DNA from: Vibrio halioticoli NBRC 102217
Lineage (GTDB): Bacteria > Pseudomonadota > Gammaproteobacteria > Enterobacterales > Vibrionaceae
Direction of reading: 5' to 3'
NCBI RefSeq assembly: GCF_000496695.1
Contig: NZ_BAUJ01000009.1
Span: 1-64,000, forward strand
Length of the DNA: 64,000 bases
Position 1 is the stretch's first letter, and each line of letters starts with the position of its first letter. The position numbers and the translations under genes were made by a program. The notes under the pieces were generated by a model that saw nothing but the letters and a program-made list of their open reading frames with translations, made no database searches and had not been told where the DNA came from. Below, one piece after another: positions 1-64,000 of the stretch.

Positions 1-946
1 CCTTGTCGTTAACATCAGTAATAATTAATGATTCAAGGGTTGTGTTGCCTTCGCCAAGGTAGCCTGTGATCGTGCCCGTTTCACCCTCACCGTTGATCAC
101 TTCTTCGCCGTTGTTATCGGTTAACGACACTTCCGACTCTGTTACACCGTCACCATTAAAATCATCGCCATAGGTAAAGTCTTTCTCAACCGAATCACTA
201 ACTTCAACAATGTTTCCGTTCCCGTCAGTGCTGATAGCAATAACCGTTAATTCACCATCCTCTAGCATGCCAACATCAACACCTTCAATTGTGTATTGCC
301 CGTTTTCATCAATCCTTATCAATGATGCATCGATGATAATTTGCGTATCGTTAACATCGGAAATAATTAATGAATCCAAACCAGTGGCACCACCTGCGAC
401 AACGCCATTAATGGTCGCAGTTTCACCTTCTCCATTTATCACTTCTTCGCCGTTATTATCAGAAATCGATACACTACCTTGCGATAAAACTGTAACGACT
501 TGCTCAACAAACTGAGCGATCGCATCAGCTTGTTCAAAAGTAAATGAGGAGGGAAATACACCTTCGGTTTGAAAGTCAGTTACGGCAATAGTTTGTGCTC
601 CATCTCTGGCAACAGCACCTGTGGTTGTCAAGCTTGAACCATCTTCTTCTTCGGAGAGTAACTCATCTTGCGGGTTAGTATCGCTGTCTTGATTTAATGC
701 ATTTACTACACCTTGAATACCTGCTTGAGCATTCACTGAGTCTACACTGCCCTGATTGGCAATAGAGACACGCAACTCACTCACAATATCTTCGGGAACA
801 ATCAGTGGATTACTGCCAACAGAAACAATGATATCTCCGTCTTGTGGAATATAACCTTGCGCTGCAACTTTAAGGTTGCCTTGTGCATCGATGATTAGCC
901 AGGCGTCACCAAATACAACGTCGTTAGCAAATGAGATACTGTCCAT
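1..946 (-). CDS. Large repeat adhesin of LapA/BapA type (N-terminal part, truncated by window edge)
   Basis: The frame is open from an ATG at 946 (AGGAGT-type ribosome site just upstream) to the window edge, giving 315 residues of a longer protein. Residues 1-157 form a non-repetitive head starting MDSISFANDVVFGDAW, with an acidic stretch near 95-105 and a segment ARDGAQTIAVTDFQTEG that resembles the end of adhesin retention modules. From residue 158 a 114-residue repeat begins (DNNGEEVINGEGET near its start); the second copy starts at residue 272, and at DNA level the period is 342 bp. Each repeat is acidic and the linker carries DDFNGDGVTE, a DxNxDG calcium-binding style loop. There is no Sec signal peptide, as expected for a type I secreted protein, and the divergent neighbours encode a TolC channel and an OmpA lipoprotein. 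Inference: a surface biofilm adhesin held in the outer membrane. It could instead be a cadherin-like RTX protein; the C-terminus that would decide lies outside. Confidence 0.8.
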   Translation of the reverse strand, partial: MDSISFANDVVFGDAWLIIDAQGNLKVAAQGYIPQDGDIIVSVGSNPLIVPEDIVSELRVSIANQGSVDSVNAQAGIQGVVNALNQDSDTNPQDELLSEEEDGSSLTTTGAVARDGAQTIAVTDFQTEGVFPSSFTFEQADAIAQFVEQVVTVLSQGSVSISDNNGEEVINGEGETATINGVVAGGATGLDSLIISDVNDTQIIIDASLIRIDENGQYTIEGVDVGMLEDGELTVIAISTDGNGNIVEVSDSVEKDFTYGDDFNGDGVTESEVSLTDNNGEEVINGEGETGTITGYLGEGNTTLESLIITDVNDK

Positions 947-1214
947 GTGTACTCCTTGGCCCAATTTATATTGTGGCCTGTATTTATCAGTTAGATCTTC
1001 CTTTCTATGGTTAAATTTTACACTACTTTTCAAGTTAGCAAGGTGTTAAAAATAAACACCAAACTAATCATCAATTTATAAACATTTCAGCAACGAATGC
1101 ATTGTAATTATTTTGTTATTAACTATTATATACTTAGCAACCAAAGTGACATATTGATGCATCATGATGAGCTCAAGTTTGGTTAAAAAGTAACGGAATA
1201 CTAGGGAGCATACC
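947..1214. promoter_or_regulatory. Divergent intergenic region between adhesin and TolC-type gene
   Basis: This 268-bp AT-rich gap must hold the promoters of both divergent units. On the plus strand TTGTAA (1102-1107) and TATTAT (1124-1129) are spaced by 16 bp and could serve the TolC-type gene. A short inverted repeat GGTGTT/AACACC (1042-1047 and 1055-1060) lies nearer the adhesin and could be a regulator site. None of this is more than sequence resemblance. Confidence 0.4.
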
Positions 1215-2519
1215 TTGAAAAGGATTAAGCTAAGCGCCATCGCTCTAGCTAGCATGCTGTGCAATCCAGCCTCAGCCCAGTCGTTAGAGCAAGCCATTTC
1301 GCACACTCTGAAAACGAATCCGACCGTAAAAAGTTCGTATAACGATTTCATGTCTTATTTGTATGAAAATAAAGCCGCTGTACGAGAATATTACCCGAAG
1401 GTTGATCTCACCGCTGGTATTGGTTGGGAAAACTATCAAAACGATCAAAGTAGAGACGACGATTACACCGCTGTAGATGCGTCTATTCGGTTAACTCAAC
1501 TGTTGTGGGACGGTTCAAACACCCTACACAACATGGATAGAACCGCAGCAGAAGCTGAATCATTACGCTACAAAGTATTAAGCGATGCGTCGGACACGGC
1601 ATTAGAGGTATCTAAAGTCTATTTAGATGCACTAAAAGCGTATGAAATTCTTGCACTTTCTGAAAGCAATCTTGCGACCCATAAGAAAATATTTAAAGAC
1701 ATTAAAAAACGTACCGAATCAGGAATCGGCTCCACTGCGGACTTATCGCAAGTCGAAGCCCGTATTGCTAAAGCACATGGCAACCTGCTCGCGGCGCAAA
1801 ACAATTTGTTTGATACGCACACTCAGTTTACTCGCTTAGTTGGACAATCTCCGCAAGGGTTAGTATTCCCTAGAGCGGATATCACGCGCATTCCGTTAAC
1901 CATCACCGATGCCATTGATATTGCGTTGGTTAAACACCCTGTCATTAAAACCGCTAAAGTGGATGTAGACGCTGCTAAATTTCAATATAAACAATCAAAT
2001 AGCCCTAACCTGCCTACCTTTACTATAGATGCGGGTTACGATTATTTTGACGATGCAGAAGGTGTTGCCGGTCGCCGTGACGAAATGAATGCAACATTGA
2101 GAATGCGTTACAACTTATTCAATGGTGGTGTTGATAGCGCTAATAAAGACCGAGCTGCTTATCAAATTAATAAAGCCAAAGATTTAAGAGACCGAGCCTA
2201 TCGAAATGTAGAAGAAAGCCTTCGTCTATCTTGGAGCGCGCTAGATCTCACCCTGCAACAAAAAGAATTTTTAGCCGATCACGTCGATGCGGCATCCGAT
2301 ACTGTGGTTGCCTACGACAAACAATACAAAATTGGTAAGCGAACCCTACTGGATCTATTAAACACCGAAAATGAACTGTTTGAATCTCGTAAAGGCTATG
2401 TTGATGCGCTATATGCTGAGCAATATGCTAAATTCCGCGTACTAAACGCTACCGGTACTTTACTTGAATCCCTATTGGTCGACATTCCAGAACAGTGGAA
2501 TACAGCGGTGGAGTACTAG
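1215..2519 (+). CDS. TolC family outer-membrane efflux/secretion channel
   Basis: A 434-residue protein with a Sec signal peptide ending in PASA-QS, followed by two tandem outer-membrane-efflux-protein halves rich in amphipathic helices and with the conserved pattern of TolC (first repeat about 22-220, second about 225-430). It is near the usual length of LapE/AggA-type channels. The start is a TTG preceded by AGGGAG at 1203-1208, six bases away; no ATG lies between it and the signal peptide. One base separates its stop from the ATG of the OmpA lipoprotein, so the two are co-transcribed. Standing divergent to a giant repeat adhesin, it most likely forms the outer-membrane exit duct of a type I secretion machine whose ABC and membrane-fusion parts would be outside the window. 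A general drug-efflux role is the alternative. Confidence 0.85.
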   Translation: MKRIKLSAIALASMLCNPASAQSLEQAISHTLKTNPTVKSSYNDFMSYLYENKAAVREYYPKVDLTAGIGWENYQNDQSRDDDYTAVDASIRLTQLLWDGSNTLHNMDRTAAEAESLRYKVLSDASDTALEVSKVYLDALKAYEILALSESNLATHKKIFKDIKKRTESGIGSTADLSQVEARIAKAHGNLLAAQNNLFDTHTQFTRLVGQSPQGLVFPRADITRIPLTITDAIDIALVKHPVIKTAKVDVDAAKFQYKQSNSPNLPTFTIDAGYDYFDDAEGVAGRRDEMNATLRMRYNLFNGGVDSANKDRAAYQINKAKDLRDRAYRNVEESLRLSWSALDLTLQQKEFLADHVDAASDTVVAYDKQYKIGKRTLLDLLNTENELFESRKGYVDALYAEQYAKFRVLNATGTLLESLLVDIPEQWNTAVEY

Positions 2520-2520
2520 A

Positions 2521-3117
2521 ATGAAAAAATTAATTTTAGCTTCCGTCATCTCTTTCACTATGCTTGGATGCGCAAATGATACCGATGAATATATCGATAC
2601 CCCATTGCCAGACCAACAAGCAGATCTACGTGATTTTGACCGTGATGGCGTGATAAATGCTCGAGATAAATGCCCAGGAACACCAGTCTCAGCGAGAGTC
2701 AATAACGATGGTTGTGAAGAACTTATCGAAGTATCACAAGAACAAAGCCTTAAAATTTTATTTGAAAACGATTCTGCCGAGATAAACCCTGTGTTTGCCG
2801 GGCAAATTGAAGGTATGGCTGAATTTTTAAAACAATACCCGGAAACTTCCATTGAAATTCAAGGGTTTGCCAGTAATCCTGGAGACAGAGAATACAACCT
2901 AAACTTGTCTCGCAATCGAGCGCTCTTTGTCCAAGATAAACTGATAGGATTTGGCGTCGAACCCAGTCGCGTAACCATCATCGGCTACGGTGAAGATGAC
3001 GTCGAGGACAACAGTCCGACCGATGAAGCGCTAGAGCGACGAGTTGAAGCCACGGTTATTGGTTTTAAAGGTGACTTTGTTCGCGAATGGACAATATTTA
3101 CTAAGCTTCCTAAGTAA
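2521..3117 (+). CDS. OmpA family lipoprotein with thrombospondin type 3 repeat
   Basis: The 198-residue product starts with a lipoprotein signal MKKLILASVISFTMLGC, cysteine 18 being the acylated residue. Around residues 39-55 is a calcium-binding thrombospondin type 3 style segment (DFDRDGVINARDKCPGTP). The C-terminal half is an OmpA peptidoglycan-binding domain: FENDSAEI, then LSRNRALFVQDKL and the closing ERRVEATV. I chose the ATG at 2521 rather than the upstream in-frame ATG because it has a GGTGGAG ribosome site and gives a clean lipobox. It follows the TolC-type gene by one base. OmpA lipoproteins are regular companions of TolC genes in BapA/LapA-type adhesin loci, where they may anchor the outer-membrane complex to peptidoglycan. 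Confidence 0.88.
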   Translation: MKKLILASVISFTMLGCANDTDEYIDTPLPDQQADLRDFDRDGVINARDKCPGTPVSARVNNDGCEELIEVSQEQSLKILFENDSAEINPVFAGQIEGMAEFLKQYPETSIEIQGFASNPGDREYNLNLSRNRALFVQDKLIGFGVEPSRVTIIGYGEDDVEDNSPTDEALERRVEATVIGFKGDFVREWTIFTKLPK

Positions 3118-3143
3118 CCATTATCGAACAGTCGTTGAATATA

Positions 3144-3169
3144 AAGCTGAGTAAAAACTCAGCTTTTTT
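3144..3169 (+). terminator. Rho-independent terminator after the TolC/OmpA unit
   Basis: A perfect 9-bp stem AAGCTGAGT/ACTCAGCTT with a four-base loop, followed by a run of six T. It closes the two-gene secretion unit 27 bases after the OmpA stop codon. Confidence 0.9.
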
Positions 3170-3249
3170 GTGTCTATCTTGCTAAAAAATGCCATGCAAC
3201 CTCTAAGCGTGCTAAAATACCCGACATATCACACTGTTAGGAAAAAACA

Positions 3250-3600
3250 ATGAGCCAATTAAACAACGATATTCAACAGAATCTAGACCTGTTCATCGAG
3301 CAGAGTAAAACAGAGAATCTTGTTTGGGGTCTTAAAAATGAAGATGGCTGGTTAGCCTGCGATTCAAGTGAGTTTGAAGAATGTGAAGTAATGCCATTTT
3401 GGTCTAATCGTGCTGATGCTGAGTATCATAATGTTGAAGAGTGGGCTGATTTTGAAGTCACTGAAATCCCTCTTGATATTTTTGTAGAAGATTGGCTAAT
3501 CACCCTATCAGAAGATGGTGTATTAATCGGCACAAACTGGAATGCTGAGCTAGAAGGTAAAGAAGTAGAACCAGAAGCACTGGCTAAACTTTACCTATAA
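3250..3600 (+). CDS. DUF2750 domain-containing protein
   Basis: A 116-residue acidic cytosolic protein with no signal or membrane segment. The pattern WGLKNEDGWLACDS, then MPFWSNRADAEYH, then IPLDIFVEDWL matches my recollection of the DUF2750 family, a set of small uncharacterised proteins common in gammaproteobacteria. The ATG at 3250 follows GTTAGGAAAAA, a reasonable ribosome site. It is flanked by terminators on both sides and so is a single-gene transcription unit. Function is unknown; the family resembles immunity-type small proteins in composition, but nothing toxin-like lies beside it here. Confidence 0.7.
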   Translation: MSQLNNDIQQNLDLFIEQSKTENLVWGLKNEDGWLACDSSEFEECEVMPFWSNRADAEYHNVEEWADFEVTEIPLDIFVEDWLITLSEDGVLIGTNWNAELEGKEVEPEALAKLYL

Positions 3601-3609
3601 TAATTCTAT

Positions 3610-3644
3610 AACCCCTGCGATTGCTGCAGGGGTTTTCTTTTTTT
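3610..3644 (+). terminator. Rho-independent terminator after DUF2750 gene
   Basis: Stem AACCCCTGC (3610-3618) pairs with GCAGGGGTT (3626-3634) across a seven-base loop, followed by a T-rich tract TTCTTTTTTT. Confidence 0.9.
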
Positions 3645-3657
3645 ACTGGGTCTAATA

Positions 3658-4461
3658 ATGTACAAGCTAATTGCTATCGATATGGATGGCACCTTACTCA
3701 ATACCGATAAAGTTATTTCAAACCGAAATAAACAAGCTATCTTGGACGCAAAAGCAAAAGGCGTAACTGTGGTGTTGGCTTCTGGGCGCCCATTAGAAGG
3801 TATGCTTGATAGCCTACATCAACTGGAAATGGACAGTAATGAAGATTATGTGCTGTGTTATAACTCCGCGATTATTAGAAATATAGGAACAGGCGAAGTT
3901 ATTAGCGAACGCTTGATCTCAGGTGCTGATGCAAAACGCATTTACCAACTGGCTAAAGAGCGCAATTGTAACTGTCAGGCATTTAGTAAAGAGCACGGAT
4001 TAATTACCCCAAAAAACAGTTACTACACGCAACATGAAGCTAATATTAACGGCTTAACGATAACAGAAATGGATTTTGATACCTTAGAAGATTCACACCC
4101 AATCATCAAAACCATGTTAATTGATCCCGTTGAAGTACTGCAACCGATAGCGGATACCCTTCCCGAAATCCTAAAACAAGATTATTCTGTGGTACGCAGT
4201 GCACCTTTCTTCTTAGAGTTTTGCAATCCATTGAGCAATAAAGGCACCGGCGTACAAACCCTTGCGCAACATTTGGGTATCAAACAAAGTGAAGTGATGT
4301 GTATCGGAGATGCGGGTAACGATCACGATATGCTGAAATACGCAGGTCTTGCGGTGGCAATGCAAAATGCCGATGATGAAACCAAATCACTCGCCGACCA
4401 TATTACCGATAGTAATAACGAATCCGGAGTCGCGATTGCTATTGAGAAATTTGTACTCTAA
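3658..4461 (+). CDS. yidA: YidA-like HAD sugar phosphatase (Cof type)
   Basis: A 267-residue haloacid-dehalogenase hydrolase close in length to E. coli YidA. Motif I is DMDGTLLNTD (nucleophile Asp 8 and acid-base Asp 10), motif II the S of LASGRP near residue 42, motif III the Lys of NPLSNKGTG near 198, and motif IV GDAGNDHDM near 219-227. The middle part is the large C2 cap typical of the Cof subfamily. YidA dephosphorylates sugar phosphates such as alpha-glucose 1-phosphate. It is read in the plus direction just after a terminator, and its 3' end converges on the acetyltransferase gene at 4497. The ATG at 3658 starts right at the conserved MYKLIAIDMDG. Confidence 0.9.
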   Translation: MYKLIAIDMDGTLLNTDKVISNRNKQAILDAKAKGVTVVLASGRPLEGMLDSLHQLEMDSNEDYVLCYNSAIIRNIGTGEVISERLISGADAKRIYQLAKERNCNCQAFSKEHGLITPKNSYYTQHEANINGLTITEMDFDTLEDSHPIIKTMLIDPVEVLQPIADTLPEILKQDYSVVRSAPFFLEFCNPLSNKGTGVQTLAQHLGIKQSEVMCIGDAGNDHDMLKYAGLAVAMQNADDETKSLADHITDSNNESGVAIAIEKFVL

Positions 4462-4496
4462 GTAATTGATTCCGTTTTAAATAAACAACTAGTCAA

Positions 4497-4976
4497 TTAC
4501 ACGATTGTTTTTGTCATACAGTGAATGTGCGTTTGAAAGCCATGCTTACGGTAAACACCAAGCGCACTTTCATTAAATCCCCACACCTCAGCGTTGACTC
4601 GCATCGCCCCATAATTCAAAAATTCAGTTTCTAAACGACTAAGAAGCGCGATTCCCCCACCAATCTGTCGATAACTATCATTAACAAACCAGTGGTCTAT
4701 GCTTCCTACCATTTGTGATTTTAACAGTGGCGATTGCAATTGACACAACTGCCCTGTGATAAACCCAACGATATGCTCTTCCACTTCTAACACGAAGATA
4801 AAACAGTCTAGTGTCGATAAATAACTGTCAAGCTCTGCGTCAAGCTCATTGATACATGGCGGTTTTATCATTTCTTCACAGTGCAAATGATGCCACTCAT
4901 ATAATGCGCGCCACACATTTAATAAAGTGTCTTTATCTTCAAGCTGTGCTCGCCTTACTTTAAAAATATCCGACAT
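4497..4976 (-). CDS. GNAT family N-acetyltransferase
   Basis: A 159-residue protein with the GNAT fold: an N-terminal helix pair, a central beta segment HIVGFITGQL near 68-77, the acetyl-CoA loop SYRQIGGGIALLSRLE near 101-116, and a final beta-strand region with SALGVYRKHGFQ near 137-148. The acetyl-CoA loop matches Q/RxxGxG/A. Its start overlaps the 3' end of the upstream LysE-type exporter by 17 bp, so the two form one transcription unit and may act on related amino-acid-like compounds. The acceptor substrate cannot be told from the sequence. Confidence 0.8.
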   Translation of the reverse strand: MSDIFKVRRAQLEDKDTLLNVWRALYEWHHLHCEEMIKPPCINELDAELDSYLSTLDCFIFVLEVEEHIVGFITGQLCQLQSPLLKSQMVGSIDHWFVNDSYRQIGGGIALLSRLETEFLNYGAMRVNAEVWGFNESALGVYRKHGFQTHIHCMTKTIV

Positions 4977-5586
4977 TTTGCCACACTACTCGACAAGCTA
5001 GCGCAATTAACACTATGCCTGAAAGCTGATCAATGAGTTTGCCCTTGGCTTTTAATCTTTCAAATAGCATTGGGCTTGAGAGAATTAAAGCGATAAAGGT
5101 ATACCACAAACCATCAACTAGCATAGGTGTGACAACCACTACTGCCTTTGAACCTAGGCTATTACCTTCGGCAACAAACTGGCTAAATAGAGCGATAAAA
5201 AACAATGCTATTTTAGGATTGAGCAAAGAAATTAATAGCCCTTCTTTGGCGGAATCCTTAATACTCATGGGTTTACCTGCTTCAAGAGTACTGGCAATGC
5301 CACCATTAGAGGTTAACGATTTCCATCCTAAATAAGCAAGATAAGCAGCGCCTAACAATGAAATAGAAACAAACAACAGCTCTGATTTATGCAATACAAC
5401 CGCAAGACCAATTACCGTAATAAAAGCGTAAAATGCGATACCGCACGAGTGTGCCCAAGCAGCTGCTATTCCATTGAGCCTTCCCCCCGCTAACGTATGC
5501 TTACTAACAGTGGCAAGACTCGGGCCTGGAGACATAGCGCCAAGTAGGCAAATTAAAAACAAAGATAACCATAAGTGGAGGGACAT
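4960..5586 (-). CDS. LysE/RhtB family amino-acid exporter
   Basis: A 208-residue inner-membrane protein with about six hydrophobic helices. The N-terminal signature GAMSPGPSLATVSKHTLAGG (residues 16-35) is diagnostic of the LysE/RhtB superfamily, as is the later LLNPKIALFFIALFSQF near 122-138. Members export amino acids such as homoserine, threonine, leucine or lysine. The gene is followed, with a 17-bp overlap, by an N-acetyltransferase, so the pair may detoxify and export an amino-acid compound. A second family member is at 12586-13215 and is a separate paralogue. Confidence 0.9.
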   Translation of the reverse strand: MSLHLWLSLFLICLLGAMSPGPSLATVSKHTLAGGRLNGIAAAWAHSCGIAFYAFITVIGLAVVLHKSELLFVSISLLGAAYLAYLGWKSLTSNGGIASTLEAGKPMSIKDSAKEGLLISLLNPKIALFFIALFSQFVAEGNSLGSKAVVVVTPMLVDGLWYTFIALILSSPMLFERLKAKGKLIDQLSGIVLIALACRVVWQNVGYF

Positions 5587-5674
5587 AACATAGTGCTCGA
5601 TATAAAACGCAATACACTATGTTAAGCTTTTTTTTAGCTAGGTAAAGATCAGATAAACAGATTTATTAAATCCT

Positions 5675-6385
5675 TTACTTCACCGCTGAATCTGCGCTAT
5701 CCAATTGTGCCTGCTTTGCATTGATACTCTTGTCTAATGCTTTTAACCGATCGGAGGCTTTTTGTTTTCTGTCACAGGAATCTGACTTTGCATCCCAGCT
5801 TTTGCCTTCGGTAAATACCTGACACTCTTTAGTCAGATTATTAAAAGTCACAATCAATTTTTCGCGCTGTACATTTAACTCATGCACTTCTTGTTGCAGC
5901 TTTAACTGACCTTGAAAAAATTCCTTGGACTGTATAAGGATGGCATTTTTCTTATCAATAGAGGCTTGTAAGACTTGATTTTGTTTCTGTAGGTCGAGAG
6001 CCTGATTTTGTTGTTCTTTTAGCTGCGTTTTTAAATTTGCTACTTCAACACTTAATGTCTGGTTTTGTTTTTTCAGCTGTGTGTTGGTCTTTTTCGACGC
6101 GGCTACCGTTTGCTCAAGGGTACTTTGCTTCTGCTTTTCTATGTTGCTATCTTCTTTGAACGTCTGTAATTGTGATTTGATTTCATCATTTTCAGCAATC
6201 AAGGCCGCATGTTCCTCTGTTAATTGCTGCTGAGCAACTTGCTTTCCCTTACTCACGTTTTCTGCGTGATGTGAAACAAACGCACCACCACCTATCGCGC
6301 CTAATGCAAGGCAGAAAACCCCGGTAATAAAGTGTGTTTTTGTCAATCCAATCTGACGTACTCGTACAAGTTTACAATTCAACAC
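5675..6385 (-). CDS. Membrane-anchored long coiled-coil protein, unknown function
   Basis: A 236-residue protein with one hydrophobic helix near residues 17-36 (FITGVFCLALGAIGGGAF) followed by an uninterrupted run of charged, Gln- and Lys-rich heptads to the end, including KKQNQTLSVEVANLKTQLKE. The start is GTG with a GGAG ribosome site at the right distance. Cysteines at EC-QVF and DSC-DRK lie near the C-terminus and could form a disulfide if that part is periplasmic. It follows the 52-residue membrane gene by 11 bases, so the two form an operon. I do not recognise the family; the architecture (bitopic anchor plus coiled coil) resembles envelope-spanning structural or division-associated proteins, but that is only a shape argument. 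Confidence 0.6.
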   Translation of the reverse strand: MLNCKLVRVRQIGLTKTHFITGVFCLALGAIGGGAFVSHHAENVSKGKQVAQQQLTEEHAALIAENDEIKSQLQTFKEDSNIEKQKQSTLEQTVAASKKTNTQLKKQNQTLSVEVANLKTQLKEQQNQALDLQKQNQVLQASIDKKNAILIQSKEFFQGQLKLQQEVHELNVQREKLIVTFNNLTKECQVFTEGKSWDAKSDSCDRKQKASDRLKALDKSINAKQAQLDSADSAVK

Positions 6386-6396
6386 AAACTACTCCA

Positions 6397-6555
6397 CTAA
6401 CGGATTAACTCAGATATCATCAAAACACCAGTATAGGTAGCAAACGCTCCTAACAATACAATGACAACCCATTTTTGTATTTTCTCATTCGTGTTATAGC
6501 GAACAAACAACAGCGCTAGAACACCCAAAACGACAATAGCAATTAAACGTGTCAT
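6397..6555 (-). CDS. Small membrane protein (52 residues), unknown
   Basis: An ATG at 6555 preceded by GAGAGAG opens a 52-codon frame ending in TAG at 6397. The product MTRLIAIVVLGVLALLFVRY... has two hydrophobic helices (about 4-18 and 29-48) separated by a charged turn NTNEKIQK. Its stop lies 11 bases before the GTG of the coiled-coil gene, so the two are probably translated from one message. No family is recognised. A good ribosome site, operon spacing and typical membrane composition support it as a real gene. Confidence 0.6.
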   Translation of the reverse strand: MTRLIAIVVLGVLALLFVRYNTNEKIQKWVVIVLLGAFATYTGVLMISELIR

Positions 6556-6729
6556 GTTACTCTCTCACAACGTGATAAATATTAGAGTTAGGTAAAGTTT
6601 AACAGTTAAGTAATTGTTTTAGTTAATCTTGCCTAAAAGAAATTTGAATAAGTTTCTTGAATCTGTAAAAAATTGTGATACTTTACTCGCCTGTAAGTAA
6701 TTTACTTACATACCTAGCGTTTTTACGCT

Positions 6730-6945
6730 AGTTCCGATGAAGACTGCAGGAGAGTGACGTTTTATTACGTCTACCGAAGAAGTAAATCTTTCAGGTTCTT
6801 GTTTATACGTTCTTGTTTAACAAGTGAGGACTGCAGTTGGAGGAATCTCTGGAGAGAGCCGTACTACTTTGATGTAGCAATCGGCCGCCGAAGGAGCAAG
6901 CCCAATTTTGGGTGAAACTCTCAGGCAAAAGGACAGAGGAGTGAA
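6730..6945 (+). promoter_or_regulatory. Tandem glycine riboswitch (two aptamers)
   Basis: Two consecutive copies of the glycine-aptamer core are visible. Aptamer I spans about 6734-6800 with GCAGGAGAGTGACG (6747-6760) and CCGAAGAAGTAAA...TCTTTCAGG. Aptamer II spans about 6826-6945 with TCTGGAGAGAGCC (6847-6859), CCGCCGAAGGAGCAAGCC (6885-6902) and AACTCTCAGGCAAAAGGACAG (split at 6915-6936). The segments linking them are short, as in the cooperative Vibrio example. It lies about 90 bases upstream of an AGCS-family sodium:amino-acid symporter, the classic target. No intrinsic terminator is obvious between the second aptamer and the start codon, so control may act on translation or on an unseen structure. 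Confidence 0.93.
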
Positions 6946-7032
6946 ACTGCGTTTAACCATTTTACCGTTAATTTAGTTCTTTTGATCCGCGTTCACTCTT
7001 CTCCTTATATGTTGTTTATTAAGGGGAAAACC

Positions 7033-8418
7033 ATGACACCAGCACAATCTTCGCTACAAACTATTTTACACTCCATCGACAGTTTCGTCTGGGGACCACC
7101 ACTGCTTATCCTATTGGTTGGTACCGGCGTTTACTTCACTTTCAGCTTAGGTCTTATTCAGTTTAGACACCTTCCTACTGCCCTTAAAATGGTCTTTAGT
7201 AAGTCATCAAATACCGATTCTAAAGGTGATGTCACCGCATTCGCCGCATTATGTACTGCCCTATCTGCCACTATTGGTACGGGTAATATCGTAGGTGTGG
7301 CTACTGCGATTAAACTTGGTGGCCCAGGCGCACTCTTTTGGATGTGGCTGGCAGCACTATTTGGTATGGCAACAAAATATGCCGAGTGTCTACTTGCCGT
7401 AAAATACCGCACCACAGATGATAAAGGTGGCATGTTGGGTGGTCCAATGTACTACCTGCGTGATGGCGTAAAATCACCGCTTTTAGCAACATTATTTGCC
7501 GTTTTCGCTTTAGGTGTTGCCCTGTTCGGTATCGGTACTTTCCCACAAGTTAACGCTATTTTAGATGCATCAGAGATGACGCTCGGCGCTGACCGTACTA
7601 TGGCTGCAATCGTATTAACAGTCCTAGTGGCTATGGTCACTTTAGGTGGCATCAAGTCTATCTCTCGCGTTGCGGGTAAAGTTGTGCCGACCATGGCCGT
7701 TATCTACGTGGTAGCTTGTTTAGGTATTTTGATCAATAACGCTGACCAAGTATTATCGGCCATTGAGCTAGTAATTGTTTCTGCCTTTACACCAACAGCA
7801 GCAAGTGGCGGCTTCTTCGGCGCAAGTGTGATGCTTGCCATCCAATCAGGTATCGCGCGCGGCGTATTCTCTAACGAATCTGGTTTAGGTAGTGCTCCTA
7901 TGGCAGCGGCTGCGGCAAAAACAGATTCATGCGCACGTCAGGGTTTGATTTCGATGACTGGTACCTTCTTTGATACCATCATTATCTGTACCATGACCGG
8001 CCTTGCCTTAATTATCACAGGTGCATGGCAAAGCGATCTTGCTGGCGCCATGATGACCACGCATGCTTTCGCGGTTGGTTTAAATGCCGATGTCCTCGGC
8101 CCGATTTTAGTATCCGTTGGCTTATTGTTCTTCGCCTTCACCACCATTTTAGGGTGGAACTACTACGGCGAACGTTGCGTGGTTTACCTTTTTGGTACTA
8201 AAGCAATCCTGCCTTACAAAGTGGTCTTTATCGCATTAGTCTTCTCTGGTGCCTTTATGAAACTGGATATGATTTGGTTAATTGCCGATATCGTAAATGG
8301 CTTGATGGCAGTACCGAACTTAATTGGTCTTATCGCCCTACGTCAGGTGGTTATTGCGGAAACTAAGCTGTTTTTTGACAAGTCATTATCATTAAAACCT
8401 GCGACTCAACAATCGTAA
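7033..8418 (+). CDS. Sodium:alanine/glycine symporter (AGCS family)
   Basis: A 461-residue polytopic membrane protein with about ten to eleven helices. The AGCS signature is clear: FAALCTALSATIGTGNIVG near residues 75-93 and GPGALFWMWLAALFGMATKY near 100-119, followed by GGPMYYLRDG. Family members import alanine or glycine with sodium. The ATG at 7033 has AAGGGG at 7021-7026 and gives the usual MTPAQSS-type start; an upstream in-frame TTG at 6982 would add an unlikely 17 residues. The tandem glycine riboswitch directly upstream points to glycine as a substrate, with uptake probably tuned to the internal glycine level. A strong terminator follows at 8521, so the gene is monocistronic. Confidence 0.95.
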   Translation: MTPAQSSLQTILHSIDSFVWGPPLLILLVGTGVYFTFSLGLIQFRHLPTALKMVFSKSSNTDSKGDVTAFAALCTALSATIGTGNIVGVATAIKLGGPGALFWMWLAALFGMATKYAECLLAVKYRTTDDKGGMLGGPMYYLRDGVKSPLLATLFAVFALGVALFGIGTFPQVNAILDASEMTLGADRTMAAIVLTVLVAMVTLGGIKSISRVAGKVVPTMAVIYVVACLGILINNADQVLSAIELVIVSAFTPTAASGGFFGASVMLAIQSGIARGVFSNESGLGSAPMAAAAAKTDSCARQGLISMTGTFFDTIIICTMTGLALIITGAWQSDLAGAMMTTHAFAVGLNADVLGPILVSVGLLFFAFTTILGWNYYGERCVVYLFGTKAILPYKVVFIALVFSGAFMKLDMIWLIADIVNGLMAVPNLIGLIALRQVVIAETKLFFDKSLSLKPATQQS

Positions 8419-8520
8419 AGACAGTTATTGGCTTGCGCTGATGTGGATCATTGCTTATAAAAAATGATCACTTTAGCGTAAGTCATTACGACTTCTGACA
8501 GTTATGAGTAAGCAAATACT

Positions 8521-8563
8521 AAAACACCTTAATAGTTTTCAGAACTATTAAGGTGTTTTTTCT
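8521..8563 (+). terminator. Rho-independent terminator after AGCS symporter
   Basis: A 14-bp stem ACACCTTAATAGTT (8524-8537) / AACTATTAAGGTGT (8543-8556) with a five-base loop, flanked by AAAA and a TTTTTTT tract; the flanking A and T runs make it able to work in both directions. Confidence 0.92.
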
Positions 8564-8618
8564 CGATAACAGCGCGTATTTGCAAATCAAACTTATACGC
8601 CCTGTTATATGTAGGATA

Positions 8619-8903
8619 TTATTTATTTTTCCGCAAACGCTCTCCTAGCATCGAGAAAAACGTGTAGAACTGGTGCATACCTGAATTACCACCACGAACC
8701 ACTTTCGCATAGCCTTGTTTATACTTTGCAACAGCTTCTTCAGATGATTTTGCGAGTATTATTTCTCCATCAACAAACAAACCTTGTGATAGCAAAGCAT
8801 CCTTATTAACTTGAAAGCCCTTTGCTTGCATATCCAAAAAAGTGAAATTTGTTCCATCGACCTCACCAGAAACAAAAAATTGATACTTATTTAATTGCAC
8901 CAT
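8619..8903 (-). CDS. Hypothetical protein (94 residues)
   Basis: A small cytosolic protein starting MVQLNKYQFFVSGEVDGTNF and ending basic (GERLRKNK). The ATG at 8903 has AAGGATC upstream; an in-frame ATG at 8948 would add 15 residues without a good ribosome site. It contains no membrane segment or recognisable motif; the segment AKSSEEAVAKYKQGYAKV is helical and could be part of a small alpha/beta fold. It stands alone between two transcription units, with a symporter converging on one side and the ABC importer genes downstream on the same strand after a 154-bp gap (8904 upstream). I cannot assign a function. Confidence 0.55.
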   Translation of the reverse strand: MVQLNKYQFFVSGEVDGTNFTFLDMQAKGFQVNKDALLSQGLFVDGEIILAKSSEEAVAKYKQGYAKVVRGGNSGMHQFYTFFSMLGERLRKNK

Positions 8904-9057
8904 TTTGATAAGATCCTTGCAAAGGTTGATTCCTGAATTTGGCACCACTTTGCCAATAATTGTTGATATACAAAATACACAGAACGCGCGCTGATTTGAA
9001 TAAACACCTTTCGCAGACTAACCCATCACAATGATAGATTAACGAGCACAACGGATA

Positions 9058-9840
9058 TTAATAAGAATCCCGCTTCACCGCCAAAATATTAGGGTTACCG
9101 GTACTAGAGTTGATAGAAACCTTAACTTCATAAGGATAAATCTGTTGGATTTGCTGTTGGGTCAATATTGAACTTGGCACGCCATCGGCAATCAATTTTC
9201 CATGATGCATAAGCAACAAACGATCGCAAAACTCTGCCGCTGTATTTAAGTTATGTAATGCCACCAGCACCGTTTTGCCCTCTTGTGCCAAGCTGTACAA
9301 AATATTCATTAACTGGCCTTCATGACCAATATCTAAGCTCGCACTGGGTTCATCCAATAAAATAACAGGCGCATCTTGCAACAAGATTCGCGCAAGGTGC
9401 ACCAGTTGTTGCTCGCCGCCAGACAGTTCATCTACGCTTCTTTCTTCAAGGCGCTCTATGTTAAGTCGCTTTAGCACCTTATTTATTTGGCTTTTCTTTT
9501 GCGCTTTATCTAACGCATGGTTATTCACTAAGCCTAACGCAATTAACTCACTGACTTTATAAGGGAACTCTACTCGATTGATCTGCGGCAGGTAGCTTAA
9601 TAGCGCGGCGCGCTGATCGGCGGCCAGTTCCATTACCGGTTCACCAAACAAGCAAACTCGCCCTTCGGTTGGCGCCAGATAACCGCTGATGTGTTTTAGC
9701 ACGCTAGATTTACCTGCACCATTGGGGCCAATAATGCCCACTAATGAGCCTTTCTCCAACTCAAAGCTAACGTTCTGCAATACTGAAGTTCCATTAAAAG
9801 AAACACTTAATTCAGCCACTTTTACCGGACACTTGTTCAT
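9058..9840 (-). CDS. ABC importer ATPase, FecE/BtuD class
   Basis: A 260-residue nucleotide-binding subunit. Walker A is GIIGPNGAGKSS, the signature motif LSGGEQQLVHLAR, Walker B VILLDEPSASLD and the switch His lies in VLVALHNLN. This spacing and length fit the FecE/BtuD class that energises uptake of ferric siderophores, haem or cobalamin. The ATG at 9840 overlaps the permease stop in an ATGA arrangement; an upstream in-frame start at 9879 is less likely because it would sit deep in the permease gene. It is the last gene of the SBP-permease-ATPase operon. The adjacent divergent gene looks like a cobalamin adenosyltransferase, which favours a corrinoid substrate, though a siderophore is possible. 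Confidence 0.88.
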   Translation of the reverse strand: MNKCPVKVAELSVSFNGTSVLQNVSFELEKGSLVGIIGPNGAGKSSVLKHISGYLAPTEGRVCLFGEPVMELAADQRAALLSYLPQINRVEFPYKVSELIALGLVNNHALDKAQKKSQINKVLKRLNIERLEERSVDELSGGEQQLVHLARILLQDAPVILLDEPSASLDIGHEGQLMNILYSLAQEGKTVLVALHNLNTAAEFCDRLLLMHHGKLIADGVPSSILTQQQIQQIYPYEVKVSINSSTGNPNILAVKRDSY

Positions 9841-10886
9841 AGCAATCGTCCCTGCTTTTGTACTCGAACCACTAGCCAAAGGAAATATACTCCGCCAACT
9901 ATTGCGGTAATGATGCCCGCTTTGATCTCATACGGCGCAATGATGTAGCGCCCTATAAGATCGCAAATTAAGAGAAAGATTGCGCCAAACAGCGCCGAAA
10001 GCGGCAATAGACTAATATGATTGGCGCCAGTTAACATACGCACCAAATGTGGAACCATTAAACCGATAAAACCAATCGGGCCAGCAATCGCTATCGACAT
10101 GGCGGTAAGCAGTGATGCACATAGCAACAAGCTAAAACGACATCGCCCGACATTCATTCCTAAACCATGCGCCGCTTCGTCACCAATAGACAAGATGTTT
10201 AACCAATGTACGCGTCGCAGCAACCAAAGTGACGCTAATACAATGACCGGCAGTGGCCAGATAATTTGCTCCCATATTCGACCATCTAAGCCGCCCATGG
10301 TCCAAAATACAAATTGGCTTACTTCATATTGACGGGCAAATAATAGTACCCCTAACGTAGCTCCGCCTAACAAAGACGATAAAGCCAGCCCCGCTAAAAT
10401 TAAATACAGAGTTTGCCCGCTACCGGAATTACGCGCCAAAATAAACACAAACATGGCGCAAATTAATGCTCCAACACAGGCAATGATTGGCGTCCATAGC
10501 GGGTGAACAAGAGACAGTCCACTACTGATTGCGATAACCGCACCAAAACTACTTCCGGCACTTACGCCAAGCACATCTGGGCTTGCTAATGGGTTACGAA
10601 ATAAGCCTTGGGTACACGCACCAGCAATGGCTAACGCACTGCCAGCGGCAATGGCAGCAATGACTCGTGGCAAACGAATATGCACAACGATGGCAGAAAT
10701 TAGTGGATACTCTGAAGCAGCGCTTTGAGAACCTTGCGTGACTAACAGCTTTAGATAGGAAAACATATCCATCACTGACAGATTAACTGCGCCTAACGCC
10801 AGCGCCGCCCACATTGAAATAACAAGCGCAATACTTCCTACCAACGCGTACCAACGAAATTTCACATAGCTTGAATCTGCAATCAT
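9837..10886 (-). CDS. ABC importer permease, FecCD/BtuC class
   Basis: A 349-residue inner-membrane protein with nine to ten hydrophobic helices. Family signatures are RLPRVIAAIAAGSALAIAGA (about 73-92), the Q-rich turn TQGLFRNPLASPDVLGVSAG (93-112), and GPIGFIGLMVPHLVRMLTG in the C-terminal half, which is the coupling-helix region contacting the ATPase. Its start codon overlaps the stop of the binding-protein gene (ATGA at 10883-10886), and its own stop overlaps the ATPase start in the same way, so the three subunits are translationally coupled. Length and motifs match type II importers such as BtuC and FhuB halves. Substrate is not decided by the sequence. Confidence 0.9.
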   Translation of the reverse strand: MIADSSYVKFRWYALVGSIALVISMWAALALGAVNLSVMDMFSYLKLLVTQGSQSAASEYPLISAIVVHIRLPRVIAAIAAGSALAIAGACTQGLFRNPLASPDVLGVSAGSSFGAVIAISSGLSLVHPLWTPIIACVGALICAMFVFILARNSGSGQTLYLILAGLALSSLLGGATLGVLLFARQYEVSQFVFWTMGGLDGRIWEQIIWPLPVIVLASLWLLRRVHWLNILSIGDEAAHGLGMNVGRCRFSLLLCASLLTAMSIAIAGPIGFIGLMVPHLVRMLTGANHISLLPLSALFGAIFLLICDLIGRYIIAPYEIKAGIITAIVGGVYFLWLVVRVQKQGRLL

Positions 10887-11794
10887 GGAGCGGGTGTACC
10901 TAAAACAGCCCTATTTACAAACAAAATAGTGTCCACAATATGCTGGCTATAGGTCCCGCGTAAATATTGAGGGATAGGATAAACATTGCCTAACTTAACC
11001 GCTTGTACGTTTCTTAGCGCTGGGTCGGTTAAGACTTGGTGCATTAAATCGGTACTGCCCGCTTTATCGGTTTTAACAACACTCGGAACAAACAACACTT
11101 CGGGATCAAGAGCAACAATAAGCTCTTTAGACATAGGGGTTTGACCAAATTTATCGGCATCAAGATCGGCAACTACATTTTCAAAACCTGCCTGATTAAC
11201 AATCAGTTGCCAAGTAGAATGGCGAGTACTTGACGTGCCCCAATTATTGTAATCAAGCACTTTATATTTATGACTGGTGTAAACAAGACCTTCTTCTAGT
11301 TTACGCTCCATATCCACCACTATGGTTTTGGCTTTGTTGTCTTCGCCAACTATTTTGCCGATAAGTTTTATTAAATCTTCAATTTCAGCCAAAGTGCTAG
11401 GTACAGGTAAAATGAAGACGTTTATACCCGCAGAGCGCAGTTGATGAATACGTCCAGCATCACTCCACGTAGCGGCAAACACCAAGTCAGGGCGATTTGC
11501 TAAGATTTGTTCTACGTTTAAACCCAAACGAGGCACAGATGCAGGTACTTTACCTGCAATAACAGAAAAATGTTCATCATCCACAAGATTAGTGACTGAA
11601 CTAAAACGTTGCGTAGGGATCATATCTAGCAACACTTCATCACTAAATAGAGATTTGGAAGATATTTTTTGAGGGGCTTTATCAAGAGTCAGGCTTTTAC
11701 CGCTTGCATCTGTCACTGTGATTGGATATTGAGCCCATACAACAGCAGAATAAAGATACACAAGCACAGCGAAACCGCGCATAAAACTTCCCAT
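10883..11794 (-). CDS. Periplasmic substrate-binding protein, BtuF/TroA-like fold
   Basis: A 303-residue protein with a signal peptide cleaved near VVWAQ. The mature part starts PITVTDASGKSLTLDKAPQK, the typical opening of helical-backbone periplasmic binding proteins for siderophores, haem or B12, followed by RLGLNVEQILANRPDLVFA (a hallmark segment) and a final LGNVYPIPQYL. Two starts are possible: the ATG at 11794 with GGGAAAATT upstream, or the ATG four codons later with GGGAAG very close; either gives a signal peptide. It is the first gene of the importer operon. Unlike many siderophore systems there is no TonB-dependent receptor next to it, so the outer-membrane step must be encoded elsewhere. 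Confidence 0.85.
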   Translation of the reverse strand: MGSFMRGFAVLVYLYSAVVWAQYPITVTDASGKSLTLDKAPQKISSKSLFSDEVLLDMIPTQRFSSVTNLVDDEHFSVIAGKVPASVPRLGLNVEQILANRPDLVFAATWSDAGRIHQLRSAGINVFILPVPSTLAEIEDLIKLIGKIVGEDNKAKTIVVDMERKLEEGLVYTSHKYKVLDYNNWGTSSTRHSTWQLIVNQAGFENVVADLDADKFGQTPMSKELIVALDPEVLFVPSVVKTDKAGSTDLMHQVLTDPALRNVQAVKLGNVYPIPQYLRGTYSQHIVDTILFVNRAVLGTPAP

Positions 11795-12029
11795 TTAATT
11801 TTCCCTTTTATACTTTTTAATGCTCAAACTCATCAAAATGAAGGATGCAGACAATGAGTTTGACGATTCAATGATACTGAACGGCACAAATTTAACTAAA
11901 GAATATCGTGATTTTATCAAGTAACAATGATTAGATAATACATAAGCACATAGAGTAGCAATGTTTACCTTGTAACGCATTGAAACCTAGCTTGTTTTTA
12001 TGAATAAATGCATTTTAGAAGGAAACATC

Positions 12030-12557
12030 ATGAAATTCAGCGGTAATATTGACGAACTGGCCTACCCATTTATTTTTGAAGACAGCCCATTATGCGACTT
12101 TGAAATCCTTACCGATGAACTGTGTACCATTACAGGTCTGGCGCTAACCAATATCGATAACCCAAAAGTGCGCCAATCTTTAGAAGAATTGCAGCCAAAA
12201 ATCTTCCATCTTAATGGTTCAATTCGTGGCAAAAATGGCATATTTGAAAGTGATATTGAATCATTGGCAGCCGAATACCACGCCTTCAAAGACAGTGTCA
12301 GTGATGACAACAAGCGATTTGTATTGCCACGAGGTACAGGTCCGGTGATTCAACTACACCAATGTCGTAGCCTGTCTAAAAAAGTGGTTCGACAGTTGGT
12401 GTTGGTAGAGAAAGCAGGCAAAAAAGTACCTGAAACGCTACCAAGATTTGCCAACCTGTTGGTCAATTACTACTTTGCTCTTACTCGCGTACTCAACCAA
12501 GAAATGGGCATTGAAGAGCCGGAATACACCAGTATCAACTACAAAGCCAAAGCCTAG
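12030..12557 (+). CDS. Divergent cobalamin adenosyltransferase-like protein
   Basis: A 175-residue protein without signal or membrane helix. The segment FVLPRGTGPVIQLHQCRSLS (about residues 93-112) followed by KKVVRQLVLVEKAG and a later NLLVNYYFALTRVLNQEMG has the order of the PduO-type ATP:cob(I)alamin adenosyltransferase core, where the matching part reads LPGG...LHxARxxxRRAER and then a helix with LxxLSDxLF. The match is partial: the second and third arginines of the catalytic helix are not all conserved. The ATG at 12030 has AAGGAA at 12018-12023; an earlier in-frame ATG at 12000 lacks one. It is divergent from the BtuFCD-class importer, fitting a corrinoid-handling role. It could be a structural relative with another substrate. 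Confidence 0.55.
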   Translation: MKFSGNIDELAYPFIFEDSPLCDFEILTDELCTITGLALTNIDNPKVRQSLEELQPKIFHLNGSIRGKNGIFESDIESLAAEYHAFKDSVSDDNKRFVLPRGTGPVIQLHQCRSLSKKVVRQLVLVEKAGKKVPETLPRFANLLVNYYFALTRVLNQEMGIEEPEYTSINYKAKA

Positions 12558-12585
12558 TTAGCCCGAGATAAGCTAACGCTTTAAA

Positions 12586-13215
12586 TCACAAACACTCAAA
12601 AACCAATAATGCGCCAAGCGCAATTAAGACTAAGCTGCTGCACATCTGTAAGCGGTAATTTACTTTGCCGCTCGATAACCACAGCTTAGCTTTATCTAGC
12701 ATACTCGCCAAACCGCACTGCCAAACCATTGCCAATACGAAGTGAATTGATGCGAGAAAAATCGACTGTAGCCATAGGTTACCCGAGGCATCGATGAACT
12801 GTGGCAAAAACGCCAGATAAAATACTGCGGTTTTCGGGTTCAGTACGTTCGATAAAAAGCCCTGACGAATGGAAGTGAACACCGAAACTTGAGAGCCATC
12901 CGCCTGAACGTCAATAAGCCCTACTCCGCCTTTTAACGAGCGAACGCCCGAAACACCTAACCAAATAAGATAGGCCGCGCCGATGAGTTTAATGCCATTA
13001 AATAACTCAGGGCTTTGGCTAATGATAGCCGCCACGCCAATGGCTGACCAAGTGGCATGCACGTAGAGCCCAAGACAGATACCCAAACTGGTTGCATAAC
13101 CATCTCCTTTTCCTCCACGACTGGTGTTACGAATAACCAGAACAGTGTCCAGACCGGGAGTGATGGTCAAAAGAGTCATGGCGGCGATGAAGGTGTATAA
13201 GTCGTTAATCTGCAT
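12586..13215 (-). CDS. LysE/RhtB family exporter (second copy)
   Basis: A 209-residue polytopic protein. The N-terminal signature TITPGLDTVLVIRNTSRGGK (residues 17-36) and SNVLNPKTAVFYLAFLPQFI in the second half mark it as LysE/RhtB. About six helices are visible. It is a paralogue of the gene at 4960-5586 but shares only family motifs with it. It faces the adenosyltransferase-like gene (convergent, 28 bases apart) and is divergent from the carboxypeptidase gene. Substrate is probably an amino acid or derivative; the sequence does not say which. Confidence 0.9.
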   Translation of the reverse strand: MQINDLYTFIAAMTLLTITPGLDTVLVIRNTSRGGKGDGYATSLGICLGLYVHATWSAIGVAAIISQSPELFNGIKLIGAAYLIWLGVSGVRSLKGGVGLIDVQADGSQVSVFTSIRQGFLSNVLNPKTAVFYLAFLPQFIDASGNLWLQSIFLASIHFVLAMVWQCGLASMLDKAKLWLSSGKVNYRLQMCSSLVLIALGALLVFECL

Positions 13216-13296
13216 TGAATTTTCTAATGTTGCTTACTAGGTGTAACGCGGGAAGTTTGATAGTCTAAACCAATTCAATACGGTTAAGGAAGAGAT

Positions 13297-14778
13297 ATGT
13301 CTGCATTTAAATCACTCAAGGACCATTTTCAAACAATAGATAACTTTGCTCACCTACACGCGATCTGCGGTTGGGATGCTGCGGCTATGATGCCTAGTGG
13401 CGGAAACGAGGCACGCTCTCGCGCTATGGCTGAACTTTCAGTGCACGTACACAGCTTAAAAACCCAGCCACAACTGGCAGAATGGTTTGATAAAGCCAGC
13501 GATGAAAGCTTATCTGTAGATGAAGTTGCACAGCTTCGTGAAATGAAACGTAATTGGCAGATGTCAAACATCATTCCAAAAGAGCTAGTCGAAGCCAGCT
13601 CTTTAGCCGGTTCAAAATGTGAACACGCTTGGCGCACCCAAAGAACCAACAATGACTGGCAAGGTTTTGCTAAAAACTGGCAACCAGTGGTCGCTCTGTC
13701 TCAAGAAGAAGCACAGATACGCGCTCAAGCCACAGGTCTTAGCCCATACGATGCCATGCTAGGTATCTACGAACCGGGTACAAGCAGTGAAGCTCTTACG
13801 CACACCTTTGATAACGTAAAACAGTGGCTACCAAATCTAATCGACCAAGTCATTGAAAAACAAAGTAAAGAGAGCATCATTCTTCCTAGTGGCACTTTTG
13901 ATACAAGCAAACAAAAAGCGCTTGGCCTTGAAATCATGAAGCTACTGCAATTTGATTTCACCCACGGACGACTTGATGAAAGCGTGCACCCGTTTTGTGG
14001 CGGCGTGCCAACAGATGTACGGCTGACCACTCGTTACGACGAAAACGAATTTATGCAATCACTAATGGGTATCGTCCATGAAACAGGGCACGCTCGTTAC
14101 GAGCAAGGATTGCCAAAAGCCCTTGCAGGAAACCCAAGTGGCACAGCTCGCTCTATGGGCATCCACGAATCTCAATCACTCTTTTTTGAAATGCAAATGG
14201 GACGAAGTGCACCGTTTATTCACCATCTAAGTCAATCAGCGGCAAAACACTTCCCAGAACATGACGCTCAATTGTTTGAATCATCGAACCTAAATAAACT
14301 GTACACCCGCGTGAAGAAAGACTTCATCCGTGTCGACGCCGATGAACTCACCTACCCCGCGCACGTTATCCTACGCTTTGAAATCGAACGCGATCTCATC
14401 AACGGCAACATTTCATACCAAGACGTGCCAGAGCTTTGGGACAGCAAAATGCAGTCTTACCTTGGTCTATCGACCGCAGGTAATTTTAAAAATGGCTGTA
14501 TGCAAGATATTCACTGGACAGATGGCAGTTTCGGTTATTTCCCTAGCTACACATTAGGTGCAATGTACGCAGCACAATTCATGGCAGCGATGAAGAAAAC
14601 CGTCGATGTAGATGCGGTGCTACGTTCAGGCGAACTGACGCCAATCTTTGATTGGCTATCTAGCAATATCTGGAGCAAAGGCAGCTTGTTGACCACTGAT
14701 GAACTGGTAAAACAAGCCACAGGCGAGACGTTAAATGCTGAGCACTTTAAACAGCACTTAATGAACCGCTACTTATAA
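13297..14778 (+). CDS. Metallocarboxypeptidase, M32 (Taq) family
   Basis: A 493-residue cytosolic protein of the usual length for M32 carboxypeptidases. The zinc motif HETGH lies at residues 261-265 and the third-ligand segment HESQSL at 290-295 (Glu 291). The DPRxT-type region and the IRxxAD segment are represented by VPTDVRLTTRYD near 237-248 and FIRVDADELTYPAH near 340-353. These enzymes remove C-terminal residues, except proline, from peptides and probably help recycle peptides in the cytosol. The gene is monocistronic and divergent from the LysE-type exporter, so a shared link to amino-acid overflow is conceivable but unproven. Confidence 0.93.
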   Translation: MSAFKSLKDHFQTIDNFAHLHAICGWDAAAMMPSGGNEARSRAMAELSVHVHSLKTQPQLAEWFDKASDESLSVDEVAQLREMKRNWQMSNIIPKELVEASSLAGSKCEHAWRTQRTNNDWQGFAKNWQPVVALSQEEAQIRAQATGLSPYDAMLGIYEPGTSSEALTHTFDNVKQWLPNLIDQVIEKQSKESIILPSGTFDTSKQKALGLEIMKLLQFDFTHGRLDESVHPFCGGVPTDVRLTTRYDENEFMQSLMGIVHETGHARYEQGLPKALAGNPSGTARSMGIHESQSLFFEMQMGRSAPFIHHLSQSAAKHFPEHDAQLFESSNLNKLYTRVKKDFIRVDADELTYPAHVILRFEIERDLINGNISYQDVPELWDSKMQSYLGLSTAGNFKNGCMQDIHWTDGSFGYFPSYTLGAMYAAQFMAAMKKTVDVDAVLRSGELTPIFDWLSSNIWSKGSLLTTDELVKQATGETLNAEHFKQHLMNRYL

Positions 14779-14919
14779 CACCTATTAGGGGTTACATTTT
14801 CCGCTTCTTGGAACATGTAACCCTAAGAGCCATATAATAATCCCAATTCTGTCCTTTAAAATGGCCATCATTCAATGATGTTCCTCATCTTGAATAGCAC
14901 ATCATCTAGACCTAAATAC

Positions 14920-15765
14920 TTACGAAGAACACAACGAATCAAAATGACACAGATTGTTCCTGCCATTTTTCTTGACTGCGTATAACGCTTTATCTGCTTG
15001 GGCAAACAGCGCATGAAAGTTTATGTTGCTTCTTGGAGAAACGGTAGTGCTTCCGATGCTGAGAGTGATTTCAATAGTGGATTGCGCCGTGGCGATGGAT
15101 AGGGGTTTGTGTAGTCTGGTCATGACTTCATTGGCTTCTACTTTATTGGTGTTTGGGCACAAAATAATAAACTCGTCCCCTCCCCAACGGCCTAATAAAT
15201 CATAACGGCGTATTAAATGGCCTAAATGCTGCGCAACGCCAATAAGAACTTCGTCACCCACTTGGTGGCCATAGGTATCATTAACCAATTTGAAGTGGTC
15301 GATATCAATTAAAATTAAGGATGTGTTGTTTTTTGAGCGTTTAGCTCTATCTAATTCTTTTTTGGATAGCCCTTCCATAGCGCGTTTATTGAAAATATTA
15401 GTCAAAGGTTCAATCTCTGCGACTCGACGTTGGTATCGAAACATTTTATGGATACCAAATGCGATAAGCATCAGGCCAACAATGGATAAAAGGTCAAACA
15501 CAAAAATATCAAAAATAACATTGTTTTGAAAAAACCATTGGAACTCGCCGATAACTTCAAGACATTCAAAAAACTCACAAATGATAAGTGCGATTAAGCC
15601 AATATTAACTGTAATATCTAACGTACGATGGCCATATACGAAAATGCCACAGAGCAAAATAAACGCTATCGACTCTAAGACGAAATCGGTGATATTCATG
15701 ACATCAAAACTAGCGAATAAAATGCTAGGAAGCAGTACGCTAAGTCCAATAAAAAGGCTGTTCAT
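14920..15765 (-). CDS. Membrane-bound diguanylate cyclase (GGDEF)
   Basis: A 281-residue protein. Residues 1-105 hold about four hydrophobic helices with several acidic residues between them and no known sensor motif. The GGDEF domain follows directly (about 115-275): the substrate loop RWGGDEF puts GGDEF at 195-199, all catalytic residues are present, and the inhibitory site RRYD at 186-189 is at the proper five-residue distance, so product inhibition by c-di-GMP is expected. IDIDHFKLVND near 153-163 holds the metal ligands. There is no EAL domain. The gene stands alone. Vibrio genomes encode many such enzymes; here the presence of a biofilm-type adhesin gene in the same window is noted, but they are 14 kb apart. 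Confidence 0.93.
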   Translation of the reverse strand: MNSLFIGLSVLLPSILFASFDVMNITDFVLESIAFILLCGIFVYGHRTLDITVNIGLIALIICEFFECLEVIGEFQWFFQNNVIFDIFVFDLLSIVGLMLIAFGIHKMFRYQRRVAEIEPLTNIFNKRAMEGLSKKELDRAKRSKNNTSLILIDIDHFKLVNDTYGHQVGDEVLIGVAQHLGHLIRRYDLLGRWGGDEFIILCPNTNKVEANEVMTRLHKPLSIATAQSTIEITLSIGSTTVSPRSNINFHALFAQADKALYAVKKNGRNNLCHFDSLCSS

Positions 15766-16065
15766 CCCAGATATCTTCTCCTACTAATGGTCGAGAAAGG
15801 CGCAAGATAGTTGCGGAAAATAGATAATTATAGTGATTGCATGTTTAACATTAGCGTATACAAAAGCGAATACCAGATGAGTACGCTAAAAATAGAAGGA
15901 TAATGTGACAACTTGACGCAAACATCGTTGATAATGGATATATCCTTGTTAAAAACAAGGGATTGTAATCGAGTAAATCCTACGATCTATTGCTAGATGA
16001 CGGGCAATAAAAATGCTCCGTTCAGTTCAATAGGAGCATTTTTCATTCAAACCAAACTTATGTGT
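15766..16065. other. Intergenic stretch with one terminator and one small hairpin
   Basis: This 300-bp gap separates the upstream end of the diguanylate cyclase gene from the 3' end of the beta-barrel gene. Besides the terminator at 16009-16043 it holds an inverted repeat ATCCTTGTT/AACAAGGGAT around 15949-15970 without a T tract on either strand. No open frame with a ribosome site was seen. Confidence 0.5.
16009..16043 (-). terminator. Rho-independent terminator after the beta-barrel gene
   Basis: Stem AAAAATGCTCC (16009-16019) with GGAGCATTTTT (16033-16043) and a 13-base loop. It lies just beyond the stop of the minus-strand beta-barrel gene, and the A/T flanks allow use in both directions. 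Confidence 0.85.
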
Positions 16066-16554
16066 TTATAAGAAGTGGAATGTTGCGTTGAGCGTGTAAG
16101 AATCCACGTTGCCGCCGCTGACTTCAAAGTTTTGGTAACCCGCACCTACTGAAATCATGTCGATAACAAAGTATTCAACGCCCACACCGTACATCAAATC
16201 GTAACCATCATCGTCTTGTGCGCCTGCTTTGCCACTCAAGTCGTAACGGTGAGCACCTAAACGTCCATATAGGTGTACTGGGCCTAAATCGATGCTTGGT
16301 TTAATGCCTGCGTAAAACGATTGGAAATCGTATGTTTCAGGGCCTACATCAAATGAACCCAGTTTCCAGTAACCTGCTTCTACGCCGATAATAGGTAAAA
16401 TACCTGTACCTACATGGAAACCAAAGGTAGAGGTTTTATCGCTTTTAAAAGAAGACTGACCTACAGAGCCACCTGCATACAACCAAGAATCTGCTGCTGC
16501 CATTGAAGAAACGCCCATTAAGGCTATCGCAAGAGCATATTTACCGTACTTCAT
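16066..16554 (-). CDS. Small outer-membrane beta-barrel protein, OmpA-like fold
   Basis: A 162-residue protein with a Sec signal peptide cleaved after SSMAAA. The mature chain alternates hydrophobic and polar residues in eight probable strands (for instance WLYAGGSVGQS, FGFHVGTGILPIIGVEAGYW, VHLYGRLGAHRYDLSG, YGVGVEYFVIDMISVGAGYQ) and ends in Phe-His-Phe-Leu, a C-terminal aromatic pattern used by the barrel assembly machinery. Length and pattern fit the eight-stranded OmpA/OmpX-type barrels. There is no periplasmic domain. It has its own terminator and sits 74 bases downstream of the upstream edge of hrpA, on the same strand. Role unknown. Confidence 0.82.
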   Translation of the reverse strand: MKYGKYALAIALMGVSSMAAADSWLYAGGSVGQSSFKSDKTSTFGFHVGTGILPIIGVEAGYWKLGSFDVGPETYDFQSFYAGIKPSIDLGPVHLYGRLGAHRYDLSGKAGAQDDDGYDLMYGVGVEYFVIDMISVGAGYQNFEVSGGNVDSYTLNATFHFL

Positions 16555-16628
16555 TCTAACTTCCTGTTTTGTTAGTGCTTTTGAATCATATTATTATGTA
16601 TCACAAATTGGATATTCGCAGTAAAGAT

Positions 16629-19600
16629 TTACACATTTTCAATCGCATTACGAATACGTTTATCCGAAATTGGATAAGGTGTACCCAATTGCTGCGCGAA
16701 AAAGCTCACTCTAAGCTCCTGCAACATCCAGTGAATTTCTTTAACCGAATCTGGCACTGCCGTACCTTTCGGGATTTTGTTTTTCAATTCTTGATATTCG
16801 CGCGCCACTGTTTCAATTTTTAACAGTTGTAATCGGTCGCGATTAGGATCAATCGGCAGTTTTTCCATGCGTCTTTCGATTGCTTTCATATAGCGTAGGA
16901 TATCCGGCAGTTTCTTCCAACCGCAATCGGTGGCAAAGCCCTTATATATCAAGCCTTCAACTTGCGCTTTAATATCAGAAAGAGCAAACGCCATACTTAA
17001 ATCAACGCGGCCTTTGAGCTTCTTATTGATATTAAAGGCTGTGGTCAGAATCGTCTCCACTTGTTGCGCAATATGCACCACAGTATCACCCAACTCGGCG
17101 CGTACATGCTCTTTCAACGCTTCAAATTGCTCAGGTTGCCATACTAGACCGCCCTGCTCTTCGATGAGTTTGTCGACGCCACAGGCAATACAATCATCAA
17201 TCAGATCAAGTACTTTTCCATAAGGGTTAAAGTACAAGCCAAGTTTAGATTTATTCGGCAAGTTCTGATGCAGATACTTGATCGGCGACGGCACGTTTAG
17301 CAAAACCAAACGGCGCTGACCGGCGCGCATCGCTTGTTGCTGTTCAAACTCAGTTTCAAACAGTTTTATCTCAACACTTTGCTTGGCATCCACAATCGCA
17401 GGATAGGCTTTGACTTGATAGCCACCGCGTTTTTGCTCGTACACTTTCGGGATTTCGCCAAAGCTCCACGTATGCAGATCTTTTTGTTCAATATCGTCAT
17501 CCGCAACTTTAGATAAGGTTTGCTGAACCTTATCTTTTAGGCTGTCTTTAAGCTCATACAGATCGGCGTGTTCTTTGAGCTTACGATTGCGATGATCCAC
17601 CGCGCGGAACGTCACTTTTAAGTGATCAGGAATTTGCTCGAGCTTCCAATCATCACGCACCACTTCCACACCCGTCATGCGGCGAAGCTCTTTTTCTAAA
17701 CTGTCCAGTAGCGGCGCTTCTAACGGCGTCACTCTAGACAAGAAAGCATCGGCGTAGTTTGGCGCAGGCACAAAGTTTCGACGCAATGTTTTAGGCAGTG
17801 ATTTAATTAACGCCACCACCAATTCATGACGCAAACCCGGTATTTGCCAATCAAAACCTTGTGGCTGGATTTGGTTTAACACGGGCAATGGAATGTGCAC
17901 TGTGACACCGTCACTATCATCACCGGGTTCAAATTGGTAACTGAGCTTAAGTTTGACGCCGTTTTGGTGCCAAAAGTTAGGATAATCCAACTCTGTGACA
18001 TGCGAAGCATCGCCTCTAAACAGCATCTCTTTTTCAAAGTTAAGTAACTCAGGAGAGGTTTTGCGCTGTTTGTTCCACCACGAATCAAAATGACGACCTG
18101 AAATAGCCTCAGTAGAGACACGTTGATCGTAAAAATCAAACAGCTCATCGTCATCCACCAAAATGTCACGGCGACGAGACTTGTGCTCAAGCTCTTCCAC
18201 TTCTAGCAATAATTTACGGTTTTGCTTAAAGAAAGTGTGTTTTGTTTCCCAATCACCCTCTACCATCGCTGAGCGAATAAAGATTTCGCGACACAGCACA
18301 GGCTCTATGAGCCCATAATTAACGGTACGTTTTGGAATAATTGGGATTCCGTATAACGTCACTTTCTCATGCGCTTGTACAGCCGCTTGTTTCTTCGACC
18401 AATGCGGTTCGCTGTACGAGCGTTTAATCAGGTGCTTAGCCAGAGGCTCAATCCATTCTGGTTGGATTTTTGCCACGATGCGCCCCCAAAGACGTGACGT
18501 TTCCACCAGCTCGGCGGTCATCACCCATTTAGGTTGCTTCTTAAATAAACCAGATGCTGGGAAGATATGAAAACGTGCGTTTCGCGCACCTTGATATTCA
18601 TTCTTCTCTTGGTCTTTCATACCAATGTGCGACAACATGCCACTAAGCAGTGCACAGTGCACCGCTTCGTAATCGGCTGGGTTTTGGTTGACTTGAATAT
18701 TCAGCTCACGCAAAGACTGGCTGAGTTGAAAATACAAATCTTGCCACTCACGGACTCGTAAGTAATTTAGGTAGTCTTGCTTACATTGGCGTCGAAACTG
18801 GTTACTTGAAAGCTCACTTTGCTCAGTTTTAATGTAATCCCATAAATTCACAAAGCTGATAAAATCTGAGTCTTTATCAAAGAACCGACGATGTTTTTCA
18901 TCCGATGCTTGCTGTTTATCACTTGGGCGCTCTCTTGGGTCTTGAATAGACAATGCCGAGGCAATAATCATCACCTCTTTAGCACAGCCCAAACGAGGCG
19001 CTTCAATCACCATTCGACCTAAGCGTGGATCGATCGGCAGTCTTGAGAGTTTGCGGCCAATATCGGTAAGGCGTTTACGTGCATCTTTAGCGTTGGCATT
19101 AATTGCACCAAGCTCTTCTAACAGGCGCACACCATCTTGAATGTTGCGACGATCGGGCTTTTCTACAAATGGGAATGCTTCGATATCCCCCAGCCCCAAG
19201 GCGGTCATTTGCAAAATAACCGACGCTAAGTTGGTTCTTAAAATCTCAGGGTCGGTAAATTCAGGACGAGATAAGAAATCCTCTTCTGAATACAATCGAA
19301 TACAGATACCTTCTGCCACACGACCACAACGACCTTTACGCTGATTGGCGCTGGCTTGTGAAACAGGCTCAATAGGCAGGCGTTGCACCTTAGTGCGGTA
19401 CGAATAGCGGCTAATACGCGCCGTACCGGGATCGATAACATAACGAATCCCCGGCACAGTCAGTGACGTTTCAGCTACGTTGGTGGCCAGTACTATGCGA
19501 CGCCCAGTGTGCGATTGAAAGATGCGATTTTGTTCTGATGATGACAATCGCGCGTACAAAGGAACAATCTCAGTGCCTCTTAAATTACGCTTAGAAAGTG

Positions 19601-20534
19601 CATCAGCGGTATCACGAATTTCGCGCTCACCATTCATGAAGATAAGGATATCCCCTAATCCTTCGTCACATAGCTCGTCTACCGCTTGGAAAATACCTTC
19701 CATTTGGTCGTGATCGTCATCATCGTCACCTGAAAGTGGACGATAGCGCGTATCTACCGGATAAGTACGTCCCGACACTTCGATGATCGGTGCGTTATTA
19801 AAGTGTTTAGAAAAGCGTTCTGGATCGATCGTGGCCGAAGTAATAATGACTTTTAAATCAGGACGTTTTGGCAAAATATTGCGCAAGTAACCCAAGATAA
19901 AGTCGATATTGAGACTGCGTTCGTGCGCTTCATCGATAATGATAGTGTCGTACTGGTTTAGATAACGGTCATGCTGGATCTCAGCCAACAAGATACCGTC
20001 AGTCATCAGTTTAATTTGCGTGTTTTCAGAAATTTTGTCGTTAAAACGAACCTTATACCCCACAAACTCACCCAATTGGGTTTCCATCTCTTCAGCGATA
20101 CGTGACGCAACAGATCGCGCAGCTAATCGTCTTGGCTGCGTGTGACCAATCAAGCCCGTTTTACCACGGCCTAATTCAGCACAAATTTTCGGGATCTGCG
20201 TTGTTTTACCTGAACCTGTTTCACCGGCAATAATCACCACTTGGTTGTCGGTTATTGCGTCGGCGATATCATCACGCATTTGGCTGACAGGTAAAATTTC
20301 TGGGTATTCGATGGTTGGCGTATTCGTTTGACGCGCCTGCACTGTCATCATTGATTTGGCAATGTCTAAGGCTATTTCATCGAATACGGCGTTTTTCGCG
20401 CTCTCTTTTTTGATGCGACTGGCACCTTGGATGCGTTTAGAGAGGCGGAAGCGATCCTTAATCATGCACTCTTTTAGCGCTGATTTTAAAGAAGATGCTG
20501 TGTTTGTCTGTTTTTGAGGATGAGATTGGGTCAA
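16629..20534 (-). CDS. hrpA: ATP-dependent RNA helicase HrpA
   Basis: A 1301-residue DEAH-box helicase, almost the length of E. coli HrpA. The N-terminal helicase core shows Walker A GETGSGKTTQ from 104, DEAH at 201-204, motif III SAT at 233-235, and motif VI QRKGRCGR near residue 390. This is followed by the winged-helix and ratchet domains and by the long C-terminal DUF3418 part that is special to HrpA. HrpA is linked with mRNA processing and with rescue of collided ribosomes. The gene is complete with no frame disruption. It is a single unit read on the minus strand, flanked upstream by the MipA-type gene's terminator. Confidence 0.96.
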   Translation of the reverse strand: MTQSHPQKQTNTASSLKSALKECMIKDRFRLSKRIQGASRIKKESAKNAVFDEIALDIAKSMMTVQARQTNTPTIEYPEILPVSQMRDDIADAITDNQVVIIAGETGSGKTTQIPKICAELGRGKTGLIGHTQPRRLAARSVASRIAEEMETQLGEFVGYKVRFNDKISENTQIKLMTDGILLAEIQHDRYLNQYDTIIIDEAHERSLNIDFILGYLRNILPKRPDLKVIITSATIDPERFSKHFNNAPIIEVSGRTYPVDTRYRPLSGDDDDDHDQMEGIFQAVDELCDEGLGDILIFMNGEREIRDTADALSKRNLRGTEIVPLYARLSSSEQNRIFQSHTGRRIVLATNVAETSLTVPGIRYVIDPGTARISRYSYRTKVQRLPIEPVSQASANQRKGRCGRVAEGICIRLYSEEDFLSRPEFTDPEILRTNLASVILQMTALGLGDIEAFPFVEKPDRRNIQDGVRLLEELGAINANAKDARKRLTDIGRKLSRLPIDPRLGRMVIEAPRLGCAKEVMIIASALSIQDPRERPSDKQQASDEKHRRFFDKDSDFISFVNLWDYIKTEQSELSSNQFRRQCKQDYLNYLRVREWQDLYFQLSQSLRELNIQVNQNPADYEAVHCALLSGMLSHIGMKDQEKNEYQGARNARFHIFPASGLFKKQPKWVMTAELVETSRLWGRIVAKIQPEWIEPLAKHLIKRSYSEPHWSKKQAAVQAHEKVTLYGIPIIPKRTVNYGLIEPVLCREIFIRSAMVEGDWETKHTFFKQNRKLLLEVEELEHKSRRRDILVDDDELFDFYDQRVSTEAISGRHFDSWWNKQRKTSPELLNFEKEMLFRGDASHVTELDYPNFWHQNGVKLKLSYQFEPGDDSDGVTVHIPLPVLNQIQPQGFDWQIPGLRHELVVALIKSLPKTLRRNFVPAPNYADAFLSRVTPLEAPLLDSLEKELRRMTGVEVVRDDWKLEQIPDHLKVTFRAVDHRNRKLKEHADLYELKDSLKDKVQQTLSKVADDDIEQKDLHTWSFGEIPKVYEQKRGGYQVKAYPAIVDAKQSVEIKLFETEFEQQQAMRAGQRRLVLLNVPSPIKYLHQNLPNKSKLGLYFNPYGKVLDLIDDCIACGVDKLIEEQGGLVWQPEQFEALKEHVRAELGDTVVHIAQQVETILTTAFNINKKLKGRVDLSMAFALSDIKAQVEGLIYKGFATDCGWKKLPDILRYMKAIERRMEKLPIDPNRDRLQLLKIETVAREYQELKNKIPKGTAVPDSVKEIHWMLQELRVSFFAQQLGTPYPISDKRIRNAIENV

Positions 20535-20592
20535 AACAATTCCGAACTGATAACTGTGAAAGGTAGAACTGAGTAAATTGTATCACAACAAG

Positions 20593-20627
20593 CATAAAAA
20601 AAGCGTAGGCCATTTAACCTACGCTTT
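20593..20627 (-). terminator. Rho-independent terminator after the MipA-type gene
   Basis: On the minus strand, stem AAAGCGTAGG/CCTACGCTTT (20600-20609 with 20618-20627) and an eight-base loop are followed by a T tract read from 20600 down to 20596. It lies 20 bases beyond the MipA-type stop. Confidence 0.9.
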
Positions 20628-20646
20628 GATTCACGCTTTAGAACGA

Positions 20647-22026
20647 TTAAAAATCGAACTGCACATAGACAGAGTTGTAATTACTGCCGCCTTTTATACG
20701 CCCATACTGGGAAGATTTTTCAAAAATCGCGGAACGGTGATGTATGGAGTACCCAAGCCAGACGTTATCCATAGAGCGTGCGTTAAATAGCGAACCTAAA
20801 TTCGCATCCAAAGAAAAGTCTAAATAATTGAGGAAATTATTTGGCTCATACCCTTTATCATCAAATTCGTTTTGTTCTAAAGAATTGATTTTAGAGGTAT
20901 ACGACATACCCTCGGCGATACCAATACGCCAGTCAAATGGCCAAGTAACCGTATAATACGCCTTAATGGCTAAAACATATTCTTGGCTAGAAGCTTGGTC
21001 AGCATGACTCCAATGCCAAGCAAAACCTGGGGTTAGATAAATATCTAAAGGTAAGCCAAATAAATTATCGGTTAAGGGATAACCATAAAATAGACTGGTT
21101 AACTGACTGTTGTAAGGATCATCTTCAATATCGCCACTGATAATATCCCCTAGGTTAGAGGGCGTCCCCCAACCATGGGCAATTCGTAAATACGGTTTAT
21201 TGGATAGATGAGACTTGCGCTCTTTGTCTGGATCATTGAAAAAGCCGACACCCAAGTAATATTCCGTCTGTATCTGTTCATCAATGAGTGAGGTACTGCG
21301 TGCATTGCTATCTAAAATCTGCGCATTGACTGCGCCTAATAAATAAAGATTCGACACCACATGATAATAACCTCTTATCCCAACAAAGGTATCGACACCA
21401 GCATCAATATCTTGGGTGTTTAACGCATAATAATAGGTATTGAAATCGCTGCTTTTAAAACGTAATGAAGCGTGAGGCTCAAGGGTTAGACCACCAAATT
21501 TGTAGTTCGCCTCCGCGCCGAGCGTGGTATACCAGTAGCCATCGGTATCAGACATAGCTTCGGTATAAGCAAACCACTGCTCGTTAAACTGATACTCGGC
21601 TCGCAAACCCAAATCTAGGGTATCTGCGCCGTATTTATTTTGAATTTCTGCTGGAATATCGACAAAGCGAATACGCCCTAGCACCGATACATTCCAAGGG
21701 CTTTGTTCTGGATTATATAAATACGCCCCCATGGTCAATCCCTTTACATAGACATACTCATTTTCAAAATAAAGCATTGGGATAAAAGTGCTAACTCGCT
21801 CGGAATCTTCAAGGTCGAGATCGTTCACATAAGGAATAGACGCTGAGCGCACCACGCCCGCCAACCCCCAAGTTTGCTCTGGATGACGCTCGGAGTCGCT
21901 TAATTCAGTGATAGAAGATTGAGACGCTTCTAAAGGTTGTGTCGCTGCATTCTCTTCTGCCATCACATTTGGCGATAATCCAACGAACATAGATGCACTA
22001 ATCAGCGCTGGTTTGACTGTATTCAT
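20647..22026 (-). CDS. MipA/OmpV family outer-membrane protein with extra C-terminal barrel domain
   Basis: A 459-residue protein with a signal peptide cleaved near VMAEE. Residues about 45-285 carry the MipA/OmpV pattern: WGLAGVVRSASIPYV, then IPMLYFENEYVYVKG, TLDLGLRAEYQF and the closing YLGVGF. The usual family length is near 250, so about 170 residues are additional. This second part (DKERKSHLSNKPYLRIAHGW to the end) has its own strand pattern and ends with VWLGYSIHHRSAIF...GGSNYNSVYVQFDF. The pairing of a His and a Ser in HHRSAIF inside a barrel, and the C-terminal Phe, recall lipid A deacylase PagL. ATG 22026 has AGGACTCT upstream; the longer in-frame start at 22143 gives a non-signal N-terminus and is rejected. 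Confidence 0.7.
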   Translation of the reverse strand: MNTVKPALISASMFVGLSPNVMAEENAATQPLEASQSSITELSDSERHPEQTWGLAGVVRSASIPYVNDLDLEDSERVSTFIPMLYFENEYVYVKGLTMGAYLYNPEQSPWNVSVLGRIRFVDIPAEIQNKYGADTLDLGLRAEYQFNEQWFAYTEAMSDTDGYWYTTLGAEANYKFGGLTLEPHASLRFKSSDFNTYYYALNTQDIDAGVDTFVGIRGYYHVVSNLYLLGAVNAQILDSNARSTSLIDEQIQTEYYLGVGFFNDPDKERKSHLSNKPYLRIAHGWGTPSNLGDIISGDIEDDPYNSQLTSLFYGYPLTDNLFGLPLDIYLTPGFAWHWSHADQASSQEYVLAIKAYYTVTWPFDWRIGIAEGMSYTSKINSLEQNEFDDKGYEPNNFLNYLDFSLDANLGSLFNARSMDNVWLGYSIHHRSAIFEKSSQYGRIKGGSNYNSVYVQFDF

Positions 22027-22124
22027 AGAGTCCTTTCTATACAAATAACAATAATTTAAAAAATCACTATTAATTATAGAGTTACATCTACAAAACGCGT
22101 GAGAATTACCATAACTTTTTGGCG

Positions 22125-22856
22125 CTAACTCAAACCCTGCCAAATAGCATAGCTACCACTCACTAAACACAATACTAATGATATTCTTCGCATCCACTCT
22201 TTTGATATATAATCAACGGTACGCATCGCCACCCAATAGCCGAGAAAAGCCGCCGGGATCAGGGGTAAAGTTAGCCAAACATGCATTAGGGTAAAGCGTC
22301 CCACAACCGCTAACACCGTTAACGATATCACCGCACTAAACACAAAAAATGCCGACAGATTGCCGCGCAGATTATTTGCCTCTTGGTGTTGCAGTAGCAA
22401 AGCCATTGGCGGCCCACCGATACCTGAGCTCGTCCCCATAAAGCCAGACAAGAAACCGGCAACTAACATGCGTTTGGGCGTAGGCGCAATGCGAAACGGT
22501 AATGCACTGACTAATACCGCAAGCAACACAAATGCACCTAAGCCAATTGAGAGCATACTGGCCGAAACATATAGCAAGATTCCCCCGCCAACAATTGAGC
22601 CCGGAACGCGGCCATATAGGGCTAATTTTAACCCGCCAATACCAATGTTTTTCCGATATTTAAAAGCGGTAATTAAAGAGATAAATAGCCCCACCAAAGA
22701 GATAGGAGCTGGGATATACTCGTGCGAAATATGAAACAACAGAGGTGCTGAGACTATTGCTAAACCAAACCCTATAGTTGTTTGCACAAAAGAGCCCATA
22801 AAGATCAAGAGCATGGCTAATAGGGTTGAACTTTCAAAGACACCTAATTCAGGCAT
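22125..22856 (-). CDS. TSUP family permease (TauE/SafE-like)
   Basis: A 243-residue membrane protein with seven to eight helices. The two family repeats are visible: FVQTTIGFGLAIVSAPLLF near residues 24-42 and FLSGFMGTSSGIGGPPMALL near 136-155, both with the conserved glycine/proline pattern. Family members move sulfite, sulfoacetate or other organosulfur anions across the inner membrane. The ATG at 22856 has GGAG five bases upstream and is preferred over an upstream start at 22880. The gene lies 98 bp upstream of the MipA-type gene on the same strand; there is no sulfur-metabolism gene near to fix the substrate. Confidence 0.88.
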   Translation of the reverse strand: MPELGVFESSTLLAMLLIFMGSFVQTTIGFGLAIVSAPLLFHISHEYIPAPISLVGLFISLITAFKYRKNIGIGGLKLALYGRVPGSIVGGGILLYVSASMLSIGLGAFVLLAVLVSALPFRIAPTPKRMLVAGFLSGFMGTSSGIGGPPMALLLQHQEANNLRGNLSAFFVFSAVISLTVLAVVGRFTLMHVWLTLPLIPAAFLGYWVAMRTVDYISKEWMRRISLVLCLVSGSYAIWQGLS

Positions 22857-22952
22857 TTTTACTCCAAAGTAGTTTTGCAAAATTGAATATTGACTTCATT
22901 GGCCTTAATACTGCATATAATGAACATAGATCACAGAATTAAGGACACATGC

Positions 22953-23402
22953 ATGTTTAATAAAATTCAATCACTGTTTAAAGAATTATTAGACGGTAAT
23001 GACCTAGCCCATCACGCTAAACACCAACCTAAACTGGCTATCGCTGCGCTACTGTGTGAAGTTACCGCAGCCGATCACGAACAAACGCCAGAAGAGTTAT
23101 TAGCAGAGCAAACCATGCTGCACAAATTGCTAGAAATTACCGAAGAAGAAGCGACCGAACTGCTTGCTAACGCTCGTCAACAAGCCGAACAATCTGTCTC
23201 TCTTTACGATTTCACATCGCAATTAAGAGACTTACCAAGAGAGAAGCGCAATCAACTGATCAAAGCCATGTGGACTGTCGCTTATGCTGATGGTGAGCTA
23301 GACCCAATAGAAGAGTCAGTTATACGTAAAGCCGCTGAGCTTATTTATGTTGATCACAAAGACTTTGTGAAAGCCAAATTGGATGTTCAGCAGTCGATGT
23401 AG
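22953..23402 (+). CDS. TerB family protein (tellurite-resistance-like domain)
   Basis: A 149-residue acidic helical protein. Two similar helical halves carry the TerB pattern: LAIAALLCEVTAADHEQTPEE near 28-48 and LIKAMWTVAYADGELDPIEES near 103-123, where the acidic DG-E-LxxxE loop is the metal-binding style signature of TerB-like domains. The ATG at 22953 has AAGGAC ahead; the start 63 bases upstream is unsupported. It is the stand-alone COG4103 type, not part of a terABCDE cluster, so tellurite resistance should not be assumed. It is divergent from the TSUP permease gene. Confidence 0.8.
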   Translation: MFNKIQSLFKELLDGNDLAHHAKHQPKLAIAALLCEVTAADHEQTPEELLAEQTMLHKLLEITEEEATELLANARQQAEQSVSLYDFTSQLRDLPREKRNQLIKAMWTVAYADGELDPIEESVIRKAAELIYVDHKDFVKAKLDVQQSM

Positions 23403-23453
23403 AGTTGAGAGTCGTTACTCTCTAGTCTTTGTTCGCTAGTCACAACTCACAAC

Positions 23454-23984
23454 TCACAACATGGTCAGAGCAAGTTTTGCCAAATTGTAAGCGTCGGTAT
23501 ACCCAGAGTGTTGCCGACCTTCCCATTCGATATTCACCGCATCTTGCGCCGCTCTATGACCAATGCGTTTATCTTTCAAACGATGCTGTATTCGATAAAG
23601 CGTCGCCAAATTTACAAATTCGACGAATGGAAAATCAATGCCTTTTTCTCGGCATTCATTGCGAAAGATAGTGTCATCCCGACCCCAGCTTGCGTAAATT
23701 TTATTCGCACCGCCGAAGTTTTTTATCATTGATTTCATTACCGCTTCTAGCGGTCTGCCTTGCTTTTCTATTTTTCGTGCAGAAATGCCCGTTAATTCGG
23801 TGCAGAATGGCGAAATTTCATCATGTTCAGGCTTTACATAGTATTGGGCGCGTTTGACGATTTCTTGCTTACACAGATCGATTTCAGCTAAGCCAATCTC
23901 TATGATTTCACCCGTTGTTCCCTTTCCGTTTTCATTCCAGCAACACATTTCTAAATCAAAGCAAACAACTCGATTATAGTTCAT
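23454..23984 (-). CDS. DEDDh 3'-5' exonuclease domain protein (KapD-like)
   Basis: A 176-residue single-domain nuclease. Exo I is CFDLEMCCW with Asp 10 and Glu 12, Exo II lies in the segment after ASWGRDDTIF with an Asp near 103, and Exo III is H-x4-D in RQHSGYTDAYNLAKL near 157-171. The CCW-type first motif and the SPFCTELTGISARKI segment resemble the ERI-1/KapD subgroup, which trims RNA ends. The gene converges on the TerB-like gene (52 bases between stops). No partner gene suggests a target. It is a different subgroup from the exonuclease at 47599. Confidence 0.82.
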   Translation of the reverse strand: MNYNRVVCFDLEMCCWNENGKGTTGEIIEIGLAEIDLCKQEIVKRAQYYVKPEHDEISPFCTELTGISARKIEKQGRPLEAVMKSMIKNFGGANKIYASWGRDDTIFRNECREKGIDFPFVEFVNLATLYRIQHRLKDKRIGHRAAQDAVNIEWEGRQHSGYTDAYNLAKLALTML

Positions 23985-24069
23985 TCAATCCTGTTCATTA
24001 ATGGTCAACATTGCCGGTAAGTCTACCTTAAATAGACACATGCAAACTATAAGTAAATTCATTTAAGTA

Positions 24070-24098
24070 CTTGAATTTCTGCTCAAGAACCCACACAT
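24070..24098 (+). promoter_or_regulatory. Possible heat-shock (sigma-32-like) promoter of the DUF2760/Hsp70 operon
   Basis: CTTGAA at 24070-24075 and CCCACACAT at 24090-24098 are separated by 14 bp, resembling the CTTGAA and CCCCAT boxes of RpoH promoters, 38 bases before the DUF2760 start. An alternative housekeeping -10 (TATAAA) occurs at about 24110. CTTGA/TCAAG at 24070-24087 is also an inverted repeat and could be an operator. Confidence 0.4.
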
Positions 24099-24135
24099 TT
24101 AGAGCAATTATAAAATATCCAATGAGACTCTAATC

Positions 24136-24768
24136 ATGATCATCGACCTATCCGTGTTACCGACCACGTTTGATATGCTGCACGCAGGTTTGGCTGCCTC
24201 TAGTGTCGTCCTGCTGGCCGTTGCTATTGCCCGTAAGCCAAAAACCATTGAAAAGATTATAGAAAAACCCGTTGAGAAACGTGTTGAAGTTGAAGTACCC
24301 GTCGAGAAAATTGTTGAAGTTGAGAAGATTGTTGAAGTTGAAAAAGTGGTAGAACGCGTTGTTGAAGTGCAGTCTAAACTAAAGACAGCCTCGACAGATT
24401 CTGCATTACAACTGCTTTCACTTTTACAACAAGAAGCACGTTTAATTGATTTTCTTAAAGAAGACATCTCATCGTTTGCTGATGATGAAGTGGGCGCGGC
24501 GGCTCGCGTTATCCATAGTGGCGGTCAAAAAGTATTAAAAGACTACGTCACACTCTCACCAGTGCGTAGCGAAACCGAAGAAACCACAGTCTCTGTTGCT
24601 GAAGGTTTTGATGCTCAAGAAATTCGTTTGATTGGCAATGTCACAGGAAAAGCGCCATTTACGGGCACGCTTATCCATAAAGGTTGGAAAGCCGACAACA
24701 TTGAACTGCCAAAACTGTCTGAAAACTACAACGCCGCAATCATTGCGCCAGCCGAGGTTGAGCTTTAA
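24136..24768 (+). CDS. DUF2760 domain membrane-anchored protein, partner of two Hsp70s
   Basis: A 210-residue protein. Residues 14-32 form one hydrophobic helix (MLHAGLAASSVVLLAVAIA), so it is probably bitopic with the bulk in the cytosol. Residues 37-78 are a striking run of Val/Glu/Lys repeats (VEKIVEVEKIVEVEK) encoded by an imperfect 18-bp tandem repeat near 24310-24345. Residues about 85-210 are the DUF2760 domain: LQLLSLLQQEARLIDFLKED, then VGAAARVIHSGG and a C-terminal beta-rich part. Its stop overlaps the next start by one base (TAATG), so it is translationally coupled to the Hsp70 at 24768. The fixed order DUF2760-Hsp70-Hsp70 implies a joint task. Inference: a membrane or substrate adaptor for the two chaperones. 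Function is not known. Confidence 0.82.
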   Translation: MIIDLSVLPTTFDMLHAGLAASSVVLLAVAIARKPKTIEKIIEKPVEKRVEVEVPVEKIVEVEKIVEVEKVVERVVEVQSKLKTASTDSALQLLSLLQQEARLIDFLKEDISSFADDEVGAAARVIHSGGQKVLKDYVTLSPVRSETEETTVSVAEGFDAQEIRLIGNVTGKAPFTGTLIHKGWKADNIELPKLSENYNAAIIAPAEVEL

Positions 24769-26612
24769 TGAACGAATCAGCAAAATATATCGTCGGTATC
24801 GACCTTGGTACCACGCACAGCGTACTCTCTTTTGTTGATAAGCATGACCAAGATGCAAAAGTTGCGGTCATGCCAATTGCGCAGCTAAGCGCACCCGGTC
24901 AAGTAGAAAGCCAAAACCAACTTGGCTCATTTATCTATCAGCCAAGTGAACACGAAATGGGCGCGGGCTCTCGCACTCTGCCTTGGACGGATTCACCGGA
25001 AGCACTAGTGGGCTCAGTTGCTAGAAAACTGGGTAGCAAAACCCCTATTCGTTTGGTAGCAAGTGCTAAGTCGTGGCTGTGCCATGCCGGCGTTAACCGC
25101 CGTGAAGCTTTCTTGCCAGCCGGTAGCCCAGAAGAGATCACAAAAATCTCTCCGCTTCGTGCAACTGAGCTTTATCTAGAACATTTAATGCAAGCGTGGA
25201 ATCACGCGCATCCTGAGCATCCATTGCAAGAGCAAGATGTCACCATCACAGTACCTGCATCGTTTGATCCTGCGGCGCGCGATCTTACCGCAGAAGCGGC
25301 GCGCAATATCAATTTGCACCACTTAACTCTTTTAGAAGAGCCACAAGCGGCGCTGTACAACTGGGTTGAGAAAACCGGTGATGATTGGCGTAACCAACTC
25401 AGTGTCGGTGATGTGGTACTGGTGGTCGATGTGGGCGGCGGCACAACCGATTTATCGTTGGTTTCTGTTACCGAAGAAGACGGCAATCTGACTCTAGAGC
25501 GTGTTGCTGTAGGTGAACATATCCTACTTGGCGGTGACAACATGGATCTTGCCTTGGCCTATCGCATCAAAATGAAGATGGCGCAAGACGGAAAAGATCT
25601 ACAGCCTTGGCAAATTCAGTCTATCGTACACGCTTGTCGCGATGCCAAAGAAGCGCTGCTTAACGACAAAGAACTGCAATCAGTACCGATTGTGATTCCG
25701 AGTCGCGGCTCTAAGCTAATGGGAAGCACGCTAAAAACTGAGTTAACTTCTGAAGAAGTACAGCAAACCTTAGTCGATGGCTTCTTTCCTATCGTTGATA
25801 TCGACGAGCATCCAAAACAAGCTCGTCGCGGCGCACTTACCCAAATGGGCTTGCCTTATGCCCAAGATGCCGGCATTACCCGTCATATCGCAGCATTTTT
25901 AAGTAAGCAAGCGCAATCTACTGCTGATATGTTTGGCGGTATGTTCGATAACAGCAAACCCGATTTTGTAAAACCGACCGCTATCTTATTTAACGGTGGC
26001 GTATTAAAAGCCAATACGCTTTCTGAGCGTTTGTTTGAAGTCATCAACCTATGGCTTAGCGATAGTGATGCGCCAGAAGCTAAACAGCTGCTAGGTTCCG
26101 ATCTTGATTTAGCAGTCTCTTCAGGCGCTGCTTATTATGGTCAAGTGCGTCAAGGTAAAGGCGTACGTATTCGCGGTGGTATCGCTTCTAGCTACTATGT
26201 GGGCATTGAAAGTGCGATGCCTGCCATCCCTGGTATGGCGCCGCCAATGGAAGCACTCTGTGTCGCCCCATTTGGCATGGAAGAAGGCTCAGCAGTTGAC
26301 GTACCAAGTCAAGAATTTGGTTTGGTGATTGGTCAGCCGGTACACTTCCAATTTTATGGTTCAACCACGCGACGTGAAGACGGCGCTGGTACGCATTTAG
26401 ATTACTGGCAAGACGGTGAGCTAGAAGAGTTACCAGAAATTCAAGTCACGTTAGATGCCCAAGAAGGCCGTCAAGTGGGTGAAGTAGTAGCAGTCAAACT
26501 GGCGGCTAGAGTCACTGAACTTGGCACCTTATATCTAGAAGCCATCGCGCAAGATAACGGTCAAAAATGGCACGTTGAATTTAATGTAAGGGACGACAAT
26601 CACTCGCATTAA
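24768..26612 (+). CDS. Hsp70 family protein (short paralogue of DUF2760 locus)
   Basis: A 614-residue Hsp70-type ATPase. Phosphate loop 1 is IVGIDLGTTHS (8-18), phosphate loop 2 is VVDVGGGTTDLSLV near 221-234, and the adenosine motif is AILFNGGVLKAN near 405-416. Insertions and a missing canonical DnaK lid set it apart from DnaK: after a beta-sandwich-like part (EIQVTLDAQEGRQVGEV, AARVTELGTLYLEAI) the chain ends at once, with no helical lid or EEVD-like tail. It is coupled to the DUF2760 gene upstream by a one-base overlap. An intrinsic terminator lies 18 bases after its stop. It probably works with, rather than duplicates, the longer Hsp70 downstream. No J-domain or GrpE gene is nearby. Confidence 0.9.
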   Translation: MNESAKYIVGIDLGTTHSVLSFVDKHDQDAKVAVMPIAQLSAPGQVESQNQLGSFIYQPSEHEMGAGSRTLPWTDSPEALVGSVARKLGSKTPIRLVASAKSWLCHAGVNRREAFLPAGSPEEITKISPLRATELYLEHLMQAWNHAHPEHPLQEQDVTITVPASFDPAARDLTAEAARNINLHHLTLLEEPQAALYNWVEKTGDDWRNQLSVGDVVLVVDVGGGTTDLSLVSVTEEDGNLTLERVAVGEHILLGGDNMDLALAYRIKMKMAQDGKDLQPWQIQSIVHACRDAKEALLNDKELQSVPIVIPSRGSKLMGSTLKTELTSEEVQQTLVDGFFPIVDIDEHPKQARRGALTQMGLPYAQDAGITRHIAAFLSKQAQSTADMFGGMFDNSKPDFVKPTAILFNGGVLKANTLSERLFEVINLWLSDSDAPEAKQLLGSDLDLAVSSGAAYYGQVRQGKGVRIRGGIASSYYVGIESAMPAIPGMAPPMEALCVAPFGMEEGSAVDVPSQEFGLVIGQPVHFQFYGSTTRREDGAGTHLDYWQDGELEELPEIQVTLDAQEGRQVGEVVAVKLAARVTELGTLYLEAIAQDNGQKWHVEFNVRDDNHSH

Positions 26613-26629
26613 TCTATAATGTTCAATCA

Positions 26630-26658
26630 CAGCACTGAGGTCTCAGTGCTGTTTTTTT
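26630..26658 (+). terminator. Intrinsic terminator between the two Hsp70 genes
   Basis: A perfect 10-bp stem CAGCACTGAG (26630-26639) / CTCAGTGCTG (26642-26651) with a two-base loop and seven T. It lies inside the gap between two genes that otherwise look like one operon, only 23 bases before the next ATG. Confidence 0.85.
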
Positions 26659-26681
26659 CTATTCTGCTCAGAGTTAACACT

Positions 26682-29513
26682 ATGGCATCGTCAAAAAAAT
26701 CTCGCTTTCTAGTTGGCATCGATTTAGGCACAACCAATACTGTTGTCGCCTTTTGTGAAAACAATGAACCTCTTAAAGAGTCGCCGTTACAACTGTTTGA
26801 AATACCGCAGTTAGTTGGACAAGGTGAAGTGGCAAAAAGGCCACAGCTGCCCTCTTTTCGTTTTCACGCCACCAAGCAACAGTTTTCCAGTGAGTCATTG
26901 CAACTGCCTTGGGAGCAACACAGCGTAGACGGTGACATTGAGCAAGTGATTATTGGTGAGTGGGCACGTGAGCTTGGCTCGCAAGTTGAAGGCCGCCAAG
27001 TATCCAGTGCCAAAAGTTGGCTGTCACACAGCAATGTGGATAGAGAATCCGATATCCTGCCTTGGGCAGGCGCCGACGATGTTGATAAAGTCTCACCGGT
27101 TATTGCCAGTGCCAGTTACTTAAATCATATTCGTCTGGCTTGGAATCATCAAAACCCAATCAACCGACTAGAAGAGCAAGAAGTGGTGATTACCGTTCCT
27201 GCTTCTTTTGACGAAACCGCGCGCAACCTCACTTTAAAAGCGGCGCGCCTTGCTGGATTAGATTCAGTATTACTGCTCGAAGAACCACAAGCGGCCTGTT
27301 ATGACTGGTACGCGCGCTTTGAGCAGCAACAAAACCCAGATTTATCCGACATTCCGCTGATCTTAATTTGTGATGTGGGCGGCGGTACTACTGACCTCAG
27401 TTTAATCAAGGCCAACTACACCGATAATCAGTTAAGCCTTAGCCGCATTGGTGTGGGCGAGCACTTAATGCTCGGTGGTGACAATATTGACTTAGCCCTT
27501 GCGCATATTAGTGAGCAAAAGCTAAACAATAAAACCCCAATGAAAGCGCAAACTCTAGGGAAACTGATTTCGCAAACACGCCGCGTGAAAGAAACTTTAC
27601 TTGGAGTAAATGCGCCTGAAGAAGGCAAAGTGACCTTACTTGGCGGCGGTTCACGTCTGATTGGCGGCGCGCGAAGTGTGGCTCTTAGCAAACAAGAAGT
27701 TCAAGAGTTGGGCTTAGAAGGCTTTTTCCCTGACGTTGAATTTGACCAGTTACCGAATCATAAACGTAGCGCTGTGGTGGAATTTGGTCTGCCTTATGTT
27801 TCAGATCCTGCTATCACCAAACATGTGGCACAGTTTTTAAATCAGCACCAAGCGGCTTGTCATGACGCTTTAAATACTCAAAGTTCATCCCAAAGTAATG
27901 AGAAAGCCATTCCAGTGGCGTTATTGGTCAATGGCGGCGCATTTAACAGTCCACTGATTAAAGCGCGCATGCAAACAGTGCTTGAGCATTGGCGAGGTGA
28001 TGCCATCACCCTATTGGACAACCCGCATCCAGATTATGCAGTTGCCTACGGCGCAGTGGCGTACAGCAAAGCCAGACGAGGCGCACAGCTAAAAATTGGA
28101 GGCGGCAGTCCGCGCTCTTACTTTTTGCATCTGCCAAGTAAAAACAAAAGCCAAGCCTTATGTTTATTGGGCAAAGGCGCAGAAGAAGGCACCGAAGTTC
28201 GCCTAACCGGACGACGCTTCGCCCTGACCTTAGATCAACCGGTGCGATTTAACCTATTAACCACCACCATTGATACGCTCAACGATGGCTCTATTCCCAA
28301 CAACGGCACATTACATGCCGTTGACAGTGATGTGATGCAAGCCTTGCCGCCGTATGTGGCATCGCTCGACAGCGGCAAAGTTGAGGATAGTGAAACGCTA
28401 TCAGCCAATCAGAAACGCCGCGTGGAAGTGCAACTTAGTAGTAAACTGACCGAGGTCGGCACACTGCAATTAGAATGTGTGGACATCAACGATGACACGT
28501 CTCGCTGGCAAGTTGAGTTTGAAGTGCGCAATCAAAAAGCGGTGCAAGAGCAAGAAATTCCCGCTAACTTACAACAATCAAAAGAGCTAATTTCCAAGCT
28601 CTACAGTGGCAGCAAGAAGCAAACCGATGTTAAAGAAATCAAGATGCTCGCCAAGCAATTGGAGCGCAACTTAGGAAAACGAGATAACTGGGACGTGACC
28701 ACGTCACGCCATATTTTCGATGCATTTGCCTTGGGCAAAAAACGCCGTCGCCGCTCTGAACCGCACGAGAAAAACTGGCTACGCCTTGCTGGCTATAGCC
28801 TAAGACCGGGCTTTGGCGATCCCGTGGATTCATGGCGCATGGAACAAGTGTGGCCTTTGTATCAACAAAGCATTCAGTTTAAAAATCAACAAGGATGGAG
28901 TGATTGGTGGATATTCTGGCGTCGTGTCAGTGGCGGTTTCAATCAAGAACAGCAAGAAACCATCCTTGCCGATATTGCAAAATACTTACACCCCGGCGCA
29001 TTAAAAAACCCGCAATCTGCTAAGTTAGCCCATGAGCAAGGTTATGAAGCTATGGTGCGTTTGTCTGCGTCCCTTGAGCGACTGCACTTTGATGATAAAA
29101 CCTTGTTAGCAAACTGGTTTATCAACAAGGCCTGCAATATGGATAGCTATCGTGATGCGCACTGGTGGGCACTGGCAAGACTGGCTAACCGCAGACCACT
29201 GTATGGCAGTCAGCACAACGTTATTCCTGTGGCAGACGTTCAAGGTTGGCTAAAAACCTTATTAGATCTGGATTGGAACAAGCAAAAAATGGCCGCTTTC
29301 GCTGCGGTAATGATGTCTTGTAAAACCGGTGATAGAACATTAGATATTTCAGAAGAGTATCGTGCGCAAGTCATCGACAAAATCACCACTAGCAAAGTGC
29401 CGCAAACTTGGCTACATCTGCTCAATAGTGAAGAATCGTTTGATCAAGAAGAAGCACAAAAAGCCTTCGGTGACACCCTACCCGCTGGATTGCAGTTGCT
29501 TAAAGAAGAGTAA
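26682..29513 (+). CDS. Hsp70 family protein with C-terminal DUF3731 domain (long paralogue)
   Basis: A 943-residue protein. The N-terminal Hsp70 ATPase part shows LVGIDLGTTNTVVAF (10-24), ICDVGGGTTDLSLI near 230-243 and LLVNGGAFNSPLI near 403-415. A beta-sandwich-like part follows, ending near residue 625, then a Lys/Glu-rich linker and a helical C-terminal domain of about 250 residues rich in Trp (GWSDWWIFWRRVSGG, DAHWWALARLANRRPLYG) that matches what is called DUF3731. The ATG at 26682 gives the natural MASSKKSRFLVGIDLG; an in-frame ATG at 26619 would place the terminator hairpin inside the coding sequence. The ribosome site is weak. Its unique tail suggests a client- or membrane-specific chaperone rather than a general one. 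Confidence 0.9.
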   Translation: MASSKKSRFLVGIDLGTTNTVVAFCENNEPLKESPLQLFEIPQLVGQGEVAKRPQLPSFRFHATKQQFSSESLQLPWEQHSVDGDIEQVIIGEWARELGSQVEGRQVSSAKSWLSHSNVDRESDILPWAGADDVDKVSPVIASASYLNHIRLAWNHQNPINRLEEQEVVITVPASFDETARNLTLKAARLAGLDSVLLLEEPQAACYDWYARFEQQQNPDLSDIPLILICDVGGGTTDLSLIKANYTDNQLSLSRIGVGEHLMLGGDNIDLALAHISEQKLNNKTPMKAQTLGKLISQTRRVKETLLGVNAPEEGKVTLLGGGSRLIGGARSVALSKQEVQELGLEGFFPDVEFDQLPNHKRSAVVEFGLPYVSDPAITKHVAQFLNQHQAACHDALNTQSSSQSNEKAIPVALLVNGGAFNSPLIKARMQTVLEHWRGDAITLLDNPHPDYAVAYGAVAYSKARRGAQLKIGGGSPRSYFLHLPSKNKSQALCLLGKGAEEGTEVRLTGRRFALTLDQPVRFNLLTTTIDTLNDGSIPNNGTLHAVDSDVMQALPPYVASLDSGKVEDSETLSANQKRRVEVQLSSKLTEVGTLQLECVDINDDTSRWQVEFEVRNQKAVQEQEIPANLQQSKELISKLYSGSKKQTDVKEIKMLAKQLERNLGKRDNWDVTTSRHIFDAFALGKKRRRRSEPHEKNWLRLAGYSLRPGFGDPVDSWRMEQVWPLYQQSIQFKNQQGWSDWWIFWRRVSGGFNQEQQETILADIAKYLHPGALKNPQSAKLAHEQGYEAMVRLSASLERLHFDDKTLLANWFINKACNMDSYRDAHWWALARLANRRPLYGSQHNVIPVADVQGWLKTLLDLDWNKQKMAAFAAVMMSCKTGDRTLDISEEYRAQVIDKITTSKVPQTWLHLLNSEESFDQEEAQKAFGDTLPAGLQLLKEE

Positions 29514-29627
29514 AAAGGCAAATAGCCAATCCGCTAAAATGCTCCCTTCTATTTTGCATTTGATTTCGTTTTCGGTATCAAATGTGATAGATAGTTGGGA
29601 GTAATAACAAGTCATAAATCAAAACTG

Positions 29628-29912
29628 TTACGCCAAAGCGCGAATCACCGCTTGTGGATCTTTGGCAAGTACATTCAATAGCACCAACGCCGGACCTCTT
29701 GGCGTTCTATCACCGCGCTCCCAATGGCGTAATGTGCCCAAACTAATACCAAACGTAGATGCAAATTCTGCTTGTGTCATTGCCACATTATGACGAAGCG
29801 CTTTCACATCCACTGCATCAAATTGATGAACGGTTGCCCCTTTTGTCTTGCCTTCAGCAAATTCAACCGCCTCTAGCAGACCTTGTTGAATACTTTCAAA
29901 TGCTCTAGTCAT
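29628..29912 (-). CDS. HigA/NadS-like XRE repressor (orphan antitoxin)
   Basis: A 94-residue protein. The N-terminus MTRAFESIQQGLLEAVEFAEG is a helix, and residues about 40-90 form a helix-turn-helix: MTQAEFASTFGISLGTLRHW, then ERGDRTPRGPALVLL, the exact style of HigA/NadS antitoxins. The ATG at 29912 has GGAGACAAGT ahead; an in-frame ATG at 29957 without a ribosome site is less likely. No RelE/HigB-type toxin gene lies on either side: upstream is the divergent msrAB gene and downstream the end of the Hsp70 gene. The promoter overlaps a perfect palindrome, so self-repression is likely. It may be a remnant of a toxin-antitoxin pair or a repressor put to another use. Confidence 0.85.
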   Translation of the reverse strand: MTRAFESIQQGLLEAVEFAEGKTKGATVHQFDAVDVKALRHNVAMTQAEFASTFGISLGTLRHWERGDRTPRGPALVLLNVLAKDPQAVIRALA

Positions 29913-29994
29913 ACTTGTCTCCAGCGGGTGCTTGATAAATTCACTAAAACGTTGCATTTTTGTTCTGACAACTCTACAACCTCATAATTAACAA

Positions 29995-30023
29995 ACTATA
30001 ATCCATTGGATTACCTGTGACAA
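29995..30023 (-). promoter_or_regulatory. Promoter with palindromic operator for the HigA-like gene
   Basis: On the minus strand TTGTCA (30018-30023) and TATAGT (29995-30000) are separated by exactly 17 bp. The perfect palindrome TAATCC-ATT-GGATTA (29999-30013) fills the spacer and touches the -10 box, the layout expected for an autorepressed antitoxin gene. The pattern is close to the TAACCT-N3-AGGTTA sites known for MqsA. Confidence 0.65.
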
Positions 30024-30191
30024 ATTTTGCACCCTACATTTACCGTTAGAATGACGCTCTCGTGATCTTATAAATATCTGCAAATACATGGTAAACCATC
30101 AAAATTGCACAATAATTATCCTTAAACTTGAAAGTTTTTCTCAGTTGCCTCTGTCCTATTAGAAACTGTCAATGAAACAACGAGGTCTCAT

Positions 30192-31343
30192 ATGAAACGG
30201 CTCTCTACTGCTCTTCTTGGGGTGGCACTGGCGCTACCTTTAGTTTGGATGATTTCGGCGCCGTCAGTGGCTGATGATCAAAAAATGACTGATGCTAGCA
30301 ACGTTAAAACCGCAACCTTAGCCGGTGGTTGTTTTTGGTGTACTGAAGCTGATTTAGAAAAACTGCCGGGCGTTATCGATGTGGTGTCGGGCTATGCCGG
30401 TGGCACAGAGAAAAACCCGACTTACAAGCAAGTAGCGGCAGGTAAAACTGGGCATATTGAAGCCATACAAGTGAAGTATGATGCGGATAAAGTCAGCTAC
30501 GTGCAGGTACTCGACCAACTGTTTCGCCATATGGATCCTACCGATGACAAAGGCTCATTTGTAGACCGAGGCGCTCATTATCGCCCTGCTATTTTTTATC
30601 ACAACAAGCAGCAATTCGATATGGCAACTCAGTTTATCCACGATGTGGACGCTTTAGGCATCTATAAAAAGCCAATCAAGACTGAGCTTATTCAATACAC
30701 CACGTTTTGGAAAGCAGAAGAGTATCACCAAGATTATTACAAAAAGAATCCGATTCGCTATAAATACTACCGTCACGGTTCAGGGCGTGATCGCTATTTA
30801 GATTCTATTTTCGGTAAAGATCGACAAAAGAAAAACATGACCCTCATCGCTATGATTGAAGCCAATAGCCATGCAGGGAAAATGTCGAGCAGTATGTCGA
30901 ACACTAAGACTTACAGCAAACCCAGCGACGCTAAAATTAAGCAGATGCTTACGGAGATGCAATATTATGTCACTCAGCAAGAAGGCACTGAGCGCCCTTT
31001 CAAAAACGAGTATTGGGATAATAAACGAGCCGGCATTTACGTAGATATTGTCTCTGGTGAACCTTTGTTTAGTTCAACGGATAAATACAAATCTGGTACC
31101 GGTTGGCCAAGCTTTACCAAGCCAATCGACAAGCAGTTTATCACTGAGCACAAAGACAATAAGCTTTTTTATACGCGAGTTGAGCTAAGAAGTCGTTTTG
31201 CAGACTCTCATTTGGGGCATGTATTTGAAGATGGACCCGAGCCAACGGGGCTAAGATACTGCATTAATTCAGCGTCGCTGAAGTTCATCCCTAAAGAGCA
31301 GTTGGCGGCTATGGGATATGAGCAATATCTATCGCTGTTTTAA
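30192..31343 (+). CDS. msrAB: Periplasmic methionine sulfoxide reductase MsrA/MsrB fusion
   Basis: A 383-residue protein with a Sec signal peptide cleaved near SVADDQ, so it acts in the periplasm. The MsrA domain (about 38-190) carries AGGCFWCTE with catalytic Cys 47 and a Cys at 50, and [12 protein letters not shown]. The MsrB domain (about 245-380) ends in [10 protein letters not shown] with catalytic Cys 357; the SGTGWPSF segment and [10 protein letters not shown] are present. MsrB lacks the usual zinc CxxC, having [10 protein letters not shown] there, so it is the zinc-free type. There is no thioredoxin domain as in PilB, so it needs an outside electron donor. It repairs both S- and R-methionine sulfoxide. 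The ATG at 30192 follows GAGGTCTC. Divergent from the HigA-like gene. Confidence 0.95.
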
Positions 31344-31458
31344 TCGGATTTAAGTGATTTAAGTTAAACCAACAACAGGGTTTCCTTTAACCGAATACCG
31401 AATACTCATTGTGGTGTTTTATACAATGAGTATTCGCTTTTCTAACAAGGAATGTAGC

Positions 31459-31932
31459 TTAAGGACGATTACCTAGCTTCACTTGGCCATCCGAGGTAAA
31501 CCATAAGGCTTGCTTGCGACGACGAGCCACTAAAATTGGGCCGTCATCAAAGAATAAGAAGTTTTTCCAGTGCGCTTTAAAGATTGCCCAAGTGGTTTGA
31601 ATCACGTTGTACTTTTCATAACAAAAATACACTGTCACATCATCTTGCCAATCAATATGCTCAAAGATTTCATCCGGCAATCCCTGATCGTCTGACTCCC
31701 AATTACTCATCCAATTCACTGAATCAAGCCAATTTTGATCGGACATAGCCCAATCTTGGCTGCTCATACGCTCAGCATCTGGGCTTTGTTTGCTGATATT
31801 GTCTTTCCAAAACACCGAGCTCTTAGCTTGCGTCATTGGTTTAATTGCCGCTAAGTCCTGCTCAGGAATCGGCATTGATTCATGGGTAAAGATCCACTTA
31901 CGTGAATAGTCGTCTAAAGATATATAATCCAT
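31459..31932 (-). CDS. DUF2947 domain-containing protein
   Basis: A 157-residue acidic protein rich in tryptophan (thirteen or so). The opening MDYISLDDYSRKWIFTHESM, the middle DWAMSDQNWLDSVNW and the end KNFLFFDDGPILVARRRKQA match my memory of DUF2947, a cytosolic family restricted mostly to Vibrio and relatives. No catalytic motif is visible. It is the last gene of a run on the minus strand; its start lies one base after the stop of the HD-domain gene, so the two are co-transcribed. The C-terminal FDDGPILV stretch followed by Trp-rich region could be a ligand-binding or immunity-like fold, but I have no basis for a function. Confidence 0.65.
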   Translation of the reverse strand: MDYISLDDYSRKWIFTHESMPIPEQDLAAIKPMTQAKSSVFWKDNISKQSPDAERMSSQDWAMSDQNWLDSVNWMSNWESDDQGLPDEIFEHIDWQDDVTVYFCYEKYNVIQTTWAIFKAHWKNFLFFDDGPILVARRRKQALWFTSDGQVKLGNRP

Positions 31933-31933
31933 A

Positions 31934-32524
31934 TTACTCGTCTTTTAGCCAGCCATTAGCGACGGCTTCATCTATGATTTGTAACGCTTTCTGCCACAAG
32001 GTTTCTGAGCCTTGTTGAATGCGACTGTTTATTGCAATAACTTGACTGCGCTTAACTTGATGCTCAACCCAGCTCTGACCTTGATTATGATAGTTCAAAA
32101 ACATAGGAATAAAGCGATCTAGCGCTTTGGCAAATTTAGCATCATCACTGCTTGCCGCTTCGAATTCATCCCAAATGGCGCGCAGTTCTATGCGTTGATC
32201 ATCGGGCAAAAAGCTAAATAAGCGATCCGCCGCTTGCAGTTCTTTTTGCTGTTGTTCTTGTGAAGCAACCGCATCGTACACAAAGGTATCACCGGCATCA
32301 ATTTCTACAATATCGTGCAGTAACAGCATTTTTAATACACGACTAACGTCTACCTTATTGTTAGCGTGCTCTTGGGTTAACAAGGCCATTGTCGCCACAT
32401 GCCAGCTGTGTTCGGCGCTGTTTTCAAGACGACCTTGCGCGCTCTTTACTCGAGTACGTCGTAATACATTTTTCAATTGATCGATTTCGATCAACATATC
32501 AAGTTGCTGATTTAATCTTTGCAT
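31934..32524 (-). CDS. HD-domain phosphohydrolase (YfbR/HDDC2-like)
   Basis: A 196-residue protein with the HD signature: SAEHSWHVATMALL near 36-49 and LLLHDIVEIDAGD near 65-77 (the HD pair), followed by a distal Asp in FAKALDRFIPM. The order and length match 5'-deoxynucleotidases of the YfbR/HDDC2 class, which remove phosphate from deoxynucleoside monophosphates. The ATG at 32524 lies inside the rimJ 3' end (13-bp overlap) with GGA upstream; the longer frame from 32575 would overlap rimJ more and starts less plausibly. It is the second gene of a rimJ-HD-DUF2947 run. Confidence 0.82.
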   Translation of the reverse strand: MQRLNQQLDMLIEIDQLKNVLRRTRVKSAQGRLENSAEHSWHVATMALLTQEHANNKVDVSRVLKMLLLHDIVEIDAGDTFVYDAVASQEQQQKELQAADRLFSFLPDDQRIELRAIWDEFEAASSDDAKFAKALDRFIPMFLNYHNQGQSWVEHQVKRSQVIAINSRIQQGSETLWQKALQIIDEAVANGWLKDE

Positions 32525-33105
32525 GCTGCTGTCCAATGTTGATTGGTTAATGAGGTGAGCACATGATCCTGCCAACGCCCATCAATCAAAAGGTAATCTT
32601 TTGCTACGCCTTCTTTGGCAAATCCCATACGTTGCAACACTCGTGCACTGCGCTGGTTTCTAGGCAAATAAGAAGCCTGAATGCGATGCATATTATACTT
32701 TGAGAACATAAATTCACAGGCTTGGGTTAAACTGCTGTGCATCAGGCCATTGCCCTGCTCTTCTTCATCTAACGAATAGCCTAAATTACAGGAATGAAAT
32801 GGGTAACCCACAATATTGCTAAACGTAATCACGCCGAGCACACGCGTCTCTTTAGCATTTAGAATCAACAAGTATAAACCTTGTCGCAACTTTTCTAATT
32901 CGGCTAAGCGAGTGATCTTATATTTCCATCCGGACACGGTATAAAACGCATTATCTCGAATGGGATCCCAAGGTTTTAAAAATGCCTTGTTACGCACAAA
33001 ATACTCACACACGATTCTTGCATCCGTTGCCCCAACCGAACGTATGGTGACTCGTTGCGATGAATGATCTTTGGCTATTAGCGTCGGTTTATACGTAAAA
33101 AACAT
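32512..33105 (-). CDS. rimJ: Ribosomal protein S5 alanine N-acetyltransferase RimJ
   Basis: A 197-residue GNAT enzyme near the E. coli RimJ length. The features RSVGATDARIVCEYFVRNKA, FLKPWDP, then the acetyl-CoA segment YSLDEEEQGNGLMHSSLTQA, and NQRSARVLQRMGFAKEGVA fit RimJ, where the last part binds the acceptor side. RimJ acetylates the N-terminal alanine of ribosomal protein S5 and has an independent role in ribosome assembly. The ATG at 33105 is followed by MFFTYKPTL. The gene lies downstream of tyrR on the same strand (48 bases) and overlaps the HD-domain gene. I did not find any unusual residue. Confidence 0.88.
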   Translation of the reverse strand: MFFTYKPTLIAKDHSSQRVTIRSVGATDARIVCEYFVRNKAFLKPWDPIRDNAFYTVSGWKYKITRLAELEKLRQGLYLLILNAKETRVLGVITFSNIVGYPFHSCNLGYSLDEEEQGNGLMHSSLTQACEFMFSKYNMHRIQASYLPRNQRSARVLQRMGFAKEGVAKDYLLIDGRWQDHVLTSLTNQHWTAACKD

Positions 33106-33153
33106 CGTCTCACCTATTTATCTAGCACATATCTAGCAAACTTATCCATACAC

Positions 33154-34698
33154 TCATTTTTTACCAATATCGTAATCACGTAATTTATTGGCAATTGACG
33201 TATGAGAGACATTTAAGCGTTTCGCCAGCTTTCTGCTAGATGGGAAGGCTTGATAAAGTTTATCTAATACCTGCGACTCGTGACGTTTCATTATTTGATC
33301 CAATGAGCCGTCCATGTCCAGTTTCGCTTCAGTCGTGTTTAAGTTATCCAAGGTTGGTAGGTGAAAATGCTTGGTCGACAGTTGCACACCGTCTAGCTCA
33401 GTTAACGCGCGCAAAACCGTGTTATCGAGCTCACGGAAGTTACCCGGCCAACGATAACTAACCAGCGCATCCATTAAGCTTGCTGAGCAGCTTGGCTTCT
33501 CAATACCCAATTGCGAGCAGTGCTTAACCAATAACATATCCAGTAACGGCGCAATATCTGAAGGTCTTTCATGCAGTGGCGGGATCTTCAAATTAAGCAC
33601 GTTCAATCTAAAGTACAGATCTTGACGGAATGTGCCCGACTCAATTAACTGCTCTAAAGTGTGGCGAGTTGAGGCGATAACGCGCACATTGACGCTCACT
33701 TCTTTATCTTCACCGACACGTCTAAAAGTGCCATCTTGCAAAAATCGCAACAGTTTACTTTGTAAATGCGCAGACATTTCGCCAATTTCATCTAAAAAGA
33801 CCGTACCACCATCGGCATTTTCAAAAATACCTTTGTGTGGTTTGCCTTGATTTATCGCGCCATCGGCATGACCAAATAACTCTGTCTCTGCCACATCGTC
33901 GGGCATAGAGGCGCAACTTAATACAATAAATGGGTTGTTTGAGCGGTGAGAGCGAGCATGACAGGCTCGCGCAAGCATCTCTTTGCCTGTGCCCGTATCG
34001 CCTTCTATCAATAACGGCTGATCCAACATAGAAAGCTTTTTAGCTTGAGTAATTAGCGCTTTATGACGACTGGATGTGCCAACAAAGTGCTCAAAGCCTA
34101 ACGGATCGTGATCGGCAACAGAGTCCGAATTACTTGCTTCGTAACGCGATTGTCTTAACTGTAATACCGTACTGGCGTGGACTAGAGTGTCACTATTTTG
34201 TTGCAATCGAACCGGAATGATCTCCATTTGGTAATCAATCCCAGCAATAACGATATTTTGTTTTTGTCTTTCACTGCTGTCATCAAGCCAGCTTTGATAA
34301 GAAAACTGCGGCAGGATTTGACTGATAGAAGTGCCCAGTATTGGAAGCTCACTGTTATGAAATAACTGCTGCGCCTTTTGGTTAGCCATATCGATTTGTC
34401 CATTAAGACTGACCGATAATAACGCTTCTGTGAGATTATCTAGTACCGCAGTGAGTTCCGTGTTCTTTCTTTCACTTGGCATAAACCCGATGCGACGAAC
34501 ATCAGACACCCCATCGATGCGTCTGATTTGCGCCATCAAATTTCTGAAAGATTCAAAATCTAGCTCTGGGCAGTTGAGATAAATAATGCCGATAGGATCA
34601 ATTTCGATACCTCGTAAATCTAAGTTTTGCGAGGTAAGAATATCTAATAATTCGCGGGTTAACCCTAAGCGATCTTCACACAATACTTCTAGGCGCAC
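33154..34698 (-). CDS. tyrR: Transcriptional regulator TyrR of aromatic amino acid genes
   Basis: A 514-residue regulator, one more than E. coli TyrR. Residues 1-75 form an ACT domain (MRLEVLCEDRLGLTRELLDI), 80-190 a PAS domain, 205-430 an AAA+ domain with Walker A EGDTGTGKEMLA and Walker B GGTVFLDEIGEM, and the C-terminus a helix-turn-helix (SRKLAKRLNVSHTSIAN). The GAFTGA loop of true sigma-54 activators is replaced by FGHADGAIN, as in TyrR, which acts with sigma-70. It senses tyrosine, phenylalanine and tryptophan and controls their synthesis and uptake. A TyrR-box-like site is 15 bases upstream of the start. It lies downstream of ycjX-ycjF as in enterobacteria. Confidence 0.95.
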   Translation of the reverse strand: MRLEVLCEDRLGLTRELLDILTSQNLDLRGIEIDPIGIIYLNCPELDFESFRNLMAQIRRIDGVSDVRRIGFMPSERKNTELTAVLDNLTEALLSVSLNGQIDMANQKAQQLFHNSELPILGTSISQILPQFSYQSWLDDSSERQKQNIVIAGIDYQMEIIPVRLQQNSDTLVHASTVLQLRQSRYEASNSDSVADHDPLGFEHFVGTSSRHKALITQAKKLSMLDQPLLIEGDTGTGKEMLARACHARSHRSNNPFIVLSCASMPDDVAETELFGHADGAINQGKPHKGIFENADGGTVFLDEIGEMSAHLQSKLLRFLQDGTFRRVGEDKEVSVNVRVIASTRHTLEQLIESGTFRQDLYFRLNVLNLKIPPLHERPSDIAPLLDMLLVKHCSQLGIEKPSCSASLMDALVSYRWPGNFRELDNTVLRALTELDGVQLSTKHFHLPTLDNLNTTEAKLDMDGSLDQIMKRHESQVLDKLYQAFPSSRKLAKRLNVSHTSIANKLRDYDIGKK

Positions 34699-34712
34699 GT
34701 CTGACTCTCAAG

Positions 34713-34730
34713 TGTTCATTAATCTTTACA
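34713..34730 (-). promoter_or_regulatory. TyrR-box-like site in front of tyrR
   Basis: TGTTCA-N6-TTTACA (34713-34718 and 34725-34730) matches the palindromic TyrR box TGTAAA-N6-TTTACA in 10 of 12 fixed positions. It ends 15 bases from the tyrR start codon, where binding would block transcription or initiation. Confidence 0.5.
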
Positions 34731-34790
34731 TGAGTGTCTAGCAGAAGCGTACTACAGTCAAGCAATATCAGGCTTTATAAGGGCTTAACT

Positions 34791-35939
34791 CTAATCTTCA
34801 TCACGAGAATTTTGTAAACGATGCTTAACAGATAACATGACCTGATGGCGAACGTGGCGTAATTTTAATTGATTGGTTTTTGAAAATGGAATAGGACGCA
34901 TCAATTGCGCCGCTTTTATGCCAAGGCGCGCGGTTAATAAGCCCACACCGACTCCTTGCGCTACTCGGCTAGAGAGTTTGGCGGTTAAATCCATGGACAA
35001 CAGATCCATCCCTGCATCAATAGCAAGCTCACTACCACCAGCGGCAGCCATATTGATTAAGGTTAACCGTAATAGCTGTATACGTGACCAGTAACCAAGC
35101 TCAACCCCATACTCTTTGGCAATGCGGTTAATTAACGAGATATTGCGCCAAGCGACTAACAACATATCGGCGGCGGCCAAGGGGCTTGCCGCAACCATCA
35201 CTGCCGCCTCAGATGAGTATTTAGCAATGGCTTTATTTACTTTATCGTCCACTGAAGACAGCACATAACCTTGGTATAAATCCAACATATCACGATCTGA
35301 ATGGTTTTCACTGCGATGCTGTGACCATTTCGCCAGCCCAACGTTTTCGACTCCTTTAGCAGCCAAAGAACTTGATAGAGAATCGCAAAATGCGGCGGCT
35401 TTGCCATAGTCGTTGTCATCATACAGCTGCTGCGCTTTCATCTGCGCGTCACCTTGACGACGCAAGCGACGCATTTTTATCAGCTCGCGCAATAGTACGC
35501 CTGCGCCAATAATGCAGCCTCCGGTCAATAACGCAGTCCAAGCCAGCGCCAGAAAATCATTGGATTGAAAGGCACTAATAAACGATTCGCACAGTTGCCA
35601 AAAGCTTAGCCCGCCTAAGGTAGCAAACAATAGCTTCCATTTTAGTGGCACTTTACGGCGACGAAATAACGTCACGACCTTCTCTTCAATGGCTTCATTT
35701 TGCTCAGCGACCATAGGTTCGCTTTGAATAAACTCATGACTGGCAAAAGTTTGCTTCGCGTTTAATGGCTCATCATCCGCTTCTTTAAACGCATTTGTTG
35801 TTTGCTGTGACTCATAATACTTTGAGTGATGAGGTTCTGATTTAGAAGCTTGGTCTTGTGTATCCTCAGATGGATTTTGCTTGGCTGCGTGTTGCTTAGC
35901 TTGGCTAGCAAAGACCTGCTTGGGTTTATATTCACTCAC
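34791..35939 (-). CDS. ycjF: YcjF family membrane protein (TIGR01620, DUF697)
   Basis: A 382-residue protein. Residues 1-95 are polar, Gln/Lys/Glu-rich and low in complexity (KQVFASQAKQHAAKQ), about 30 residues longer than in E. coli. Two membrane helices lie near 102-145 (LFATLGGLSFWQLCESFI, ALLTGGCIIGAGVLL), followed by a cytosolic DUF697 part with LAAADMLLVAWRNISLINRI and VGVGLLTARLGIKAAQLMRPIPF. It follows ycjX by four bases, so the two form an operon, and it precedes tyrR. In enterobacteria ycjX-ycjF belong to the phage-shock (sigma-54) regulon; here the psp genes are not adjacent, and I see no PspF site. Confidence 0.9.
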   Translation of the reverse strand: MSEYKPKQVFASQAKQHAAKQNPSEDTQDQASKSEPHHSKYYESQQTTNAFKEADDEPLNAKQTFASHEFIQSEPMVAEQNEAIEEKVVTLFRRRKVPLKWKLLFATLGGLSFWQLCESFISAFQSNDFLALAWTALLTGGCIIGAGVLLRELIKMRRLRRQGDAQMKAQQLYDDNDYGKAAAFCDSLSSSLAAKGVENVGLAKWSQHRSENHSDRDMLDLYQGYVLSSVDDKVNKAIAKYSSEAAVMVAASPLAAADMLLVAWRNISLINRIAKEYGVELGYWSRIQLLRLTLINMAAAGGSELAIDAGMDLLSMDLTAKLSSRVAQGVGVGLLTARLGIKAAQLMRPIPFSKTNQLKLRHVRHQVMLSVKHRLQNSRDED

Positions 35940-35943
35940 ACTA

Positions 35944-37344
35944 TCACCTTAATTTATCGCCAAGCAAAAACTGAATCACCTTACCCATACCTATGTGTGG
36001 CAACGGCTGAGACTCAACGTAGTTTTGCGGTCTAAAACTTACAAAATCAAACCCCTGTTTATCCCAAAACTCAGCTTTTGGCAGTGTAGCAGGCACTTCT
36101 CCGGGATAAACAGTAAGCTCTTCACCCTGCATACTCGTGCCGTGAATCACTGGCGTAGTGTGCGATTTATGCTCAACAAATCCCGTTTGTGTCGATTGTA
36201 TAGAGGCAAAAGGAATGCACTCCATCGCCACACTTTCAAAAGACACGTGTTGCCAAATGGGCTGAACTAAATGGCGCAGCAACAAGCTCAAGTTAGCATG
36301 TTGATCAGGAGTGATATGATCGGCTTTGGTTGCCGCAAACAGCAATTTATCGGTACGCGGCAAAAACAAACGGCGCATCAGGCTATTTTTACCATAGCTA
36401 AAGCTTTTCATGATTTCGGTCAGTGCTACCTGCATGTCACTAAAAGCATGTTCACCTTGATTTAGCGGTGATAACACATCCACCAGCAAAATTTGCCTAT
36501 CAAAGGAGGCAAAATACTGTTTATAGAAAGGGCGAATCACCTGTTGCTGATATTCTTTATAGCGATTGATGAGTAAATCTAACGCGCCGCCTTTTATAGG
36601 CTTTTCTTTTGCTGTCTTTGCTTTTTCTGAATGCACTTTACTTAAATACGGGAAAAACAATAACACGGGCGCATCCGCAAGCTCGCCGGGCAACACGAAT
36701 CGCCCCGGTTGAATCAACTGATAACCTTGCGCTTTTAAGCTCAGCAATAATTGCGTGAATTCGATAGATACCGCATTGATCATTTTGTCGTCCGTCAAAT
36801 GCTCGATATCAAGGTGCTGAGTACGCTCTAGCCACGATTGCACTTCTGGAAGGTCAATCTGTTGCAAACGTTTTAATTGCTGCTCTGACCAAGTGGCAAA
36901 ATCCATCTCAAGCATAGGTAAATCGAGCAACCACTCCCCTGGATAGTCCACTAAATCAAGGTATAAAGTGGCTGTACGGCTCACCAACTTACGCGCTTTA
37001 TTCTGCGGTTTGTACTTAATGGCAATGCGTATTTCGCTGACATCTCGGGTTGGCGTTGGCCAAGTGGGCGGATCAAGTTTGAGCGACTCGTAAGAGCCAT
37101 CAAGATTAAATCTAGGAGTGAGCAGATTCTTTTGCGGGACACGTCTTGCGCCTAACAAGCGACCATCACGCTGAGCGGCAAGTAAGGGTAAGTTATCATG
37201 AGTCGAGGTATGCAGAAGCTGATCGACAAAGGATGTGATAAATGCGGTCTTTCCTGCACGAGAAAGGCCGGTGACACCAATTCTTAGGTGTGCATCCAGC
37301 CCTCTATTAAGTAGTTGTTTTGCTTCGTTTGTTAATCTGTTCAT
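35944..37344 (-). CDS. ycjX: YcjX family GTP-binding protein
   Basis: A 466-residue cytosolic P-loop protein of the YcjX/DUF463 family, close to the enterobacterial length. Walker A is GLSRAGKTAF near residues 25-34 and the G2/G3-like region includes LDLVDYPGEWLLDLPML near 131-147. The later TKADHITPDQH near 342-352 is the G4-like TKxD motif. The family has been described as a GTPase linked to phage-shock genes with unknown target. Its stop is four bases before ycjF, and a 61-residue membrane gene lies 72 bp upstream on the same strand. No disruption is visible. Confidence 0.93.
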   Translation of the reverse strand: MNRLTNEAKQLLNRGLDAHLRIGVTGLSRAGKTAFITSFVDQLLHTSTHDNLPLLAAQRDGRLLGARRVPQKNLLTPRFNLDGSYESLKLDPPTWPTPTRDVSEIRIAIKYKPQNKARKLVSRTATLYLDLVDYPGEWLLDLPMLEMDFATWSEQQLKRLQQIDLPEVQSWLERTQHLDIEHLTDDKMINAVSIEFTQLLLSLKAQGYQLIQPGRFVLPGELADAPVLLFFPYLSKVHSEKAKTAKEKPIKGGALDLLINRYKEYQQQVIRPFYKQYFASFDRQILLVDVLSPLNQGEHAFSDMQVALTEIMKSFSYGKNSLMRRLFLPRTDKLLFAATKADHITPDQHANLSLLLRHLVQPIWQHVSFESVAMECIPFASIQSTQTGFVEHKSHTTPVIHGTSMQGEELTVYPGEVPATLPKAEFWDKQGFDFVSFRPQNYVESQPLPHIGMGKVIQFLLGDKLR

Positions 37345-37416
37345 ATCACGCTCCTTGCCTCAAGATATTGAATTGTTCTCAAAATATCCAGCATTAGAAC
37401 GCAACATTAACAAGAT

Positions 37417-37602
37417 TTAATCATCGGCAATGAGCTTATAGATAACAAACAAGGCCAATTCAAGCAGCAAAGTCATCACGATCGTAATCGTAATGTATTT
37501 CTCATGAAAGATGGCGATTCCGTTAAGGATAAGGTCATAACAAAGAAAGCCACCGATCACGACGGCAACAATCATTTGTAAAATTTGGACAAAACGTGGC
37601 AT
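37417..37602 (-). CDS. Small hydrophobic membrane protein upstream of ycjX
   Basis: A 61-residue protein with two membrane helices (MIVAVVIGGFLCYDLILNGIA and the next ITITIVMTLLLELALFVIYK) and a short charged tail LIADD. The ATG at 37602 has AGGGGATGTT upstream; the in-frame start at 37626 has no such site. It lies 72 bp upstream of ycjX, on the same strand and could be co-transcribed with it. The position corresponds to that of PspD/PspE in enterobacteria, but it does not resemble them. Function unknown. Confidence 0.6.
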   Translation of the reverse strand: MPRFVQILQMIVAVVIGGFLCYDLILNGIAIFHEKYITITIVMTLLLELALFVIYKLIADD

Positions 37603-37662
37603 AACATCCCCTGTAATTAAAAGCACACATGTAAGTGTATCAGCTATCTAGCTGAAATTTCG

Positions 37663-37688
37663 AAAAAAAGCGCAATCTTTGATTGCGC
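37663..37688 (-). terminator. Rho-independent terminator after fumarase
   Basis: On the minus strand, GCGCAATC/GATTGCGC (37670-37677 and 37681-37688) with a three-base loop, followed by seven T (37669-37663). It lies 43 bases after the fumarase stop. Confidence 0.9.
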
Positions 37689-37730
37689 CCTCTCGCGCCC
37701 GTCATCAGGGCGTTTCTATCATAAATAGCG

Positions 37731-39245
37731 CTATTCCATTTCCGCTATTTTTACTTTCCAAGTATCTGGCCCAGTCTGGTGCGCATTTTCGCCTGTTGAA
37801 TCCACCGCCACTGTAACGGGCATATCTTCAACATCAAACTCGTAAATGGCTTCCATACCCAGTTCTTCAAAAGCAATGACCTTAGCGCTCTTGATTGCTT
37901 TAGATACTAGATACGCCGCTCCGCCCACTGCCATCAAATACACGGCTTTGTTCTGTTTGATAAGCTCAACGGTTTGCGCGCCGCGCTCAGCTTTACCAAT
38001 CATGCCTGCAATGCCGGTTTTAGAGAGCATCATATCGGTAAATTTATCCATGCGGGTTGAAGTTGTCGGTCCAGCAGGCCCTACCGCTTCATCACCAACT
38101 GCGTCCACAGGGCCAACGTAATAGATAAACTTACCCTTAAAATCAACACCTTCAGGAAGCCCTTCACCGCTTTCCAATAATTGCTGAATACGCTTGTGGG
38201 CCGCATCACGACCGGTGAGCATTTTGCCAGACAACAGTAAAGTTTCACCTGTCTTCCACGACTCAATCTCTTGCTGAGTGACGCTATCAAGGTTCACGCG
38301 GCGTGCTTTATCACCTGCATCCCAAGAAATATCAGGCCAATCTTCAAGTTTTGGTGGCGTCAATGTAGCCGGGCCTGTGCCATCAAGCGTGAAATGCACA
38401 TGACGAGTGGCGGCGCAGTTTGGGATCATACATACTGGCTTAGAAGCGGCATGCGTCGGTGCGGTTTTGATTTTAACGTCTACTACAGTGGTTAACCCGC
38501 CCAGACCTTGCGCGCCAATGCCCGTTTTATTAGCACGCTCGAAGATATCAAGGCGCATTTTCTCTTCGGTTGTGGTGGCACCGCGCTCCATTAGTTCATG
38601 AATGTCGACCGGATCCATTAGCGATTCTTTCGCCAGCACTGCCGCTTTTTCTGCGGTGCCGCCAATGCCTATACCGAGCATGCCCGGTGGACACCAACCT
38701 GCGCCCATCAAAGGTAAGGTTTTTTCCACCCATTCTGCGACATCATCGGATGGATTTAACATCACCATTTTGGTTTTGTTTTCAGAGCCGCCGCCTTTAG
38801 CCGCAATTTGCACTTCGACTTTATCACCAGCTACCATGTTGATGTGCACAACTGCAGGGGTGTTGTCTTTACTGTTGATGCGCTTACCGGCAGGATCGAG
38901 CAAAATAGACGCGCGTAAAGGGTTATCAGGATTGGTGTATGCCTGCCTTACGCCCTCATCAACCATCTCTTGCACCGTCACGCTCGTGTCTTCCCACTGC
39001 ACTTGCATACCAATATTGACAAAACAGGTCACAATGCCCGTGTCTTGGCAGATAGGTCGATGACCTTCAGCGGAGAGTCTTGAGTTTATCAATATTTGCG
39101 CAATGGCATCTTTAGCCGCCGTGCTTTGCTCGGCGTGATAAGCTTTTTCTAACGCTTGCACAAAATCAAGCGGGTGATAATAAGATATGTATTGAAGTGC
39201 ATCAGCCACGCTGCTGATAAGATCTTGCTTACGAATTATCGTCAT
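37731..39245 (-). CDS. fumA: Class I fumarate hydratase, iron-sulfur (FumA/FumB type)
   Basis: A 504-residue enzyme of the dimeric oxygen-labile class, about 45 residues shorter at the N-terminus than E. coli FumA. Likely [4Fe-4S] ligands are Cys 66 (GHRPICQDTG), Cys 185 (GAGWCPPGM) and one of Cys 272/277 (VCMIPNCAAT). The beta domain near 330-500 carries LLSGKMLTGRDAAH and VGPAGPTTSTRMD. It converts fumarate to malate in the TCA cycle. The ATG at 39245 has AAGGGG upstream. The gene is divergent from pabB, with a 162-bp gap. I cannot tell from sequence alone whether it is the aerobic or anaerobic isoform. Confidence 0.93.
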   Translation of the reverse strand: MTIIRKQDLISSVADALQYISYYHPLDFVQALEKAYHAEQSTAAKDAIAQILINSRLSAEGHRPICQDTGIVTCFVNIGMQVQWEDTSVTVQEMVDEGVRQAYTNPDNPLRASILLDPAGKRINSKDNTPAVVHINMVAGDKVEVQIAAKGGGSENKTKMVMLNPSDDVAEWVEKTLPLMGAGWCPPGMLGIGIGGTAEKAAVLAKESLMDPVDIHELMERGATTTEEKMRLDIFERANKTGIGAQGLGGLTTVVDVKIKTAPTHAASKPVCMIPNCAATRHVHFTLDGTGPATLTPPKLEDWPDISWDAGDKARRVNLDSVTQQEIESWKTGETLLLSGKMLTGRDAAHKRIQQLLESGEGLPEGVDFKGKFIYYVGPVDAVGDEAVGPAGPTTSTRMDKFTDMMLSKTGIAGMIGKAERGAQTVELIKQNKAVYLMAVGGAAYLVSKAIKSAKVIAFEELGMEAIYEFDVEDMPVTVAVDSTGENAHQTGPDTWKVKIAEME

Positions 39246-39407
39246 TCGTCGAGCCCCTTTTTAGGTCAGTCGGATTCCATTTCATGCACATACAAAGCAT
39301 AGACTTTATGTACATTCTGAACTTGAGATAAATCTATGATACTCTTGAGCGGATTATCAAACCACATTCACCTTTACGGTGTCATCACATTTCAAGCAAT
39401 TTGATAG

Positions 39408-40766
39408 ATGTCTGATTTAAAAATAGAAACTCAAGCACTCGTTTACCATAAAAATCTTGCTGTCACCCTCTTTGAGGATGTTGAGCAGCAACCTTATGCG
39501 ATGTTACTGCGCTCCGCTTCTGACAATCACCCCAACAGTCGTTACGACATATTGGTGCACTCACCTATTTTAACGGTAGAGACTTTCAATAAAGATAACA
39601 TTGTCACTCATCAAGGCACAGTTTCTCATATCGCAGGCGATCCCTTCGAGCTATTACGTACATTAGCTAAGCAACATCTTGGGTATATAGACAACCCCAC
39701 ACAACTGCCATTTATTGGAGGGTGGCTAGGCTATTTTAGTTATGACCTTGGACGTCAGGTTGAAGAGATTGCGAGCATTGCACAGCATGACTTAAACGCC
39801 CCCGACATGGCTGTAGGTCTGTATGACCAAGCTTGGATTGTCGATCACAAGCTTAAACGTGCGGTTTGGGTAGGCACCTCACAAGCGCAAATGAATCACC
39901 CACAATGCCAAAGCAACCCAAACGCGGGGCTTCCTCATTTTCAATTGTGCAGTCCTTGGCAAGCCAACATGACACCAACAGAGTATCAAACCCGTTTTGA
40001 GACGGTTCAAGACTACCTACTCTCTGGTGACTGTTATCAAATTAACTTGGCTCAGCGTTTTTGTGCATCGTATGTGGGCAGTGAATGGCAGGCATACAAA
40101 ACCTTAGAAAATGAAAATCAAGCTCCTTTTTCGGCCTTCATCCGCTTGCCTCACAATGCCATATTGAGCATTTCTCCTGAGCGCTTTATTTTATGTCACG
40201 ACCAGCAAGTAGAAACTAAGCCAATAAAAGGCACTCGCCCACGATTTAACGACCCTATCGAAGATCAACGTCAAATTGATGAGTTAAGAAATGCACAAAA
40301 AGATCAGGCCGAAAACTTAATGATTGTTGACCTGCTGCGTAACGATATCGGTAAAGTATCTGCGCCAGGCAGTGTGCAAGTGCCTCATTTATTTGAGATA
40401 GAGAGCTTTCCTGCGGTGCATCACTTGGTCAGCACTGTTACAGGAGAGCTTGATAGGCAATACGATGAATACGATCTGCTTCGCGCTTGTTTCCCCGGCG
40501 GATCTATCACTGGCGCGCCTAAAGTGCGCGCGATGCAAATCATCGAAGAGCTAGAGCCACATCGTCGCAGTGTGTATTGCGGTAGTATCGGTTACATCAG
40601 TCGTTGTGGCAAAATGGATACCAGCATTACTATCCGAACTCTGATCACCGAAGCGCAGAATATCTACGCTTGGGCAGGTGGCGGATTGGTCGCGGACAGT
40701 GAATGCACCTTAGAATATGAAGAAACTTTACATAAGCTCAGTAAAATTCTGCCAATATTAGAATAA
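39408..40766 (+). CDS. pabB: Aminodeoxychorismate synthase component I
   Basis: A 452-residue chorismate-using enzyme. The hallmark PIKGTRPRF includes the active-site lysine that forms the covalent intermediate, and GGSITGAPKVRAMQIIEELE near 363-382 is the conserved chorismate-binding segment. The N-terminal part resembles the regulatory domain of PabB (DMAVGLYDQAWIVDH). With PabA it turns chorismate and glutamine into aminodeoxychorismate for folate. The ATG at 39408 has no clear ribosome site; no better start was seen. The nudL gene follows after 30 bases on the same strand, as in related genomes. Confidence 0.95.
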   Translation: MSDLKIETQALVYHKNLAVTLFEDVEQQPYAMLLRSASDNHPNSRYDILVHSPILTVETFNKDNIVTHQGTVSHIAGDPFELLRTLAKQHLGYIDNPTQLPFIGGWLGYFSYDLGRQVEEIASIAQHDLNAPDMAVGLYDQAWIVDHKLKRAVWVGTSQAQMNHPQCQSNPNAGLPHFQLCSPWQANMTPTEYQTRFETVQDYLLSGDCYQINLAQRFCASYVGSEWQAYKTLENENQAPFSAFIRLPHNAILSISPERFILCHDQQVETKPIKGTRPRFNDPIEDQRQIDELRNAQKDQAENLMIVDLLRNDIGKVSAPGSVQVPHLFEIESFPAVHHLVSTVTGELDRQYDEYDLLRACFPGGSITGAPKVRAMQIIEELEPHRRSVYCGSIGYISRCGKMDTSITIRTLITEAQNIYAWAGGGLVADSECTLEYEETLHKLSKILPILE

Positions 40767-40796
40767 CCTTAGCCCAATAAAGCCACAGAGCCAGCA

Positions 40797-41408
40797 ATGA
40801 CTAAAGCCGAGTTTTTACAACAATTTAATTTTACAACGCCCAGTGATTACGACGCTTTTAGTTTGCAACGTCTTGCGCATTTTAGCCAAGACGTGCTGCG
40901 CCCTGCGGCGGTGTTAATTGGCTTAGTTGAGCGAAGAAACGGCCTGCACGTTGTGTTTACCAAGCGAGCTGCGCACCTTAAACACCATCCGGGACAGGTT
41001 AGTTTTCCCGGCGGTAAATATGAAAGCAGCGATAAGTTGCTACTTAATACCGCGGTGCGAGAAACCACTGAAGAGGTGGGCATTCCCAGTCACATGATTG
41101 AGATCATCGGCACGCTTCCCTCACTGCCCACCATAAGCCAATTTGCCGTCACCCCCTATCTTGCGTGGATAGACTCAAGCTATCAGCCTAAAATTGATGC
41201 CAATGAAGTGGCAGAGGTGTTTGAAGTCCCTGCTGATTTTCTTTTTTCACCCATCAACTTGGTTAATTTTCATTTCCAATTAAAAACCGTTACTCACAAA
41301 GTGTTTGCCATGCCCTATCAAAAACACTTTATTTGGGGCGTAACCGCACAAATAATTGATGCAATGCAAAGACAACTGGCTCCGTTTGGTGGAATAAACA
41401 GCGCTTAA
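40797..41408 (+). CDS. nudL: Nudix hydrolase NudL, probable CoA pyrophosphatase
   Basis: A 203-residue cytosolic protein with a complete Nudix box (G-x5-E-x7-REUxEExGU): GGKYESSD near 64-71 and AVRETTEEVGIP near 77-88. The preceding KRAAHLKHHPGQVSFPGG matches the CoA-pyrophosphatase subgroup signature, with LL-xxR-xxx-L-xxHxGQVxFPGG. It probably cleaves coenzyme A to 4'-phosphopantetheine and 3',5'-ADP. It lies 30 bases after pabB and forms an operon with it. E. coli NudL is of similar length and neighbours pabB as well. Confidence 0.93.
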   Translation: MTKAEFLQQFNFTTPSDYDAFSLQRLAHFSQDVLRPAAVLIGLVERRNGLHVVFTKRAAHLKHHPGQVSFPGGKYESSDKLLLNTAVRETTEEVGIPSHMIEIIGTLPSLPTISQFAVTPYLAWIDSSYQPKIDANEVAEVFEVPADFLFSPINLVNFHFQLKTVTHKVFAMPYQKHFIWGVTAQIIDAMQRQLAPFGGINSA

Positions 41409-41440
41409 AAAAAAATCCGTTATAAATTGTCACTCTTTAC

Positions 41441-41468
41441 TTGATGCAAATTTATTGGAATGTAAACT
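41441..41468 (+). promoter_or_regulatory. Likely sigma-70 promoter of asnS
   Basis: TTGATG (41441-41446) and TAAACT (41463-41468) are spaced 16 bp, 57 bases before the asnS start. An A-rich stretch lies just upstream (41407-41415). This is the best candidate in the 116-bp gap behind nudL. Confidence 0.4.
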
Positions 41469-41524
41469 GATAGGTTCTATTTCTTATCTTTTTCTCAATA
41501 GCATCTATTGGAGAGTAATACCAA

Positions 41525-42925
41525 ATGACTTACGCGCCTGTAACAGACGTTCTTAGCGGCAAGCTAGCAGTAAACAGTGAAGTCACTGTTCGAGGCTGGA
41601 TCCGTTCACGTCGCGATTCCAAAGCTGGGATCTCTTTTCTCGCCATCTATGACGGCTCTTGTTTCGACCCGATTCAGGCCGTGGTCCCAAATAGTCTTAA
41701 TAATTACAATGATGAAGTCCTTAAACTGACTACAGGTTGTTCTGTTGAAGTGACGGGTACCATCGTTGAATCTCCGGCAAAAGGTCAAGACTTTGAACTT
41801 GCTGCCACTGCTGTACAAGTGGTTGGTTGGGTTGAAGACGCAGACACTTACCCTATGGCTAAGACTCGTCACTCAATTGAGTACCTTCGTGAAGTTGCAC
41901 ACCTTCGCCCTCGCACTAACGTAATTGGTGCAGTAGCGCGCGTTCGTAACTGCTTGTCTCAAGCTATTCATCGCTTCTACCACGAGCAAGGTTTCTTCTG
42001 GACTTCAGCGCCGTTAATTACGGCATCTGATGCAGAAGGTGCAGGTGAAATGTTCCGCGTTTCAACGCTGGATCTTGAAAACCTACCTCGCACAGAGCAA
42101 GGCAATGTGGACTACAACGAAGATTTCTTCGGTAAAGAAACCTTCCTTACCGTATCTGGTCAGCTAAACGCAGAAGCTTACGCTTGCGCACTGAGCAAAG
42201 TGTACACTTTCGGCCCGACGTTCCGCGCTGAAAACTCAAACACCAGTCGCCACCTAGCGGAATTCTGGATGGTTGAGCCTGAGATTGCATTCGCTGATCT
42301 AGATGACGCGGCAAAACTGGCTGAAGACATGCTGAAATACGTATTTAAAGCGGTTCTTGAAGAGCGTCGTGACGATCTTGAGTTCTTTGCCCAACGTATC
42401 GACAAACAAGCGATTACTCGTTTAGAGCAATTTGTTGACGCTGATTTTGCCCAAGTAGATTACACAGACGCGATTCAAATCCTTCAAGATTCTGGTCGTG
42501 AGTTTGAGTTCGCTGTTGAATGGGGCATCGATATGTCTTCTGAACACGAACGCTACCTTGCAGAAGAACACTTCAAAGCACCTGTTATCGTGAAAAACTA
42601 CCCTAAAGACATTAAAGCCTTCTACATGCGCTTAAATGATGACGGTAAAACAGTAGCGGCAATGGACGTTCTTGCTCCGGGTATCGGTGAAATCATCGGT
42701 GGCGCCCAACGTGAAGAACGTTTAGACGTATTAGACGAGCGCATGATTGCGATGGGTATCGACCCAGAACACATGAGCTGGTACCGCGATTTACGTCGCT
42801 ACGGCACAGTGCCTCACGCAGGTTTCGGTCTAGGTTTTGAACGCCTAGTCTCTTACGTAACTGGCATGGGTAACGTACGTGACGTGATTCCATTCCCACG
42901 TACACCACGTAGCGCAAACTTCTAA
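41525..42925 (+). CDS. asnS: Asparaginyl-tRNA synthetase
   Basis: A 466-residue class II tRNA synthetase, the same length as E. coli AsnS. The N-terminal OB fold ([20 protein letters not shown]) binds the anticodon. Class II motifs follow: motif 2 in [20 protein letters not shown] near 232-251 and motif 3 [20 protein letters not shown] near 438-457. The C-terminal [14 protein letters not shown] is the standard AsnS end. It charges tRNA-Asn with asparagine in the cytosol. The ATG at 41525 has GGAGAG upstream. A terminator follows. Confidence 0.97.
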
Positions 42926-42942
42926 TTAGAAGCTTTTATATT

Positions 42943-42967
42943 AAACCGCCCTTTCGGCGGTTTTTTT
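42943..42967 (+). terminator. Rho-independent terminator after asnS
   Basis: Stem AAACCGCC (42943-42950) / GGCGGTTT (42956-42963) with a small CTTTC-type loop and a seven-T tract, 18 bases after the asnS stop. Confidence 0.92.
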
Positions 42968-43112
42968 GAGCCTATTGAAAAATAATTGATGTTGAACAGG
43001 TGAAACGCTTTCGACTTCAAAATTAATTACAAATCTATTGTTTTGGCGATTCTCTAAAGGTATAAATAAAGTCTATCGCTTTTCATTAATTCACTAAACA
43101 CGGACGATTCTC

Positions 43113-44303
43113 ATGTTTGAAAAAGTAGTTGCTGCTCCTGCCGACCCTATTCTTGGCTTAACTGAAGAATTTAAAAAAGACACACGCGAAACCAAAATTA
43201 ACCTTGGTGCTGGCATTTACAAAAATGAACAAGGTTCAACCCCTGTTCTGGCAACTGTAAAGAAAGCAGAACAAGCTATTTTAGACACTGAGAAAACGAA
43301 GTCATACCTAACTATTGAAGGTACTGCTGAATACGGTCTAGCAGTACAAAAACTTCTATTCGGTGAGAACAGCACTATCGTTTCAGACAAGCGCGCTAAA
43401 ACAGCGCAAGCTCCTGGCGGTACTGGTGCGCTACGTGTAGCCGGTGAATTCATTAAACGTCATTTAGGCGGCGCTAAAATTTGGATCAGCAACCCAACAT
43501 GGGCAAACCACAAAGGTGTGTTTACCGCAGCTGGTCTAGAAATCGCAGAATACCGTTACTACAACGCGGAAACAAAAGCGAAAGACTTTGACGCTATGCT
43601 AACCGATCTTAGCCAAGCAAATGAAGGTGACATCGTATTGCTTCACGGCTGTTGTCATAACCCAACGGGTATCGACCCAACATTTGAAGAGTGGCAAACA
43701 CTGGCGCAACTTGCAGCAGACAAAAAACTGATCCCACTGTTTGACTTTGCATACCAAGGTTTTGCAAAAGGCGTGGAAGAAGATGCAGCAGGTCTACGTG
43801 CATTTGCTGAGCGTAACAGCGAAATCCTAGTAGCAAGCTCGTTCTCTAAAAACTTCGGTTTGTACAACGAACGTGTCGGTGCATTTACGCTGGTTGCGGA
43901 CAACGCAGAAGTGGCGCAGACTGCATTTTCTCAAGTGAAAGGCATTATTCGTTCTATCTACTCTAACCCACCGGCACACGGCGCGGCAGTAGTGACTCAC
44001 ATTCTTAACAACGCTGAGCTTCGTCAAGAATGGGAACAAGAAGTCAAAGAGATGCGCGATCGCATCCATGAAATGCGCACTTTGTTTGTAGAAACTCTTA
44101 AAGCGCAAGGCGTAACTGCTGACTTTAGCTTCATTGAGCGCCAAAACGGCATGTTCTCTTTCTCTGGTCTAAACAAAGAGCAAGTGACTCGCCTTAAAGA
44201 AGAATTTGGCATCTACATTGTTGGCTCTGGCCGTATTAGCGTAGCTGGCATGACCAAAAACAACATGTTGCCTTTGTGCAAAGGTATTGCAGCGGTACTG
44301 TAA
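43113..44303 (+). CDS. aspC: Aspartate/aromatic aminotransferase (AspC/TyrB type)
   Basis: A 396-residue PLP enzyme, the same length as E. coli AspC. The PLP lysine lies in [15 protein letters not shown] near residues 241-255. Other family marks are [29 protein letters not shown] and [14 protein letters not shown]. It transfers amino groups between aspartate/aromatic acids and 2-oxoglutarate. AspC and TyrB cannot be separated with certainty from motifs; the asparaginyl-tRNA synthetase gene just upstream (187 bp, separated by a terminator) matches the asnS-aspC pairing seen elsewhere. No TyrR box was found upstream, which favours AspC. Confidence 0.9.
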
Positions 44304-44337
44304 GCCTATTGCTTAAAAGCATCAGTTAAAATTCAAG

Positions 44338-44376
44338 AAAACCACAATATTATCAATGTATTGTGGTTTTCTTTTT
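44338..44376 (+). terminator. Terminator between aspC and the facing acetyltransferase gene
   Basis: An 11-bp stem AAAACCACAAT (44338-44348) / ATTGTGGTTTT (44360-44370) with an 11-base loop, followed by CTTTTTAT. The opposite strand also ends in a T-rich run (TTTTC), so it may serve both converging genes. Confidence 0.85.
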
Positions 44377-44914
44377 ATATACAGTATCGTTCTTGAAAGT
44401 GACAGTTAATCCAATACCTTGCTAAAGGATTGGGAAAAACCTTACCCATAACAACGTTCTCGAATTCACCACCGTTAGCTTCGATAACAGCTCTTGATGC
44501 TAAGTTATCTTCATCTGCGGTGACCAAAACTCTGTCGATGCCTAACTCAGCCACTTTTGTTAAAGCCAGTTTAAGCATCAGCTTGCCTTTACCTTTTGCA
44601 CGATGAGACGGCGCGATGTCATAACCAATATGACCCGCTTCTATGGAAAGAAATTCATTGTTGATATTATGGCGCACGCGAATAGCGCCAAGGATAGACT
44701 TCTCTGCATTGACCAACCAAAAGTGACTACAAGGCACATAGCCATCACGCAGATTTAAACCAGCCGCTTCATCACTGATTCGCTTAATGTATCTTGGAAA
44801 ATCAACTTTCCCTTCAAGATAATATTCAGCATTTTCAACGTCATGTTTAGCAAAATCGGCGTAGAACTGCGCAAAAGCGGACTGATATTCCAGAGATGGT
44901 ACAACTAACTCCAT
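44375..44914 (-). CDS. GNAT family N-acetyltransferase
   Basis: A 179-residue protein. The GNAT core shows LGAIRVRHNINNEFLSIEAG near 75-94, the acetyl-CoA loop HRAKGKGKLMLKLALTK near 103-119 (matching RxxGxG-type) and SRAVIEANGGEFEN near 138-151. The ATG at 44914 has AGGAGAAAATAAC upstream. The acceptor substrate is unknown. Its 3' end reaches the aspC terminator. It is the downstream gene of a tandem pair with the acetyltransferase at 44978 (63-bp gap), but the two share only the fold. Confidence 0.85.
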   Translation of the reverse strand: MELVVPSLEYQSAFAQFYADFAKHDVENAEYYLEGKVDFPRYIKRISDEAAGLNLRDGYVPCSHFWLVNAEKSILGAIRVRHNINNEFLSIEAGHIGYDIAPSHRAKGKGKLMLKLALTKVAELGIDRVLVTADEDNLASRAVIEANGGEFENVVMGKVFPNPLARYWINCHFQERYCI

Positions 44915-44977
44915 GTTATTTTCTCCTGTAATGTAAAGCGCAGTTAAGTACTGATGAACATACTCCCTACTTGAATG

Positions 44978-45412
44978 CTAACTTGCTGAAATACGATACA
45001 CATCAGGGTGCCAAATTTGCATTAGCATTTCTGGATTTTCGATCTCTTCAAATCCGTATTGGGAATACAAGCTATGAGCATCTTTTGTCGCTAGCATGAT
45101 ACGTCTTAGCCCTTGTAAATCAGGATGTTCTAAGATGGTTTGCAGCAACCATTTACTCAAGCCTTGCCCTCGGTGAGACTCCAAGACAAATACATCAGCG
45201 AGGTAGGCAAACGTTGCTTTATCTGTGATTAAGCGAGCAAAGCCAACTTGAACACCGCTATTTTCGAATAAGCCAAAGCAAAATGAATTAGAGAGTGCTT
45301 TTAAAAGCGTATGTTTAGGCATATCTTTCGCCCAATAACTCTCTGAAATAAAATGATAGATAACATTGAAGTCTAGCTCATCGTTATCTGTGCTAATCCT
45401 GAATCCTTGCAC
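44978..45412 (-). CDS. GNAT family N-acetyltransferase
   Basis: A 144-residue protein with GNAT features: VGFARLITDKATFAYLADVF near 58-77, the acetyl-CoA loop ESHRGQGLSKWLLQTILE near 80-97 and ATKDAHSLYSQYGFEE near 108-123. The start is GTG preceded by AGAGAGGAAG, a strong ribosome site. The size and SLYxxxGF end resemble small-molecule or protein acetyltransferases related to AraT-type proteins, but the target is unknown. It stands upstream of the acetyltransferase at 44375 and may be co-transcribed with it. Confidence 0.85.
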   Translation of the reverse strand: MQGFRISTDNDELDFNVIYHFISESYWAKDMPKHTLLKALSNSFCFGLFENSGVQVGFARLITDKATFAYLADVFVLESHRGQGLSKWLLQTILEHPDLQGLRRIMLATKDAHSLYSQYGFEEIENPEMLMQIWHPDVYRISAS

Positions 45413-45722
45413 TAAAACTTCCTCTCTGAAAGATAACTATGCCACTTCGTATTTAACTTCTTCGATGAAGCATTGCCTGATTTGCATCCATATTTACAGA
45501 ATTGATAAATGTAAGTCAAACCATACTCGATACGGTGTTTAGCGCTCATTATTAAACAATTTACACCTTTAATCTGCGCTACACTGTAAATATGCGCAAA
45601 ATAACACCAATACAGCTGATTATTCCCTTTTCGATGCGAACTATCATCAAACTAAACTATGGATATTCAGGTTTTCGTTCTATGATGAACTCAGCATAGA
45701 ATCACGATATTTAAGGCATATC
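45413..45722. other. Intergenic region upstream of the cNMP/CBS gene
   Basis: A 310-bp gap between divergent genes. I see only AT-rich promoter-like sequence and no open frame with a ribosome site, no hairpin with a T tract and no repeat. The plus-strand promoter of the cNMP/CBS/DUF294 gene must lie here. Confidence 0.5.
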
Positions 45723-47594
45723 ATGGAAGTTGAACTATTTGAAATTAAACAGTTTCTAGCGCAATACCCTCCGTTTAATGATTTACCCGATGAAACGTTA
45801 AATCAAATCGCACTCACCACTGAAATCTCCTACATTCGCAAAGGCGAACTGGTGGTTTCTCTGGGTGAGGCTATTTCTGATTTTTTTGTTGTGCGTAGCG
45901 GCGTTGTAGAGATTTCCAAACGTAATGGTTCGCTGTACAACCGACTTGATGAAGGTGCCATCTTCGGGCAAATGGCGTTATTGAGTAACGGTAAGGTGTT
46001 GTTTCCCGCCACTGCAATTGAAGACTGCTTATTGTACTGCATCCCTTCAGATACATTTCAGAGCCTGTACGACAACTTTGACTCCTTTGCCGACTTTGTT
46101 GCGCTAGATGACGGAAAGCGACTACGCCGCGCCATTGCCAACAATGATGATAACGATCTGACTACCGCAAAAGTCACCTCATTGATCAATCACCCCGCTT
46201 CTACTATCAAGGAAGGGGCATCTATTAGAGATGCGGCTATCTTGATGGACGATGAAAATACCTCGTGTTTATTGGTGGTTGATGATGAACAAACTGACAG
46301 TCGCGACCGTTTGCGTGGCATTTTGACTGATCGTGATTTGTGTACTCGCGTGATTGCACAAGGCGTATCACCCGATGACACCATCAAGTCGGTGATGACT
46401 CAAGACGTGATCTCTTTAGACAGCAACGCTTATATTTATGAAGCCATGCTGACCATGCAAAGATTCAATGTTCACCATTTACCTATCGTTAAAAAGAACA
46501 CCCCAATTGGGGTTATTGAAGCCAGTGATATTGTGCGTTACGAATCGCAAAACTCATTACTGCTGGTCAGTTCTATTTTCCAACAAAACACGGTAGCCGA
46601 CTTGGTCACTTTATCTGAGCAAGTGAGTGACAGTTTTGTAAGATTGGTCAACGAAGACGCCAACTCACATATGGTCGGTAGCGCAATGGCGATTATCGCC
46701 ATGAGTTTCAAACAACGCATCATCGAGCTGGCGGAAGAAGAGTTAGGCCCCTCGCCTGTGCCATATTGTTTCTTAGCCTTAGGCTCAATGGCACGTGATG
46801 AGCAATTGATTGTTACCGACCAAGACAACGCCATCATTTTGTCTAACAGTTTTGATAAAGAAAAACATGATGAGTACTTTGCCAAATTGGCAAGCATAGT
46901 CAGCGATGGTCTAGATCAATGTGGTTATCCATATTGTACTGGAGACATCATGGCGACCAACCCTATTTGGCGCATGACCCAAACCGAATGGGAGGAATGT
47001 TTTGCCGATTGGATAGATAATCCAAACGCAAAAGCGCTACTTAACGCATCCATATTTTTTGATCTTGTGGGTGTGCATGGTCAACTCAAATGGGCCGATA
47101 AACTCAATCGCTTTATTACTGAACGTGCAAAAAATAACTCTAAGTTTTTGTATTGCTTGGCGCGTAATGCGCTAAATCGCACACCGCCATTAGGCTTCTT
47201 TAAAAGCTTTGTAATGGAAAAAGACGGCAACCATAAAAACTCGATTAACTTAAAACGACGTGGCACAGCGCCACTAGCCGATCTGATTCGAGTGCATGCA
47301 CTGGCCGTGGGTTCGACTCAAAAAAACTCTTTTGAACGTTTGGATGATATTCTCGATTCCGGCATTTTGCCACGAGGCCGCGCGCAAGATCTTAAAGATG
47401 CATTAGAGTTTATCTCTTTGGTGCGCATCCGCCACCAAGCGATTGATATTAATGAAGAACGTGAGCCGGACAATAATATTGAACCTGAAAACTTATCCGA
47501 TTTTGAACGACGCAACCTAAAAAATGCTTTTCAAATTCTCAGCAATGCGCAGAACTTTTTGAAATTTCGCTATCAAGGTACTTCAATAAAATAA
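45723..47594 (+). CDS. cNMP-binding, CBS pair and DUF294 nucleotidyltransferase-like protein
   Basis: A 623-residue cytosolic protein of four parts: a cyclic-nucleotide-binding domain (about 10-130, with RSGVVEISKRNG and LDEGAIFGQMALL), two CBS domains (about 150-275, with LRGILTDRDLCTRVI and PIGVIEASDIV), a DUF294 nucleotidyltransferase-like domain with LGSMARDEQLIVTDQDNAII near 352-371 (GS-x-R...DxD motif complete), and a helical DUF294 C-terminal domain. It is followed four bases on by a DnaQ-like exonuclease gene. In Vibrio and Pseudomonas this pair is often beside acetate permease genes, which are not here. The likely role is signalling or nucleotide sensing; the cyclic nucleotide and the transferred group are not known from sequence. 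Confidence 0.88.
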   Translation: MEVELFEIKQFLAQYPPFNDLPDETLNQIALTTEISYIRKGELVVSLGEAISDFFVVRSGVVEISKRNGSLYNRLDEGAIFGQMALLSNGKVLFPATAIEDCLLYCIPSDTFQSLYDNFDSFADFVALDDGKRLRRAIANNDDNDLTTAKVTSLINHPASTIKEGASIRDAAILMDDENTSCLLVVDDEQTDSRDRLRGILTDRDLCTRVIAQGVSPDDTIKSVMTQDVISLDSNAYIYEAMLTMQRFNVHHLPIVKKNTPIGVIEASDIVRYESQNSLLLVSSIFQQNTVADLVTLSEQVSDSFVRLVNEDANSHMVGSAMAIIAMSFKQRIIELAEEELGPSPVPYCFLALGSMARDEQLIVTDQDNAIILSNSFDKEKHDEYFAKLASIVSDGLDQCGYPYCTGDIMATNPIWRMTQTEWEECFADWIDNPNAKALLNASIFFDLVGVHGQLKWADKLNRFITERAKNNSKFLYCLARNALNRTPPLGFFKSFVMEKDGNHKNSINLKRRGTAPLADLIRVHALAVGSTQKNSFERLDDILDSGILPRGRAQDLKDALEFISLVRIRHQAIDINEEREPDNNIEPENLSDFERRNLKNAFQILSNAQNFLKFRYQGTSIK

Positions 47595-47598
47595 GCCT

Positions 47599-48333
47599 AT
47601 GTTCAAAAAAAACAAACCTATTAAAAAGATATTCCAACCCGTCGATGACTGGCAATCTCACTTTGAAAGCTTGCTTGCGCAAAGCAATCATGGCCATCTG
47701 AAAAGCTTTTATTCTGTGGGGACTATCGCTAAAGAAACCCCACTTAAAGAGGTGCCGTTTCTTGCTCTTGATTTTGAAACTACCGGTCTAGATTCCTCAA
47801 AAGACGAGATCATCTCGGTCGGTCTCGTACCCTTTGATTTAAATCGTATTTACTTAAAGCAAAGTCAGCAATGGTTGATTAAACCGCAGAAAGCGCTCAA
47901 TGCTGACTCTGTGGTCATTCATGGTATCACCCACTCAGAACTGCAATATGCACCTGACTTTATGGCCGTGCTACCTGAAATACTCGAAGCTATTGCGGGC
48001 AAAATTTGTGTGGTTCACTATCGCCAAATTGAGCGTGATTTCTTAGACAGCATTTTACGACGCCGTCTTAATGAAGGTATTGAATTTCCGGTGGTGGATA
48101 CCTTACAAATTGAATGGAACATTCAGCAGCAACTCTCAGCAGGGTTTATCAACCGCCTTAAAGGAAACCGCCCCGGTTCAGTGAGGTTAGGTGCGAGTCG
48201 TAAGCGTTACAACTTACCTACCTACACACCACACGATGCGTTAGTTGATGCCATCGCCACCGCAGAATTATTGCAGGCTCAAGTCGCACATCACTTCAAC
48301 TCTGATGATCCCATCGAAAGTTTATGGCTGTAA
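47599..48333 (+). CDS. DnaQ-like 3'-5' exonuclease (DEDDh)
   Basis: A 244-residue protein with a polar N-terminal stretch and an exonuclease domain from about 57. Exo I is FLALDFETTGLD with Asp and Glu in the usual places, Exo II lies in VHYRQIERDFLDSIL, and Exo III is PHDALVDAIATAELL with His and Asp. It is similar to the polymerase III epsilon-type domain but lacks polymerase-binding parts. It is four bases downstream of the cNMP/CBS/DUF294 gene, so the two are co-translated. The C-terminal DDPIESLWL may be a partner-binding tail. Whether it digests DNA, RNA or a small nucleotide cannot be decided. Confidence 0.88.
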   Translation: MFKKNKPIKKIFQPVDDWQSHFESLLAQSNHGHLKSFYSVGTIAKETPLKEVPFLALDFETTGLDSSKDEIISVGLVPFDLNRIYLKQSQQWLIKPQKALNADSVVIHGITHSELQYAPDFMAVLPEILEAIAGKICVVHYRQIERDFLDSILRRRLNEGIEFPVVDTLQIEWNIQQQLSAGFINRLKGNRPGSVRLGASRKRYNLPTYTPHDALVDAIATAELLQAQVAHHFNSDDPIESLWL

Positions 48334-48370
48334 TTAATACGTCTATTTAGCAGAGTTGACACTACTAAAC

Positions 48371-48685
48371 CTACCCTACTTTTTGATAAGTGATAACAAA
48401 CAACTTATTAATATTAGGGTAGATATCCGCAATCACCGATTTTAATTCAGGCAACGTCATATTCTCTTGGCTGGCATGAAAATCGGTCAGTTCATCAAAT
48501 AACACGGGCGTTACTGAGATAATACGCAACTGGCAAAACCAGCGGTTATCTTCATAAGTGGCAACCTCAACGATAGAGTTTGGCGCAAAGTCGCACTCAT
48601 TCTCATCGCGGATAGTAATGGTTTTCTTGCCGGCAAGAATGTCTGATTCAAAACGTTCAAAAAACGTCATACTGGTCAAGCTCAT
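48371..48685 (-). CDS. yqfB: N4-acetylcytidine amidohydrolase YqfB (ASCH domain)
   Basis: A 104-residue ASCH-domain protein of the same length class as E. coli YqfB. The catalytic residues known for the family are in place: Lys 21 and Thr 24 in GKKTITIRDE, and Glu 74 in SQENMTLPE. It hydrolyses N4-acetylcytidine to cytidine and acetate. It stands alone, convergent to the exonuclease gene; a palindromic element of 162 bp lies 62 bases upstream of its start. It acts in RNA-derived nucleoside clean-up, probably in the cytosol. Confidence 0.9.
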   Translation of the reverse strand: MSLTSMTFFERFESDILAGKKTITIRDENECDFAPNSIVEVATYEDNRWFCQLRIISVTPVLFDELTDFHASQENMTLPELKSVIADIYPNINKLFVITYQKVG

Positions 48686-48747
48686 AATGGCTCCTTTGTA
48701 AAGTCAATCGTAGCCAGTCACCGCTGACAATTTACTACGATGGAGTT

Positions 48748-48909
48748 ATACCAATCGTACTAAATAACTGATCATTCTAGCTTGTTAAAATGCTCGATAA
48801 CGGCGTTAGAATTTTTGATTGTAGAATAACTACTTATCGAAAAATTCTGCCTTGTTCTCGAGCATTTTTCCTGCGCTAGTTCTGAGCACTTACTTAGTGT
48901 GATTGGTAT
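48748..48909. repeat. MITE-like full-length imperfect palindrome (ATACCAATC termini)
   Basis: A 162-bp element with terminal inverted repeats ATACCAATC (48748-48756) and GATTGGTAT (48901-48909). The match continues inwards with gaps: the blocks AAAATGCTCGA on one arm and TCGAGCATTTTT on the other (around 48787-48800 and 48858-48870), then AGAATTTTTGAT and TCGAAAAATTCT, so that almost the whole unit can fold into one long hairpin around TTGTAGAATAACTAC. There is no open frame. It is built like a non-autonomous mobile element or REP-type sequence and I recall similar sequences repeated in Vibrio genomes. Confidence 0.8.
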
Positions 48910-48916
48910 TAAAACG

Positions 48917-48944
48917 AAAAAGGACCTGAAAATTCAGGTCCTTT
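48917..48944 (-). terminator. Rho-independent terminator after the BCCT gene
   Basis: On the minus strand AAAGGACCTGAA (rc of 48933-48944) pairs with TTCAGGTCCTTT (rc of 48919-48930) and is followed by TTTTTCG. It lies 26 bases beyond the BCCT stop and next to the palindromic element. Confidence 0.88.
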
Positions 48945-48969
48945 GTAATTATTCTATTTGTATTTCGGC

Positions 48970-50541
48970 TTAACGCTCTTCTGTTGCCATACCCATCAAC
49001 AAACTCACACACATGGCAAGTAAGATGAAAGTAAACGGCAACGCGGTCGAAATCGCACCTGCTTGCAACGCTTGAACGGCTTGTGAACCACCAACCCAAA
49101 GCATAGCAACCGCGATAGCACCTTCCATAAACGCCCAGAACACACGTTGTGGCACAGGAGCATCCACTTTACCACCAGCGGTAATGCTGTCGATAACCAA
49201 TGAACCTGAATCTGAAGACGTTACGAAGAACACCATAACCAATATAATACCAATAACAGACAGTACATTCGCCATTGGCATTGCATCAAACATTTCGAAC
49301 ATGGCTAAAGAAACGTCGGTTAGACCTTTGCTACCTAAGATACCAACATTGTTGATCACTTGATCAATCGCCAAGCCACCAAAAGTAGACATCCAAATAA
49401 GCGTTACGGTTGTCGGTACAATCAATACTGCTGTCATAAATTCACGAACAGTACGACCTTTAGATACGCGAGCGATAAACATACCTACGAATGGGGACCA
49501 TGAAATCCACCATGCCCAGTAGAATACAGTCCAACCTTGGAACCACGCTTCGTCTGAACGACCGTGCGGGTTACTCAATGGGATAATATGTTCTACATAA
49601 GAAAGGAAAGTAGTCGAAATACTGCTAAAGGTTACGTGATAGCCAATCAACATTACAAATACTAATAGGATAAAGGCGATGATCATATTGATGTTAGAGA
49701 TGACTTTAACACCACCATCGATACCACGTATCACCGAAATTATCGCCAGCAAGGTAACAAAACTGATTACCGCAATTTGCAATCCTAGCCCTGCATCAAG
49801 CCCAAATACGTGGTGAATACCACTAGCGGCTTGTTGCGCACCTAGACCAAGCGAAGTTGCAAGGCCAAACAACGTAGCCAATACCGCTAGAATATCAACA
49901 ATGTGACCCGGCCAACCCCATGCTCTATCCCCTAAAATAGGGTAAAAGATAGAACGAATCGACAGCGGTAAACCTTTGTTGTAGGTAAAGAAAGCTAATG
50001 ATAGTGCAACTACAGCATAGATTGCCCACGGGTGTAATCCCCAGTGGTACATAGTTGCGCCTAATGCAAGCTTAGCGGCTTCTGGTGTATTCGCGACAAC
50101 ATTCAATGGCGTTTCATACCAGCCAGTGTAATAAGCGACAGGCTCAGCCACACTCCAGAACATTAGACCAATACCCATGCCTGCAGCAAATAGCATTGCT
50201 ATCCATGACATCATTGAGTATTCAGCTTTCGCTTCTTTACCACCTAAACGGATTTTACCGTACGGCGAAACAATAAGAGCTAAGCAAAAGATAACAAAAA
50301 TGTTACCGGCCCAAATGAATAACGCATCAAAAGAATGAATTATCTGCCATTTTAATCCGTCGAGCGCCGACTTTGCAGTCTCTGGGTCGAGGAATACCAT
50401 AGCAAGAAGAAAAAGAATAGTTAGTCCTGCACTAATGGAAAATACCGCATTATGTACATCAAACCCCCACTTTTGGACATTATCTTGTCCAATTTGATAA
50501 TCAGTACTATCTATACTGTATTTATCAATACCCTTGGTCAT
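48970..50541 (-). CDS. BCCT family betaine/carnitine/choline transporter
   Basis: A 523-residue membrane protein with twelve helices. Family signatures are GMGIGLMFWSVAEPVAYYTG near 118-137 and the tryptophan box FYWAWWISWSPFVGMFIARV near 336-355, followed by SKGRTVREF. The ATG at 50541 follows an excellent GGAGG site; the 13-residue longer start is rejected. These carriers take up quaternary ammonium compounds such as glycine betaine with sodium or proton. The C-terminus is short and without a large osmosensing tail (ends MGMATEER), so it may not be osmoregulated. It is 109 bp downstream of the TRAP large permease gene, on the same strand, and may share its transcript. Confidence 0.93.
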   Translation of the reverse strand: MTKGIDKYSIDSTDYQIGQDNVQKWGFDVHNAVFSISAGLTILFLLAMVFLDPETAKSALDGLKWQIIHSFDALFIWAGNIFVIFCLALIVSPYGKIRLGGKEAKAEYSMMSWIAMLFAAGMGIGLMFWSVAEPVAYYTGWYETPLNVVANTPEAAKLALGATMYHWGLHPWAIYAVVALSLAFFTYNKGLPLSIRSIFYPILGDRAWGWPGHIVDILAVLATLFGLATSLGLGAQQAASGIHHVFGLDAGLGLQIAVISFVTLLAIISVIRGIDGGVKVISNINMIIAFILLVFVMLIGYHVTFSSISTTFLSYVEHIIPLSNPHGRSDEAWFQGWTVFYWAWWISWSPFVGMFIARVSKGRTVREFMTAVLIVPTTVTLIWMSTFGGLAIDQVINNVGILGSKGLTDVSLAMFEMFDAMPMANVLSVIGIILVMVFFVTSSDSGSLVIDSITAGGKVDAPVPQRVFWAFMEGAIAVAMLWVGGSQAVQALQAGAISTALPFTFILLAMCVSLLMGMATEER

Positions 50542-50650
50542 TTGACCTCCTTTTAGGTACAAAAAGCGTACCAAACACAATTACTTCATGTAATTAACTT
50601 TCAATTATAACGTATCTAAATAATTAATTCAGGCATATCAAGAAATTAAG

Positions 50651-51940
50651 TTACATGGATAATCCGTACAACCCTGGGAATAGCAATAATGTGGCAAGCA
50701 CCACTATTTGTATCCCAATAAAGGGCATCACACCTGAATAAATATCTCTGGTGGTCACCTCTTTTGGTGCGACCCCTTTGAGATAAAACAGACTGAAGCC
50801 AAAAGGCGGTGTCAAAAAGGAGGTTTGTAGATTCATTGCCACTAAAATGGCAAACCACACCATATTAATGCCAAGCAGTTCCGCTACCGGAGCAATCATA
50901 GGCACGATGATAAAACAGATCTCAACAAAATCGATAAAGAAGCCAAGAATCAAAATCACCAACATCACTAGGAACAAGAAGCCCCACTTTTCACCCGGAA
51001 GTGCCAGTAGCCACTCTTCCACTAGATAGTCACCGCCTGTGTAGGTAAATGCCATCGAAAAGGCAGTAGCGCCAAGTAAAATAGCGAACACCATCGCGGT
51101 AACTTTTATGGTCTCTTTTGACGACTCATACAAAAGCTTCCAACTAAATTGGCGATACAACATGGCCAGAACAATCGCGCCCGCACCACCTAAGGCTGCA
51201 GACTCGGTAGGCGTCGCTATGCCTGCAAAAATAGAGCCTAACACCACAATAATTAACGCCAATGGCGGGATGATAGCCTTGAGTGCGGTGATAATCTCTT
51301 GTTTGCGGCTTTGATCATCAAGTTTAGGGATAGGCTGCGCCGCTTCAGGCTTTAAGTGCGCATAGATAGCGATATATAAAACATAGGCAATAACCAACAC
51401 TAAACCCGGCCAAACAGCAGCCTGAAAAAGGTCACCAACGGGCACACCAAGTACGTCCCCTAATAAGATCAAGACAATAGAAGGAGGAATAATTTGCCCC
51501 AAGGTGCCAGAGGCGCAAATGGTGCCACACGCTAATTTTTTATCGTAATTATACTTTAGCATGACCGGTAATGAGATGAGCCCCATTGCCACTACTGACG
51601 CGCCCACAACCCCTGTCGATGCCGCAAGTAGCGCTCCCACCAGCAACGTGGATATAGCAATACCACCACGCATACTGCCAAATAAACGCCCCATGGCTTC
51701 TAATAATTGCTCCGCCAAACGGGTTTTTTGTAAAACCAGTCCCATGAAGATAAACAGTGGCACTGCCATTAATACGGTGTTTTGCATAATAGATTCAATG
51801 CGATACGGCATAAAGGCGAACATATCCCAACCTTCAGACCACACGCCAAATATCAATGCGATACCGCCAAAGGTAAAGGCCACCGGAAAGCCGAGCAACA
51901 GCGCAAATAAAGCGACCGCAAACATAATAATCCCTATCAT
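50651..51940 (-). CDS. TRAP transporter large permease (DctM type)
   Basis: A 429-residue, twelve-helix inner-membrane protein with the DctM marks: FTFGGIALIFG, MAVPLFIFMGLVLQKTRLAEQ near 58-78, and TPPFGFSLFYLKGVAP near 382-397. Its ATG overlaps the stop of the small-permease gene (ATGA at 51937-51940), giving coupled translation. It pairs with DctQ to import a carboxylate or similar solute using sodium or protons. The BCCT gene follows on the same strand. Substrate is unknown; candidates are keto acids, taurine-like or sugar acids. Confidence 0.93.
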   Translation of the reverse strand: MIGIIMFAVALFALLLGFPVAFTFGGIALIFGVWSEGWDMFAFMPYRIESIMQNTVLMAVPLFIFMGLVLQKTRLAEQLLEAMGRLFGSMRGGIAISTLLVGALLAASTGVVGASVVAMGLISLPVMLKYNYDKKLACGTICASGTLGQIIPPSIVLILLGDVLGVPVGDLFQAAVWPGLVLVIAYVLYIAIYAHLKPEAAQPIPKLDDQSRKQEIITALKAIIPPLALIIVVLGSIFAGIATPTESAALGGAGAIVLAMLYRQFSWKLLYESSKETIKVTAMVFAILLGATAFSMAFTYTGGDYLVEEWLLALPGEKWGFLFLVMLVILILGFFIDFVEICFIIVPMIAPVAELLGINMVWFAILVAMNLQTSFLTPPFGFSLFYLKGVAPKEVTTRDIYSGVMPFIGIQIVVLATLLLFPGLYGLSM

Positions 51941-52461
51941 GCTTCTTCCTTATTGATTGAATCTGAATTAACTAATTGATTGAGTGATTTGCACAGCAAA
52001 CCTAAGCCACTAATGGCGATAAATGAGAATGAAATCGGTATCACGGCTTTTATCACCCAACGATACGGCAGACCGCCGGGATCGCCCGAGGTTTCGCCAA
52101 TATCGTAAGCTTGGTACGCAAAGTCGATGCCATACCACGCCACTAATAGGCTAAATGGGAACAACCAGACTAAGATGCCAAAAATATCTATGATAGCTTG
52201 AGTTTTCGGTGAAAAACGCTCGTAGAAAATGTCGACACGAACGTGTCCACCCGTTTTAATTGCGTAGGGTACGCCAAGTAAGAATACTGCTGAGAACAGG
52301 TGCCATTCCAGTTCTTGAAAGGCAATCGAAACGTCATTAAACACGTAACGCATCACCACATCATAAACAACGTTTGCCACCAAAAGCAGAAACAACACAC
52401 TAGTAATATGCCCTAGTGCGTTGCTTATTCTGTTACAAATCCCTTCTAATACAGTCAGCAA
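51937..52461 (-). CDS. TRAP transporter small permease (DctQ type)
   Basis: A 174-residue protein with four membrane helices. The DctQ signature is visible as YVFNDVSIAFQELEWHLFSA with a later TSGDPGGLPYRWVIKAVIPI. The start is TTG at 52461 with a GGGAGG site close upstream; no ATG occurs before the first helix. It overlaps DctM by four bases and follows the DctP gene by 98 bp, a gap that holds a hairpin. It links the binding protein to the large permease. Confidence 0.9.
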   Translation of the reverse strand: MLTVLEGICNRISNALGHITSVLFLLLVANVVYDVVMRYVFNDVSIAFQELEWHLFSAVFLLGVPYAIKTGGHVRVDIFYERFSPKTQAIIDIFGILVWLFPFSLLVAWYGIDFAYQAYDIGETSGDPGGLPYRWVIKAVIPISFSFIAISGLGLLCKSLNQLVNSDSINKEEA

Positions 52462-52499
52462 TTGACCTCCCTGTCAGCTGAAACTTTTACATTAAATGC

Positions 52500-52544
52500 C
52501 GCTCTATAACACTCGTTACTCAATACGATAGGTATTATAGAGCG
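52500..52544 (-). other. Intercistronic hairpin in the TRAP operon
   Basis: A perfect 10-bp inverted repeat CGCTCTATAA (52500-52509) / TTATAGAGCG (52535-52544) with a 25-base loop lies between the DctP stop and the DctQ start. There is no T tract, so it is not a normal terminator; it may protect the upstream DctP message from decay. Confidence 0.55.
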
Positions 52545-52559
52545 AACAATTTACTCACT

Positions 52560-53648
52560 TTATTGTGCGGTCGAACTATTTAGGTACGCACGTTTTGAAA
52601 TATCAGTCCAAGAGCGAGTTTGCTCTAAGTACTGCGCTTGTGACATTTGAATTTTCTTTGCCATTTCGTTTTCTGAAGCGTGTTCTGCTAACAAGCGATC
52701 GTTAACCTTACGAAGCTCAGTCATGACTTCAGGCGGGAAGTTTTTAACTTGAACATCTGGGTACTCAGTTCGAATACTTGCCCAGTTTTTACCACTTTCA
52801 TGGGTAGATTGAATGTACATGTCGTAAGCGGCAGTTCGCATAGCCACACGTAGAATTTCTTGAAGATCAGCAGGTAGTTTGTCCCAAACGCGTTTATTGA
52901 CCATAAACTGAAGTTCGGTTGCAGGCTCATGCCAACCGGTATAGTAGTAAGGTGCAATTTTATGGAATCCCATACGTAAATCTAACGATGGCCCTACCCA
53001 CTCCAATGCATCAATGGTTTTTCTTTCCAATGCGGTGTAAAGCTCACCCGGTGCAATATTGGTCGGTTTTGCACCTAGCTCAGCTAACACTTCACCCGCA
53101 AAACCTGGGATACGCATTTTCAGACCTTTAAGATCCTCAACGCTGTTGATTTCTTTTTGGAACCAGCCGCCCATTTGTACATCAGTATTACCACCAGGGA
53201 AGGACAACATATTATGTGGCGCGTAGACTTGCTCCATCAATTCCATGCCACCACCATGGTAGAACCAAGCGTATTGCTCTTCCGCCGTCATGCCAAACGG
53301 CATAGTGGTAAAATACAGGGTGTTAGGCACTTTGCCCTTCCAGTAATAAGATGCTGAGTGTCCCATATCATACTGACCAGACTTAACCATATCGAACACG
53401 CCAAAAGGCGCTTTATGCTTGTTTGACGAATCAACGCGAATCACTAAACGTCCGTTCGACATTTTTTCTGCCATTGCAGCCATATTTTTCGTCGCATCAC
53501 CGAAAATAGGAAAGTTTGGTCCCCAAGTTTCAGCAAGTTTTAATCGATACACTTTGTCTGCTGCTGAAGCGGTTGCGATACTGGCTACACCGATAAGTAC
53601 CGCTAAACTGCGTACGCACGCCTTGCCCCATTTTGATTTAACTACCAT
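52560..53648 (-). CDS. TRAP transporter substrate-binding protein (DctP type)
   Basis: A 362-residue periplasmic protein with a signal peptide cleaved after TASA. The mature part shows the DctP fold: YRLKLAETWGPNFPIFGDAT, SNGRLVIRV, and NIAPGELYTALERKTIDALE near 205-224, where the solute carboxylate is bound by the conserved arginine of MRIPGFAGEV. ATG 53648 is preceded by AAGGAG; the longer start is rejected. It is the first gene of the operon and probably the most expressed. Motifs such as YYYTGWHEPATELQFMVNKR recall the mannitol/keto-acid TakP-like branch. Confidence 0.93.
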   Translation of the reverse strand: MVVKSKWGKACVRSLAVLIGVASIATASAADKVYRLKLAETWGPNFPIFGDATKNMAAMAEKMSNGRLVIRVDSSNKHKAPFGVFDMVKSGQYDMGHSASYYWKGKVPNTLYFTTMPFGMTAEEQYAWFYHGGGMELMEQVYAPHNMLSFPGGNTDVQMGGWFQKEINSVEDLKGLKMRIPGFAGEVLAELGAKPTNIAPGELYTALERKTIDALEWVGPSLDLRMGFHKIAPYYYTGWHEPATELQFMVNKRVWDKLPADLQEILRVAMRTAAYDMYIQSTHESGKNWASIRTEYPDVQVKNFPPEVMTELRKVNDRLLAEHASENEMAKKIQMSQAQYLEQTRSWTDISKRAYLNSSTAQ

Positions 53649-53773
53649 CTTATTTGCTCCTTGCGTGGTCATAATTGACTATAAAATCAATTAAATATGG
53701 AACAAACGCAATATAATTGCTAAATATTTGTTAAATGTGTGTGCTATTCGATCTTATTTAATTAACAATTACA

Positions 53774-53793
53774 GTGTTTTCATACGAGAACAC
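53774..53793. promoter_or_regulatory. Operator-like palindrome upstream of the TRAP operon
   Basis: GTGTTTTC-ATAC-GAGAACAC (53774-53793) has 8-base arms with one mismatch. It lies 126 bases upstream of the DctP start and 151 bases upstream of the divergent DUF2982 gene, in a 296-bp divergent region that otherwise shows only AT-rich sequence. Confidence 0.4.
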
Positions 53794-53944
53794 ATAAGGT
53801 AGATATATCGATTAATCAGGTGTAGTGGCTGATTTTAATCACCAACACTATTACAAGTCATTGTTTTAAATGTAGTTTAAGGTATTCACGCTATATAGCG
53901 TCTTTGCTTACCGCTACTTAACACTATTATTTAAGTAGGTACGC

Positions 53945-54616
53945 ATGTCCTCATTGCAACTGACAAACCAAAAAATCATTCTTGGAAAAAGCGGACAGCG
54001 TTTGCTCACAGTGTGTGCGATAGGGCTCACTCTGGGCGTTACCTATTACGCTCACACCCTACAAGGTAAGTTAGGAATTATATTCATTGGCGTAGTGCTC
54101 TATGTGACTATTCAACAAATCTACTTACGCGGAATAATTCGTTACACCTTAACCGACAGTCATTTTCAGCAACACACTTACAAAGGCGGTTGGGTGGTGC
54201 AATGGCCCAATGTTGCAGCGGTTGGACTCTGCCAAAGCCACAACCCTAGCACTGCTGCCAATCTGCCTTGGATTGGGATTCGCCTTAACGATCCGGTGCC
54301 TTTTATACAAAGTACCTGCCCTAGACTCATCTCACACTTGTTATTAGAACAGAGAAGTTTGCTGTATTTAGGTGCAATGGAAACGCAACAAGAAACCTTA
54401 TTCCAAGAACAAGTGTTGGATTCTCGCTCTATTACAATCAATAACAAGCAAGTATTTACTGGGCTACAAGCCAGTATGTTGCGCCGAATGCAGTATCAAA
54501 GAGAATATTGGGGATACGATATTTTTATCGCCACGGCCGATTTAGAGCGTGATGCGGAAGAATTTGTAGGATTACTTAGACGATACTGGGCAAGTTCATC
54601 TCGTCATATGGATTAA
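53945..54616 (+). CDS. DUF2982 domain-containing membrane protein
   Basis: A 223-residue protein with two membrane helices near residues 20-55 (TVCAIGLTLGVTYYA and GIIFIGVVLYVTIQQIYL) and a cytosolic part resembling DUF2982 (KGGWVVQWPNVAAVGLCQS, GIRLNDPVPFI). It looks like a PH-like domain attached to two helices. Family members are found in Vibrio and relatives; the role is unknown. The gene is divergent from the TRAP operon and its end converges on the ycbL terminator. ATG 53945 has TAAGTAGGTACGC upstream. Confidence 0.72.
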   Translation: MSSLQLTNQKIILGKSGQRLLTVCAIGLTLGVTYYAHTLQGKLGIIFIGVVLYVTIQQIYLRGIIRYTLTDSHFQQHTYKGGWVVQWPNVAAVGLCQSHNPSTAANLPWIGIRLNDPVPFIQSTCPRLISHLLLEQRSLLYLGAMETQQETLFQEQVLDSRSITINNKQVFTGLQASMLRRMQYQREYWGYDIFIATADLERDAEEFVGLLRRYWASSSRHMD

Positions 54617-54686
54617 CGGTAAATGAAATCAATGCCGTTCAAATGTAGCTCAGGGGGGGATAGAAAGAAATGCGATGCAAAAGAAA

Positions 54687-54708
54687 TTGGGGGTATAGCG
54701 ACCCCCAA
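54687..54708 (-). terminator. Rho-independent terminator after ycbL
   Basis: On the minus strand, TTGGGGGT/ACCCCCAA (54687-54694 with 54701-54708) and a six-base loop are followed by a T-rich run (TTTCTTTT) below 54687. It lies eight bases past the ycbL stop. Confidence 0.75.
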
Positions 54709-54715
54709 CAATTAT

Positions 54716-55366
54716 TTAGATGGGCATTTCATCTGCAACAAATGGGTTGCTCACTCGCTCTGAGCCAAAAGTAGACTCAGGACCATGTCCGGGAACGAAT
54801 CGGGTTTCGTTACCCAATGGCCACAGTTTGGTTTTGATTGAGTTGATCAAGGTTGCATAATCGCCTTTTGGGAAATCTGTACGACCTACTCCACCTTTGA
54901 ACAATACATCGCCAACAAAGGCAACTTTTGCCGATTCACTATGCAGTACTACATGCCCTGGTGTATGTCCCGGCGTATGTAAAACAGCCAGCGATTGATT
55001 GCCAAATATGACAACGTCACCGTCATTTAACCACTGACTTGGTTCAAATGCTTCAGTCAAAGGGAAACCAAACATTTGGCTTTGCCCTTCAAGACCTTGT
55101 AACCAGAAGTTATCGTCTTTGTGCGGTCCCCAGATAGGTTGATTGAGCTCTCTGGCAAGATCTTCACTACCGCCAACGTGATCTAAATGTCCGTGAGTCA
55201 ATACTAGCTTTTCCACTACTACATTGAGCTCTTTAATCATCATGAGAAGCTGTTTCACATCACCGCCCGGGTCAATAACGATGCCCTTTTGGGTCTCGTC
55301 ACACCACACTATTGAACAATTTTGTTGAAAAGAGGTTACTGGAACAACTTGATACTGCAACGCCAT
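54716..55366 (-). CDS. ycbL: MBL-fold hydrolase YcbL (glyoxalase II-like)
   Basis: A 216-residue metallo-beta-lactamase-fold protein. The zinc motif is HGHLDHVGG near 59-67; later metal residues are HTPGHTPGH near 131-139, the Asp of FVGDVLFKGGVGRTD, and the His of VPGHGPES. Size and pattern fit YcbL, a type-II glyoxalase-like enzyme that hydrolyses glutathione thioesters. It is the last gene of a run with ldtD and mepK on the minus strand, the same order as ycbB-ycbK-ycbL in E. coli. Whether its job relates to the cell wall is not known. Confidence 0.9.
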   Translation of the reverse strand: MALQYQVVPVTSFQQNCSIVWCDETQKGIVIDPGGDVKQLLMMIKELNVVVEKLVLTHGHLDHVGGSEDLARELNQPIWGPHKDDNFWLQGLEGQSQMFGFPLTEAFEPSQWLNDGDVVIFGNQSLAVLHTPGHTPGHVVLHSESAKVAFVGDVLFKGGVGRTDFPKGDYATLINSIKTKLWPLGNETRFVPGHGPESTFGSERVSNPFVADEMPI

Positions 55367-55432
55367 GAAAAACCTTTTATTTATCAGATAAACCTAGCAA
55401 GAATATGACAGCTTATTACAGCAAACTCAAGC

Positions 55433-55984
55433 CTAGCCATGCCAAGAGCGCACCGCACCGGTGTCAATATGTACAAATCGACTTCCTGGATAATAGCCAA
55501 CGCCGCCGGCTTTCATTTGCAATGCCGCTTTATGCACTTTGGCGATATCAATTCCTGAGATTCGGATATCAATCGCTCTTCCCTGCATATGCAAACTTTT
55601 ACGCGCTACCCCTTTATGTCCATGGGCTCGCAAAGATTCATTCGTCGCGGGAGATCGATAACCTGAAATGATTTGAACTTCGTTATCAGTGGCTAAAATG
55701 CGCTGTATTTCGCTGATCTGCACTAGCAGTCGACGATCCATGGGATGAATTTCGTTACGACGAAAGTCACGACAAATATGATTAATCTTATCGAGTTCGT
55801 TATCGACAAACTTAGTACCATCAAAATAACAAGTTTGAAGGTGCTCTCCGGTATGCAGATTATTGAAGTTGATTACTTTCGGTGACTGCGTTGCAGCCAA
55901 TGCAAATTTGGGCACGCTTATTAATGCTGCTGCCCCCGCCGAATACTGCAAAAAACGACGACGGTTTAAATTTAACTCTACCAC
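55433..55984 (-). CDS. mepK: Murein endopeptidase MepK (YcbK, DUF882/M15)
   Basis: A 183-residue protein with a twin-arginine signal (NRRRFLQYSAGAAALISV), so it is exported folded via Tat. The mature domain shows NNLHTGEHLQTCYFDG, ISGYRSPATNESLRAHG, then the zinc motif SLHMQGRAIDIRI and RFVHIDTG, all in line with M15/DUF882 peptidases. MepK cuts 3-3 (mDAP-mDAP) cross-links. The start is GTG with GGGA upstream, next to a TGA in frame, so the start is fixed. It lies between ldtD (95 bp away) and ycbL, so the genes making and cutting 3-3 links are adjacent. Confidence 0.92.
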   Translation of the reverse strand: MVELNLNRRRFLQYSAGAAALISVPKFALAATQSPKVINFNNLHTGEHLQTCYFDGTKFVDNELDKINHICRDFRRNEIHPMDRRLLVQISEIQRILATDNEVQIISGYRSPATNESLRAHGHKGVARKSLHMQGRAIDIRISGIDIAKVHKAALQMKAGGVGYYPGSRFVHIDTGAVRSWHG

Positions 55985-56079
55985 TACTCATCCCATACTA
56001 ATCAAAACAGTCGCACACTGTACAGATTGATCAAAATTTAATCAACTTTGCGTGCTGTTTTATGCTAGAGAATAAGATT

Positions 56080-57660
56080 TCAGTGTTGTTTTAGTGCTAA
56101 ATCAGGTTGATTTTTCTTTACGTCGTAACCATAAACATCGTCTCTAAAAAAGACTCTCCCTGACTCTACCCACGAGGTCTTATAAATTAAATGCACGGGT
56201 AATCGACGTTTTAAAGGGATTCGAGCGTTAGATTGTTGCCCTCTTGGGGAAATATTACTTTTTCTAAAGCCCTGAGTTTTGGAAATGGAATGCGCAAACC
56301 TATCAGCATGTTGCACTCGAATACAGCCAGAGCTAAAGGCACGCGAGGGTTTATCGAATAGATACTTGGCAGGAGTGTCATGCAAGTAAATCGCTCTGCG
56401 GTTAGGCGTATTAAATTTATACACCCCTAGCGCATTGCTGTTACCCGCTAACTGACGCATCCGAAAAGGAAACTTTTTCGGGTTCACTTTGCGCCATTGG
56501 ATAGCGCCGTGGTCGATGATCACCGGATTACCCCAGCCCTTAATCACTTGAATGCCCTTGTTGTTTAAATAATCTGGGTTATAACGCAAGATGGGAATGA
56601 TATCTTCACGCATAATCTTTGGTGGAACATTCCACGTGGGATTGAGTACCAGTGAGTCCATTTTAATTTCTAACAAAGGTGTTTTTCGTTTTTGCTTACC
56701 CACAATAACCTTCGATGAAAAGACCACCTCTCCTTTAAAATAGTAATTAAGATCAAAGCTAGGCAAATTAACCAACACCAACGCTTGGCGCTGTTCGGGC
56801 CATAAACGACTGCGCTCTGCATTTAAGGCTAAACGGCGTATGCGCTCCTCTATGGGATAATTGAGCCAGTTTGCGGTATCAGGGCCTATAACACCGTCCA
56901 TTTTTAAGCCATGTTGCGATTGAAAGCGCTTAATAACCGCCCGTAACTCTTTTCCATACCATTGCTGTTGTTGAACTGATGGGGGTACGACTAATCCAGC
57001 TAACGCTAAACGAGTAAATAACACCTCTTTTTGCGGTAAAGTTTCCCCAACTCGCACAACTTGCGCTGGATATGGCTCGATATTGGCATTCAAACTGTTT
57101 TTAAGATGATTTATAGAGCTTTGATAATCTCTATACGCCCTTGAATCGATACCCAACTGTTTTAGATAGTTCGTCAACTTGCCATCGGTAATAGATTGTT
57201 CAAGTGCAATAACAACTTCTGGTGAAGGCGCGGCCCAATCATTAGGAAGTCCGTGCCCATATAACCAGGTAGTTTTGTTCTCTTTAAGTAAGCTTCTGTA
57301 ACTGATAAAAGACAACAATAGATCTGTGGCAACCAAGTCGTATTGGTAGTGCTGCTCTGTGGTGCGTAGATGCTGTAAATGTTGCAGGCGCTGTTCAAAA
57401 AACGGGCTTAATTCAGCGAGCACCGTCATTTCTACTAAGTTTTCAAACAGTTGTCTGTCTTCAGATTGTAACCATAACAGCTGATGGCGATTAGAATTGT
57501 ATAAAGATTCAGTAAGATGAGGATAACGAAAGGCTTGTTCTATCGGCACTGAGGAGCTTACCCAACCTAAGGTATGGAACATACTCTGTGCATATGTAGG
57601 ACTTGCGAGGGTGATGCAAACAATTAAAATTGACCACGACACCCTTTTGCTTTTCAACAT
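56080..57660 (-). CDS. ldtD: L,D-transpeptidase LdtD (YcbB)
   Basis: A 526-residue protein with a Sec signal peptide near residues 1-24 (VSWSILIVCITLASPTYAQ). It carries a peptidoglycan-binding domain in the middle (RFQSQHGLKMDGVIGPDTAN) and a YkuD catalytic domain from about 295, with HDTPAKYLFDKPSRAFSSGC ending in the active cysteine and IRV. It forms 3-3 cross-links that help survive envelope stress and beta-lactams. I prefer the ATG at 57660, 12 bases inside a GTG at 57672, because its ribosome site is better. ldtD, mepK and ycbL are in the order of E. coli ycbB-ycbK-ycbL. Confidence 0.92.
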   Translation of the reverse strand: MLKSKRVSWSILIVCITLASPTYAQSMFHTLGWVSSSVPIEQAFRYPHLTESLYNSNRHQLLWLQSEDRQLFENLVEMTVLAELSPFFEQRLQHLQHLRTTEQHYQYDLVATDLLLSFISYRSLLKENKTTWLYGHGLPNDWAAPSPEVVIALEQSITDGKLTNYLKQLGIDSRAYRDYQSSINHLKNSLNANIEPYPAQVVRVGETLPQKEVLFTRLALAGLVVPPSVQQQQWYGKELRAVIKRFQSQHGLKMDGVIGPDTANWLNYPIEERIRRLALNAERSRLWPEQRQALVLVNLPSFDLNYYFKGEVVFSSKVIVGKQKRKTPLLEIKMDSLVLNPTWNVPPKIMREDIIPILRYNPDYLNNKGIQVIKGWGNPVIIDHGAIQWRKVNPKKFPFRMRQLAGNSNALGVYKFNTPNRRAIYLHDTPAKYLFDKPSRAFSSGCIRVQHADRFAHSISKTQGFRKSNISPRGQQSNARIPLKRRLPVHLIYKTSWVESGRVFFRDDVYGYDVKKNQPDLALKQH

Positions 57661-57821
57661 GATCGTCGCCACTCAATAGACTTGATCTATTCAGTATGGC
57701 AAACAACTTCTGTTTTCTCGAACAAATAAAGCAAATTGCCATTAGCCTCGTACCCAATGTTAGGGTCACAATCAGTTAATGGCGTGCTTAAATGCTTGAA
57801 GTTTAAATCTATAGCGCGATT

Positions 57822-58418
57822 TTATACGTCTAGATTATGTTTTCCGTGGGAGGCTTTGGCTTTTAAATAACCTTCATTGCCGTGTTTGACATGCGCCATG
57901 GTATTGATCACTTCATCAATCACAATGCCATACTGCTTTAGCTCACGGATCTTCTTAGGATTATTGGTCACCAAACGGATATGCTCAATATTGAGCGCAT
58001 CGAGCATTTGCGCGGCTTCTTCAAAGCTACGCAGATCGTCCGCAAAGCCGAGTTTATTATTGGCTTCGTACGTGTTCAGACCTTCACTTTGCAGTTGATA
58101 AGCATCGATTTTATTGTAAAGACCAATACCACGCCCTTCTTGACGAAGGTAAAGCAAAATACCGCCCTGCTCAGACATTTTATTGATCGTTTCATCCAAC
58201 TGTTCGCCGCAATCACAACGTGAAGAGTGGAATACGTCGCCAGTTAAACACTCAGAATGCATTCGAACAATCGGCGCCTGTTGATCTTTATCCGCAGACT
58301 TAAAGATTATAGCGACATGTTCTTTGTCAGTTTTTAAGCCATGAAAAGAGAGAAGCTCAGCATCAATATCGCTTTTTATTCCCACCTTAAAGTTTACACG
58401 GGCTCTTACATCTGCCAT
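57822..58418 (-). CDS. ribA: GTP cyclohydrolase II
   Basis: A 198-residue enzyme. Zinc cysteines lie in [19 protein letters not shown], the nucleotide-binding arginine region is [18 protein letters not shown] and [13 protein letters not shown] is present. It opens GTP to 2,5-diamino-6-ribosylamino-pyrimidinone phosphate, the first step of riboflavin synthesis. The ATG at 58418 has GAGAG upstream; the GTG at 58439 gives a longer N-terminus and is less likely. There are no other rib genes near, and no FMN riboswitch; an FNR-type sequence lies about 100 bases upstream. Confidence 0.93.
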
Positions 58419-58514
58419 AAATTTCTCTCTATTGATCACTTATTGATTGAACCATTAAAAATGGCTCTTTAACTATAGGATTAATATTGGGTTAAAAGAA
58501 ACCTTTTCAAGCCT

Positions 58515-58528
58515 TTGACCTACATCAA
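58515..58528 (-). promoter_or_regulatory. FNR-type site upstream of ribA
   Basis: TTGACCTACATCAA fits TTGA-N6-TCAA and differs from the FNR consensus TTGAT-N4-ATCAA only in one base. It is 97 bases before the ribA start, in the 289-bp gap behind gyrA. Confidence 0.4.
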
Positions 58529-58626
58529 TTTTTCATTTTATTTGTTATTGATAGGATTTGCTTAATATAGCAACAACCTTGGCGTTATTTACCAACAAAC
58601 GTTTGTTTTTAAACCGATAATGGCTA

Positions 58627-58663
58627 TAAAAAAACCCAATAGCTGAATAACAACTATTGGGTT
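58627..58663 (-). terminator. Rho-independent terminator after gyrA
   Basis: On the minus strand, AACCCAATAG/CTATTGGGTT (58633-58642 and 58654-58663) with an 11-base loop and T tract (58634-58628), 45 bases beyond the gyrA stop. Confidence 0.9.
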
Positions 58664-58707
58664 CCTGTTCTAAGCACTAAGCTATTCTAAGAAGCTTGTG
58701 ATTACTC

Positions 58708-61344
58708 TTACTCTGCGTCAGATTCATCCGCATCAGTAGAAGCTTCAGGTGCTTGAGGCGCTTCAGAAGTATCCGTTGTAGCGTCTTCGCCCTCGGTCAC
58801 TTCTTCAATTTCACTCTCTTCGATTTCATCGATGCGTTGTAGCGCAACCACGTTTTCACCTTCAACGGTACGAATCAGAGTCACACCTTGGGTGTTACGA
58901 CCCACTTGGCTCACTTCTGATACGCGACTACGTACTAGCGTACCGCCATCAGTGATCACCATGAACTCATCACCGTCTTCTGTTTGTACTGCGCCAACGA
59001 CGCTACCATTACGATCAGAGACCTTAATAGAGACAACGCCCTGAGTAGCACGGCTCTTCGCTGGGTACTCAGACAAAATAGTGCGTTTACCGTAACCATT
59101 TTCAGTAATGGTTAGGATATCACCGTCATTTTGCGGAACAATCAGTGACACTACTTGGTCTTCGTTAAGTAACTTAATACCACGAACACCCGCAGCTGTA
59201 CGACCCATACCACGAACTTGCCCTTCGTTGAATCGAACCACTTTACCGGCTTTAGAGAACAGCATGATATCGCTGTCACCGTCAGTAATATCAACGCCAA
59301 TCAATGAATCTTCATCACGCAAGTTAACCGCAATCAAACCATTACTACGTACGTTCGAGAACTGGTCCAGAGACGTTTTCTTAACCGTACCATCTGCGGT
59401 TGCCATGAAGATAAATTTATCTTCACTAAACTCAGAAACAGGTAGGATTGCTGTAATACGCTCGCCATCTTCAAGAGGAAGAATGTTAATAATTGGTTTA
59501 CCACGAGCTGTACGGCTCGCCAATGGCAATTGGTACACTTTCAAGCGGTAAGTTTTACCACGAGTAGAGAAACACAAGATATTGTCATGCGTGTTCGCAA
59601 CCAATAGACGATCGATGTAATCTTCATCTTTCATCTTAGTGGCGCTCTTACCACGGCCACCACGACGTTGCGCTTCATAATCACTTAGGATTTGGTATTT
59701 AACATAGCCTTCGTGAGAAAGTGTGACGACGACGTCTTCTTGAGCAATCAGCTCTTCCATATCGATATCGTGAATAGCCGCTGTAATTTCAGTGCGACGT
59801 TCATCACCATAACCTTCACGGATAGCGTGTAGCTCTTCAACGATCACTTCCATCAAGCGCTCAGTGCTTGCAAGGATGTGCATCAACTCTGCGATTTCAT
59901 CTAACAGAGCCTTGTATTCATCAAGGATTTTTTCGTGTTCTAGACCGGTCAATTTTTGTAGACGAAGATCTAGAATCGCTTGTGCTTGTTGTTCAGTTAG
60001 GTGGTATTGGCCATCACGAATACCAAACTGCTCTTCTAACCACTCTGGACGTGCTGCATCAGTACCAGCGCGCTCAAGCATAGTTGCTACCAGACCTAAG
60101 TCCCAACCACGAGCCACTAAGCCTGCTTTTGCTTCAGCTGGTGTTGCTGCACGGCGAATCAATTCGATGATTTCATCGATGTTAGCCAGTGCCAGTGCCA
60201 AACCTTCAAGGATATGAGCACGGTCACGCGCTTTGCGCAGTTCAAAAATAGTACGGCGAGTAACCACTTCACGGCGGTGATCAACAAACGCTTTCAACAT
60301 TTCTTTTAGGTTGAAGTGTTTAGGCTGGCCTTTATCAAGGGCAACCATGTTGATACCAAAAGTCGTTTGTAGCTGTGTATGAGCGTAAAGGTTATTAAGT
60401 ACCACCTCACCTACTGCATCACGCTTACATTCAATCACGATACGCATGCCGTCTTTATCCGACTCATCACGTAGCGCACTGATGCCTTCTACTTTTTTGT
60501 CTTTTACTAGCTCGGCGATTTTTTCAATCAAACGAGCTTTGTTAACCTGATACGGGATCTCGGTAACAATGATGGTTTCTTTGCCTTTGCTATCCGCTTC
60601 AATATTAGCTTTAGCACGCATGTAAACCTTACCACGACCCGTATTGTACGCATCAATGATGCCTTTACGGCCACTAATGGTTGCCGCTGTCGGGAAGTCA
60701 GGTCCTGGAATGAAATCCATCAACTGTTCAATGGTAATGTCTTCATTTTTAATGAAGGCCAAACAACCATCGATAACCTCTGTTAGGTTATGCGGTGGAA
60801 TATTGGTTGCCATACCTACGGCAATACCTGATGAACCGTTCACTAATAAGTTAGGTACACGTGTCGGTAATACCGCTGGAATTTGTTCAGTGCCATCATA
60901 GTTAGGCACGTAATCCACTGTCTCTTTCTCAAGGTCAGCTAGCAACTCATGAGCAATTTTCGACATACGTACTTCGGTGTAACGCATTGCCGCAGCAGAG
61001 TCACCATCGATAGAACCAAAGTTGCCTTGGCCATCAGCTAACATGTAACGCAATGCAAAAGGCTGCGCCATACGAACAATAGTGTCGTATACAGCACTGT
61101 CACCGTGTGGGTGATATTTACCAATTACATCACCAACGACACGCGCTGATTTTTTGTAAGGTTTGTTCCAATCATTGCCCAATACATTCATCGCAAATAA
61201 AACGCGTCGGTGTACCGGTTTCAAACCATCGCGAACATCTGGCAATGCTCGACCTACGATGACGGACATTGCATAGTCAAGGTACGAGCCTCTCAGCTCG
61301 TCTTCAATATTTACCGGTGTGATCTCTTTCGCTAGATCGCTCAT
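58708..61344 (-). CDS. gyrA: DNA gyrase subunit A
   Basis: An 878-residue topoisomerase subunit, close to E. coli length. The winged-helix QRDR region keeps Ser 83 and Asp 87 in [13 protein letters not shown], so the common quinolone-resistance changes are absent. The catalytic tyrosine is Tyr 122 (AAAMRYTEV). The GyrA box QRRGGRG marks the wrapping domain, and an acidic tail ([19 protein letters not shown]) ends the protein. It introduces negative supercoils together with GyrB. Its divergent neighbour is ubiG, as in E. coli. No start problem: the ATG at 61344 begins [15 protein letters not shown]. Confidence 0.98.
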
Positions 61345-61482
61345 AGAGCCATTATCCCTCTATTGTTAGATCGTCTTTTCGATTCCTAATAAGAACAAAA
61401 AATATAACACAATTTTCGCAGTTTCTGCATTACTTTCATTATCTGTTACCCCCGATGTGATATACGTTAGCAACTAGATGCG

Positions 61483-61509
61483 CATAATTTACACTATTCG
61501 TAAATTATG
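61483..61509. promoter_or_regulatory. Perfect inverted repeat in the gyrA-ubiG divergent region
   Basis: CATAATTTAC (61483-61492) and GTAAATTATG (61500-61509) are exact inverted repeats of 10 bases with a 7-base spacer. There is no T tract and the genes on both sides point away, so it is operator-like rather than a terminator. It lies 139 bases upstream of gyrA and 121 upstream of ubiG. Confidence 0.45.
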
Positions 61510-61572
61510 GCTTAAAAAACAGTCAGTTCTTCAGTGAGACAACTACAGACATCTCATCACGACAAAGGCAAA

Positions 61573-61601
61573 TGCATTCCCTGTTTAGATAGGGTTATAA
61601 T
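61573..61601 (+). promoter_or_regulatory. Possible promoter of ubiG
   Basis: A perfect TATAAT -10 hexamer lies at 61596-61601, 28 bases before the chosen ubiG start. A weak -35 candidate, TGCATT, is at 61573-61578 with 17-bp spacing. The short distance leaves a very short leader, which agrees with no Shine-Dalgarno being visible. Confidence 0.4.
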
Positions 61602-61629
61602 AAGAAAAATTTTAAAAAGCGTAGTGAAT

Positions 61630-62337
61630 ATGGAACAAGGAAAAAATGTCGATCCTGCAGAAATTAAAAAATTTGCCGACATGGCAAGTCGATGGTGGGA
61701 CAAGGAAGGTGAATTTAAGCCACTTCATCAAATCAATCCACTGCGTTTGCGCTATGTGCAAGACTGCGTTGGCGGACTGTTTGGTAAAAAAGTGTTAGAC
61801 GTTGGCTGCGGTGGCGGTATTTTAGCCGAGAGCATGGCATTGGAAGGCGCAAAGGTTACTGGTCTGGATATGGGACGTGAACCGTTAGAGGTCGCACGTC
61901 TGCATGCGCTAGAGACGGGTGCTAAGTTAGACTACATCCGCACAACCGTGGAAGAGCATGCAGCAAACTGCCCTGAACAATATGACGTAGTCACCTGTAT
62001 GGAAATGATTGAACACGTCCCTGACCCACAATCAGTGATTTCATCGTGCGCCAATTTGGTCAAGCCGGGAGGTTATGTACTGTTCTCCACCCTAAACCGT
62101 AATTTAAAATCGTATTTATTCGCAATTGTTGGTGCCGAGAAAGTTTTAAAGCTCTTACCACAAGGTACCCACGACTATAATAAGTTTCTCAAGCCATGTG
62201 AACTCATCAAAATGGTCGATAACACCCGTTTGCAGGAACAAGGTATTACTGGCCTTAGCTATAACCCACTCTTTGATCGTTACTCTTTAGGCAAAAACGT
62301 GGATGTCAATTACATTGTGAACACTAAAAAGCTTTAA
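61630..62337 (+). CDS. ubiG: Ubiquinone biosynthesis O-methyltransferase UbiG
   Basis: A 235-residue class I methyltransferase, slightly shorter than E. coli UbiG (240). SAM-binding motif I is [15 protein letters not shown] near 54-68, motif II VTGLDMG and motif III near [14 protein letters not shown]. UbiG methylates two hydroxyl groups in ubiquinone synthesis and is associated with membrane lipids. I chose the ATG at 61630 ([14 protein letters not shown]) since other UbiG proteins begin here; an open frame to 61534 would add 32 residues unlike the family. Divergent from gyrA. A terminator follows 40 bases on. Confidence 0.93.
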
Positions 62338-62376
62338 ATTCCCTCTTTTTTACGTTGTGATACAACACAATATTAC

Positions 62377-62422
62377 AATGCCTCGTAAACGCTGATAATT
62401 TATCCGCAACGAGGCATTTTTA
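62377..62422 (+). terminator. Terminator after ubiG
   Basis: AATGCCTCG (62377-62385) pairs with CGAGGCATT (62410-62418), followed by TTT. The loop of 24 bases is long, so efficiency is uncertain; the loop contains TTATCCGCA, one base off a DnaA box. Confidence 0.65.
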
Positions 62423-62526
62423 TTGGCGGCGAATTTAAATCCAGTGCACTGCAAATCACCGCACTATTTTGCTGTTTTATTGTCGCTTTTGTGCATTATT
62501 TCTCTACGCAAAACCGATCCATTTCT

Positions 62527-62540
62527 TTGATAAAGATCAA
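62527..62540. promoter_or_regulatory. Perfect FNR-type box
   Basis: TTGATAAAGATCAA is an exact match to TTGAT-N4-ATCAA, 320 bases before the nrdA start. It suggests control of nrdA by oxygen level. Confidence 0.6.
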
Positions 62541-62660
62541 GTTAATTTTTTTTTGAAGTGTTCGATTTTAACCCAACAACGATGGCAAAAAAACGGCAAG
62601 CCAATTTCGCTTTAAACTCATCGGTAAGTAAACGCTAACCCATAAATTTTCATCCACTGT

Positions 62661-62669
62661 TTATCCACA
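62661..62669 (+). promoter_or_regulatory. Perfect DnaA box
   Basis: TTATCCACA is a consensus DnaA box, 191 bases upstream of nrdA. E. coli nrdA is also controlled by DnaA. Confidence 0.6.
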
Positions 62670-62706
62670 GCGCTATTTATAACTCAAACTTGAAAAGTTC
62701 TCCCAA

Positions 62707-62754
62707 GCGCACTATCTTGTAAGTCGCCAAGGGGCAGACCCCTATATGTAGTGT
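62707..62754. promoter_or_regulatory. Pair of NrdR-like boxes
   Basis: Two 16-bp sites resembling ACACTATATATAGTGT stand at 62707-62722 (GCGCACTATCTTGTAA) and 62739-62754 (CCCCTATATGTAGTGT). Their centres are 32 bp apart, the usual distance for NrdR repressor pairs. The second site is the better match. Confidence 0.65.
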
Positions 62755-62859
62755 TTCTACCTTACACGATAGGTAGACATGGATCACAAAGCCATCAATT
62801 ATTTCAGTCAATGTTAAGAAGTGTGGCTTTCACCATTGATGTTATGGATATCAAACCGA

Positions 62860-64000
62860 ATGAATCAAAAACTTACCGTCACCAAGCGTCATGGACGCAA
62901 AGAAACGATTGATCTAGAAAAGATCCATCGAGTGATCACTTGGGCAGCAGAAGGCTTAGATAATGTTTCTGTATCTCAGGTAGAGCTTAAATCTCAAATT
63001 CAGTTCTATGACGGGATAACGACTTCAGATATCCATGAAACCATGATCAAAGCGGCCGCCGATCTTATCTCTGAAGAAACGCCAGATTATCAATATCTAG
63101 CCGCTCGTTTATCGGTATTCCACCTACGTAAAAAAGCCTATGGCCAATACGAGCCGCCAACATTGTTTGACCATGTGACTAAACTGGTTGAAGCGGGTAA
63201 ATACGATAAGCATTTACTAGAAGATTACACTCGTGAAGAGTTAGAGGTAATGGACTCGTTTATCGACCACAGACGTGACCTTAACTTTTCTTACGCTGCG
63301 GTTAAGCAGTTAGAAGGCAAATACTTTGTACAAAACCGCGTTTCAAAAGAAATTTATGAAAGCGCGCAGTTTTTATACATTTTAGTCTCCGCATGCCTAT
63401 TCTCAAAATACCCAAGAGAAACACGTTTAGACTACATTCGTCGTTTTTATGATGCGGTATCTCTATTTAAAATTTCACTACCAACGCCAATTATGGCTGG
63501 TGTGCGTACCCCTACTCGTCAATTTAGCTCTTGTGTGTTGATTGAATGTGGCGACAGCTTAGATTCTATTAACGCGACAGCAAGCTCGATTGTTCGCTAC
63601 GTATCACAACGTGCTGGTATTGGTATCAACGCTGGACGCATCCGCGCGCTAGGCTCAGAAATCCGTAATGGTGAAGCCTTCCATACCGGTTGTATCCCGT
63701 TTTATAAATACTTCCAAACCGCCGTCAAATGTTGTTCACAAGGTGGCGTACGTGGCGGCGCAGCCACAGTCTTCTACCCACTATGGCACGGTGAAGTACA
63801 AAACCTGTTGGTATTAAAAAATAACCGTGGCGTTGAAGAAAACCGCGTTCGTCATATGGACTACGGCGTACAGCTAAACAAACTGATGTATTCTCGCCTT
63901 ATTAGCGGCGGCAACATCACTCTATTCTCACCATCTGATGTTCCTGGGCTATACGATGCCTTCTTTGAAGATCAAGATGAGTTTGAGCGTCTATATACCC
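62860..64000 (+). CDS. nrdA: Ribonucleotide reductase class Ia alpha subunit (5' part, cut by window edge)
   Basis: The frame is open from ATG 62860 (MNQKLTVTKRHGRKETIDL) to the window end, giving 380 residues. The N-terminal ATP-cone is complete (about 5-95). RQFSSCVLIECGDSLDSIN near 220-238 contains the conserved active-site cysteine; CIPFYKYFQTAVKCCSQGG and RGGAATVFYPLWH follow. It reduces ribonucleoside diphosphates to deoxy forms with NrdB. In-frame ATG 62839 would give seven extra residues not seen in the family. The C-terminal redox cysteines are outside. Regulated probably by NrdR, DnaA and FNR through sites in the 522-bp upstream gap. Confidence 0.97.
   Translation, partial: MNQKLTVTKRHGRKETIDLEKIHRVITWAAEGLDNVSVSQVELKSQIQFYDGITTSDIHETMIKAAADLISEETPDYQYLAARLSVFHLRKKAYGQYEPPTLFDHVTKLVEAGKYDKHLLEDYTREELEVMDSFIDHRRDLNFSYAAVKQLEGKYFVQNRVSKEIYESAQFLYILVSACLFSKYPRETRLDYIRRFYDAVSLFKISLPTPIMAGVRTPTRQFSSCVLIECGDSLDSINATASSIVRYVSQRAGIGINAGRIRALGSEIRNGEAFHTGCIPFYKYFQTAVKCCSQGGVRGGAATVFYPLWHGEVQNLLVLKNNRGVEENRVRHMDYGVQLNKLMYSRLISGGNITLFSPSDVPGLYDAFFEDQDEFERLYT

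Follow-up and report, generated by a model that had tools for sequence, protein, structure and literature searches.

Hsp70 chaperones are generally considered to require J-domain proteins as well as exchange factors. Among the described systems closest to the one reported here, HscA serves Fe-S cluster assembly, while the eukaryotic Hsp110/Grp170 proteins are larger Hsp70 relatives that pair with a smaller Hsp70 and act as its exchange factor. In the ribosome-associated complex, the lidless Hsp70 Ssz1, which is not known to hydrolyze ATP, is bound to a dedicated partner, zuotin, which has a J-domain. In the window, a stretch of 64,000 nucleotides from Vibrio halioticoli NBRC 102217, three genes encode a DUF2760 protein, a short Hsp70 (HspS), and a large Hsp70 with a DUF3731 region (HspL).

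This trio shares features with each of these systems. As in DnaK and HscA, HspS and HspL have an actin-like ATPase with its catalytic residues, and residues 4-616 of the HspL model superpose on domain-docked BiP and DnaK, beta domain included. However, identity is 19-22%, HspS lacks the lid, HspL has the helical DUF3731 region in its place, and both the linker and the J contacts are changed. The combination of a large and a small Hsp70 recalls Hsp110/Grp170, and the ATPase domain of Hsp110 (6gfa) is matched by the HspL model with a Z of 32.3, although others match equally well; the C-terminal region of HspL is different, and no common ancestry is apparent beyond that of Hsp70s in general. With Ssz1-zuotin (the Ssz1 structure 6sr6 is among the Foldseek matches listed), the trio would share the pairing of a lidless Hsp70 with a dedicated partner. 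Unlike that pair, the DUF2760 protein has no DnaJ match, and HspS keeps its catalytic residues. The trio proteins include members of PF10816 (DUF2760) and PF12531 (DUF3731, 'DNA-K related protein'), for which Pfam lists no function. Literature searches by domain names and accessions found nothing on DUF2760 or DUF3731, and among the matches listed for lidless or DnaK-related proteins, none dealt with the trio. The present analysis adds a link between PF10816 and PF12531, and between these families and HspS.

Organization of the locus

The three genes follow each other on the forward strand in the order DUF2760 (24136..24768, 210 residues), HspS (24768..26612, 614 residues), and HspL (26682..29513, 943 residues), so that the original prediction of a three-gene locus holds in its coordinates, protein sizes, and one-base overlap. 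This overlap, at position 24768, joins the stop of the DUF2760 gene to the start of HspS, and such a stop-start overlap is found in 74 of 85 intact loci. The start of HspL is placed at the ATG at 26682; starting instead at the in-frame ATG at position 26619 would lengthen the protein to 964 residues, but that codon precedes a terminator-like hairpin.

Joint inheritance of the three genes

Across 281 Gammaproteobacteria, DUF2760, DUF3731, and the HspS-type Hsp70 are found in the same 10 genomes, and none of the three occurs in the rest of this set. In a set of 398 Pseudomonadota, DUF2760 is present in 28 genomes and DUF3731 in 27, with 27 in common and the lone difference lying at a contig end. 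Neither domain turned up in E. coli, one of the control genomes. The trio also occurs in several Burkholderiales and in methanotrophs. Within Vibrio, DUF2760 is present in 143 of 148 genomes, and the five genomes that lack it also lack HspS and HspL. Where HspL does not adjoin the DUF2760-HspS pair, mostly in methanotrophs, it is still encoded in the genome in all 19 cases tested, one of them cut by a contig end. Distance-matrix correlations are 0.90-0.95, a range also expected from shared species history alone.

The joint inheritance and loss of three genes across many bacteria makes a single machine very probable. The original prediction had named frequent occurrence of DUF2760 or DUF3731 without the Hsp70s as evidence against a dedicated system, and this pattern was not found in the genomes surveyed. 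Joint occurrence, joint loss in Vibrio, and retention of non-adjacent HspL strongly support one dedicated system, and at the level of genomes the view that the DUF2760 protein, HspS, and HspL are parts of one dedicated Hsp70 machine is supported.

Two divergent Hsp70s with intact ATPase residues

HspS and HspL both match PF00012 above its cut-off and thus belong to the Hsp70 superfamily. The ATPase motifs noticed at first reading are intact in both proteins, and each of the catalytic residues D8, T11, K70, P143, E171, D194, T199, D201, and K270 is present in no fewer than 108 of 109 HspS and in all 99 HspL. A beta substrate-binding domain is present in both, as seen in the model for HspL and by alignment alone for HspS.

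Neither protein has the canonical alpha-helical lid after the beta domain. In the window, HspS extends for 29 residues from the DnaK G482 column to its C-terminus, versus 156 residues in the DnaK of the same cell, so that a lid cannot fit and the protein is lidless, as had been proposed; the tail after this column is 24-36 residues long in 106 of 109 HspS. In HspL, the nucleotide-binding and beta domains (residues ~6-616, positions 26697-28529) are followed by a helical C-terminal region (residues 617-943), and its helices belong to this 320-residue region with DUF3731. The Trp-rich domain recognized earlier corresponds to PF12531 (residues 692-939, positions 28755-29498; E 1e-92, 310.9 bits versus a cut-off of 25) and contains 13 Trp. 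Searched by itself against PDB sequences, DUF3731 gave no match (best E 0.46).

The DUF2760 protein and membrane anchoring

The first reading described a single-pass membrane protein with a Val/Glu/Lys repeat, and the sequence features agree with it. A single helix is predicted at residues 11-32, with the hydropathy of a membrane helix, followed by R-K-P-K and by a linker (residues 37-80) that has V, E, or K at 32 of its 44 positions. PF10816 covers residues 87-209 (E 2e-54, 183.1 bits versus a cut-off of 25) and, together with a marginal repeat match, is all that the Pfam scan returned; a PF00226 J-domain was not detected. Comparison with PDB sequences gave no match (best E 0.29), and for the model, which includes a disordered linker, Foldseek found nothing at E 0.001, the best E being 1.5. 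The best VIA match of this model (Z 2.1) spans the membrane helix and linker alone. The idea that DUF2760 anchors the system at the membrane is compatible with the protein of Vibrionaceae, methanotrophs, and Bradyrhizobium, but not with that of Burkholderiales and several other sampled families, which has a different N-terminus; the anchor is confined to certain lineages.

Changes at J-domain contacts

Contig C101, which contains the window, has no DnaJ-type or GrpE gene, in line with the original prediction that none lies near the trio. Three J-domain genes were identified in the genome, on contigs C90, C107, and C27, and the GrpE gene is on C90; the J-proteins are DnaJ, a DjlA-like protein, and HscB. 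HspS and HspL could thus be ordinary accessory Hsp70s driven by the DnaJ, DjlA, and GrpE of the cell, with DUF2760 merely placing them at the membrane. The key J-contact arginine R167, however, is gone in 107 of 109 HspS and retained in the other 2, and it is kept in 32 of 99 HspL. Moreover, N170, Q378, P419, and D481 are changed in all 109 HspS and all 99 HspL, and in both proteins the interdomain linker, of VLLLD type in canonical Hsp70s, is replaced. Two further residues with a role in Hsp70 allostery, D326 and L484, are retained, which speaks against the machine proposed below. The changed contacts give indirect support to the proposal that a J-protein is missing or replaced, with DUF2760 and DUF3731 as candidate substitutes; against it stands the arginine kept in about one third of HspL. 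DUF2760 is also obligate where it lacks the membrane helix, and we consider ordinary accessory Hsp70s unlikely.

Candidate regulatory elements in Vibrionaceae

A candidate sigma-32-like promoter of the CTTGAA-N13-CCCAC type precedes the trio on the forward strand (24070..24094), with two mismatches to CTTGAA/CCCCAT. This copy is weak by itself, because two mismatches were also reached by 104 of 1260 shuffles. Among 63 Vibrionaceae upstream regions, however, 22 contain a site with at most one mismatch, a level reached by 4 of 1260 shuffles and by 4 of 873 windows taken at random, and the trio is perhaps heat-shock induced in this family. A literature search combining RpoH, Vibrio, and Hsp70 family proteins found nothing.

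Between HspS and HspL lies a terminator-like hairpin on the forward strand (26629..26659) of 10 pairs with a GGTC loop and a T tract, in a region (26606-26700) with a fold z of -3.7. Of 61 Vibrionaceae loci, 50 have a similar hairpin after HspS, versus 26 of 610 shuffles, and its stem covaries, which suggests a lower dose of HspL in Vibrionaceae.

Genomic neighborhood

The trio could instead be a client-specific maturation set that assembles one protein or membrane complex, with DUF2760 as a client adaptor and not an ATPase regulator. Among named families, HscA scores highest for each of the two Hsp70s, but far under its cut-off. Of 18 unlinked-type loci inspected, 16 encode a small secreted-looking protein, a possible client in methanotrophs, directly before DUF2760. 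However, this protein was not seen in Vibrio and has no Pfam match above cut-off. No non-trio neighbor was common to several families among the 45 largest clusters examined, and the neighbors of unlinked HspL are common to only a few of 16 loci. We regard a client-specific set as possible but doubtful.

A role in signaling or defense, with the Hsp70-like ATPases acting as switches and not as chaperones, appears very improbable. It has a precedent in StkA of Myxococcus, reportedly an Hsp70-like regulator, and the DUF2760-HspS pair of a Thiodictyon plasmid has neighbors with anti-phage annotations and a TIR gene close by. PADLOC weakly matched both Hsp70s to PDC-M61B (28.7 and 25.5 bits), but over only ~90 residues around the ATPase loops; no trio protein was matched over most of its length, and DUF2760 gave no PADLOC match. 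Furthermore, the near-universal presence of the trio in Vibrio is unlike that of typical defense genes, and no conserved effector or output gene adjoins it.

A TerB-like gene upstream (22941-23402) was rejected as a fourth part: it lies near DUF2760 in 7 of 10 Vibrio loci, that of the window among them, but the 19 non-Vibrio loci of the same set all lack it there. The trio was also rejected as phage cargo, with no HspS match in 50,697 phage records and no confirmed DUF2760 in viral contigs.

Two published proteins were compared with the trio. One is VAS14_01896 of Photobacterium angustum, a carbonylated 'DnaK-related protein'; the peptide given for it (PMC3706606) occurs with at least 9 of 11 identities in no ORF of 113 loci, and no link is claimed. 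For the 'Hsp70 family protein' WP_004524146 of Burkholderia pseudomallei, a mass of 65.2 kDa, a pI of 5.7, and a 176-base amplicon are given (PMC7085900). Translated in frame, the forward primer gives GEHILL, and it has 1-4 mismatches in 18 to HspS at four Burkholderia-type loci. At three of these loci, the reverse primer reproduces the 176-base amplicon when placed at the best of 60 positions, although 6-10 of its 18 bases mismatch. The HspS of B. cenocepacia has 65.9 kDa and a pI of 5.2. Judging from the primers and protein values in that report, WP_004524146 is probably HspS.

A proposed dedicated Hsp70 machine

Taken as a whole, the trio is best explained as a dedicated Hsp70 machine with DUF2760 as a non-J partner and HspL as an Hsp110-like component, a reading to which we assign a probability of about 40%. 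The DUF2760 protein would be tethered at the inner membrane, its domain facing the cytosol; in other lineages, it would carry another N-terminal helix. As the dedicated partner of HspS, it would recruit this protein and control its ATPase, as a J-domain protein does for DnaK, and the open, lidless groove of HspS would grip and release the client. HspL may pair with HspS and speed nucleotide exchange, while its helical DUF3731 region may hold unfolded client. In Vibrionaceae, the dose of HspL is probably lower, and heat shock would perhaps induce the trio.

More tentatively, and with the odds clearly against it, the machine may work without any J-domain protein or GrpE, in which case DUF2760 would be a new activator class of undescribed fold, and HspL a bacterial counterpart of Hsp110 with DUF3731 replacing the lid. 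The trio combines an ATPase-competent Hsp70 pair, its J contacts mostly lost, with an all-or-none tie to a non-J protein. Whether a class of non-J proteins can drive the Hsp70 cycle is a question that the three purified proteins would make directly testable.

A head-to-tail locus with two divergent Hsp70s

The genes for DUF2760 (24136-24768), HspS (24768-26612) and HspL (26682-29513) are arranged head to tail on the + strand of contig C101 of the V. halioticoli genome. Pfam places PF10816 at residues 87-209 of DUF2760, PF00012 at residues 8-331 of HspS, and PF00012 and PF12531 at residues 96-306 and 692-939 of HspL. The C-terminal domain is the conserved part of DUF2760, up to the terminal APAEVEL. 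Among the matches listed, V. ezurae NBRC 102218 is the closest relative that has a name; its DUF2760 protein is identical and its HspS-HspL gap differs.

HspS and HspL share 36% identity, and 19-22% with the DnaK and HscA of the same cell. In a tree of 33 HspS, 32 HspL, DnaK, HscA and one YegD-like protein, HspS forms a clade (support 1.0) and HspS plus HspL exclude DnaK and HscA (support 0.79); under a root that separates DnaK and HscA, HspL forms no clade.

Joint occurrence of the three genes

In an even sample of 398 Pseudomonadota, DUF2760 was found in 28 genomes and DUF3731 in 27, with 27 common to both. In the odd genome (G026), HspS ends 81 bases short of the contig end and a search of the whole assembly revealed no HspL elsewhere, so HspL is there either unassembled or absent. 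Among 281 Gammaproteobacteria sampled at a completeness of 95 or more (the V. halioticoli genome and G082 belong to both draws), DUF2760, DUF3731 and the HspS profile at E 1e-50 mark the identical 10 genomes. In each of these the profile matched two proteins, HspS and HspL, and it matched none in the other 271, in a search where scoring is limited to the few top candidates of each genome. HspL is on a separate contig in two of the ten (G565 and G639).

Within Vibrio, DUF2760 is present in 143 of 148 genomes, the DUF3731 search covering the 10 of these 143 that fall within the 398-genome draw. The five Vibrio genomes lacking DUF2760 comprise two of about 1 Mb, one that is 79% complete and two of normal size. 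DUF3731 was not matched in these five, in a search that had no positive match while the same model was positive elsewhere, and their best HspS matches (33-40% identity over partial length, 20-45 bits) read as DnaK/HscA level. In the plasmid collection, 10 of the 11 records with DUF2760, several of them replicons larger than 1 Mb, also match at least 80% of HspL. The occurrence of the three genes is thus near all-or-none.

Gene order and HspL lying apart

We compared 113 loci: 28 genome loci, 80 contigs of named genomes (the 80 best-matching among at least 573 relatives), four plasmid stretches and the window, some loci being near-duplicates. The order DUF2760-HspS-HspL with full frames is seen in 85; the overlap of DUF2760 with HspS is 1 base at 59 of these and 4 bases at 15. 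Of the remaining 28, 21 are DUF2760-HspS pairs without adjoining HspL, from 17 methanotrophs, Comamonas testosteroni, a Thiodictyon plasmid and an other-class genome (L055), a tally that takes in two MAGs labelled simply as uncultured proteobacterium or as other-class; at one of the 21, L129, the sequence 3' of HspS is too short to judge HspL. The last seven are four loci cut by contig ends (L054, L094, L121 and L138), two disrupted by a frame change (L099 and, for HspL of the L055 genome, L056), and L152, mis-sorted by the ORF caller and intact in the annotation.

Whole-genome searches of 18 pair-type genomes and that of L138 found DUF3731 in 18 of 19, and the remaining genome has an HspL-like frame that breaks off 25 bases before its contig ends; HspL is therefore kept where it lies apart. 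The original prediction of a three-gene locus is borne out, and with this retention and the near all-or-none occurrence the trio looks like one system. Tree distances among the three proteins correlate at 0.90-0.95 (26 genomes), and those of HspS and HspL at 0.97 over pairs involving seven unlinked genomes, values that shared species history alone could explain.

A methanotroph MAG (G413) carries two full-length HspL frames (927 and 933 residues), each on its own contig (L161 and L162). In G082, about 2.9 kb separates HspS from HspL (L059:8053-10973), with two unrelated-looking genes, porin-like and calcium/proton-antiporter-like by eye.

Conserved ATPase residues and altered J-protein contacts

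Analysis of 109 HspS and 99 HspL sequences, many from Vibrio and hence not independent, showed that D8, T11, K70, P143, E171, D194, T199, D201 and K270 (DnaK numbering) are conserved in at least 108 of 109 HspS and in all 99 HspL, in agreement with the ATPase motifs first noted in both. The J contacts are changed. PMC8215388 and PMC7289447 describe a bond between DnaK R167 and the Asp of the J-domain HPD motif; this arginine is kept in 2/109 HspS and 32/99 HspL. In all sequences surveyed, N170 is replaced by Glu and Q378, P419 and D481 are altered; the VLLLD linker is also replaced in both proteins. Against a loss of J-drive, D326 (109/109 HspS, 85/99 HspL) and L484 (109/109 and 96/99) are kept. 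The residue pattern suggests, without proving, that at least HspS is not driven by J-proteins. Genes for DnaJ, HscB, a DjlA-like protein and GrpE are located elsewhere in the V. halioticoli genome.

Modelled from 34 sequences (mean pLDDT 80, pTM 0.61), HspL consists of a nucleotide-binding domain, a beta domain up to residue 613 and helices at 620-929. Residues 4-616 superpose on ATP-state BiP (5e84; Z 32.3, 474 residues, rmsd 4.0) and DnaK (4b9q; Z 31.4, 466 residues, rmsd 3.9), in a search whose highest hit, at Z 35.2, is an integrative model and where ATPase-domain-only matches reach tied Z.

Membrane placement of DUF2760

The model of DUF2760, built from 52 sequences (mean pLDDT 76, pTM 0.52), displays one N-terminal helix, a linker whose pLDDT is below 50, and a confidently predicted domain in which helices are followed by strands. 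Sequence and structure searches, the latter with this low-confidence linker included, gave no match among solved structures. R-K-P-K directly follows the helix, which by the positive-inside rule would place the DUF2760 domain in the cytosol.

The proposed membrane anchor holds in part. A hydrophobic N-terminal stretch (17 residues, mean hydropathy above 1.8) is found in 97 of 112 DUF2760 proteins, covering Vibrionaceae, methanotrophs, Bradyrhizobium and other-class genomes. One Aliivibrio helix is just under the hydropathy line, two family f22 proteins have no hydrophobic stretch, and Duganella, Comamonas and several other families have an SFxSRxxxAxGxFFxxLG N-terminus. Three of the 97 stretches read FLSRIAIAIGSFFAILG, of this last type; they pass the line, yet were judged no membrane helix. 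Membrane placement would thus apply to some lineages and is not universal.

Expression signals

The sigma-32 consensus is CTTGAA, 12-18 bases, CCCCAT. Upstream of DUF2760, 22 of 63 Vibrionaceae loci have such a pair with no more than one mismatch, versus 4/1260 mononucleotide shuffles and 4/873 windows across the same loci; of 112 upstream regions overall these 22 are the only ones, with none outside Vibrionaceae. The window's copy has two mismatches, and the pair before the dnaK of the same genome has one. The trio may thus be under heat-shock control, an assignment made uncertain by the spacer, which in many Vibrio loci reads TATGNTANNAT and could be the extended -10 of a housekeeping promoter. 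At 24070-24087, CTTGAATTTCTGCTCAAG forms an imperfect inverted repeat, reading CTTGAATTTCTATTCAAG in V. breoganii-group copies, and is a possible operator.

A terminator-like hairpin directly follows the HspS stop in 50 of 61 Vibrionaceae loci (26 of 610 shuffles). Aligning 32 of 49 distinct hairpins (17 left out, including an Aliivibrio type with another stem) gave pairing in 256/256 cells, a figure inflated because the hairpins were chosen; the evidence lies in double changes at one homologous place, with both sides changed in 5 of 8 pairs, and shows covariation in this one family. The T tract and the HspL ATG lie about 20 bases apart in the window. A promoter would not fit there, so read-through probably yields HspL, at a reduced dose; at loci with a longer HspS-HspL gap, a promoter could fit. 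The hairpin would then control the dose of HspL.

Neighboring genes and mobile elements

The trio is carried by a Comamonadaceae plasmid and by two conjugative Bradyrhizobium plasmids. On one of these two it lies downstream of trb genes; on the other, pCB82_1 of Bradyrhizobium sp. CB82, groES-groEL lies about 1 kb downstream of the trio (L151:9713-18224). The pair without HspL on Thiodictyon plasmid pTs485 (L149:7650-10168) sits amid a TIR gene and others with an anti-phage annotation. HspS had no match among the phage records searched, and DUF2760 was not confirmed in the viral contigs searched.

Directly 5' of DUF2760, 16 of the 18 unlinked-type loci inspected encode a small protein, about 127 residues long and with an N-terminus resembling a signal peptide, at L109:7580-7963 and in a like place at L120, L122, L124, L125, L127, L130, L131, L134, L135, L136, L139, L140, L141, L142 and L143; four that were scanned had no Pfam match over the cut-off. 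At 22941-23402 the window encodes a TerB-like protein weakly matching the TerB part of the co-chaperone DjlA (E 0.005), and 7 of 10 Vibrio loci have a TerB-like gene close to the trio.

Possible roles of the system

A literature search with most subscription journals outside its scope found no paper naming DUF2760, DUF3731, PF10816, PF12531 or two candidate InterPro numbers for these domains, and keyword look-up in three bacterial Hsp70 papers (PMC8215388, PMC11019930 and PMC8910936) returned no mention of "DUF". In a B. pseudomallei proteome study, a 65-kDa Hsp70 family protein, probably HspS, is reported to be lost in a mutant (PMC7085900), a loss bearing indirectly on heat tolerance in that species. 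We propose that DUF2760 would serve as an activator and that HspL may act as an Hsp110-like partner.
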